Assembly: GCA_014376645.1 (NCBI GenBank)
Contig: JACMRD010000052.1
Span: forward strand, 1 to 35,033
DNA from: Herminiimonas sp.
GTDB taxonomy: Bacteria > Pseudomonadota > Gammaproteobacteria > Burkholderiales > Burkholderiaceae_D
Direction: 5' to 3'
DNA length: 35,033 nt
Shown: one piece after another, positions 1 through 35,033 of the stretch
Position numbering within the stretch: position 1 is the stretch's first letter
How the letters are laid out: each line of letters opens with the position of its first letter
The notes under the pieces: generated by a model
The model's database searches: none
Seen by the model: only the letters and a program-made list of their open reading frames with translations
What the model was told of the DNA's origin: nothing
Position numbers and translations under genes: made by a program

Positions 1-2
1 AA

Positions 3-1397
3 TCAACGCCCGCCGTGCGGCTTGATCTGCCGGTGCAGACGTCGTAACGCCAATGCCACCAGCACCACCACCACTGGCACCGCCACACCGGTCACGATAT
101 CCGGATTGATCGGCAGTCCGGCCGACTCGCCTGCCTTGGCAACGTAACCGCACAAGGCCACCATGTAATACGAGATCGCTGCCACCGACAGCCCTTCGAC
201 TGCCTGTTGCAGTTGTAGCTGCTGGGCGGCGCGCGCATTCATCGATTGCAGGATGCGGCGATTCTGCCGTTCCTGGACGATGCCGACCCGGGTACGTAGC
301 AGGTCATTGGAATGGGCGATCCGCTCGGCCAACGCTTCCAGCCGCCGCGCAGTCGCTTCGCACGTGCTCATGGCGGGCGCCAGCCGGCGCTCCATGAATT
401 CACCCAGCGTCGGCACGCCGTCGATGCGGCTTTCGCGCAGCTCTTCGATGCGCGCCTGAACCAGCCTGAAATACGCGTGCGAGGCCGAGAAGCGGTAGCT
501 GTTGTCGACCGAAAGCTTTTCGATCCGAGCCGCCAGGCCGGTGATACTGCGCAGTAGCGCCTGTTCATCATCCGGCTCGACGGCCGGCATCGCGCCGGCG
601 GCCAGTTCGGCATGGGCGTCGTCGCTGTCGACCATCGTCGCGGTCAGAAGGGCGAGTTCGCCTTCGATGGCATTGAGGATCGGCACCGATGCCTGCGCAT
701 GCGGCAAACCGAGTAGCGCCATCATCCGGTAGGTCTCGATCTCGAGCACCCGCTGGACCAGGCGCCCCAGCTGCTGCTGGTGCAGGCCGAGATCACGCAC
801 CACGAAGCGGCTGAATCCATCCGACTGGATCAGGAAGTCGCTCCACACTTCCGCTGACTGCAGCACGGTGCTGGCAGCCAGGGACATGCCCTCGAACGCC
901 GCGCGCAGATCGGGACTGGCGCTGTCGCTTGGCTGACCACCCTTCTCCAGCACGACGTGGGCGGCGACGATGATCTTGCCTTCCAGACTGCGCAGCCACT
1001 GTTGCGGCACCTGCGTCATCGGTACTCGGGCAAACGCCTCCGCCAGCGGCGCATTCAGATCATGCTGCTGCGCGAAGGTGTAGGTCGCAAACTCGGTGTG
1101 ACACTCCCACTTCAGCCGGAAGCGGCCGAAATCGTGATAAAAATATTTTGCATCCGCAGCCGGTCCGGCGACACCGAAAAAACCGCACAGCGCACGCAGC
1201 GTACTTTGCTGCCAGACCGGCGCAGCGTCGGCACCGGTGATGACGGCCGCAGCGTTCTCAGTTCCGGCCGTGCCGGGATAGACTGCCAGATGCGTCACGG
1301 ATTCCGGCGCATCGAGTTGCAGGAAAGGGCGCGAGTGCGCCTCGGCTGCCAGGGGCACGCGTAGCGGATGATTCAAGGACGGATAAGTAATCGACAT
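3..1397 (-). CDS. DUF3422 family membrane protein
   Basis: Complete 464-residue protein whose TGA stop lies at positions 3-5. The N-terminus has the family signature HPLRVPLAAEAHSRP (about residues 10-24). A mainly soluble, helix-rich body follows, with probable coiled coil around residues 280-400. Two hydrophobic segments lie near the C-terminus (about 405-425 and 432-452) and precede a basic tail. DUF3422 proteins are widespread in Proteobacteria and have no established biochemical role; the architecture suggests a large cytoplasmic domain anchored by a C-terminal hairpin. It starts 58 bases downstream of the greB stop on the same strand, so the two may be co-transcribed. The family assignment rests on the N-terminal motif and the C-terminal membrane pair; I do not assign a function. 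Confidence 0.85.
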   Translation of the reverse strand: MSITYPSLNHPLRVPLAAEAHSRPFLQLDAPESVTHLAVYPGTAGTENAAAVITGADAAPVWQQSTLRALCGFFGVAGPAADAKYFYHDFGRFRLKWECHTEFATYTFAQQHDLNAPLAEAFARVPMTQVPQQWLRSLEGKIIVAAHVVLEKGGQPSDSASPDLRAAFEGMSLAASTVLQSAEVWSDFLIQSDGFSRFVVRDLGLHQQQLGRLVQRVLEIETYRMMALLGLPHAQASVPILNAIEGELALLTATMVDSDDAHAELAAGAMPAVEPDDEQALLRSITGLAARIEKLSVDNSYRFSASHAYFRLVQARIEELRESRIDGVPTLGEFMERRLAPAMSTCEATARRLEALAERIAHSNDLLRTRVGIVQERQNRRILQSMNARAAQQLQLQQAVEGLSVAAISYYMVALCGYVAKAGESAGLPINPDIVTGVAVPVVVVLVALALRRLHRQIKPHGGR

Positions 1398-1454
1398 GGC
1401 GCGGGCAGACTCACGGGGTGACGGGAAAAGGGATGCAGCGAAGCCGCTGCAGGC

Positions 1455-2018
1455 TCAGGATACAGGCATCGGGTAATCGACCGACAGGATATCGAGTTCG
1501 TCGATGCCGGCCGGCGTGCGCAGCGTGATGGTGTCGCCGATGCGGGCCTTGGTCAGCGCCCGCGCAACCGGCGAAATCCAGCTGATGAGTCCGTTCAAGG
1601 GGTCGAGCTCGTCGATGCCCAGAATCGTGACGGTGTGCTGCTGGCCGTGCTGGTTTGCATAGGTGACCCGGGCGCCGAAAAAGATCTGGTCGCTGCCGTG
1701 ATGCACGCTCGGGTCGACCACTTCAGCCAGGTCCATGCGCTTGGTAAGGAAGCGGATGCGGCGATCGATTTCGCGTAGGCGCCGCTTGCCGTAAATGTAG
1801 TCGCCGTTTTCCGAGCGGTCACCGTTGGAGGCTGCCCAATGCACGATGCGCACTACTTCAGGACGGTCGACATCGATCAGTTGCAGCAGTTCGTCCTTCA
1901 GGCGTTGGTAGCCCTGCGGCGTGATGTAGTTCTTGGCGCCGGCTGGAATCGCCAGCGACGGCAATTCCGCGCCGTCTTCATCGTCGTCGCTGCTTTCTTT
2001 GACAAAGGCTTTGTTCAT
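1455..2018 (-). CDS. greB: Transcription elongation factor GreB
   Basis: 187 residues. GreB binds the secondary channel of RNA polymerase and stimulates cleavage of backtracked transcripts. The N-terminal coiled coil spans about residues 30-105, with the acidic tip in NGDRSENGDYIYGKRRLRE; the C-terminal FKBP-like domain runs from about 110 to 185 (FFGARVTYAN, then SWISPVARAL). The DRSENGDYIYGKRR stretch and the basic helix after it favour GreB over GreA. It is about 30 residues longer than the E. coli protein because of an acidic N-terminal extension rich in Asp/Glu, which I recall as common in betaproteobacterial GreB. The start has no Shine-Dalgarno sequence, and a -10-like TACAAT lies only 6 bases upstream, so the mRNA may be leaderless. 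It diverges from the dehydrogenase gene at 2093. Confidence 0.95.
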   Translation of the reverse strand: MNKAFVKESSDDDEDGAELPSLAIPAGAKNYITPQGYQRLKDELLQLIDVDRPEVVRIVHWAASNGDRSENGDYIYGKRRLREIDRRIRFLTKRMDLAEVVDPSVHHGSDQIFFGARVTYANQHGQQHTVTILGIDELDPLNGLISWISPVARALTKARIGDTITLRTPAGIDELDILSVDYPMPVS

Positions 2019-2024
2019 TGCGCC

Positions 2025-2030
2025 ATTGTA
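2025..2030 (-). promoter_or_regulatory. Putative -10 element of greB
   Basis: On the minus strand TACAAT (5 of 6 to TATAAT) ends 6 bases before the greB ATG. Initiation the usual distance downstream would fall on or next to the A of the start codon. No convincing -35 was found, so this is tentative. Confidence 0.4.
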
Positions 2031-2056
2031 ACGGTGTGCGGCTTCGCTGGTAGACT
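2026..2056 (+). promoter_or_regulatory. Possible promoter of the short-chain dehydrogenase gene
   Basis: TTGTAA (2026-2031) and TAGACT (2051-2056) with a 19-base spacer point toward the gene at 2093. The spacer is long and the boxes are imperfect. The -35 overlaps the greB -10 on the other strand, so the two promoters could not both be occupied at once. Confidence 0.3.
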
Positions 2057-2092
2057 CGGATGCTTCCCACCCCGCCAGGAATCATCTTGACC

Positions 2093-2875
2093 ATGCAAGC
2101 CAAAAGACTCATTCACGATTGGGATCATCCGGTGAACGCCCTGGTGGTCGGCGCCACCGGCGGCATCGGGCTGGCGCTGGTGCGTCAGATGCTGGACGCG
2201 CCGCAAGTCGAGCGGCTCTTTGCGGTCGCCCGTACGACATCGTCCAATCCCGACCTCTTGATGCTGGCCGTACAGCATGCCGGCCGCCTGACGCTGCTCG
2301 ACTGCGACATCCGGGAAGAAGCCGCGCTGGCGCACCTGGCATCTTCGATCAAGGCCAGCGTGCCGGCGCTGCACTTGGTGATCAACACAGCGGGCATACT
2401 GCACGAAGGCGCGCGCATGCCGGAAAAATCCCTCGCCAGCGTCACTTTAGCCGGCCTGCAGCACGCCTTCGCAATTAACGCCTTCGCACCGATCCTGCTC
2501 GCCAAGGCCTTGTTGCCCTTGCTGCGACACACGGAGCCCGCGATCTTCGCCTCGCTGTCGGCCCGAGTCGGCTCGATCAGCGATAACCGTACGGGTGGCT
2601 GGTACGGCTATCGCGCCGCCAAGGCAGCGCAGAACCAGCTACTCAAGACGCTGGCGCTGGAACTGACCCGCTTGAACCGGCGCTCGATCGTGGTGGCGCT
2701 GCATCCGGGGACGACCGATACCGCGCTGTCGAGGCCGTTCCAGGCCAATGTCGCGGCGGGCAAATTGTTCACGGCTGATTTTTCAGCGGCGGCGCTGTTG
2801 CAGGTCCTGGCGCAACGAAGTCCGGCGGACTCCGGGGGTTTCTACGCGTGGGACGGGTCGACGATCGGCTGGTGA
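2093..2875 (+). CDS. SDR-family NAD(P)-dependent oxidoreductase
   Basis: About 260 residues from this ATG. A Rossmann nucleotide-binding motif GATGGIG lies at residues 20-26. The short-chain dehydrogenase catalytic pair is Tyr173 and Lys177 (YRAAK), with a Ser-rich strand LSARVGSIS upstream and an HPGTTDT segment after it. It resembles the C-factor/YciK-like single-domain SDRs; the substrate cannot be told from sequence. An in-frame ATG at 2060 would add 11 residues of non-conserved sequence; I prefer 2093 because a CAGGA lies 12 bases upstream and it begins nearer the Rossmann fold. The gene is divergent from greB and convergent with the EAL-HDOD gene, only 17 bases apart, so it is probably monocistronic. 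Confidence 0.85.
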   Translation: MQAKRLIHDWDHPVNALVVGATGGIGLALVRQMLDAPQVERLFAVARTTSSNPDLLMLAVQHAGRLTLLDCDIREEAALAHLASSIKASVPALHLVINTAGILHEGARMPEKSLASVTLAGLQHAFAINAFAPILLAKALLPLLRHTEPAIFASLSARVGSISDNRTGGWYGYRAAKAAQNQLLKTLALELTRLNRRSIVVALHPGTTDTALSRPFQANVAAGKLFTADFSAAALLQVLAQRSPADSGGFYAWDGSTIGW

Positions 2876-2892
2876 TGCAGGGTGGCGGAGCG

Positions 2893-4173
2893 TTACGAGC
2901 GAGGCGAGGCGAGCTGGTTGCTCCATTCGAAAGCCTGCAACTGGAAGCCGTTGAGCTCTTCCGGCGACAGACTCCAGTGTTCCAGCATCGGCATGACCAT
3001 CGACCCGGACTCATCGATGCGTTCCACGTATTCAGCCAGACGCAGCAGGCCGCCGTAGAAGCCGTCGCGACGCAGCAGCGCCTGGCTGACCTCTTCCGTG
3101 ACCACGATCTGGGCCAGCATCGTCTCCATCGGCTGGCCGAACAGGGTATCCATCAGTGACATGATGCCGACCGTGAAGGCAGTGTCGGCAATCGCACGCT
3201 TGCCGGGCTCGAGCCTTTCAGCGATCAGTTCGAGCAGCTTGCCCCGGTTGGTCGCCAAGACTAAAAGAGGCGAGACCAGGTTGCGGTCCGTGCGCGGATC
3301 CGCATAGATCAGGATCTGCAGCCAGCGCTGCAATTGACGCCGGCCCAGCACCAGCAGTGCCTGCCCCAGGGAGTCGATGCGTTTGCTGACGCCGGCGCCG
3401 GGCGTATTGACCAGCCGCAGCAGCGTGAGCCCAATCGATGCGTCCTGCTTGATGGCGGTCTCGATGCGGCTGTTGTCGGCATCACTGATCACCAGGGCCA
3501 TCAGCTGCACCACGGCCAGTTGGGTCGGCGCCAGTTTCTTGCCACTCAGGATATTTGGACGGGCAAAATAATAGCCCTGAAAATACGTGAAGCCGAGCGC
3601 CATGCAGGCATCGAATTCGGCAATGGTCTCGACCTTTTCTGCCAGCAGTACTTTGCCCAAGGCCAGAAAACCGACGCTCAGAGCGTGCAGATGCGCGGAC
3701 GACATGCCCGTGACATCGATCTTGATGATTTTCACGAATGGCAGGAATGCCGCCAGGTGATCCGATTCGGTGACCACATCATCAAGGGCGAATGTGTAGC
3801 CGACGGCGCTTAGCTCGGCCACGCGTGCCACCAGCGCATCGCTGACCTGCACGGTCTCCAGAATTTCCAGCACAACCTTGTCGGCGGGTAAAAATTGCAC
3901 GATATCCGACATCAACACCGCCTCGTCGACATTCACGAAACCGAGCGCGTTGCCGATCACGTTATCGAGCCCGAGGGCGGCGGTGTGTTCGATCACCGCC
4001 GCTGTAGCCGCGAGGTCATCGACGACATCGGCGGGCCCGTGCGCGGCACGCCGGAACAGCAATTCGTAGGCGACCAGCCCCTGTTGGCGATCAAGGATCG
4101 GCTGTCGGGCGAGGAAGAATTCCCGGACTCGTGAGTCGATCGAGGCAGTAGACGCTGAAGGAGCCGAAGTCAT
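2893..4173 (-). CDS. EAL and HDOD domain signalling protein
   Basis: 426 residues with two regulatory domains. The N-terminal EAL domain (about residues 15-205) is the fold of cyclic-di-GMP phosphodiesterases; the C-terminal HDOD domain (about 210-400) is a metal-free HD-type output module. EAL landmarks seen: ELL in place of EAL at residues 37-39, FVNVD with Asn81, LEILE at 102-106, LDDVV at 130-134 in place of the DDFG loop, KIDV at 151-154, AEKVET at 178-183 and FQGYYFARP at 198-206. Several acidic and Lys residues used for metal and catalysis remain, but the loop after the paired Asp is not canonical. Proteins of this architecture (YuxH/CdgJ type) often bind or signal rather than hydrolyse; which applies here is open. 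No membrane segment or receiver domain is visible. Confidence 0.9.
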   Translation of the reverse strand: MTSAPSASTASIDSRVREFFLARQPILDRQQGLVAYELLFRRAAHGPADVVDDLAATAAVIEHTAALGLDNVIGNALGFVNVDEAVLMSDIVQFLPADKVVLEILETVQVSDALVARVAELSAVGYTFALDDVVTESDHLAAFLPFVKIIKIDVTGMSSAHLHALSVGFLALGKVLLAEKVETIAEFDACMALGFTYFQGYYFARPNILSGKKLAPTQLAVVQLMALVISDADNSRIETAIKQDASIGLTLLRLVNTPGAGVSKRIDSLGQALLVLGRRQLQRWLQILIYADPRTDRNLVSPLLVLATNRGKLLELIAERLEPGKRAIADTAFTVGIMSLMDTLFGQPMETMLAQIVVTEEVSQALLRRDGFYGGLLRLAEYVERIDESGSMVMPMLEHWSLSPEELNGFQLQAFEWSNQLASPRS

Positions 4174-4261
4174 GAGGGCAAGGCGTGGTCGGAATGAAGT
4201 GATTATTGAATCAATCCGAATGCCACATTTACAAAAATATACGTTCTAAACGGTAACTTTA

Positions 4262-4287
4262 GTGGCCGTTGTTTTTGTAACAGCCAC
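4262..4287 (-). terminator. Hairpin downstream of rlmJ, weak terminator candidate
   Basis: Read on the minus strand, GTGGCTGTT pairs with AACGGCCAC (one G-U pair) around an 8-base loop, 18 bases after the rlmJ stop. It lacks a proper T-run, so termination is uncertain. Confidence 0.3.
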
Positions 4288-4305
4288 GGCCTCGAGCGGC
4301 TCGAA

Positions 4306-5223
4306 TCAGACCCGACGCGTCCCTGTGTAGGCAGCCAGGGTAGCGCCGCTTTCCAGCGTAAAGCCCGCACCGGAATCGGTGCCGAGTGCGGTCACGAGAA
4401 ACGGCATCAGGTCGCGCAGCATGGGCTCCAGCGTGTACGGCGGATTGATCACGAACATGCCGCTGCTGTGCAGACCGAATCCATCCGGAGAAGGCGTGCT
4501 CACGGTCAAAGTGACGTTGAGCCAGCCGTTGGACGTGAGACGTTTCAGCTTGTCCGGCAACTGGCGTGATTCCATGCGATGCAACACCGGATACCAGACT
4601 GCATAGATACCGGTGGCAAAGCGCACCAGCGCATCCTGCAACGTATCCTTGACGCGCTTGTAATCGCCTTTGTCTTCGTAGGGCGGATCGATCAGCACCA
4701 GACCGCGGCGTGAGGGCGGCGGCAGCAGCGCCTTCAGGCCCTGGAAGCCATCGCCTTTCTGGATCATCATACGCGTGCCACGCGTGCTGGGCCGTTCGCC
4801 CTGGGCGGCGGCATGCGCTTCGACCTTGCGGAAATTGTCCTGCAGAATCTTGAAATCTGCCGGGTGCAGTTCGAACAGGCGCAGGCGATCGTGCTCGCGC
4901 ATGACCTTGTCGGCGCAGTACGGCGAGCCGGGGTAGTAGCGCATCTTGCCGCTTGGATTGAGCCCCTTGATCAGCTTGACATATTCGGCCAGCGGCGCCG
5001 GCAGATCTTTTCGATCCCAGAGGCGCGCAATGCCGGATTCGAACTCCGCGTTCTTGGCGGCATAGCCGCCGTCGAGCGCATACAAGCCGGCGCCGGCGTG
5101 GGTATCGATGTACATGGTGGCGGCGTCTTTTTGTCCGAGATAGGACAACAGCTGCATCGTAACCACGTGCTTCAGGACATCGGCATGATTCCCGGCGTGG
5201 AAGGCGTGGCGGTAACTCAGCAT
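4306..5223 (-). CDS. rlmJ: 23S rRNA (adenine-2030-N6)-methyltransferase RlmJ
   Basis: 305 residues. RlmJ transfers a methyl group from S-adenosylmethionine to N6 of A2030 in 23S rRNA. The diagnostic N-terminus is MLSYRHAFHAGNHADVLKH, and the adenine-N6 catalytic motif DPPY is at residues 179-182 (LIDPPYEDKGDY). The SAM-binding strand YIDTHAGAGLY lies at residues 39-49. It is about 25 residues longer than the E. coli enzyme, mainly from a loop near residues 135-150. No Shine-Dalgarno is visible before the ATG, but the start matches the family exactly. It lies downstream of aceA on the same strand and is insulated from it by the terminator at 5332-5358. Confidence 0.95.
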   Translation of the reverse strand: MLSYRHAFHAGNHADVLKHVVTMQLLSYLGQKDAATMYIDTHAGAGLYALDGGYAAKNAEFESGIARLWDRKDLPAPLAEYVKLIKGLNPSGKMRYYPGSPYCADKVMREHDRLRLFELHPADFKILQDNFRKVEAHAAAQGERPSTRGTRMMIQKGDGFQGLKALLPPPSRRGLVLIDPPYEDKGDYKRVKDTLQDALVRFATGIYAVWYPVLHRMESRQLPDKLKRLTSNGWLNVTLTVSTPSPDGFGLHSSGMFVINPPYTLEPMLRDLMPFLVTALGTDSGAGFTLESGATLAAYTGTRRV

Positions 5224-5331
5224 AAGGGAGATCGATCGTGGTAAAAAAGGAAGAAACGAGGAATTCGGAGCTCGACCGGCGAAGCAGGAAATGGCAACGC
5301 GGGCAGCGTAGCCATCATTTTAACAAACATC

Positions 5332-5358
5332 AAAAAAAAAGCACCCTCGCGAGGGTGC
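5332..5358 (-). terminator. Intrinsic terminator of aceA
   Basis: GCACCCTC and GAGGGTGC form a perfect self-complementary 18-base hairpin (5341-5358), followed on the minus strand by nine T residues (complement of 5332-5340). It begins 72 bases after the aceA stop and precedes rlmJ. Confidence 0.92.
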
Positions 5359-5430
5359 GTAGATTGGCGCGGCAGCGTCCCCCGAAGGACACTGCCTGCT
5401 CAATGTCGTCGTTCGAAGCGCGGTTCGGCT

Positions 5431-6726
5431 TCAGGCGACTTTCTTGTCGAAGAACTGTTCATCTTCGGTCGAACCGTGCAACGCCGTGGTCGACGACTTG
5501 CCTTGCTGGATGGCCTGGGTAACGGCATCGAAATAACCGGTACCGACTTCACGCTGATGCTTGACTGCGGTGAAACCTTTCTCAGCAGCGGCGAATTCGG
5601 CTTCCTGCATCTCGACGAATGCCGTCATGTTGTTGCGAGCATAGCCATGGGCCAGGTTGAACATCGAGTAATTCAGCGAATGGAAACCGGCCAGCGTGAT
5701 GAACTGGAACTTGTAACCCATGGCGCCGAGTTCGCGCTGGAACTTGGCGATGGTGGCATCGTCGAGGTTCTTTTTCCAGTTGAACGATGGCGAGCAGTTA
5801 TAGGCCAGCATCTTGCCCGGGAACTTGGCATGCACGGCTTCGGCGAAGCGCTTGGCAAAGTCCAGATCCGGCTTGCCGGTTTCACACCAGACCAGATCGG
5901 CGACTTCGGCATAGGCCAGGGCACGGGCGACCGACTGGTCGAAGCCGGGACGCACGCGATAGAAACCTTCGACGGTACGCTCGCCAGTGCAAAACGGCTG
6001 GTCGATCGGATCGACATCCGAGGTCAGCAGGTCGGCGGCTTCGGCATCGGTACGGGCGATCACCAAAGTGGGCACGCCCATCACGTCGGCAGCCAGGCGG
6101 GCTGCGGTCAGCTTTTCGACGGCTTCACGGGTCGGGACCAGCACCTTGCCACCCATGTGGCCGCATTTCTTGACCGAGGCTAGCTGGTCTTCGAAGTGCA
6201 CGCCGGCGGCGCCCGCATCGATCATGGACTTCATCAACTCATAGGCGTTCAGGACGCCACCGAAACCGGCTTCTGCATCGGCAATGATCGGCGCGAAGAA
6301 GTCGATGTCGTTCTTGCCTTCGGACCATTGGATCTGGTCGGCACGGGTGAAGGTGTTGTTGATCTTGCGAACCACGGTCGGCACCGAGTTGACCGGATAC
6401 AGCGATTGGTCAGGGTACATTTCGCCAGCATTGTTAGCATCGCCGGCGACTTGCCAGCCCGACAGATAGATCGCTTTCAGGCCAGCCTTGACCTGTTGCA
6501 TGGCCTGGTTGCCCGTCAGCGCGCCGAGCGTGTTGACGAATGGCTCGGTTGCCAGCAGGTCCCACATCTTTTCCGCACCGCGTTTCGCCAGGGTGTGTTC
6601 GATCTGCACCGAACCGCGCAGGCGCACCACGTCTTCTGCCGTGTAGCTGCGCTTGATGCCATTCCAACGTGGGTTTTCGGCCCAGTCTTTGGCCAGTGCC
6701 TGGACTTGCTGTTCGCGAGTTGCCAT
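5431..6726 (-). CDS. aceA: Isocitrate lyase
   Basis: 431 residues. Isocitrate lyase splits isocitrate into glyoxylate and succinate, the first step of the glyoxylate bypass for growth on acetate or fatty acids. The active-site motif KKCGHMGGK is at residues 186-194 with catalytic Cys188. The phosphoenolpyruvate-mutase-superfamily barrel is marked by YPDQSLYP (104-111) and ADAEAGFGG (149-157). Length and sequence match the short bacterial form rather than the roughly 530-residue AceA-like type. AGGAG lies 8 bases before the ATG. The gene stands alone with its own promoter and terminator; malate synthase is not in the window. A palindrome next to the promoter suggests dedicated control. Confidence 0.97.
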
Positions 6727-6788
6727 GGTGATTCTCCTATGTGGTTGAATGATCGAAACGGGTCGTGAAAGTGCGAAACCGATGAATC

Positions 6789-6817
6789 ATCATATTCGTT
6801 ATTTTGCGTAGTAACAA
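6789..6817 (-). promoter_or_regulatory. Sigma-70 promoter of aceA
   Basis: On the minus strand TTGTTA (complement of 6812-6817), a 17-base spacer and TATGAT (complement of 6789-6794, 5 of 6). It gives a leader of roughly 55 bases carrying the AGGAG ribosome-binding site. Confidence 0.7.
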
Positions 6818-6818
6818 G

Positions 6819-6832
6819 GTCTTATATAAGAC
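6819..6832. promoter_or_regulatory. 14-bp perfect palindrome next to the aceA -35, operator candidate
   Basis: GTCTTATATAAGAC is perfectly self-complementary and ends one base from the aceA -35 box, a typical place for a dimeric regulator. The regulator is not identifiable from this window. Confidence 0.5.
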
Positions 6833-7074
6833 ATATAACTAAAATAATAATCAATATATTCAATGGCTTGGCTTTAATTTTTTGCGATATGAAACAATTT
6901 TTCTGAAAATGAAACGAAGCCATGATGCCGTGCACAAGAGTTTCCCACAATGCGAAATCTACATTCCGGTAGATGAAATAAAGCAAGGCAATGGTGCGCG
7001 CTGATCCAGGAGTGATTCCGCACGACATCACTCGGCTATACTCCCGGCTCACCTGACCAACCGGAACGCATGCA

Positions 7075-7605
7075 ATGACCACACGCGAAGAAACACTGGC
7101 TGCCTGGCTGGCGCGCGAAAAAGAAGTCCGCGCCTTGCTGGCGGGACCGGGCGTAGCGACCCTGGCGCAGATGAAGGAAAGCAGCGGGATGGAATTCCTG
7201 CAACGAATCTGGCGCGGCGAGTTGCCGTCGGCGCCGATCGGCCACACGATGGATTTCGTCCCGGTCGAAGGCGAACCAGGGCGCGTCGTGTTCCAGGGAA
7301 CGCCCGGACCAGAGCACTACAATCCGATCGGCAGCGTCCATGGTGGCTATTTCTGCACCTTGCTGGACTCCGCGCTCGGCTGCGCGGTGCAATCGATGCT
7401 GCCCAAGGGGACCGGTTACACGACACTGGAATTGAAGGTTAACCTGATTCGCTCCCTGACCGACAAGACCGGTCCGGTGCGTGCGGAAGGCAAAGTCGTC
7501 CAAGTCGGGCGCAGTGTCGGCATTGCCGAAGCGCGACTGGTCGACGTCGACGGCAAGCTGTATGCCCATGCCACGACAACCTGCCTGGTGTTTCCCCTGC
7601 CTTGA
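7075..7605 (+). CDS. PaaI-family hotdog thioesterase
   Basis: 176 residues. Single hotdog-fold domain of the PaaI/acyl-CoA thioesterase group, which hydrolyses acyl- or aryl-CoA thioesters. The characteristic segment is HYNPIGSVHGGYFCTLLDSA (about residues 82-101), with the HGG turn and the Asp of the following helix as presumed catalytic elements; the second strand region ELKVNLIRSL is also typical. The substrate cannot be read from sequence. The N-terminal 50 residues are helical and longer than in the smallest family members. The ATG codon sits in GCAATGACC with only a poor ribosome-binding site. It converges with rraA, 10 bases away. A nearby out-of-frame ATG at 7070 encodes nothing. Confidence 0.85.
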   Translation: MTTREETLAAWLAREKEVRALLAGPGVATLAQMKESSGMEFLQRIWRGELPSAPIGHTMDFVPVEGEPGRVVFQGTPGPEHYNPIGSVHGGYFCTLLDSALGCAVQSMLPKGTGYTTLELKVNLIRSLTDKTGPVRAEGKVVQVGRSVGIAEARLVDVDGKLYAHATTTCLVFPLP

Positions 7606-7615
7606 TTGACTGCGG

Positions 7616-8110
7616 TCAGTGGATCGGCAGCGTGCTCACCAGAACGCCATCGGCATCGGCGTAGATCCAACTGCCCGGCGTCACTGCGACGCCGGCGATC
7701 ATCACGCGCACGTTGATGTTCCCCACCCCCGCCCTCGCGCTGCGCTGCGGATGCAGCCCGAGCGCGCGGATGCCGATGTCGCAGGCATTGAGCTCAACGA
7801 CATCGCGCACCGCGCCGAAGACGACGATGCCCGCCCAGCCGTTCTGCACCGCCAGCGCCCCGAGATTGCCGCCGACCAGCGCACCGCGCAGGCTGCCGCC
7901 ACCGTCGATGACCAGCACCTGGCCCGCGCCGCGCGTCTCCAGCGTGGTGCGGACCAGCGCATTGTCTTCGAATACCTTCAGCGTATAGGCTGGTCCGGCG
8001 AAACTACCGCAGGCGCCATAGGAACTGAAGACCGGCGGCAGGACGGCAAGAGTACCTGCAGTGAGAGCATCGGCGTGCGCATCGCACAGGTCGCAGGTCG
8101 AAAACGGCAT
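7616..8110 (-). CDS. rraA: RraA-family protein (RNase E regulator / HMG aldolase fold)
   Basis: 164 residues. E. coli RraA binds RNase E and inhibits its endonuclease activity; close relatives are class II 4-hydroxy-4-methyl-2-oxoglutarate aldolases and oxaloacetate decarboxylases, and the two roles are hard to separate by sequence. Family landmarks: STCDLCDAH at the start, FGGxA-like region [18 protein letters not shown] (about 36-53), [18 protein letters not shown] (about 67-84) with the Arg used for substrate binding, and [16 protein letters not shown] (about 98-113). Length matches RraA (about 161). The start is supported by GAGGAG 7 to 8 bases upstream. It lies downstream of clpB on the same strand with its own likely -10 in the 101-base gap. 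Confidence 0.9.
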
Positions 8111-8134
8111 CGTCTCACTCCTCGGAAAATCGTG

Positions 8135-8162
8135 ATTCTACCAAGCGGACGATCCGGTCCGC
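8135..8162 (-). promoter_or_regulatory. Possible rraA -10 with adjoining inverted repeat
   Basis: TAGAAT on the minus strand (complement of 8135-8140) lies 25 bases before the rraA ATG. Immediately upstream, GCGGAC and GTCCGC (8145-8162) form a 6-bp inverted repeat with a 6-base loop. It could be a weak end to the clpB transcript or an operator; no T-run and no -35 box were found. Confidence 0.3.
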
Positions 8163-8211
8163 CGTCACCCTCACAGCGGATCGGATCGCCCCGTGCCTGC
8201 AGGCCGGCGTG

Positions 8212-10812
8212 TCAAGGCAGCGGATCGTTGCGGAACGTCAGCTCGCCATGGTCGACGTCGACCACGACCGTCTCTTTCGGACCGAACTTGCCTTGCAAGA
8301 GCAGCTTCGACAGCGGGTTCTCGATCTGTTGCTGGATCGCGCGCTTGAGCGGCCGGGCACCGTAGACCGGATCGAAACCGGCTTCGGCGATTTTCTGTAG
8401 CGCTGCCTCGGTCACCGTCAGTCCCATCTCCATCTTCGCCAGGCGCTGCTCGAGCACCGACAGCTGGATCTTGGCAATCGCGCCGATGTTCTTTTCGTCG
8501 AGCGCATGGAAGACCACGATCTCGTCGATCCGGTTGATGAACTCCGGCCGGAAATGCGCCCGCACCTCGCCCATGACCGCCATCTTCACGACCGAGGGGT
8601 CGCTGTCTTCCATCGCCTGGATGCGGTGCGATCCCAGGTTCGATGTCATCACGATCACGGTGTTCTTAAAGTCGACGGTACGGCCATGGCCATCCGTCAT
8701 GCGGCCGTCGTCGAGCACCTGCAAGAGGACATTGAAGACGTCCGGATGGGCCTTCTCGATTTCATCGAGCAGGATCACGCTGTAGGGCTTGCGGCGCACC
8801 GCTTCGGTCAAGTAACCGCCCTCCTCGTAACCGACATAGCCGGGCGGCGCGCCGATCAGGCGGGCGACCGAATGCTTCTCCATGAATTCGCTCATGTCGA
8901 TGCGGATCATCATGTCTTCGGTATCGAACAGGAACGATGCCAGCGCCTTGCACAGTTCGGTCTTGCCCACGCCTGTGGGGCCAAGGAACATGAACGAACC
9001 GTACGGCCGGCTCGGGTCGCCTAGCCCAGCTCGCGAACGGCGGATCGCATCCGACACGGCGACGATCGCTTCATGCTGGCCGATGACGCGTTTGTGCAAC
9101 TCATCCTCCATGTGGACCAGCTTGTCGCGCTCGCCCTGCATCATCTTCGACACGGGAATACCAGTGGCGCGCGACACCACTTCGGCGATCTCCTCGGCGC
9201 CGACCTGGGTGCGCACCAGTCGCCGCTTGCCCGATTTTGCCTCTTCGCTGCTGTTGCTAAGATCGGCCTGCCTGAGCTGCGCTTCCAGTTCCGGCAAGCG
9301 ACCGTACTGCAGCTCGGAGACACGCTGCCAGTTACTCTGGCGGGTCGCTTCTTCCATCTGCAGGCGTACCTGCTCGATTTCTTCCTTGATGTGCTGGGTA
9401 CCCTGAACAGCCGCTTTCTCGCTCTTCCAGATTTCTTCCAGATCGGCGTACTCGCGTGATAGCCGCTCGATTTCTTCCTCGATCAGACCCATGCGTTTTT
9501 GCGAGGCCTCATCCTTTTCGCGCCGGATCGCTTCGCGCTCGATCTTCAGCTGGATCAGGCGGCGTTCGAGCTTGTCCATGACTTCCGGCTTGGAATCGAT
9601 CTCGATCTTGATCTTCGACGCGGCTTCATCGATCAGGTCGATGGCCTTGTCCGGCAGGAAGCGATCGGTGATGTAGCGGTGCGACAGTTCAGCGGCCGCG
9701 ACGATGGCCGGATCGGTAATATCGACGCCGTGATGGACCTCGTATTTTTCCTGCAAGCCGCGCAGGATCGCGATGGTCGCCTCGACACTCGGCTCATCCA
9801 CGATGATCTTCTGGAAGCGGCGCTCGAGCGCGGCATCCTTCTCGATGTACTTCCGGTATTCGTCCAGCGTGGTAGCGCCGACGCAATGCAGTTCGCCGCG
9901 CGCCAGGGCCGGCTTGAGCATGTTGCCCGCATCCATCGCGCCCTCGGCTTTGCCGGCGCCGACCATGGTGTGCATTTCATCGATAAAGACAATGCTCTGG
10001 CCGGCATCCTGCGACAGTTCCTTCAGGACCGATTTCAGGCGCTCCTCGAACTCGCCGCGGTACTTTGCACCGGCCAGGAGAGCCGCCATGTCGAGCGACA
10101 GCACGCGCTTCGATTTCAGACTGTCGGGTACTTCGCCGTTGACGATGCGCTGGGCCAGACCTTCGACGATCGCAGTCTTGCCGACGCCGGGTTCGCCGAT
10201 CAGCACCGGATTGTTCTTGGTACGCCGCTGCAGGACCTGGATCGCGCGGCGGATTTCATCGTCGCGCCCGATGACCGGATCGAGCTTGCCCATGCGGGCC
10301 CGTTCGGTCAGGTCGACCGTGTATTTTTTCAGGGCTTCGCGCTGGCCCTCGGCTTCCGAGGAGTCGACAGTACCGCCGCCGCGCACGGCGACGATGGCGG
10401 CATCGAGCGCCTTGCGGGTCAGGCCGTTCTCCCGGGCCAGGCGGCCGGCCTGCGATTTGTCGTCGGTCAGGGCCAGCAAGACCATTTCACTGGAAAGGAA
10501 CTGATCGCCGCGCTTCTGCGATTCCTTCTCCGCCAGATTCAGGAGTGCGCCGAGTTCGCGCCCGACCTGCACTTCACCGCTCGTGCCTGTAACCGTCGGC
10601 AGGTTTTCCAGTGCGGTCTTCAGGCCTGCGCTCAAGCCACCGATATTTGCGCCGGCGCGTTGTAGCAGCGAGCGCGTGCTGCTATCTTCTTGATTGAGCA
10701 GGGACTGCAGCAGGTGCAGCGGATCGATATACTGATTGTCATTGCCGACCGCCAGGCTTTGCGCATCGGCCAACGCTTCCTGCAGTTTTGTCGTGAGTTT
10801 GTCGAGACGCAT
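8212..10812 (-). CDS. clpB: ATP-dependent disaggregase ClpB
   Basis: 866 residues. Hexameric AAA+ chaperone that pulls proteins out of aggregates together with DnaK. Domains: N-terminal Clp repeat domain (1-145); first ATPase module with Walker A GEPGVGKT at 206-213; coiled-coil middle domain (about 410-525) rich in Glu, Arg and Lys; second ATPase module with Walker A GPTGVGKT near 605-612; C-terminal domain ending in FRNDPLP. The two ATPase domains plus a long middle domain separate it from ClpA and ClpC. The frame is open upstream to 10956, but [14 protein letters not shown] is the family start and GGAGAA lies 7 bases before it. A sigma-32-type promoter lies about 50 bases upstream, as expected for a heat-shock gene. 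Confidence 0.98.
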
Positions 10813-10860
10813 CGCAATTCTCCATTGGATAATGACTAGGGAAATCCCTTTGAAATCAAG

Positions 10861-10887
10861 ATTTGGGTCGAACAACCCTTTTTCAAG
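10861..10887 (-). promoter_or_regulatory. Heat-shock (sigma-32) promoter of clpB
   Basis: On the minus strand CTTGAAA (complement of 10881-10887), a 13-base spacer and CCCAAAT (complement of 10861-10867). This fits the RpoH consensus CTTGAAA-N(11-16)-CCCCATNT with one change in the -10 core. It lies 48 bases before the clpB ATG. Confidence 0.75.
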
Positions 10888-10941
10888 TAAGGATGTTGGC
10901 ATCGTACGACCGCACTCTTTGCCCGACGTTTCAGCATAGCC

Positions 10942-11514
10942 ATGGAATTGAACCAATTACAGGTCGTTTATCACGAGCCGGAAGATCGCCTGCTGTTGCG
11001 GGTCGCCGCCACTGATGAAGGTGAAGCGCATGAATTGCAGGCGTGGCTGACGCGCCGCTTCGTGGGCAACCTCTGGGCCGCGATGCAGCAGGCCCTCGGC
11101 GTGCAGGTCACGCTGACCCATCCCGATGCGGCCCATGCCAGCGCCGAGCTGATCGACATGGCGCACCAGTCGGCGCTCAGCGCATTGAGTTCACATGGGG
11201 GCTTCGGCGACCGGTTCCAGCCTGATCTTGAGCCGCATGCCAGCCTGTCGGCGCCGATTCTCGTATCCGAAGCGAAATTCCACATCGCCGCGAACATGCC
11301 GATGCGGATCAATTTTTTACCGGCGGAAGGCATCGGAGTGGAAATCGCTTTTACAGACACCGAGCTGCATGGATTCTGCACCTTACTGCAGGCGGCCGTC
11401 GAGACCGCATCCTGGGAAATGCCGCTGTACCTTGAGAGCGCCTGGGCCGGCGCGTCCGATGCGGGAGAGCTTGGTTCCGGACTACTGGCCCCGGCATCCC
11501 GGACCTTGAACTGA
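10942..11514 (+). CDS. Conserved-looking protein of unknown function, divergent from clpB
   Basis: 190 residues, no recognised domain. The N-terminal third alternates strands and helices ([19 protein letters not shown], then a helix with an [10 protein letters not shown] core). A second strand-rich half starts near residue 103 ([13 protein letters not shown], then [25 protein letters not shown]). No signal peptide or membrane segment is visible. Coding character is supported by length, a consistent frame filling the space between the clpB promoter and crcB, and a composition like a soluble protein. No good ribosome-binding site is seen before the ATG. It faces away from the clpB heat-shock promoter and converges with crcB, 20 bases away. 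I do not assign a function. Confidence 0.7.
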
Positions 11515-11534
11515 CCCGGCCTCGGCGACACGCC

Positions 11535-11921
11535 TCAGGCTGATAGCGCCCGGTACGCTGCAAACCCTGCAAAACAGAAGATCAGGGCGCCGACCAGATG
11601 CAGCACTGAGTGTGAGAGCGCCCAGGCAACGTCACCTCGTTGCAAGAGCACCATCGATTCGGCGGAGAAGCTGGAAAACGTCGTCAGCCCGCCCAGGAAT
11701 CCCGTTACGGCAAACAGACGCCAGGCCGGCGACAGGCCGGGGTGACTCGAAAAGAACGCCACCGCAATACCGATCATGAAGCCGCCACCAAGATTGGCGG
11801 CCAGCGTGCCCAGCGCGATCTGGGCATGCAGCGTATTGAGCCACAGCCCCAGCGCCCAGCGCAACCAGGCCCCCAGCGTGGCGCCAAGAGCAATCGCCAG
11901 CAAGCTGAACGGCGTGCTCAA
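11535..11921 (-). CDS. crcB: Fluoride ion channel Fluc/CrcB
   Basis: 128 residues with four hydrophobic helices. CrcB forms dual-topology dimers that export fluoride through the inner membrane. Family marks: GATLGAWLRWALG (about 13-25), GTLAANLGGGFMIG (about 38-51) with the pore Asn, and TGFLGGLTTFSSFSAE (about 73-88) with the central sodium-site region and pore Phe residues. The most likely start is TTG, overlapping the moaE stop by four bases (TTGA), and no ATG is available near the expected N-terminus. This implies translational coupling to moaE. No fluoride riboswitch is present here, which fits expression from the upstream operon. Confidence 0.93.
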   Translation of the reverse strand: MSTPFSLLAIALGATLGAWLRWALGLWLNTLHAQIALGTLAANLGGGFMIGIAVAFFSSHPGLSPAWRLFAVTGFLGGLTTFSSFSAESMVLLQRGDVAWALSHSVLHLVGALIFCFAGFAAYRALSA

Positions 11922-12400
11922 GGATTCGCCGTGGCCGGACCGCCATCATCAGCAACACGCCATTTTGCCAGCGCCGCCTCGTCGGTCACGCGAGCATCGA
12001 CCCAGCGCGCACCCTCGGGCGTCTGTTCCTTTTTCCAGAACGGCGCTTCGGTCTTCAGATAATCCATGATGAATTCGCAGGCGGCAAAGGCTTCGCCGCG
12101 ATGGGCAGAGGTCACCCCGACCAGTACGATCTGCTCCTGCGGCAGCAAGGGGCCGATGCGGTGGATTACCAGGGTATCGAACAGTGACCAGCGCAAGTGC
12201 GCCTGGTCGACGATGGCTTGAATCGATTTCTCGGTCATGCCCGGATAATGTTCGAGCGCCATTTCGACCACCGACGACCCGTCGTTCATGTCGCGCACGG
12301 TGCCGATGAAGGCCACCACGGCGCCGACCTGGGGCGAGCCGGCGCGCAGTCGCGCAATCTCCGCGCCGAGCTCGAAATCCTGTTCTTCGATGCGAATCAT
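11918..12400 (-). CDS. moaE: Molybdopterin synthase catalytic subunit MoaE
   Basis: 160 residues. MoaE, with MoaD, inserts two sulphur atoms into precursor Z (cyclic pyranopterin monophosphate) to make molybdopterin. Visible family features are GTVRD (33-37), the strand TLVIHRIGPL (76-85), the VTSAHR turn (96-101) and the catalytic block LKTEAPFWKKE with Lys116 and Lys123, matching Lys119 and Lys126 of E. coli. The frame is open further upstream to 12493, but that stretch overlaps moaD; the ATG at 12400 has AGGAAA about 8 bases upstream. It lies 28 bases after moaD and overlaps crcB at its stop. Confidence 0.96.
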   Translation of the reverse strand: MIRIEEQDFELGAEIARLRAGSPQVGAVVAFIGTVRDMNDGSSVVEMALEHYPGMTEKSIQAIVDQAHLRWSLFDTLVIHRIGPLLPQEQIVLVGVTSAHRGEAFAACEFIMDYLKTEAPFWKKEQTPEGARWVDARVTDEAALAKWRVADDGGPATANP

Positions 12401-12428
12401 CTGGCGTTTCCTGTTTGTCTGTGGAGTC

Positions 12429-12686
12429 CTACCCGCCGGTGACGGGCGGGAAGAACGCCAGTTCACAGCCTTCGGGAAGCGCGGCGCCGGCATCGGTCAT
12501 GGTCTGGTTGCAAGCCATGCGCAACACCTTGCCGTCGGCTAAAGCCTCGGCCCATACGCCGCCGCGTTGCTGCAGCAGCGTGCGAACGGCGCCGACGGTA
12601 GTGACATCGTCCGGTATTTCCAGCCGTTCCTGAGATGTCCCGAGCGCCTCCCGAAGGCTGGCGAAAAAACGTAGTTGGATGTTCAT
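12429..12686 (-). CDS. moaD: Molybdopterin synthase sulphur carrier subunit MoaD
   Basis: 85 residues, ubiquitin-like fold. The protein ends in the required Gly-Gly (FPPVTGG), the site that is adenylated by MoeB and thiocarboxylated before sulphur transfer in complex with MoaE. The N-terminal strand MNIQLRFFASLREALG is typical. It begins 5 bases after the moeA stop and is followed by moaE, so both synthase subunits are made from one message. The adenylating enzyme MoeB is not in this window. Confidence 0.95.
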   Translation of the reverse strand: MNIQLRFFASLREALGTSQERLEIPDDVTTVGAVRTLLQQRGGVWAEALADGKVLRMACNQTMTDAGAALPEGCELAFFPPVTGG

Positions 12687-12691
12687 CTGGA

Positions 12692-14062
12692 CTAGCCCTG
12701 CAATGCCGAGAACGGAATGAACTGCACCATGTCACCAACGTTGATGGTACGGCCGGCCGGATTGTCGATCAGCCCATCGCCCCATACCGTCGAGGTCAGC
12801 ACACCGGAACTCTGGTTGGCAAACAGCTCTAGGCCGCCTTGATCGTTGATGCGGGCGCGCAGGAACTCGTTGCGCCGGTCCGCCTTGGGCCAGCTGAAAT
12901 CGGCACGCATCGCATAGGTTTTCGGCAGCACGTCCTGCACGCCCTGAAGCCGCAGCATGAAGGGCCGCACGAACAGCAGGAATGTGACGAAGCTCGATAC
13001 CGGATTGCCCGGCAGCCCGAGAAAGAAGGCATGGCCGTCCAGACCGTTTTCATCATCGCCCTGACGCCGCACGCGCCGCACCTCGCCGAACGCAAGCGGC
13101 TTGCCCGGCTTGACGGCGATCTGCCACATGTTCAGCCGCCCTTCGACTTCCACCGCCGGCTTGATGTGATCTTCCTCGCCTACCGAGACGCCACCCGAGG
13201 TGATGATCAGGTCGTGTTCGCGCGCCGCGCGCCGCAATGTGTCCCGGGTTGCGCTCAGCGTATCGGGGACGATGCCGAAATCGGTCAGCTCGCAGCCCAG
13301 ATTTTCCAGCAGTCCGCGCAGCATGAAGCGGTTGGAATTGTAGATGGCGCCCGGCTTGAGCACCTCGCCCGGCATGGCCAGTTCGTCGCCGGTGAAGAAC
13401 ACGGCGACCCGCAGCTTGCGCACCAGCGGCAGGCCGGCCAACCCGACCGACGCTGCCAGACCGAGCTCCTGCGCCCGCAGCCGGGTGCCGGCCGCCAGGA
13501 TTTCATCACCGGCACGGATGTCTTCACCAGCGCGACGGATCCAGTCGCCCACTGCCGGTACATGGCGCACGATCACATGGTCGCCGCTGGCGTCACTCTG
13601 GGCTTCGCAGGCTTCCTGCATCACGACCGCATCGGCGCCGGGTGGAATCATCGCACCAGTAAAGATCCTGGCGGCGGTGCCGGGCAACAGCGCGGCACCG
13701 ACGTGGCCGGCGGGAATCCGTTGCGTGACCTGCAACCGCGCACTGCCCGAGACGCAATCGGCGGCCCGTACCGCATAGCCATCCATCTGCGTATTGTCCA
13801 TCGGCGGCACGTCGAGCTGCGAAGCTTGCGCCAGCGCCAGCACGCGGCCGTTGGCGGCAAGCGTCGGTTCGGTTTCATGCGCCGCGCGAACGGCGGTGTG
13901 GGCGTCGGCCGCAGCAAGCAGGAAGGCCCGTGCTTCAGCCACGCTGAGCATCGGCGGCTTGCCTGAAGGCGGCACCGCTGTTGCTGCTGTTGCTGCTGTC
14001 GCTGCTGTCGCTGCTGTCGCTGCTGTCGTTGTGATTGGCGTCGTGCCCATGCCCTTGCTCAC
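12692..14062 (-). CDS. moeA: Molybdopterin molybdenumtransferase MoeA
   Basis: 456 residues from GTG. MoeA ligates molybdate to molybdopterin from adenylylated molybdopterin, the last step of basic molybdenum cofactor synthesis. Marks in order: MLSVAEARAFLL near the start of the conserved part, PPMDNTQMDGYAVRAAD (about residues 86-102), the domain II region with PGTAARIFTGAMIPPGADAVV, then the MoCF-binding-like domain III with FFTGDEL, YNSNRFML, ITSGGVSVGEEDHIKP and LPGNPVSSFV. The GTG at 14062 overlaps the thrC stop (GTGA); an ATG four codons later is an alternative start. Residues about 11-28 are a Thr/Ala repeat (AAT units) absent from the usual family N-terminus and encoded by a 9-bp tandem repeat. 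Confidence 0.96.
   Translation of the reverse strand: MSKGMGTTPITTTAATAATAATAATAATAVPPSGKPPMLSVAEARAFLLAAADAHTAVRAAHETEPTLAANGRVLALAQASQLDVPPMDNTQMDGYAVRAADCVSGSARLQVTQRIPAGHVGAALLPGTAARIFTGAMIPPGADAVVMQEACEAQSDASGDHVIVRHVPAVGDWIRRAGEDIRAGDEILAAGTRLRAQELGLAASVGLAGLPLVRKLRVAVFFTGDELAMPGEVLKPGAIYNSNRFMLRGLLENLGCELTDFGIVPDTLSATRDTLRRAAREHDLIITSGGVSVGEEDHIKPAVEVEGRLNMWQIAVKPGKPLAFGEVRRVRRQGDDENGLDGHAFFLGLPGNPVSSFVTFLLFVRPFMLRLQGVQDVLPKTYAMRADFSWPKADRRNEFLRARINDQGGLELFANQSSGVLTSTVWGDGLIDNPAGRTINVGDMVQFIPFSALQG
13977..14030. repeat. Six-copy 9-bp tandem repeat inside moeA
   Basis: Six consecutive units read on the plus strand as GCTGTTGCT (two), GCTGTCGCT (three) and GCTGTCGTT (one). They encode repeated Ala-Ala-Thr near the MoeA N-terminus. 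Because the unit is 9 bp, copy changes would keep the frame. Confidence 0.9.
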
Positions 14063-15531
14063 AGACCGGTGTGGTTCAGGATGAAGGCCTTGACGTTGGC
14101 AACGTCGGCATCCATCACCTCGAACCGCTGCGGCAGCGACTCGATGTCGTCGAAGCCGGCCGGGCGCTCGGCGTCACGCCCAAGCGCTTCGCGGATCGTC
14201 TCGTTGAACTTGGCCGGCAAGGCGGTTTCCAGCACGATCATCGGTACGCCCGATTGCATGTGCTCGCGGGCGACCTTGACACCGTCGGCGGTGTGGGTGT
14301 CGATGATCAGGCCGTGGCGCGCGTGGACATCGCGGATCGTCGCCAGCCGGTCGACATGCACCGACTTGCCGGAGACAAAACCGAAATCGCCCACCCTGGA
14401 AAATTCGTCGCCATCGCTACCGGGCTTGCCGGACAGATCAAAGCCGCCGGCCGTCTCGACCTTGTGGAACAGCGCCCGCACCCGGTCGCCGTCGCGGCAG
14501 AGCAGATCGAAAATGAAGCGCTCGAAATTCGACGCCTTGCTGATGTCCATGCTCGGGCTGGTCGTGTGCAGGGTCTCGGCCGACTTGCGCACGCGGTAGA
14601 CGCCGGTGCGGAAAAATTCGTCGAGGACGTCATTTTCGTTGGTGGCCACCACCAACCGGTCGATCGGCAAGCCCATCATGCGGGCGATATGGCCGGCGCA
14701 GATGTTGCCGAAATTGCCGGACGGGACCGCGAACGACACTTTTTGCGCGTTGTCGGTGGTCGTCGCCAGGTAGCCGCGGAAGTAATACACGACCTGCGCG
14801 ACAACGCGCGCCCAGTTGATGGAATTGACCGTACCGATCTTCTGGCGGGTCTTGAAATGCAGGTCGTTCGAGACTGCCTTGACCATGTCCTGGCAATCGT
14901 CGAAGACGCCGCGAACGGCGACATTATGGATGTTCGGATCCTGCAGGCTAAACATCTGGGCGCACTGGAAAGCACTCATTTTTCCGTGCGGCGAGAGCAT
15001 GAAAACGCGAATGCCACGCTTGCCGCGCATTGCATATTCCGCCGCACTGCCGGTGTCGCCGGAAGTGGCGCCGAAGATGTTGAGTTCGGCGTGCTCCTTA
15101 TCCAGCGTGTATTCAAACAGATTGCCGAGCAACTGCATCGCCATGTCCTTGAAGGCCAGCGTCGGTCCGTTGGACAGGGCCTGCAGCATCAAGGTGCGAT
15201 CGCCTTCGCGCTCCAGCACCGACACCGGGGTGATCTGCGCGGCATCTTCACCGACGCGCGCATTGCAGTAGACCTGCGCCGTGTACGTCTTCGTGGTGAG
15301 CGCTTGCAGGTCGGCTTGCGGTATATCGGTCGCAAATTTCTTCAATACTTCGAAAGCCAGCGCGGCATACGGCAGGCTGCGCCAGGCGTCGAGTTCGGCG
15401 CCGCTGACCTGGGGATAGGATTGCGGCAGGTATAGCCCGCCGTCCGGCGCCAGGCCGCCCAGCAGGATCTGGGAAAAAGACTGTAATTCGGGCTGTGCTC
15501 CGGCTTGGCCGCGTGTCGAGACGTACTGCAT
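14059..15531 (-). CDS. thrC: Threonine synthase
   Basis: 490 residues. PLP-dependent conversion of O-phosphohomoserine to threonine, the last step of threonine synthesis. The PLP Lys is Lys128 in TLAFKDMAMQLLG; the phosphate-binding loop is in FGATSGDTGSAAEYA (about residues 153-167). The N-terminal segment MQYVSTRGQA and the length mark the long class of threonine synthase found in proteobacteria and fungi. Its ATG shares a base with the hom stop (TGATG), and its own stop overlaps moeA, so it is translationally tied to both neighbours. Confidence 0.97.
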   Translation of the reverse strand: MQYVSTRGQAGAQPELQSFSQILLGGLAPDGGLYLPQSYPQVSGAELDAWRSLPYAALAFEVLKKFATDIPQADLQALTTKTYTAQVYCNARVGEDAAQITPVSVLEREGDRTLMLQALSNGPTLAFKDMAMQLLGNLFEYTLDKEHAELNIFGATSGDTGSAAEYAMRGKRGIRVFMLSPHGKMSAFQCAQMFSLQDPNIHNVAVRGVFDDCQDMVKAVSNDLHFKTRQKIGTVNSINWARVVAQVVYYFRGYLATTTDNAQKVSFAVPSGNFGNICAGHIARMMGLPIDRLVVATNENDVLDEFFRTGVYRVRKSAETLHTTSPSMDISKASNFERFIFDLLCRDGDRVRALFHKVETAGGFDLSGKPGSDGDEFSRVGDFGFVSGKSVHVDRLATIRDVHARHGLIIDTHTADGVKVAREHMQSGVPMIVLETALPAKFNETIREALGRDAERPAGFDDIESLPQRFEVMDADVANVKAFILNHTGL

Positions 15532-16841
15532 CAGCTCAACTCCTCCAGGCGGATGCGGGTCACCTTGCCCACCACGGTCGACAGGGCTTCGATGCGTGCG
15601 ATCGCGGCATCGACGTGTTTTTCCTGGGTCTGGTGGGTCAGCATGATGATGTCGGTCTGCTGCTCGCCTTCGGCCGGCTCCTTCTGCAGCATGGCATCGA
15701 TCGAAATCGTGGCGTCGGCCAGGATGCGCGTCACGTCAGCCAGCACGCCGAGCTTGTCGGCCACGTGCATGCGCAGGTAGTAGCTGGTGGTGATCTCCGA
15801 CATCGGCAGGATCGGCGTGTCGGTCATCGCGTCCGGCTGGAAGGCCAGGTGCGGCACGCGATGTTCCGGATCGGCGCTGGCCAGGCGCGTGATGTCGACC
15901 AGGTCGGCGATCACGGCGGAGGCGGTCGGCTCAGCGCCGGCGCCCTTGCCGTACAGAAGCGTGGCGCCCACGGCGTCGCCCTGCACCAGCACGGCATTCA
16001 TCGCGCCTTCGACATTGGCGATCAGGCGGCTCGACGGGATCAGGGTCGGATGCACGCGCAGCTCGATGCCGTGCGGCGTGCGCTTGGTGATCCCCAGCAG
16101 CTTGATGCGGTAGCCCAATTGTTCGGCATATTTGATGTCGGTCGCCTGCAGCTGGGTGATGCCCTCGACGTAGGCGCGCTCGAACTGCACCGGGATACCG
16201 AAGGCGATCGCCGCCATGATGGTGGCCTTGTGCGCCGCATCGACGCCTTCGATGTCGAAGGTCGGATCGGCTTCGGCATAGCCCAGGCGCTGCGCGTCCT
16301 TCAGGGCGGTGTCGAAATCGATGCCCTTGTCGCGCATCTCGGACAGGATGAAGTTGGTGGTGCCGTTGATAATGCCGGCGATCCACTGGATGCGGTTGGC
16401 GGTCAGGCCTTCGCGCAGGGTCTTGATGATCGGTATGCCACCGGCGACCGCCGCCTCGAACGCGATCATGACGCCCTTTTCCTGGGCCGCCTTGAACAGT
16501 TCGTTGCCATGAGTGGCCAGCAGCGCCTTGTTGGCAGTCACCACGTGCTTGCCGTTGGCGATCGCCTGCATCACCAGATCCTTGGCGATGCCGTAACCAC
16601 CGATCAGTTCGATGACGATGTCGATGTCCGGATGGTTGACCACCAGGTTGGCGTCGGAGACGACTTCGACTTCCCCGTTGGTGAGCTCGCGGGCGCGCTC
16701 GACGTTCAGGTCGGCCACCATGGCGATTTCAATGCCGCGTCCGGCGCGGCGCATGATTTCTTCCTGGTTGCGCTTCAATACCGCGAATGTCCCGGCGCCG
16801 ACGGTACCGATGCCTAACAGGCCTACTTTGACTGGTTTCAT
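15531..16841 (-). CDS. hom: Homoserine dehydrogenase
   Basis: 436 residues. Reduces aspartate semialdehyde to homoserine with NAD(P)H, the branch point to threonine and methionine. The Rossmann motif GLLGIGTVGAG lies at residues 7-17; the catalytic Lys105 is in TANKALLATHG; the substrate region GIINGTTNFIL lies near 167-177. A C-terminal ACT domain starts around residue 350 (SYYLRMHVADKLGVLADVTRI), the usual seat of threonine feedback inhibition. It is monofunctional, with no fused aspartokinase. An upstream in-frame extension to 17117 runs into alaA and is not family-like. A minus-strand TATCAT at 16923-16928 is a possible -10, without a good -35. Confidence 0.97.
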   Translation of the reverse strand: MKPVKVGLLGIGTVGAGTFAVLKRNQEEIMRRAGRGIEIAMVADLNVERARELTNGEVEVVSDANLVVNHPDIDIVIELIGGYGIAKDLVMQAIANGKHVVTANKALLATHGNELFKAAQEKGVMIAFEAAVAGGIPIIKTLREGLTANRIQWIAGIINGTTNFILSEMRDKGIDFDTALKDAQRLGYAEADPTFDIEGVDAAHKATIMAAIAFGIPVQFERAYVEGITQLQATDIKYAEQLGYRIKLLGITKRTPHGIELRVHPTLIPSSRLIANVEGAMNAVLVQGDAVGATLLYGKGAGAEPTASAVIADLVDITRLASADPEHRVPHLAFQPDAMTDTPILPMSEITTSYYLRMHVADKLGVLADVTRILADATISIDAMLQKEPAEGEQQTDIIMLTHQTQEKHVDAAIARIEALSTVVGKVTRIRLEELS

Positions 16842-16996
16842 GATGTGTTCGATTCGATTGTGGCAGCGCGATTGTTTCCTGGCGCGGCGCGGTTGGGTTG
16901 ACTGTTCTGCTGTCAGGCCGACATGATATCCCACCGCTGCCGCGAGCGGCCTTGCGCAAGCTGCAACGCGGTGCGCGGCGATGGGCTGAAACCGGA

Positions 16997-18226
16997 TCAG
17001 CCCTTGCCGTGGCGCCTGCGATAACCCTCCAGGAAGCGGGCGATGCGTCCCATCGATTCGGCCAGATCGTCCGTGTTGGGCAGGAAAACCACGCGGAAAT
17101 GATCCGGCGTCGGGCAATTGAAGCCAGTCCCTTGCACGATCAGGACCCGCTCCTCGGCCAGCAGTTCATAGGCGAAATCCTGGTCGTCGACGATCGGATA
17201 CATCACCGGGTCGAGCTTGGGAAACATGTACAACGCTGAGCGCGGCTTGACGCAGGTCACGCCTGGAATGTCGGTCAGCAACCGATGCGCCAGATCGCGC
17301 TGTCGTGCCAGCCGCCCGCCGGGCGCGACCAGGTCGTTGATGCTCTGGTAGCCGCCCAGCGCGGTCTGGATCGCGTACTGGCCGGGCGCATTGGCGCACA
17401 GGCGCATCGAGGTCAGCATGTTCAGGCCCTCGATGTAATCCTTGGCATGTTTCTTTTCGCCGGAGACGACCATCCAGCCGGCGCGGTAGCCGCAGGAGCG
17501 GTAATTCTTCGACAGGCCGTTGAAGGTGATGAACAGCACGTCGTCGGCCAGCGACGCCAGCGACACGTGGGTGGCGCCGTCGTACAGCACCTTGTCGTAG
17601 ATTTCGTCGGCAAAAATGATCAGCTGATGCTCGCGTGCGACATCGACGATCTGTTGCAGCAGCTCGACCGGGTACAGCGCGCCGGTCGGATTGTTCGGAT
17701 TGATGACGACGATGGCGCGCGTGTTGCTGTTGATCTTGCGTCGAATGTCGGCGATGTCGGGAAACCAGCCAGCCTGCTCGTCGCACACATAGTGGATCGG
17801 CGCGCCGCCGGACAGGCTCACGGCCGCAGTCCAGAGCGGATAGTCGGGCGCCGGCACCAGCACCTCGTCGCCGGTGTTCAACAGCGCATTCATGCTCATG
17901 ACGATCAGTTCCGAGGCGCCGTTGCCCAGATAGACATCCTCGATGGTCACACCGGCAATCTTCTTTTGCTGGGTGTAATGCATGATCGCCTTGCGTGGCG
18001 CAAACAGGCCCTTGGAATCCGTGTAGGCCGAGGCGGCCTGCATGTTGCGGATCATGTCCTGCACGATTTCCTCCGGCGCCTCGAAGCCGAAGGCGCCGAC
18101 GTTGCCGATGTTGAGCTTGATGATCTTGTGCCCTTCTTCTTCCATCTGACGGGCTTTTTCCAGCACCGGACCGCGGATGTCGTAGCAAACGTCTGCCAGT
18201 TTTTTGGATTTTTGAATCGGTCGCAC
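16997..18226 (-). CDS. alaA: Alanine-synthesising aminotransferase AlaA
   Basis: 409 residues. Class I/II PLP aminotransferase that makes alanine from pyruvate and glutamate. The sequence follows E. coli AlaA closely in order and spacing: IQKSKKL near the start, CYDIRGPVL (14-22), KLNIGN (37-42), VPAPDYPLWTAA (124-135), NPNNPTGA (176-183), FADEIYDK (205-212), and the PLP Lys240 in FITFNGLSKNYR. The start is GTG at 18226, with AAGGA 8 bases upstream and matching the family N-terminus; the frame stays open to 18319 without family similarity. It precedes hom by 155 bases on the same strand and diverges from the Mth938-domain gene. Confidence 0.93.
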   Translation of the reverse strand: MRPIQKSKKLADVCYDIRGPVLEKARQMEEEGHKIIKLNIGNVGAFGFEAPEEIVQDMIRNMQAASAYTDSKGLFAPRKAIMHYTQQKKIAGVTIEDVYLGNGASELIVMSMNALLNTGDEVLVPAPDYPLWTAAVSLSGGAPIHYVCDEQAGWFPDIADIRRKINSNTRAIVVINPNNPTGALYPVELLQQIVDVAREHQLIIFADEIYDKVLYDGATHVSLASLADDVLFITFNGLSKNYRSCGYRAGWMVVSGEKKHAKDYIEGLNMLTSMRLCANAPGQYAIQTALGGYQSINDLVAPGGRLARQRDLAHRLLTDIPGVTCVKPRSALYMFPKLDPVMYPIVDDQDFAYELLAEERVLIVQGTGFNCPTPDHFRVVFLPNTDDLAESMGRIARFLEGYRRRHGKG

Positions 18227-18370
18227 GGAGCTGGTCCTTGTCGGTCTTCTGAAGCGATTGTGGTGCAATGTTGCACCGCAGGGGAGCTCCATTCTGCCGA
18301 AAGCGGGCCGTTTTATCAATGCTTACGTCCTGCGGCGGCTTTCGGTGACTCTCGGCGGGACTGAAAACGC

Positions 18371-18376
18371 TACAAT
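18371..18376 (+). promoter_or_regulatory. Possible -10 element for the Mth938-arn transcript
   Basis: TACAAT 43 bases before the ATG at 18420. The nearest -35-like sequence, GTGACT at 18345-18350, is 20 bases away, so only the -10 is credible. If real, this would drive the Mth938-domain gene and probably the arn genes. Confidence 0.4.
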
Positions 18377-18419
18377 GCGGCTTCCCGATCCTCCCAATTC
18401 AAGCGACCCACACGACGCC

Positions 18420-18812
18420 ATGAAGCTGCACGCCACTGCCACCCAGCAATACCAGACCGTAACCGCCTACGACGATGCCGGCGTCGAGATCAACCTGGTG
18501 CGTTTTACCGCCAGCCTGGTCGTCATGCCCGAGCTCGCACCCGCCTCGTGGCCGGTCGCTGGCTTCGACCAGCTGAGCACCGAACATTTCGCCCAGATCG
18601 ACGCGGCCATGCCCGACGTCGTCATTCTCGGCACCGGCGCACGCCAGCGCTTCGTCCATCCGAAGCTCGTCGCTGCGCTGACCGCGCGCCGCATCGGCGT
18701 CGAATGCATGACTAACCAGGCAGCCTGCCGCACCTACAACATCCTCATGGCCGAAGGGCGCAAGGTCGCACTGGCGCTCATTTTTGACACGGCGGACACC
18801 TCCGGTGCGTGA
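18420..18812 (+). CDS. Mth938-like domain protein
   Basis: About 130 residues. Belongs to the small Mth938/DUF498 family (related to human NDUFAF3); bacterial members have no settled role. Visible family features are the N-terminal strand YQTVTAYDDAGVEIN, the central GFDQLSTEHF segment, the strand-turn DVVILGTGARQRFVHPKLV (about 64-82) and the cysteine-containing helix GVECMTNQAACRTYNILMAEGRKV. An in-frame ATG at 18375 would add 15 weakly plausible residues; I prefer 18420, though neither start has a good ribosome-binding site. The stop overlaps the arnT start by 8 bases, making it the first gene of the arn transcript. Nothing in the sequence ties it to lipid A chemistry. Confidence 0.85.
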   Translation: MKLHATATQQYQTVTAYDDAGVEINLVRFTASLVVMPELAPASWPVAGFDQLSTEHFAQIDAAMPDVVILGTGARQRFVHPKLVAALTARRIGVECMTNQAACRTYNILMAEGRKVALALIFDTADTSGA

Positions 18813-20505
18813 TTTGCAGCGGGTGACCCGGTCCGCGCCTTTCCTCTGGACTCTGGCGCTGCTGTTCTCCGTTGTCTGGTTTGTCATGCTGGGCGCCCGC
18901 ACGCTGGTGCCGACCGATGAAGGGCGCTACGCCGAGATGGCGCGGGAAATGCTGGCCACCGGCGACTGGATCACCACCCGCCTCAACGGCATCAAGTATT
19001 TCGAAAAACCGCCCCTGCAGATCTGGATGACGGCGCTCGCCTTCAAGGTATTCGGCCTGGGCGAATGGCAGGCGCGGCTGTGGACCGGCCTGTGCGGCTT
19101 TGCCGGCATCGTCCTGACCGGCCTGGCCGGGCGCCGGGTGTTTGGTCCCGTGCACGGCCCCGACACCGGCCTGGCGGCCGCACTGGTACTGGGATCGTGC
19201 CTGTTCTGGGCCGCGATGGGGCACATCAACACGCTCGACATGGGACTGGCCGGCGGCATGACGCTGGCGCTGTGCGGCCTGCTGATCGCCCAGAGCGCGC
19301 CGGATGTGCGCACCCGGCTGCGCTGGATGCTGGGCTGCTGGGCCGGCATGGCGCTGGCGGTGCTGTCGAAGGGATTGATCGGTCTGGCGCTGCCGGGCGC
19401 CGTCCTGATCATCTATACCGTCGTTGCCCGCGACTGGGGCATCTGGAAGCGCTTGCACCTGCTGGCCGGATTGCTGGTCTTTGCTGCCATCACGGTGCCC
19501 TGGTTCGTGCTGGTCTCGCTGCGCAATCCGGAATTCCCGCAGTTCTTTTTCATCCATGAGCATTTCCAGCGTTTTACGAGCAAGGTGCATCACCGTGAGG
19601 GACCCTGGTATTACTTTCTGCCGATCCTGCTCGGCGGTCTGCTGCCGTGGCTAGCGGTGTTCGGCCAGAGCCTGTGGGCGGCCCGGCGTGAAGCCGTGCT
19701 GCCGGTATCGGCGGCCAGTATCGATGGGCGCGGTTTCCGGCCCAAGAAACTCCTGCTGGTGTGGAGCATCTTCATTTTCGTGTTCTTCAGCATTTCGAGT
19801 TCGAAGCTGCCGTCCTACGTGCTGCCAATCTTCCCGTCCCTGGCGCTGCTGATTGCCGTGTATCTGGCCGACGCGCCGCGCCGCGCCTGGTGGCTGCTGG
19901 GCGCCAGTGGCACACTCATCGGCGCCGGCATGCTGGCCTTCCTGCCGCGCATGCCGCGCCTGGCCAAGGACGCCGTGGACCTGGCCAATTATCAGGCGGC
20001 ATTGCCATGGGTCGGCGCCGCCGCCGTGATGCTGCTGGCTGGCGCTTTGCCGGTGCTGTGGTGGACGTGGAAGCGGGATGCCGGACTGCCGCGTCTGGCG
20101 ACGCTGGCCGTGGCGATCTCCGGTTTCGCCGCGGTGCAGCTGCTGATGCTGGGTGCCGAACCGCATGGCCGCACACGCTCGGGTCTCGATCTGGTCGCGC
20201 AAATCAATGCCGAACTGACGCCAGCGATGCCGCTGTACGCGGTCGGACTCTACGATCAGACCCTGCCGTTCTATCTGCGTCGGACCATGACGCTGGTGGC
20301 CCACGCCGACGAGCTGGAATTCGGCCTGCAGCAAGAGCCGAAGCTGTGGCTGCCGACGCGCGCGGCATTCGTCGAGCGCTGGCGCACCGGCCCCAAGGCG
20401 ATCGCCATCACGCGCCCCGAAATCTTCGATCAATTGCAGTTGCAGGGTGTGCCAATGCGCGTCATCGCCCATGATGCGCGGCGCATCGTCATCACCAACC
20501 GGTGA
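18805..20505 (+). CDS. arnT: ArnT-like lipid A aminoarabinose transferase (GT39/GT83 type)
   Basis: About 566 residues from GTG. Integral membrane glycosyltransferase that moves 4-amino-4-deoxy-L-arabinose from undecaprenyl phosphate to lipid A phosphates on the periplasmic side of the inner membrane. The first periplasmic loop carries the family signature DEGRYAEMAREMLATGDW and YFEKPPLQIW, with the paired acidic residues expected at the active site. Roughly a dozen hydrophobic helices follow, then a soluble C-terminal domain from about residue 460. GTG at 18805 is preferred over TTG at 18784, which lies deeper in the upstream gene. Its place at the head of arnB, arnC, arnA-like and arnD genes supports the specific call; sequence alone would say GT39-family transferase. 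Confidence 0.88.
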   Translation: MRDLQRVTRSAPFLWTLALLFSVVWFVMLGARTLVPTDEGRYAEMAREMLATGDWITTRLNGIKYFEKPPLQIWMTALAFKVFGLGEWQARLWTGLCGFAGIVLTGLAGRRVFGPVHGPDTGLAAALVLGSCLFWAAMGHINTLDMGLAGGMTLALCGLLIAQSAPDVRTRLRWMLGCWAGMALAVLSKGLIGLALPGAVLIIYTVVARDWGIWKRLHLLAGLLVFAAITVPWFVLVSLRNPEFPQFFFIHEHFQRFTSKVHHREGPWYYFLPILLGGLLPWLAVFGQSLWAARREAVLPVSAASIDGRGFRPKKLLLVWSIFIFVFFSISSSKLPSYVLPIFPSLALLIAVYLADAPRRAWWLLGASGTLIGAGMLAFLPRMPRLAKDAVDLANYQAALPWVGAAAVMLLAGALPVLWWTWKRDAGLPRLATLAVAISGFAAVQLLMLGAEPHGRTRSGLDLVAQINAELTPAMPLYAVGLYDQTLPFYLRRTMTLVAHADELEFGLQQEPKLWLPTRAAFVERWRTGPKAIAITRPEIFDQLQLQGVPMRVIAHDARRIVITNR

Positions 20506-20535
20506 TCCACCCGACGTTGCAATGAGAGCTCTCCC

Positions 20536-20907
20536 ATGAACGCCACCACCTTTGGTTTCATTTTTACCGGCATCTGCCTCAACGCCGTGGCGCAACTGCT
20601 GCTCAAGGCGGGCACCAATGCCGTCGGTGCGATTCACCTGACGGCCGAGAACTGGTTCGCCACCGGCGTGAAGCTGGCGACCCAGGTGCCGATCATCGGT
20701 GGCTTGAGCTGCTATGTACTGTCGGTGGTGGTGTGGATCATCGGGCTGTCGCGGGTCGATGTCACGATTGCCTATCCGCTACTTTCACTGGGCTACATCA
20801 TCAACGCCATCGGCGCCTGGTATTTTCTGGGCGAGGTGGTGTCGTTGCAGCGCATCGCCGCCATCACCATCATCATCGTCGGCGTGGCGCTCCTTGCGCG
20901 CAGCTGA
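20536..20907 (+). CDS. SMR-type flippase subunit, ArnE/ArnF-like
   Basis: 123 residues with four hydrophobic helices, the layout of EmrE-like small multidrug-resistance proteins. Helix 3-4 sequence VTIAYPLLSLGYIINAIGAWYFLGE matches the pattern seen in ArnE (IAYPMLSL region). In enterobacteria ArnE and ArnF together move undecaprenyl-phosphate-Ara4N across the inner membrane; here only one such gene is present between arnT and arnB, so it may act as a homo-oligomer or with a partner elsewhere. The ATG is preceded by GAGAGCTCTCCC, not a strong ribosome-binding site. A 212-base gap before arnB holds a GTCGCT/AGCGAC hairpin (20958-20974) without a T-run. Confidence 0.8.
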   Translation: MNATTFGFIFTGICLNAVAQLLLKAGTNAVGAIHLTAENWFATGVKLATQVPIIGGLSCYVLSVVVWIIGLSRVDVTIAYPLLSLGYIINAIGAWYFLGEVVSLQRIAAITIIIVGVALLARS

Positions 20908-21119
20908 GCAAGGCCGTCGCGCCAGCAGCACACGCCCTGGCTTGCGTCCCGTTGCGCGTCGCTCGGGGAGCGACCGGACAACCGTCGACACTATGCGATA
21001 CTTGGTTTGTGGCGACGGGCGCCAATCATGCAATGGATGGCCAATTCGGCAGCGCCAGAGCGCGTGGTCCCACAATCCGGCATCGCACGACATTAACAAT
21101 CGCACAACTCATTACGCCC

Positions 21120-22244
21120 ATGACCCAGCCCTTCCTGCCGTTTGCCAAACCTGTCATCGATGAAGACACCATCGCCGCCGTCGGCGAGGTGCTGCGCTCC
21201 GGCTGGATCACCAGCGGTCCGAAAGTCGCGCTGTTCGAACAGCAGCTGTCGGCCTTTTTCGGCGGGCGGCCGGTGCGCACGTTCAATTCCGGCACCTGCA
21301 CGATGGAAATTGCGTTGCGCATCGCCGGCATCGGCCCCGGCGACGAAGTCATCACCACGCCCATTTCGTGGGTCGCCACCGCCAACGTGATCCTGGAAGT
21401 CGGCGCTACGCCGGTCTTTGCGGACATCGATCCGATCACCCGCAACATCGACCTCGATGCCGTCGAGGCCGCCATCACGCCGCAGACCCGAGCCATCATC
21501 CCGGTCTACCTGGCGGGCCTGCCGGTCGACATGGATCGCCTGGTTGCCCTGGCTGACAAACACAACCTGCGCATCATCGAGGATGCCGCCCAGGCGCTTG
21601 GCAGCAGCTGGCGCGGCAAGCGCATCGGTTCTTTCGGCGACCTGATCTCGTTCAGTTTTCAGGCCAACAAGAACGTCACCTCGTCCGAGGGCGGCTGCCT
21701 GGTGCTGAACGACGCCGCCGAAGCGGTCCTGGCGGAAAAATACCGCCTGCAAGGCGTCACCCGCAGCGGCTTCGATGGCCTGGATGTCGATGTGTTGGGC
21801 GGCAAATTCAACATGACCGATGTGGCGGCGGGGATCGGCATCGGCCAGTTCGCGCACATCGATCGCATTACCGCACGGCGGCGCGAACTCGCCAGGCTGT
21901 ACTTCAGCCTGTTCGGTGACGGCTTCGCCGGCGCCACCGGAGCCCAGCTGCCGGTGGCCGATTTCGAGAACAGCAATTGGCACATGTTCCAGCTGGTGCT
22001 GCCGGACCGCTTGCCGCGCGCCGAGTTCATGGCCCGCATGATGGAGCGCCAGATCGGCATTGGTTACCACTATCCAGCGATCCACCTGCTGACGATGTAC
22101 CGAGCGCTCGGCTTTACCGATGGCATGTTCCCGGTGGCCGAGCGGGTCGGGCGCCAGATCGTGTCGCTACCGATGTTTTCCACAATGACCGACGCCGACG
22201 TGGAACGAGCTGTCGGTGCGGTAAAATCGGCGCTCTCTGCCTGA
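21120..22244 (+). CDS. arnB: UDP-Ara4O aminotransferase ArnB (DegT/DnrJ/EryC1/StrS family)
   Basis: 374 residues. Transfers an amino group from glutamate to UDP-4-keto-pentose to give UDP-4-amino-4-deoxy-L-arabinose. Aspartate-aminotransferase fold: FNSGTCTMEIAL (55-66) binds PLP phosphate, EDAAQALGSSW (154-164) contacts the PLP ring, and Lys184 in SFSFQANKNVTSSEGG forms the internal aldimine, close to Lys188 of the E. coli enzyme. IGIGYHYPAIH and SLPMFSTMTD near the C-terminus are typical of the family. The frame is open upstream to 20733, but this runs through the flippase gene and intergenic sequence; the ATG at 21120 gives the normal N-terminus FAKPVIDEDTI. No clear Shine-Dalgarno is seen. 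Confidence 0.93.
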   Translation: MTQPFLPFAKPVIDEDTIAAVGEVLRSGWITSGPKVALFEQQLSAFFGGRPVRTFNSGTCTMEIALRIAGIGPGDEVITTPISWVATANVILEVGATPVFADIDPITRNIDLDAVEAAITPQTRAIIPVYLAGLPVDMDRLVALADKHNLRIIEDAAQALGSSWRGKRIGSFGDLISFSFQANKNVTSSEGGCLVLNDAAEAVLAEKYRLQGVTRSGFDGLDVDVLGGKFNMTDVAAGIGIGQFAHIDRITARRRELARLYFSLFGDGFAGATGAQLPVADFENSNWHMFQLVLPDRLPRAEFMARMMERQIGIGYHYPAIHLLTMYRALGFTDGMFPVAERVGRQIVSLPMFSTMTDADVERAVGAVKSALSA

Positions 22245-22352
22245 CGCATGACGAGCGGTTGTTCCGTCCCGATCCGCTGCGCGCACCATTGCTGCGCGTC
22301 CTGACCTGCTGGTCTCGACCGCCCCGGGCCCAACGCCGCATACGCCTACAAA

Positions 22353-23327
22353 ATGAAAATAGACCTTTCCGTCGTCATTCCGATCTACAACGAAGAAGCC
22401 GGGCTGATCAAACTGTTCGACCGACTGTATCCGGCGCTCGACGCCCTCGAGCTGAATTACGAGATCGTGTTTGTCAACGACGGCAGCCGCGATCGCTCGC
22501 CGGCCATGCTGGCCGACCAGTTCCGCCTGCGCCCGGATGTCACGCGGGTGGTTCTGTTCAACGGCAATTATGGTCAGCACATGGCGATCCTGGCCGGATT
22601 TTCAGAAACCCGTGGCGAGATCGTCGTCACGCTCGATGCCGACCTGCAGAATCCTCCGGAAGAAGTTCGCAACCTGATCGCCAAGATGCGCGAGGGCTAC
22701 GACTATGTCGGCTCGATCCGCCGTGAGCGGCAAGATTCCGCATGGCGCACTTATGCCTCGCGCGCCATGAACCGGCTGCGCGAAAAAATCACCCGTATTC
22801 AGATGACGGATCAAGGCAACATGCTGCGCGCTTATGGTCGCAACGTCATCGATCTGATCAACCAGTGCAGCGAGGTCAACACGTTCGTGCCGGCGCTGGC
22901 CTATACCTTCGCCCGCCATCCGACCGAGATAGTGGTCGAGCACGAAGAGCGCGCGGCCGGCGAATCGAAGTATTCGCTGTATAGCCTGATCCGACTGAAT
23001 TTCGATCTGGTGACAGGATTTTCGCTCATGCCGCTGCAATTCTTTTCGCTGCTCGGTATCGGCCTGTCGTTCTTTTCGGCGGCGCTGTTCGTGCTGCTGC
23101 TGGCGCGGCGCTTCGTCTTCGGCGCCGAGGTCGAGGGCGTCTTCACCCTGTTCGCGATCACCTTCTTCCTGATGGGCGTGATCCTGTTCGGTATCGGCCT
23201 GGTGGGCGAGTACGTCGGCCGTATCTACGAGCAGGTCCGGGGGCGCCCGCGCTACGTCGTCCAGGCGATCCTGCAGCAGGAGCGCAGCCCGGCGCCGACT
23301 TCGCTCGACCCTGTTTTCAAGGGCTGA
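22353..23327 (+). CDS. arnC: Undecaprenyl-phosphate Ara4N-formyl transferase ArnC
   Basis: 324 residues. GT2 glycosyltransferase that couples formylated UDP-Ara4N to undecaprenyl phosphate on the cytoplasmic face. Seen: N-terminal GT-A fold with VVIPIYNEE (7-15), VFVNDGSRDRS (39-49), the metal-binding LDADLQNPPEE (93-103) and DQGNMLRAYGR (about 151-161). After residue 215 come two long hydrophobic helices (LMPLQFFSLLGIGLSFFSAALFV region and FTLFAITFFLMGVILFGIGL) that anchor it. Other GT2 proteins such as dolichol-phosphate mannose synthase-like or GtrB share this plan, but the order arnB-arnC-arnA supports ArnC. It is 6 bases from the next gene; the 108-base gap before it shows no clear site. 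Confidence 0.92.
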   Translation: MKIDLSVVIPIYNEEAGLIKLFDRLYPALDALELNYEIVFVNDGSRDRSPAMLADQFRLRPDVTRVVLFNGNYGQHMAILAGFSETRGEIVVTLDADLQNPPEEVRNLIAKMREGYDYVGSIRRERQDSAWRTYASRAMNRLREKITRIQMTDQGNMLRAYGRNVIDLINQCSEVNTFVPALAYTFARHPTEIVVEHEERAAGESKYSLYSLIRLNFDLVTGFSLMPLQFFSLLGIGLSFFSAALFVLLLARRFVFGAEVEGVFTLFAITFFLMGVILFGIGLVGEYVGRIYEQVRGRPRYVVQAILQQERSPAPTSLDPVFKG

Positions 23328-23333
23328 ACGGCG

Positions 23334-24263
23334 ATGCGCGCAGTCGTCTTCGCTTACCATGACGTCGGTGTCCGCTGCCTGAAGGTGCTGCTGGCGCGCG
23401 GCGTCGAGGTCGCGCTGGTCGTGACCCACATCGACAATCCGGCCGAGACCATCTGGTTCGCTTCGGTCGCCGGCCTGTGCGCCGAGGCAGGCATCGCTTG
23501 TATCACGCCAGCCGACCCATCCGCGCCCGAGGTGATGGCGCAGGTACAGGCAGCGCGGCCCGATCTGATCTTCAGCTTCTACTATCGCCACATGCTGCCG
23601 CTTGCGCTGCTGCAAGTCGCGCCGCGTGGCGCCTACAACATGCACGGTTCGCTGCTGCCGAAATACCGTGGCCGCGTGCCGATCAACTGGGCAGTCCTGC
23701 ACGGCGAGACCGAGACCGGCGCCACCCTGCACGCGATGGCGGCCAAGCCGGACGCCGGCAGCATCGTCGACCAGACAATGGTGCCGATCCTGCCCGACGA
23801 TACCGCGTCCGAAGTCTTCGCCAAGGTGGTGGTGGCGGCCGAACAGACCCTGTGGCGCGCACTGCCGCTGATGCTGGCGGGACGGACCCCGAGCCTGCCG
23901 AACGATCTGTCGCAGGGCAGCTATTTCGGGGGACGCAATGCCGAGGATGGACGGATCGACTGGTCGCGTCCGGCGCAGGAAGTCTATAACCTGATCCGCG
24001 CCGTGGCGCCGCCCTACCCCGGCGCCTGGTGCATGGTCGGACCAAACCGCTGCATCATCGACGGTGCACGCCTGACGCAGGATCCATCAACCGCGGCGAC
24101 GAAGATTGCCGGAGATATGGCACCGGGCCTGCGGGTAGTGGATAATCGCGTGTTGGGCTACTGTGGCGACGGGCGTGCCATTCTGGTCAAGCAGCTGCGA
24201 GTCGATGCACGCGTCGTCACCGCCACCGAATTGCAGGACATGCTGATAACGATGGCGTCCTGA
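23334..24263 (+). CDS. arnA: UDP-Ara4N formyltransferase (equivalent of the ArnA N-terminal domain)
   Basis: 309 residues. Formylates the 4-amino group of UDP-Ara4N with 10-formyltetrahydrofolate. It aligns with the first half of E. coli ArnA from VVFAYHDVG onward. Catalytic residues fall at the same numbers: Asn102 and His104 in YNMHGSLLPKYRG, and Asp140 in KPDAGSIV. FSFYYRH (80-86) and INWAVLHGETETGATLH are also shared. The protein ends after the small C-terminal subdomain; the decarboxylase half is a separate gene starting 39 bases downstream. Both halves are intact, so this is a genuine two-gene arrangement and not a frameshifted fusion. The symbol is given for the half-protein only. Confidence 0.93.
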   Translation: MRAVVFAYHDVGVRCLKVLLARGVEVALVVTHIDNPAETIWFASVAGLCAEAGIACITPADPSAPEVMAQVQAARPDLIFSFYYRHMLPLALLQVAPRGAYNMHGSLLPKYRGRVPINWAVLHGETETGATLHAMAAKPDAGSIVDQTMVPILPDDTASEVFAKVVVAAEQTLWRALPLMLAGRTPSLPNDLSQGSYFGGRNAEDGRIDWSRPAQEVYNLIRAVAPPYPGAWCMVGPNRCIIDGARLTQDPSTAATKIAGDMAPGLRVVDNRVLGYCGDGRAILVKQLRVDARVVTATELQDMLITMAS

Positions 24264-24302
24264 TACGGCCCCCTCCTCATTTACGAGAAAGAGAACAACA
24301 AC

Positions 24303-25355
24303 ATGAAAAAAGTCCTGATCCTGGGTATCAACGGTTTCATCGGTCACCACCTCTCCAAACGCATCCTGGAAACCACCGACTGGGATGTCTACGGCATGGA
24401 CATGATGTCGAACCGGATCACTGGCGTGCTCGAGAATCCAGCCTACAAGGATCGGATGCATTTTTTCGAAGGCGACATCACCATCAACAAGGAATGGATC
24501 GAGTACCACGTCAAGAAATGCGACGTGATCCTGCCCCTGGTGGCGATCGCCACGCCATCGACCTACGTCAAGGAACCGCTGCGGGTGTTCGAGCTCGATT
24601 TCGAAGCCAACCTGCCGATCGTGCGTTCGGCCGCCAAATACGGCAAGCACCTGATCTTTCCATCGACCTCGGAGGTCTACGGCATGAGCGAGGATGCGGA
24701 ATTCGATCCGGAAGCCTCGCCGCTGGTGTACGGCCCGATCAACAAGCCGCGCTGGATCTACGCCTGCGCCAAGCAATTGATGGACCGCGTCATCTGGGGC
24801 TACGGCATGGAAGGCTTGAATTTCACACTGTTCCGGCCGTTCAACTGGATCGGTTCGGGTCTTGATTCGATCCATACGCCGAAAGAAGGCAGCTCGCGCG
24901 TGGTAACCCAGTTCTTCGGCCACCTGGTCCGTGGCGAGAACATTTCGCTGGTCGACGGTGGCGCCCAGAAGCGCGCCTTCACCTACATCGACGACGGTGT
25001 CGATGCGCTCGTCAAGATCATCGCCAACAAGGATGGCATCGCCACCGGCAAGATCTACAACATCGGCAATCCGGTCAACAATTACTCGATCCGCGAGCTG
25101 GCCAACATGATGCTCACGCTCGCCGCCGAGTATCCCGAGTACGCCGAGTCTGCCAAGAAGGTCCAACTCGTCGACACAACGTCAGGCAATTACTACGGTG
25201 TCGGTTATCAGGACGTCCAGAACCGGGTACCGAAGATCACCAACACCTGCGCGGAGCTGGATTGGCAGCCGCGCACCACCATGGCCGATACGCTGCGCAA
25301 CATCTTCGACGCCTATCGCGGCCAGGTTGCCGAAGCCAAGGCATTAATGGACTGA
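24303..25355 (+). CDS. arnA: UDP-glucuronate oxidative decarboxylase (equivalent of the ArnA C-terminal domain)
   Basis: 350 residues. NAD-dependent oxidation and decarboxylation of UDP-glucuronate to UDP-4-keto-pentose, the first committed step of Ara4N synthesis. Extended SDR fold: GINGFIG at residues 8-14 binds NAD; WIEYHVKKCDVILPLVAIAT is near-identical in character to ArnA. Catalytic residues are Ser123-Glu124 in PSTSEVYGM, Tyr153 and Lys157 in YACAK, and Arg224 in DGGAQKRAF, matching Arg619 of E. coli ArnA, the residue that separates the decarboxylase from epimerases. The SD-like GAAAGAGAA lies about 9 bases before the ATG. It is followed by arnD after 4 bases. Confidence 0.94.
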   Translation: MKKVLILGINGFIGHHLSKRILETTDWDVYGMDMMSNRITGVLENPAYKDRMHFFEGDITINKEWIEYHVKKCDVILPLVAIATPSTYVKEPLRVFELDFEANLPIVRSAAKYGKHLIFPSTSEVYGMSEDAEFDPEASPLVYGPINKPRWIYACAKQLMDRVIWGYGMEGLNFTLFRPFNWIGSGLDSIHTPKEGSSRVVTQFFGHLVRGENISLVDGGAQKRAFTYIDDGVDALVKIIANKDGIATGKIYNIGNPVNNYSIRELANMMLTLAAEYPEYAESAKKVQLVDTTSGNYYGVGYQDVQNRVPKITNTCAELDWQPRTTMADTLRNIFDAYRGQVAEAKALMD

Positions 25356-25359
25356 TGCC

Positions 25360-26301
25360 GTGCACCTGATGACGCTGAAGATCGATGTCGATACCTATCG
25401 CGGTACGCGCGAGGGTGTACCGAACCTGGTGCGTCTGTTGCAGGCGCATGGTGCCGACGCGACTTTCCTGTTTTCGCTGGGGCCGGACCACACCGGCTGG
25501 GCACTGCGACGGGCCCTGCGGCCAGGATTTTTCCAGAAAGTGTCGCGCACCTCGGTGGTCGAACACTACGGCCTGAAAACGCTGATGTATGGCGTGCTGC
25601 TGCCGGCGCCCGACATCGGACGGGATTGCGCCGCTGAAATGCGCGCGGTGCGCAACGCCGGTTTCGAATGCGGCATCCATACCTGGGACCACGTGGTCTG
25701 GCAGGACAACGTGCGCACCCGTGGCGCCGACTGGACGCGCGACCTGATGCAGCGCGCCTTCGACCGCTTCGCGGCGATCTTTGGCACGGCGCCCCGCACA
25801 CACGGCGCGGCGGGATGGCAGATGAATGCGCACGCATTCCGCCAGCTCGATACCTTCGGTTTCCAGTACGCCTCAGACGGTCGGGTCGCCCTGCGCGAGG
25901 ATGGCGCGATCGCGGCAGTGGCATCCGGTCCCTATCGGTTGCGCGACGCCGCCGGTACGCTGTCCTGCCTGCAGTTGCCGACCACCCTGCCGACGCTCGA
26001 CGAGCTGCTCGGCCGCACCATCGAAGGCGATGTCATCGACGCGTCAAATATTGCCGCCAAGCTGTTGAGCCTGACCGCGGTGCCACGCGACCATGTTTTT
26101 ACGTTACACGCAGAACTAGAAGGGCAAAAACTCGCCCCGATCTTCGAGCAACTGTTGCGGGGCTGGAAAGCACAGGGCTATACTTTCGCCTCGATGGCCG
26201 GACTGTACGCGCAGGTCGCTGACCAAAACCATCCGCTTCAGGACCTGCAATGGGGCGAACTGCCAGGGCGCTCCGGCGAACTGGTCGTCGACGCTGCCTG
26301 A
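25360..26301 (+). CDS. arnD: Ara4N-formyl-undecaprenyl-phosphate deformylase ArnD
   Basis: About 313 residues from GTG. Polysaccharide-deacetylase (NodB) fold that removes the formyl group from undecaprenyl-phosphate-Ara4FN before export. Metal motif 1 is LKIDVDTYRGTREGVP (about 6-21) with the acidic pair; motif 2 is HTWDH with His107 and His111; HGAAGWQMNAHAF and LPTTLPTLDEL match family strands, and FTLHAELEG carries the late His. GTG at 25360 lies 4 bases after the upstream stop; ATG at 25369 is an equally plausible start and would give a protein beginning MTLKIDVD. This is the last gene of the arn series; 124 bases separate it from the peroxiredoxin gene. Confidence 0.92.
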   Translation: MHLMTLKIDVDTYRGTREGVPNLVRLLQAHGADATFLFSLGPDHTGWALRRALRPGFFQKVSRTSVVEHYGLKTLMYGVLLPAPDIGRDCAAEMRAVRNAGFECGIHTWDHVVWQDNVRTRGADWTRDLMQRAFDRFAAIFGTAPRTHGAAGWQMNAHAFRQLDTFGFQYASDGRVALREDGAIAAVASGPYRLRDAAGTLSCLQLPTTLPTLDELLGRTIEGDVIDASNIAAKLLSLTAVPRDHVFTLHAELEGQKLAPIFEQLLRGWKAQGYTFASMAGLYAQVADQNHPLQDLQWGELPGRSGELVVDAA

Positions 26302-26425
26302 GTGGGCGCCGTCCGGCGCAACCGGGCACAACGATCGCGCTGTCGCCGTAACATAACCGGCACCAACCGGTTGCACGTCCGCTTGCGGCATTCCTCGCAG
26401 GCGTTGCATTCATCAGGAGAGCCAC

Positions 26426-26935
26426 GTGGCAGAAGAAGCTGTTTCACCCCCATTCGCCGCAGGCGCCGAACCGTTATCCGCGCTGAACATGATTGTTCCG
26501 GAATTCACGGCGAACATGACCGGCGGGCGACCCTTCACCCTGTCGGAGTACCGCGACAAGACCCTGGTGCTGTATTTTTATCCAAAAGACAATACACCCG
26601 GCTGCACCACCGAGGCGATCAATTTCCGCGACCTGTATCCGGACTTCGAGCGCACCAATACCGAAATCGTCGGTATCAGCCGCGACTCCATGCGTTCGCA
26701 CGAAGGCTTCAAGGTGAAACTGGACCTGCCGTTCGAGCTGATTTCAGACCCTGACGAAACGCTGTGCCTGCTCTTCAACGTCATGAAGATAAAGAGCATG
26801 TACGGCAAAAAAGTGCGCGGTGTCGAGCGCTCCACCTTTGTCATTGACGGCAACGGCAGATTGGTGAAAGAATGGCGTGGACTGAAAGTGCCAGCGCATG
26901 TCGATAATGTCCTGGCGTTCGTGCAGGACCGCTGA
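26426..26935 (+). CDS. PrxQ/Bcp-type peroxiredoxin
   Basis: 169 residues. Thiol peroxidase of the bacterioferritin comigratory protein group, reducing hydrogen peroxide and organic peroxides. The peroxidatic Cys60 is in YPKDNTPGCTTEA; the supporting Arg lies in GVERSTFVI (about 132-140). In E. coli Bcp the resolving Cys is five residues after the peroxidatic one; here that place is Ile65. The only other Cys is Cys114 (ETLCLLF), so this is either a 1-Cys enzyme or resolves through an unusual partner. The start is GTG, supported by AGGAGA 5 bases upstream. The first 20 residues are an extension before the thioredoxin fold. It stands alone after arnD. Confidence 0.92.
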   Translation: MAEEAVSPPFAAGAEPLSALNMIVPEFTANMTGGRPFTLSEYRDKTLVLYFYPKDNTPGCTTEAINFRDLYPDFERTNTEIVGISRDSMRSHEGFKVKLDLPFELISDPDETLCLLFNVMKIKSMYGKKVRGVERSTFVIDGNGRLVKEWRGLKVPAHVDNVLAFVQDR

Positions 26936-27084
26936 TTCACCACTCTATTCGAGGCCAACGGATCATTCCTCCCACTGTTTCGACACCGCGTCGACGTCCA
27001 TTGCCACGCTGCGCTCCTGACCTCACTGGCGGAATCCGTTTGCCAGGCGGGTCGACTTTCACAGCTTGTAATCGGAGTGGGATT

Positions 27085-27140
27085 CAAAGCCGATTTCAAA
27101 GCCGATTTCAAAGCCGATTTCAAAGCCGATTTCAAAGCCG
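27085..27140. repeat. 12-bp tandem repeat, about 4.7 copies
   Basis: Four identical copies of CAAAGCCGATTT followed by a partial fifth (CAAAGCCG). An imperfect start, GATT, precedes the first copy. The 12-bp unit would encode four-residue repeats in any frame, but no convincing gene covers it. Confidence 0.95.
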
Positions 27141-27159
27141 TTCTTGGGCATGTGCGCGT

Positions 27160-27185
27160 GCCGTCCGGAACGGCTTCTTCATTTC
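27160..27185 (+). terminator. Weak terminator candidate
   Basis: GCCGT, loop CCGGA, ACGGC (27160-27174), then TTCTTCATTT. The stem is only 5 bp and it lies 225 bases after the peroxiredoxin stop. Confidence 0.25.
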
Positions 27186-27332
27186 CGGCGCTGGTGCCGG
27201 CACTCCCCTGATTTTTGCTCTTGCCGCCGCCGGATTGAACGGGCGTCGGTCCCTCCATTTTTTTTATCCTGACGCTACCGCAACCGTTCGTCGCTAAATG
27301 GTATTTCCTCAACCTTCACGATCGAGATCCTG

Positions 27333-28985
27333 ATGCCCCTGCCAAAATTACCGACCAAACCTGCTGCGTTGCTGTCCCCCCGCGAGTATCCGGTGGCGGA
27401 CAAATCCAAGATCGGCAAGCCACTCGTGCTGCTCGAGCCAGTAACCGTGGCGCCGGCAGCCCGCGCCAAGGCGCCGAGCGCGCCGGAAGCCAAGGCGCCT
27501 GCAAAACCGCGTGCGGCCAAGCCGAAAGAGATCGAGACCCGCGTCAAGTCGAGCACCAGCCGCAGCGCTGACAAGGCCGGGCTGACCAAGCTGTTCGTGC
27601 TCGACACGAACGTCCTGATGCATGACCCGTCATCGCTGTTCCGGTTCGACGAGCACGACGTGTATCTGCCAATGATGACGCTGGAAGAGCTCGACGATCA
27701 CAAGAAAGGCATGTCGGAAGTGGCGCGCAATGCGCGTCAGGTGTCACGCTCGCTCGATGCACTGGTCAGCGGCACCGAAGACTCGGCAATCGACCAGGGC
27801 ATCCCGCTGTCGAAGCTGGGGAACAAGGATGCCCGCGGCCGCCTGTTCTTCCAAACCCAGCTGGCGCATGTGACGCTGCCCGAAGGCCTGCCCGAGGGAA
27901 AAGCGGACAACCAGATCCTGGGGGTCGTCCGCGCGCTCGAGGCCAAGCATCCGGGGCGTGCCATCGTGCTGGTGTCCAAGGACATCAACATGCGCATCAA
28001 GGCGCGGGCAATGGGCTTGCCGGCCGAAGAGTATTTCAACGATCACGTTCTCGAAGATACCGACCTGCTCTACTCGGGCATCCTGCAACTGCCGGACGAC
28101 TTCTGGAACAAGCACGGCAAGGGCATGGAGTCGTGGCAGGAAAGCAAGCACGGTACCAGCTACACTTATTATCGTCTCAGCGGTCCGGTGGTGCCGGCAA
28201 TGCTGGTCAACCAGTTCGTCTACATGGAACCGAAGAACGGCGAGTCGTCGTTCTACGGTCACGTCACCCAGATCAACGGCAAGACCGCCGTCATCCGCAC
28301 CCTGCGCGATTATGGACACACCAAGAACAGCGTCTGGGGCATTACCGCGCGCAACCGGGAGCAGAATTTCGCGCTCAACCTCTTGATGGATCCGGAATGC
28401 GATTTCGTCACGCTGCTCGGCCAGGCCGGCACCGGCAAGACGCTTCTGGCGCTGGCGGCCGGGCTGGCGCAAGTGCTCGAGACCAAGACCTACAACGAGA
28501 TCATCGTCACCCGCGTGACGGTGCCGGTGGGTGAAGACATCGGCTTCTTGCCGGGCACCGAGGAAGAAAAGATGTCGCCGTGGATGGGCGCCTTCGACGA
28601 CAACCTGGAAGTGCTCAACAAGTCGGATTCGGACGCTGGCGAATGGGGCCGCGCCGCGACCCAGGATCTGATCCGCTCGAAGATCAAGATCAAGTCATTG
28701 AACTTCATGCGCGGGCGAACCTTCGTCAACAAGTTCCTGATCGTCGACGAAGCGCAGAACCTGACCCCCAAGCAGATCAAGACGCTCGTTACCCGCGCTG
28801 GCCCGGGCACCAAGATCATCTGCCTGGGGAACATCGCGCAGATCGACACGCCATACTTGACCGAGGGATCGAGTGGCCTGACCTATGTGGTCGATCGCTT
28901 CAAGGGCTGGGCGCATAGCGGGCATGTGACGCTGGCGCGCGGCGAGCGTTCACGTCTGGCAGATCACGCGAGCGAAGTGCTGTAG
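27333..28985 (+). CDS. PIN-PhoH family ATPase
   Basis: 550 residues, the PhoH2-type architecture of a PIN ribonuclease-like domain fused to a PhoH helicase-like ATPase. A basic, Ala/Pro/Lys-rich linker fills residues about 35-80. The PIN domain starts near 86 with LFVLDTNVLMHDP, whose Asp pairs with acidic residues in MTLEELDDHKKG. The ATPase domain has Walker A GQAGTGKT at about 363-370 and Walker B FLIVDEAQNL near 470-480, followed by GNIAQID. Related proteins in actinobacteria unwind and cut RNA; the role in this group is less clear. The start MPLPKLPTKPAA fits Burkholderiales relatives as I recall them. It converges with the phosphate transporter gene, 16 bases apart. Confidence 0.93.
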   Translation: MPLPKLPTKPAALLSPREYPVADKSKIGKPLVLLEPVTVAPAARAKAPSAPEAKAPAKPRAAKPKEIETRVKSSTSRSADKAGLTKLFVLDTNVLMHDPSSLFRFDEHDVYLPMMTLEELDDHKKGMSEVARNARQVSRSLDALVSGTEDSAIDQGIPLSKLGNKDARGRLFFQTQLAHVTLPEGLPEGKADNQILGVVRALEAKHPGRAIVLVSKDINMRIKARAMGLPAEEYFNDHVLEDTDLLYSGILQLPDDFWNKHGKGMESWQESKHGTSYTYYRLSGPVVPAMLVNQFVYMEPKNGESSFYGHVTQINGKTAVIRTLRDYGHTKNSVWGITARNREQNFALNLLMDPECDFVTLLGQAGTGKTLLALAAGLAQVLETKTYNEIIVTRVTVPVGEDIGFLPGTEEEKMSPWMGAFDDNLEVLNKSDSDAGEWGRAATQDLIRSKIKIKSLNFMRGRTFVNKFLIVDEAQNLTPKQIKTLVTRAGPGTKIICLGNIAQIDTPYLTEGSSGLTYVVDRFKGWAHSGHVTLARGERSRLADHASEVL

Positions 28986-29001
28986 TCGATCGACATGGTC
29001 T

Positions 29002-30009
29002 TTACAACACCTTGGTCCCGATCCACCACGCAATCGCCGCGACAAAAGCCGATGCCGGAATCGTGAAAATCCAGGCCCAGACGATATTGCCTGCGACACC
29101 CCAGCGCACGGCAGAGGTCTTGCGGGCCGAGCCGACGCCGACGATGGCGCCGGTGATCGTGTGGGTGGTCGAGACGGGTATGCCCAGCCAGGTCGCCATG
29201 AACAGCGTGATGGCGCCGCCGGTCTCGGCGCAGAAGCCGCCGACCGGGCGCAGCTTGGTGATGCGCTGCCCCATCGTCTTGACGATGCGCCAGCCGCCGA
29301 ACAGCGTTCCCAGACTGATGGCGGTGTAGCAGCTGATGATGACCCAGAGCGGCAAGCCGTCGTGTTCGCCGACATAACCAGAGGCGATCAGCAGCATCCA
29401 GATGATGCCCATGGTCTTCTGCGCGTCATTGCCGCCGTGGCCCAGGCTGTACATCGATGCCGATACCAGCTGCGCCCGGCGGAACCACTTGTCGACCCGG
29501 CGCGGCGTGGAGCGTACGAAGAACCAGGACACCAGCACCATCATGATCGAGCCGAAGACGAATCCGAGCAGCGGCGAGAGCACGATGAAAGCGATGATTT
29601 TCAGGAGGCCGCTCGAAATCAGGGAGCCGGTACCCGCCTTGGCCACCGCAGCGCCGACCAGGCCGCCGATCAGCGCATGCGAGGACGACGACGGAATGCC
29701 GTAGTACCAGGTCACCAGGTTCCAGACGATCGCGCCGACCAGGGCGCCGAAGATCACGTAGTGGTCCACCACCTGCGGATCGATCGTGCCTTTGCCGACA
29801 GTCGTTGCCACCTTCAGCTGGAAGACCAGGATCGCGATGAAATTGAAGGCCGCTGCCATCGCTACCGCATTTTGCGGCTTCAGGACGCCGGTCGAGACGA
29901 CGGTGGCAATCGCATTGGCGGCGTCGTGGAAGCCGTTCATGAAATCGAACACCAGCGCCAGGGCGATCAGAAAACCCAATGTGTAGAGACTGATGTGCAA
30001 AGTGTGCAT
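29002..30009 (-). CDS. PiT-family inorganic phosphate transporter
   Basis: 335 residues, about ten hydrophobic helices. Low-affinity phosphate symporter of the inner membrane. The two family signatures are present: DFMNGFHDAANAIATVVST (residues 22-40) and SLGHGGNDAQKTMGII (around 193-208), reflecting the internal duplication. GIPSSSSHALIGGLVG and GIPVSTTHTITGAIVG are the matching re-entrant segments. It is shorter than E. coli PitA (499 residues) because it lacks the large central cytoplasmic loop. It follows the DUF47 gene by 27 bases, the standard partner, and the pair is likely one transcript. Confidence 0.94.
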   Translation of the reverse strand: MHTLHISLYTLGFLIALALVFDFMNGFHDAANAIATVVSTGVLKPQNAVAMAAAFNFIAILVFQLKVATTVGKGTIDPQVVDHYVIFGALVGAIVWNLVTWYYGIPSSSSHALIGGLVGAAVAKAGTGSLISSGLLKIIAFIVLSPLLGFVFGSIMMVLVSWFFVRSTPRRVDKWFRRAQLVSASMYSLGHGGNDAQKTMGIIWMLLIASGYVGEHDGLPLWVIISCYTAISLGTLFGGWRIVKTMGQRITKLRPVGGFCAETGGAITLFMATWLGIPVSTTHTITGAIVGVGSARKTSAVRWGVAGNIVWAWIFTIPASAFVAAIAWWIGTKVL

Positions 30010-30036
30010 GGAATCTTGTTTTTCCTGGTCTGAGTG

Positions 30037-30663
30037 TTACGCGTTCTCGACGATGATGCCTTCGATGATGTTGGCGACATCTTCGCAACGATCGGTCACG
30101 GTTTCCAGGATTTCGTAAATGGCCTTGAGCTTGATGAGATTGCGCACATCGGGCTCGTCGCGAAACAACTTCGACATCGCCGCGCGCATGACATGATCGG
30201 CATCCGACTCGAGGCGGTCGATCTCGGCGCAGATTGCCAGGATCTCCTGCGAGTTGTCCATGTTGTGCAGCAGCGCGACAGCAGCCCGGACTTTTTCCGT
30301 ACAGGCCAGGCACAGCTCAGCGAGCCGCTTGGCTTCGGGCGTGATGGCCTTGATATCGTAGAGCGACACGGTCTGGGCCGCGTCTTCCATCAGGTCGAGG
30401 ATGTCATCCATGCGCGTGATCAGCTGGTGGATGTCGTCACGGTCGAGCGGCGTGATGAACGTCTTGTGGAGCATGTCGAGCGTGGCATGCGTTACGCGAT
30501 CGGCCTGTTTCTCGATACTCTCGATCGCATGCACGCGCTTTTCCAGATCGTCGAAATCGGTCATCAGGGCAACCATTTCCTTGGCTCCCTTGACGCACAG
30601 ATCGGCGTGCTGGTTGAATTGCTCGAAAAATTTGCCTTCGGTCGGCATCAAACGTCCAAACAT
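30037..30663 (-). CDS. DUF47 (PhoU-like) phosphate-transport partner
   Basis: 208 residues, almost wholly helical. DUF47 proteins resemble PhoU and are encoded beside PiT transporters, where they are thought to modulate transport. It shows the typical start MFGRLMPTEGKFFEQFNQHA, two PhoU-like repeats (helices with HAIESIEKQADRVTHATLDML and EIDRLESDADHVMRAAMSKLF, each with the E-x-x-A/S-D metal-type motif) and RCEDVANIIEGIIVENA at the end. The frame is open to 30831, but the family start is ATG 30663, with GGGAAA just upstream. No Pho box was found in the 178 bases between this gene and dnaB. Confidence 0.92.
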   Translation of the reverse strand: MFGRLMPTEGKFFEQFNQHADLCVKGAKEMVALMTDFDDLEKRVHAIESIEKQADRVTHATLDMLHKTFITPLDRDDIHQLITRMDDILDLMEDAAQTVSLYDIKAITPEAKRLAELCLACTEKVRAAVALLHNMDNSQEILAICAEIDRLESDADHVMRAAMSKLFRDEPDVRNLIKLKAIYEILETVTDRCEDVANIIEGIIVENA

Positions 30664-30841
30664 GATTTCCCACTTTCCTGAACAGTAGTTTCGTCCTGCT
30701 TTGCTTCGATTTTTTTCGTTCTTGGTTTCACGCGTCGCTTCACGCATTGTTGCGTGCAGGTCGCCGTCGCAAGCGAACCCGTCCACCTGCCCGACGCGCG
30801 AGGCGAGTCCGCGACGGACCCGGGTTGCCAATGCAACGGCT

Positions 30842-32227
30842 TCAGTCGCCCTGGTAGAGCGCCGCGCCGCCGGTGTAATTGTCGAATTTTGTGTACTGTC
30901 CGAGGAAGGTCAGGCGAACGCTGCCGATCGGGCCATTACGCTGCTTGCCGATGATGATTTCGGCCGTGCCTTTGTCCTGCGAATCAGGGTTGTAGACCTC
31001 GTCGCGATAGATGAAAAGAATAACGTCGGCATCCTGCTCAATGGCGCCGGATTCACGCAGATCGGACATGACGGGACGCTTGTTGGGACGCTGTTCCAGC
31101 GAGCGGTTCAACTGTGAGAGTGCGATCACCGGGCAATTCAATTCCTTGGCCAGGCTTTTCAGGCTGCGCGAGATTTCTGAAATCTCGGTCGCGCGGTTTT
31201 CGCCCGAGGAGTTGGCCGACATCAGTTGCAGGTAATCGATGATGATCAGACCGAGCTTGCCGCACTGGCGGGACAGACGCCGCGAGCGGGCGCGCAGTTC
31301 GATCGAATTAAGCGCCGGTGTCTCGTCGATGTAAAGCTGAGCATCGTTCATCTTCTGGATCGCATGCGTCAGGCGCGGCCAGTCTTCGTCGGCCAGGCGA
31401 CCAGTGCGCAGACGGTGCTGATCGAGCCGACCGACCGAGCCCAGCATCCGCATGGCCAGCTGCGTGCCGCCCATCTCCATCGAGAACACGGCCACTGGCA
31501 AGCCACTTTCAATGGCCACGTGTTCGCCAATATTAATCGAGAACGCGGTCTTGCCCATGGAGGGACGGCCGGCGACGATCACCAGGTCGCCCGGCTGCAG
31601 GCCCGAAGTCATGCGGTCGAGATCGACGAATCCGGTCGGCACACCCGTGATGTCGTTTTGTCCCTCGCGATTGTAGAGCTCGTCGATGCGCTCGACGACC
31701 TGGGTCAGAAGCGGCTGGATCTCCTGGAAGCCCTGGGCGCCGCGCGAGCCTTCTTCCGCAATCGCGAAGATCTTCGACTCGGCTTCGTCGAGCATCTGCT
31801 TGACTTCCTTGCCCTGCGGGTTGAAGGCCTGGCCGGAGATTTCGTCGGAGACGGTGATGAGCTTGCGCAGCACGCCGCGGTCGCGCACGATCTCGGCATA
31901 GCGGCGGATGTTGGCCGCTGACGGCGTGTTTTGCGCCAGCGCGTTCAGGTAACTCAGGCCACCGACTTCCTCTGCCTTGCCGGTACTGACCAGCGATTCG
32001 TAGACCGTGATGACGTCGGCCGGACGCGAACCGTTGATCAGCTTGACGATGTGCTGGAAGATGACCCGGTGATCGTAGCGATAGAAATCGTCCTGATGCA
32101 CGAAGTCCGCGATCCGGTCCCATGCAGCATTGTCCAGCAACAGACCACCGAGGACGGATTGTTCTGCTTCGATCGAGTGCGGCGGTACACGAAGGGAATC
32201 AAGCTGGGGATCGGCGCGGGTATTCAT
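30842..32227 (-). CDS. dnaB: Replicative DNA helicase DnaB
   Basis: 461 residues. Hexameric helicase that unwinds the fork and recruits primase. The N-terminal helical domain starts with PPHSIEAEQSVLGGLLLDN (15-33). A linker near 160-200 leads to the RecA-like ATPase with Walker A AGRPSMGKT (219-227), Walker B LGLIIIDYLQLM (about 325-336) and the Arg finger region HSLRESGAIEQDAD-like segment, here SDLRESGAIEQDAD. No intein is present. ATG at 32227 is preferred over one 8 codons upstream because the conserved part begins shortly after. It is separated from rplI by the terminator at 32368-32392, so it probably has its own promoter. Confidence 0.97.
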   Translation of the reverse strand: MNTRADPQLDSLRVPPHSIEAEQSVLGGLLLDNAAWDRIADFVHQDDFYRYDHRVIFQHIVKLINGSRPADVITVYESLVSTGKAEEVGGLSYLNALAQNTPSAANIRRYAEIVRDRGVLRKLITVSDEISGQAFNPQGKEVKQMLDEAESKIFAIAEEGSRGAQGFQEIQPLLTQVVERIDELYNREGQNDITGVPTGFVDLDRMTSGLQPGDLVIVAGRPSMGKTAFSINIGEHVAIESGLPVAVFSMEMGGTQLAMRMLGSVGRLDQHRLRTGRLADEDWPRLTHAIQKMNDAQLYIDETPALNSIELRARSRRLSRQCGKLGLIIIDYLQLMSANSSGENRATEISEISRSLKSLAKELNCPVIALSQLNRSLEQRPNKRPVMSDLRESGAIEQDADVILFIYRDEVYNPDSQDKGTAEIIIGKQRNGPIGSVRLTFLGQYTKFDNYTGGAALYQGD

Positions 32228-32367
32228 GGCCGCGATTATACCCGCTCGCACCCTGCCCTTGCCCTTGCTCGTGTGAATTTAATGACGACGAAAACGATTG
32301 CCCGACGCCGGCGCCGGCGGCAGGCCGGAGGCTCATCGAGACATGCGACCACACGGGCCCGGAACAC

Positions 32368-32392
32368 AAAAAAGCCGGGCGGACCCGGCTTT
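32368..32392 (-). terminator. Intrinsic terminator after rplI
   Basis: On the minus strand AAAGCCGGG, loop TCCG, CCCGGCTTTTTT. The stem is at least 6 GC-rich pairs plus A-T pairs, ending in six T residues, 48 bases after the rplI stop. It closes the rpsF operon before dnaB. Confidence 0.9.
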
Positions 32393-32439
32393 CGATAACG
32401 GCTTGCAGGCGAACCCGCAAGCACATCGGTACGGCTGTC

Positions 32440-32892
32440 TTAAGCGTGCTCGCCCAAAACGGCAATGGTGATCTCGACGATGACATCGGTGTGCAACGCG
32501 ACCGACACAGCATGGTCGCCAACGGTCTTCAGGGGGCCCAGCGGCATGCGGACCTGAGCCTTCTCGACCGGGAAACCCTGCTTCGTCAACGCTTCAGCGA
32601 TGTCGGCATTGGTAACCGAACCGAACAGACGGCCATCGACACCGGCTTTTTGCGAAACCTGAACGGTCAGACCGGCCAGTTTCTCGCCTTGTGCCTGCGA
32701 TGCGGCCAGCTTGGCGGCAGCAGCTTTTTCGAGCTCGACACGCTTGGCTTCGAATTCGGCCACTGCGGTAGTGGTGGCACGACGGGCCATGCGCTGCGGG
32801 ATCAGGAAGTTACGGGCATAACCGTCCTTGACCTTGACGACTTCACCGAGGTTGCCGAGATTGACGACTTTTTCTAACAGAATGACTTGCAT
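32440..32892 (-). CDS. rplI: Ribosomal protein bL9
   Basis: 150 residues. Large-subunit protein with two RNA-binding domains joined by a long helix. N-domain: [30 protein letters not shown] pattern with the GYARNFLIP signature near residues 24-32. Linker helix about 40-75 rich in Ala, Glu and Lys. C-domain with [11 protein letters not shown] and [14 protein letters not shown]. Length matches E. coli (149). It starts 22 bases after rpsR and ends the rpsF operon. Confidence 0.98.
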
Positions 32893-32914
32893 GTTTTTCT
32901 CCTGAGGCCGTCAA

Positions 32915-33205
32915 TTAAGCGGTGTGCAGATCGGTGTACGGCAACAGCGCGAGGAAGCGAGCGCGCTTGATGGCGGTATCGACCTGGCGCTGGTAGTGCG
33001 CCTTGGTGCCGGTCAGGCGGGCTGGCATGATCTTGCCGTTTTCCTGGACAAAATCCTTGAGCGTGTCGACGTCCTTGTAATCGACCTGTTCAACGTGCGC
33101 TGCGGTGAAACGGCAGAACTTCTTACGCTTGAACAGCGGATTTTGTTGTTTGCGTTTTTCTTTAAGCTTGAGCTTGTTCTTGTCGAACTTTTTACCGAAT
33201 GCCAT
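32915..33205 (-). CDS. rpsR: Ribosomal protein bS18
   Basis: 96 residues. Small-subunit protein that pairs with bS6 on the platform. The conserved core is [23 protein letters not shown] (start about residue 27) and the basic end [18 protein letters not shown]. It is about 20 residues longer than E. coli S18 because of a Lys-rich N-terminal extension ([15 protein letters not shown]). The start is preceded by AGGAG. It lies 26 bases after priB. Confidence 0.97.
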
Positions 33206-33231
33206 GTGAGGCTCCTGTAGATAATGAATGT

Positions 33232-33600
33232 CTAGATTGTGGTTGAGTCGAAATCAGCGATCTCGAAATCAGCGATGTCGAAGTCAGTAATGTGAAACAC
33301 CAGGCCTTTACTGTTGCGATTCCTGCGTGCCAGAAAACCCGTGAAGTGAAACGTTCCGCCCAATGCTGCCTGGCTGAACCGCCCCGAAATTTCGCCAGCG
33401 GCAAGCGCTGCGATATCGAACTCGACCAACCGCTCCATGCCGGCTTCCTTCTGCTTCGACTGGTGATGCAGCCTTGCCGACACCATCGGGATACCCGCAG
33501 GTGTGTAGCGCAAGCTGTCGCGTTCGGCAATCGAGGCAACGAACTGAAGCTGATTTTGAAGCGGATTCTGAAGCAAAGCCCGTGCTTCGGGTCGCGTCAC
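33232..33600 (-). CDS. priB: Primosomal replication protein N (PriB) with repeated ends
   Basis: 122 residues from GTG. PriB is an OB-fold ssDNA-binding protein that helps PriA restart stalled forks. The core [23 protein letters not shown] (20-42) and [22 protein letters not shown] (82-103) are clearly PriB. Canonical PriB begins about MNQLQ; here that spot reads NQLQ preceded by NPLQ and LQ (residues 10-19), with no Met, and the only starts in frame after the TGA at 33628-33630 are GTG 33600 and TTG 33576, neither with a Shine-Dalgarno. The end, [15 protein letters not shown] (105-119), is a triple 5-residue repeat giving an acidic tail. It sits between rpsF and rpsR as usual. Confidence 0.9.
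33244..33288. repeat. Three-copy 15-bp repeat at the priB 3' end
   Basis: Three units of 15 bp encode [10 protein letters not shown] and ADFDS. On the minus strand the unit is close to GCTGATTTCGAGATC. Confidence 0.85.
33544..33573. repeat. 2.5-copy 12-bp repeat at the priB 5' end
   Basis: On the minus strand CTTCAG, AATCCGCTTCAA, AATCAGCTTCAG. These encode LQ, NPLQ and NQLQ, a duplicated form of the usual PriB N-terminus. Confidence 0.8.
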
Positions 33601-33632
33601 TGCGTGGTATTCAAGTGCGCCGGATCGTCAAA

Positions 33633-34001
33633 TCAGGCAGCCGGTGCTTCGGTACGATGACTCTTGGCGGCGTCTTCTTTCTGGACGGCCTTCATCATCG
33701 GCGACGGTGCTGTTTCGGCTTTCTTCATTTTCACGGTCAGATGACGCAGAACGGCATCGTTGAATTTGAAGCCAGTTTCGATTTCGACCAGAGTCTCGTT
33801 GTCGCATTCGATGTTGATGCAGACATAGTGCGCCTTGGCCAGTTTCTGGACCATGTACGCCATCTGACGACGACCCCAATCTTCGACACGGTGGACCTTG
33901 CCGCCATGGGTGGCGACGATCGCCTTGTAACGCTCGATCATCGCGGGCACTTGCTCGCTCTGATCGGGATGGACGATAAATACGATTTCATAATGACGCA
34001 T
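33633..34001 (-). CDS. rpsF: Ribosomal protein bS6
   Basis: 122 residues. Small-subunit platform protein that binds bS18. It begins [19 protein letters not shown] and contains [26 protein letters not shown] (about 38-63), both hallmarks of bS6. A C-terminal tail of about 25 residues, rich in Ala, Glu, Lys and Pro, follows the fold. The frame is open upstream to 34250 but the family start is at 34001, with AGGAG 7 bases upstream. It is the first gene of rpsF-priB-rpsR-rplI. Confidence 0.98.
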
Positions 34002-34077
34002 GCAATACTCCTTGTGGACTGGTGAAACTAACGCCCACCCCGGCGTCAAGACGGGTGTGGGAAGAGGACAGCCCGAG

Positions 34078-34106
34078 ATGATAGCGTGAAAATGGAAAAT
34101 ACTCAA
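34078..34106 (-). promoter_or_regulatory. Sigma-70 promoter of the rpsF operon
   Basis: On the minus strand TTGAGT (complement of 34101-34106), a 17-base spacer and TATCAT (complement of 34078-34083). It leaves a leader of about 70 bases before the rpsF ATG. Confidence 0.75.
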
Positions 34107-34111
34107 CGGAT

Positions 34112-34123
34112 TCAACCGGTTGA
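34112..34123. promoter_or_regulatory. 12-bp palindrome upstream of the rpsF -35
   Basis: TCAACCGGTTGA is perfectly self-complementary. It lies within a wider inverted repeat, ACTCAAC and GTTGAGT at 34101-34125, one arm of which contains the -35 box. Operator candidate with no known regulator. Confidence 0.4.
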
Positions 34124-34204
34124 GTGGAATGACGGCGAAATCCTGATGGTCCGGCACGAAAATTGTCAGACATGTGGCAGATTCTGCTTGCACTCCCTGG
34201 CGCA

Positions 34205-34220
34205 CTGTATAAAAATACAG
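34205..34220 (+). promoter_or_regulatory. LexA-binding SOS box
   Basis: CTGTATAAAAATACAG fits CTGT-N8-ACAG exactly and lies 44 bases before the lexA ATG, as expected for autoregulation. Confidence 0.92.
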
Positions 34221-34221
34221 T

Positions 34222-34237
34222 CTGTTCATATACCCAG
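34222..34237 (+). promoter_or_regulatory. Second, weaker SOS box
   Basis: CTGTTCATATACCCAG has CTGT-N8-CCAG, one change from the consensus, placed 1 base after the first box. Tandem boxes are known before E. coli lexA. Confidence 0.6.
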
Positions 34238-34264
34238 TCAATGCGCCCATTGGCTTCCCCTCCC

Positions 34265-34918
34265 ATGATCAAGCTCACTGCCCGGCAAGAACAGATTCTG
34301 AATCTGATCCGCGATGCGATCGAGAACACCGGATTTCCTCCCACGCGGGCCGAGATCGCGAAGGAGTTGGGGTTCCGCTCGGCCAATGCGGCCGAAGAGC
34401 ATCTCCAGGCATTGGCGCGCAAGGGCGCGATAGACCTGACGCCCGGCACTTCGCGCGGCATCCGGCTGCGCGACATGGGCGGCGAGCGCCCGGGAGCCTC
34501 GCAGTTGATGCTGCCGCATCCGGCGCTGATGCAATTGAATCTGCCGTTGGTTGGCCGGGTAGCCGCCGGTTCGCCGATCCTGGCGCAGCAGCACATCGAA
34601 GCGACCTACAACGTCGACCGCTCGCTGTTTTCGGCCATCCCCGACTTCCTGCTCAAGGTACGCGGCATGTCGATGCGCGACGCCGGGATTCTGGACGGCG
34701 ACCTGCTGGCTGTCAAAAAATCCGACAGCGCCCGCAACGGCCAGATCATCGTGGCCCGGATCGGCGATGACGTCACCGTCAAGCGCTACAGGAAATCGGG
34801 CAACATGATCGAGCTGTTGCCGGAGAATCCGGACTTCGAACCGATCCGGGTCAATCCGGAACATGACGATTTCGCGCTGGAAGGTTTGGCGGTGGGATTG
34901 ATGCGGGCTTGGGGCTAG
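34265..34918 (+). CDS. lexA: SOS repressor LexA
   Basis: 217 residues. Represses SOS genes until RecA-stimulated self-cleavage. The N-terminal winged helix (1-70) starts [15 protein letters not shown] and has the recognition helix [12 protein letters not shown] (39-50). The cleavage site is Ala101-Gly102 in RVAAGSP. The serine-lysine pair is Ser136 in RGMSMRD and Lys173 in DVTVKRY, 37 residues apart as in E. coli (119 and 156). The frame is open upstream to 34163, across the SOS boxes, so ATG 34265 is the true start. Divergent from the rpsF operon. Confidence 0.98.
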
Positions 34919-34919
34919 A

Positions 34920-34960
34920 AACGATTGTCAACGACCAGCGCAGCATCCACGGTCAGATTC
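34920..34960. repeat. Direct repeat, copy 1
   Basis: Begins AACGATTGTCAACGACC two bases after the lexA stop. It matches copy 2 at 34976-35017 except for one single-base gap and one mismatch. Confidence 0.85.
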
Positions 34961-34975
34961 GGGCCCTGGGTTAAC

Positions 34976-35017
34976 AACGATTGTGCAACGACCAGCGCAG
35001 CATCCAGGGTCAGATTC
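34976..35017. repeat. Direct repeat, copy 2
   Basis: Begins AACGATTGTGCAACGACC; start-to-start distance from copy 1 is 56 bases, with a 15-base spacer. It lies close to the window end, so further copies may follow outside. Confidence 0.85.
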
Positions 35018-35033
35018 AACTTTCGCGGGCTTC

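Follow-up and report, generated by a model that had tools for sequence, protein, structure and literature searches.

The priB gene of this Herminiimonas sp. raises the question of why a conserved replication protein should carry tandem repeats at both of its ends and lack a start codon at the position where most of its relatives begin. The gene lies in a window of 35,033 nucleotides, by which we mean the whole stretch of DNA that was analysed (positions 1-35,033 of contig JACMRD010000052.1, assembly GCA_014376645.1, a draft that comprises 320 contigs, totals 3.38 Mb and has a completeness of 89.5%). We consider it probable that the locus encodes an ordinary PriB whose two loosely constrained ends grew longer within this lineage as short units were duplicated in tandem and in frame, replication slippage being the most likely cause.

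Table 1. Coordinates of the genes, repeat arrays and candidate start codons at the priB locus (window positions)
Feature	Position	Strand	Remarks	Basis
priB (primosomal replication protein N)	33232..33600	(-)	longest form 122 aa from GTG 33600	
rpsF (ribosomal protein S6)	33633..34001	(-)	upstream neighbour	sequence; tblastn
rpsR (ribosomal protein S18)	32915..33205	(-)	downstream neighbour	
rplI (ribosomal protein L9)	32440..32892	(-)		
dnaB (replicative helicase)	30842..32251	(-)		
N-terminal 12-bp array	33544..33573	(-)	about 2.5 units	TRF; shuffle frequency 0.0001
C-terminal 15-bp array	33247..33291	(-)	three units	TRF; 0/20,000 shuffles
TTG	33574..33576	(-)	candidate start at head of N-terminal array (114 aa form)	sequence
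GTG	33598..33600	(-)	alternative candidate start	sequence

A reading made earlier from the sequence only had assigned the gene, its strand and its frame correctly. It sits between rpsF and rpsR, in the order rpsF-priB-rpsR-rplI, which is the usual one and is followed by dnaB, and it gave a single match within the assembly; the neighbouring rpsF is 87-95% identical to loci L002-L030 by tblastn. The product scored 118.7 bits against PF22657 (cut-off 27) and 99.7 bits against TIGR04418 (cut-off 72) and matched PriB chains of the PDB entries 3en2 (E 4.9e-21) and 4fdb (E 6.7e-21). Among 14 named PriB relatives, five carry the label Oxalobacteraceae and another three that of Herminiimonas or Janthinobacterium, genera that we take to be members of the Oxalobacteraceae, and the four best of the 14 fall among those so labelled. 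In the same-genus genome G001 neither priB nor its neighbours rpsR and rpsF were matched, and no same-genus priB was found.

The N-terminal array, which reads CTTCAGAATCCG-CTTCAAAATCAG-CTTCAG in the direction of the gene, was reported by TRF at 33544-33574 with a period of 12, 2.6 copies and 84% matches. The C-terminal array was reported at 33247-33287 with a period of 15, 2.7 copies and 88% matches, and is best framed as the units 33291-33277, 33276-33262 and 33261-33247, which read ATTACTGACTTCGAC-ATCGCTGATTTCGAG-ATCGCTGATTTCGAC and are followed by STTI and the stop codon. The first of these units corresponds to the strand-end motif FH-I/L/V-x-D-F, present as a single copy in most relatives. 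In 20,000 codon shuffles of priB the N-terminal score was reached at the frequency given in Table 1, the C-terminal score never and both jointly never; among 150 family genomes, this one included, the self-repeat scores of the two ends (12 and 19, for the N- and C-terminal end respectively) were the highest, with runners-up of 9 and 10. The N-terminal repeat that the sequence-only reading had placed at 33544-33573 is thus real, and so are the three 15-bp units at the other end, although these had been located at 33244-33288, which is 3 bp off. Repeats shared by all relatives, which would have spoken against the sequence-only reading, did not turn up: the other 149 genomes are without arrays this strong. 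Tandem duplication, as was then proposed, is the best account of both ends.

Between the arrays the protein is well preserved. An AlphaFold model built from 46 sequences predicts the OB fold confidently and both terminal additions with low confidence: mean pLDDT values of ten-residue blocks are 89-98 across residues 21-110, with strands located between residues 18 and 109, as against 74 for block 11-20 and 54-57 for residues 1-10 and 111-122. In a Foldseek search with this model, ranks 1-18 were all PriB structures, the best being 4fdb (E 5.5e-11, TMt 0.88). Residues E39 and R44 of E. coli PriB, described in a passage of PMC10175261 as required for PriA binding, align with E52 and R57 of the Herminiimonas protein, and among 46 family sequences R57 shows no variation, while conservation of E52 is at least 90%; judged from this alignment, the OB-fold core retains the PriA-binding residues. 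Passages of the same paper state that PriB termini adjoin each other in crystal structures and that E. coli PriB dimers fused directly, C-terminus to next N-terminus, still work, which suggests that terminal additions are tolerated.

Compared with PriB of Oxalobacteraceae and other Betaproteobacteria (PF22657/TIGR04418; PDB 3en2, 4fdb, 3klw and 3k8a), the OB-fold core is alike, and the operon order, the strand end FHI-x-DF, a mostly non-AUG start and a poor ribosome site are held in common, whereas here LQNPLQ (or more) precedes NQLQ, the tail motif is triplicated and the tail exceeds those of the other 149 genomes in acidity. E. coli PriB is 22% identical to the Herminiimonas protein; its gene starts with ATG 6 nt past the rpsF stop (E. 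coli coordinates from PMC4647458) and is without such repeats, but the PriA-binding residues align and its C-terminal end is likewise acidic.

A family search matched priB in 182 of 195 genomes, of which 150 were read (30 loci and 120 fetched stretches, with this genome among them); the other 32 matching genomes, and 14 named loci that were inspected, stand outside the family counts. In 118 of the 150 the codon preceding NQLQ could serve as a start (GTG in 93, CTG in 18, ATG in five and TTG in two), and in the remaining 32 the usual position holds no start codon; as these sequences indicate, the start position of priB is labile in the family. In the Herminiimonas gene this codon is CAA. The sequence-only reading had noted as much, along with a TTG at 33576-33574, and the sequence confirms both, but it derived CAA from an original ATG, a candidate that the family counts rule out as the ancestral start. 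Its conclusion that initiation has moved is retained in so far as no start codon directly precedes NQLQ, and translation would then begin further upstream, with both TTG 33576 and GTG 33600 as candidates.

GTG 33600 lies 32 nt past the rpsF stop and shows no anti-Shine-Dalgarno pairing (+0.4 kcal/mol), and TTG 33576 lies 56 nt past it with weak pairing (-3.8 kcal/mol). Given that the spacing between the rpsF stop and the priB start has a median of 24 and a 95th percentile of 58 (in the 93 of 150 genomes with a locatable rpsF stop), both candidates fit. Alignment of the 24 nt upstream of TTG 33576 to 11 relatives, among them L003, which lacks a GTG at this place, gave a best p value of 0.08 (L013) and at least 0.42 for the others, so that homology to the family GTG was not established; nor was homology established for the context of GTG 33600 against four relatives (p 0.0095 for L009, then 0.19, 0.48 and 0.93, uncorrected). 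In a DNA alignment of the rpsF-priB spacer, most of the extra stretch found here faces gaps.

The missing Shine-Dalgarno sequence that had been noted for both starts is nothing special, a poor ribosome site being usual for priB in the family. Within 18 nt upstream of the 118 canonical starts, which are non-AUG in 113 cases, a Shine-Dalgarno 4-mer is absent in 47 and present only 1 nt before the start codon in 38, and pairing is weaker than that of TTG 33576 in 32, indicating that poor priB initiation is common in the family; rpsR, by contrast, has a Shine-Dalgarno at 5-8 nt in all 146 genomes with a recognised start. The E. coli rpsF-priB-rpsR-rplI operon is cited in a passage of PMC5318159 as an instance in which genes of low translation lie next to others that are translated better, although that passage does not specify which gene is the low one; the parts of PMC3533792 and PMC4647458 that deal with the operon have little bearing on the matter.

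A displaced start is not unique to this gene. Insertions of four or five codons before NQLQ occur in seven other genera (g23, g28, g15, g29, g20, g32 and g38). A GTG four or five codons upstream, with the block between, is found in 11/11 genomes of g29, 5/5 of g15 (one with five codons), 2/12 of g23, 1/2 of g28 and one genome each of g20 and g32, while both g38 genomes that were read carry the inserted block without a GTG and have CTG as their likely, displaced start; in a third g38 genome priB was not matched. Other displaced starts are a CTG two codons upstream in three g41 genomes, differences of 3-8 codons in two genomes of g5 and one each of g19 and g42, and, in a single g27 genome, a TTG that lies far off.

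Gains of the insertion were counted by hand on a tree of the operon proteins RpsF, RpsR, RplI and DnaB that covers the window together with 19 genomes of the family and three outgroups. Several of its supports are weak, and five genomes were entered without DnaB; a fetched g22 genome with too little sequence was dropped. If insertions are never lost, six gains besides that of the window are needed (g38, g23, g15 together with g29, g28, g20 and g32), whereas a count that admits losses needs no more than three (in g38, in g23 and at the root of the clade containing the other genera). By this hand count on a small tree, the inserted block would have arisen three to six separate times elsewhere.

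Compared with the family start unit, the 12 bases before NQLQ gave p values of at most 0.01 in g38, g23, g20, g28 and one of the g15 members; the value was 0.04 in g32 and in a second member of g15, and 0.08 in g29. Compared with the 12 bases directly after it, the inserted block gave 0.03 and 0.005 in g38, 0.05 in g23 and 0.02 in g20, and was not significant in g28 (0.08), g32 (0.11), g15 (0.17-0.19) and g29 (0.8). These p values make an origin of the block by duplication clear for part of the lineages and no more than plausible for the others. The N-terminal double unit, searched in 392 genomes, matched 24 of them at 25 places; ten of these places were examined, and four proved to be priB (this genome, two g38 and one g20) while six had no priB match. 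One of the closest parallels is a g38 relative (locus L003, genome G086), where an extra block (NKLE) likewise precedes NQLQ and the tail contains a short tandem repeat, in this case of 9 bp (ETP-ETP); the repeat units, lengths and sequences differ from those of Herminiimonas, however, and block-free genera branch between the two on the operon tree, where supports are weak. Literature searches on PriB in Oxalobacteraceae, judged by title and beginning of the abstract, returned nothing bearing on the question, and those on duplication and start codons returned nothing relevant.

Similar arrays are abundant in the part of the genome that was sampled. At a TRF score of at least 48, 19 arrays were found in 169 kb (20 of the 320 contigs), that is 11.2 per 100 kb, with 6.4-9.6 in three relatives; the window outside priB held only two, a lower density than in the sampled contigs. 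Under random placement, two arrays in a gene of the length of priB have a probability of 0.0008 at 11.2 per 100 kb, corresponding to about 2.8 genes in an assumed 3300, and of 0.0002, or under one gene in an assumed 3300, at the density of the window outside priB. The notion that two arrays in one gene are improbable in themselves was set aside on the first of these expectations, the second being the lower one. The family sequences give no indication of a terminal repeat hot spot in priB: self-repeat scores of at least 9 occurred in two N-terminal, 14 core and three C-terminal stretches of 150 each, which is about equal per base. Taken together, the array density and the lability of the PriB ends across the family indicate that slippage without strong selection would explain both arrays.

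We therefore favour duplication by slippage, which could have proceeded as follows. At the 5' end the 12-bp unit of the family start (start codon-AAT-CAG-CTT-CAG) would have been repeated in a way that left no start codon directly before NQLQ and displaced initiation to TTG 33576 or GTG 33600. Initiation there is probably weak and may rely on ribosomes arriving from rpsF, and weak initiation would suit a low-abundance protein within an operon of ribosomal-protein genes. Triplication at the 3' end would have involved the codons with which the final beta strand closes (I-x-D-F-D/E). The additions are best pictured as flexible extensions whose effect is mild at most; they probably do little and would be nearly neutral.

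The repeats might instead be artefacts of assembly or sequencing, as the fragmented and incomplete draft and the lack of the same arrays in the other 149 genomes would allow; the copies differ from one another at several bases, which argues against simple assembly duplication, and since, moreover, the reading frame is open throughout, the operon order is normal and three relatives, like the sampled part of this genome, have comparable arrays in number, we regard an artefact as very unlikely. It is somewhat easier to imagine, although still rather unlikely, that the N-terminal array matters for expression and not for the protein, the shift of the start lowering PriB translation or coupling it to that of its neighbour. 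The family starts, mostly non-AUG and poorly placed in relation to the Shine-Dalgarno, the contrast with rpsR, the mention of the E. coli operon in PMC5318159 and the likely shift to CTG in two g38 relatives are all compatible with such a role, but two candidate starts are present here, and weak initiation is already so common in the family that the array need not be its cause.

A function for the triplicated acidic tail, which could compete with or guide ssDNA on PriB, or touch PriA, in the manner of the SSB tip or the DnaT linker, is improbable; the sequence-only reading had suggested that the tail might alter partner binding. The tail has the most negative net charge of the 150 (-6, the next being -4), an outlier that leaves room for selection, whereas its length of 18 residues after FHI is reached or exceeded in 14 of 150 tails (5th-95th percentile 4.9-20 residues). 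According to passages of PMC8509808, the SSB C-terminal domain increases ssDNA binding by Klebsiella PriB and raises its stimulation of the PriA ATPase (22-fold versus 15-fold), and the SSB tip, DDDIPF, is like the PriB tail an acidic peptide containing Asp and Phe that follows an OB fold. The PriB tail, however, follows the last strand immediately, with no long linker in between, and no terminal Ile-Pro-Phe or Pro-Phe of the SSB type was found in it (it ends ADFDSTTI*); the model has low confidence in this region, and E. coli PriB already ends in the acidic AEQIELIDSGD, so that acidity by itself is not new. With respect to DnaT, whose acidic linker in E. coli occupies the second basic groove of PriB according to a part of a preprint (PMC12871339), the 89.5%-complete assembly gave a match for PriA but none for the DnaT domain. 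One could suppose that in a cell without detected DnaT the I-x-D-F-D/E triplication acts as PriB's own peptide, docking in the free basic groove and taking the part of the DnaT linker in cis, an analogy to which we attach hardly any probability; that a peptide so docked would tune the engagement of ssDNA and PriA is, as part of the same idea, just as remote. The DnaT domain is unmatched in 58 of the 60 family genomes searched and found in two, yet the other 149 tails are less acidic, and lack of DnaT is thus not paired with such tails.

If slippage without strong selection is the right explanation, this gene is a calibration case in which a conserved replication protein bears striking terminal repeats for ordinary reasons. 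The recurrent N-terminal insertions at the same place in related genera form a small natural experiment on which ends of PriB vary freely. Should the acidic tail act after all, a restart protein would have gained a DNA-mimic peptide by simple slippage.

Elsewhere in the window, positions 13977-14028 hold a 9-bp array of 5.8 copies in the Ala/Thr-rich N-terminal extension of the minus-strand ORF 12692-14062, which we take to encode a MoeA-like protein, and at 27083-27140 there is a perfect array of a 12-bp unit in 4.8 copies, perhaps intergenic, past the end of ORF 26426-26935, presumably peroxiredoxin-like. The C-terminal end of PriB also takes unusual forms in other family members: in 15 of 150 genomes (L009, L016, L017, L051, L053, L056, L062, L063, L065, L087, L099, L107, L114, L117 and L118) the PriB frame continues past the ribosome site of rpsR and reaches its stop within that gene, out of frame with it, the tails ending ...NGIR, and in L068, L119 and L145 the protein terminates exactly at FHIIDF, with phenylalanine C-terminal.

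The 18 genomes with CTG at the priB start position belong to genera g6 and g41 (L046, L058-L060, L064, L066, L067, L069, L071, L074, L077, L079, L101, L103-L105, L115 and L122), and most have AGGA or AAGGA 6-7 nt upstream; judged from this context, CTG is likely their natural priB start. With starts that are mostly non-AUG and poorly placed, automatic annotation of the PriB start is likely to be unreliable, chiefly where CTG is the likely codon. In L003 the GTG usual in the family is replaced by GTA, and the inserted block contains a CTG that stands 10 nt past AGGAG (pairing -7.8 kcal/mol), so that in this relative the duplication may have supplied a new start codon.
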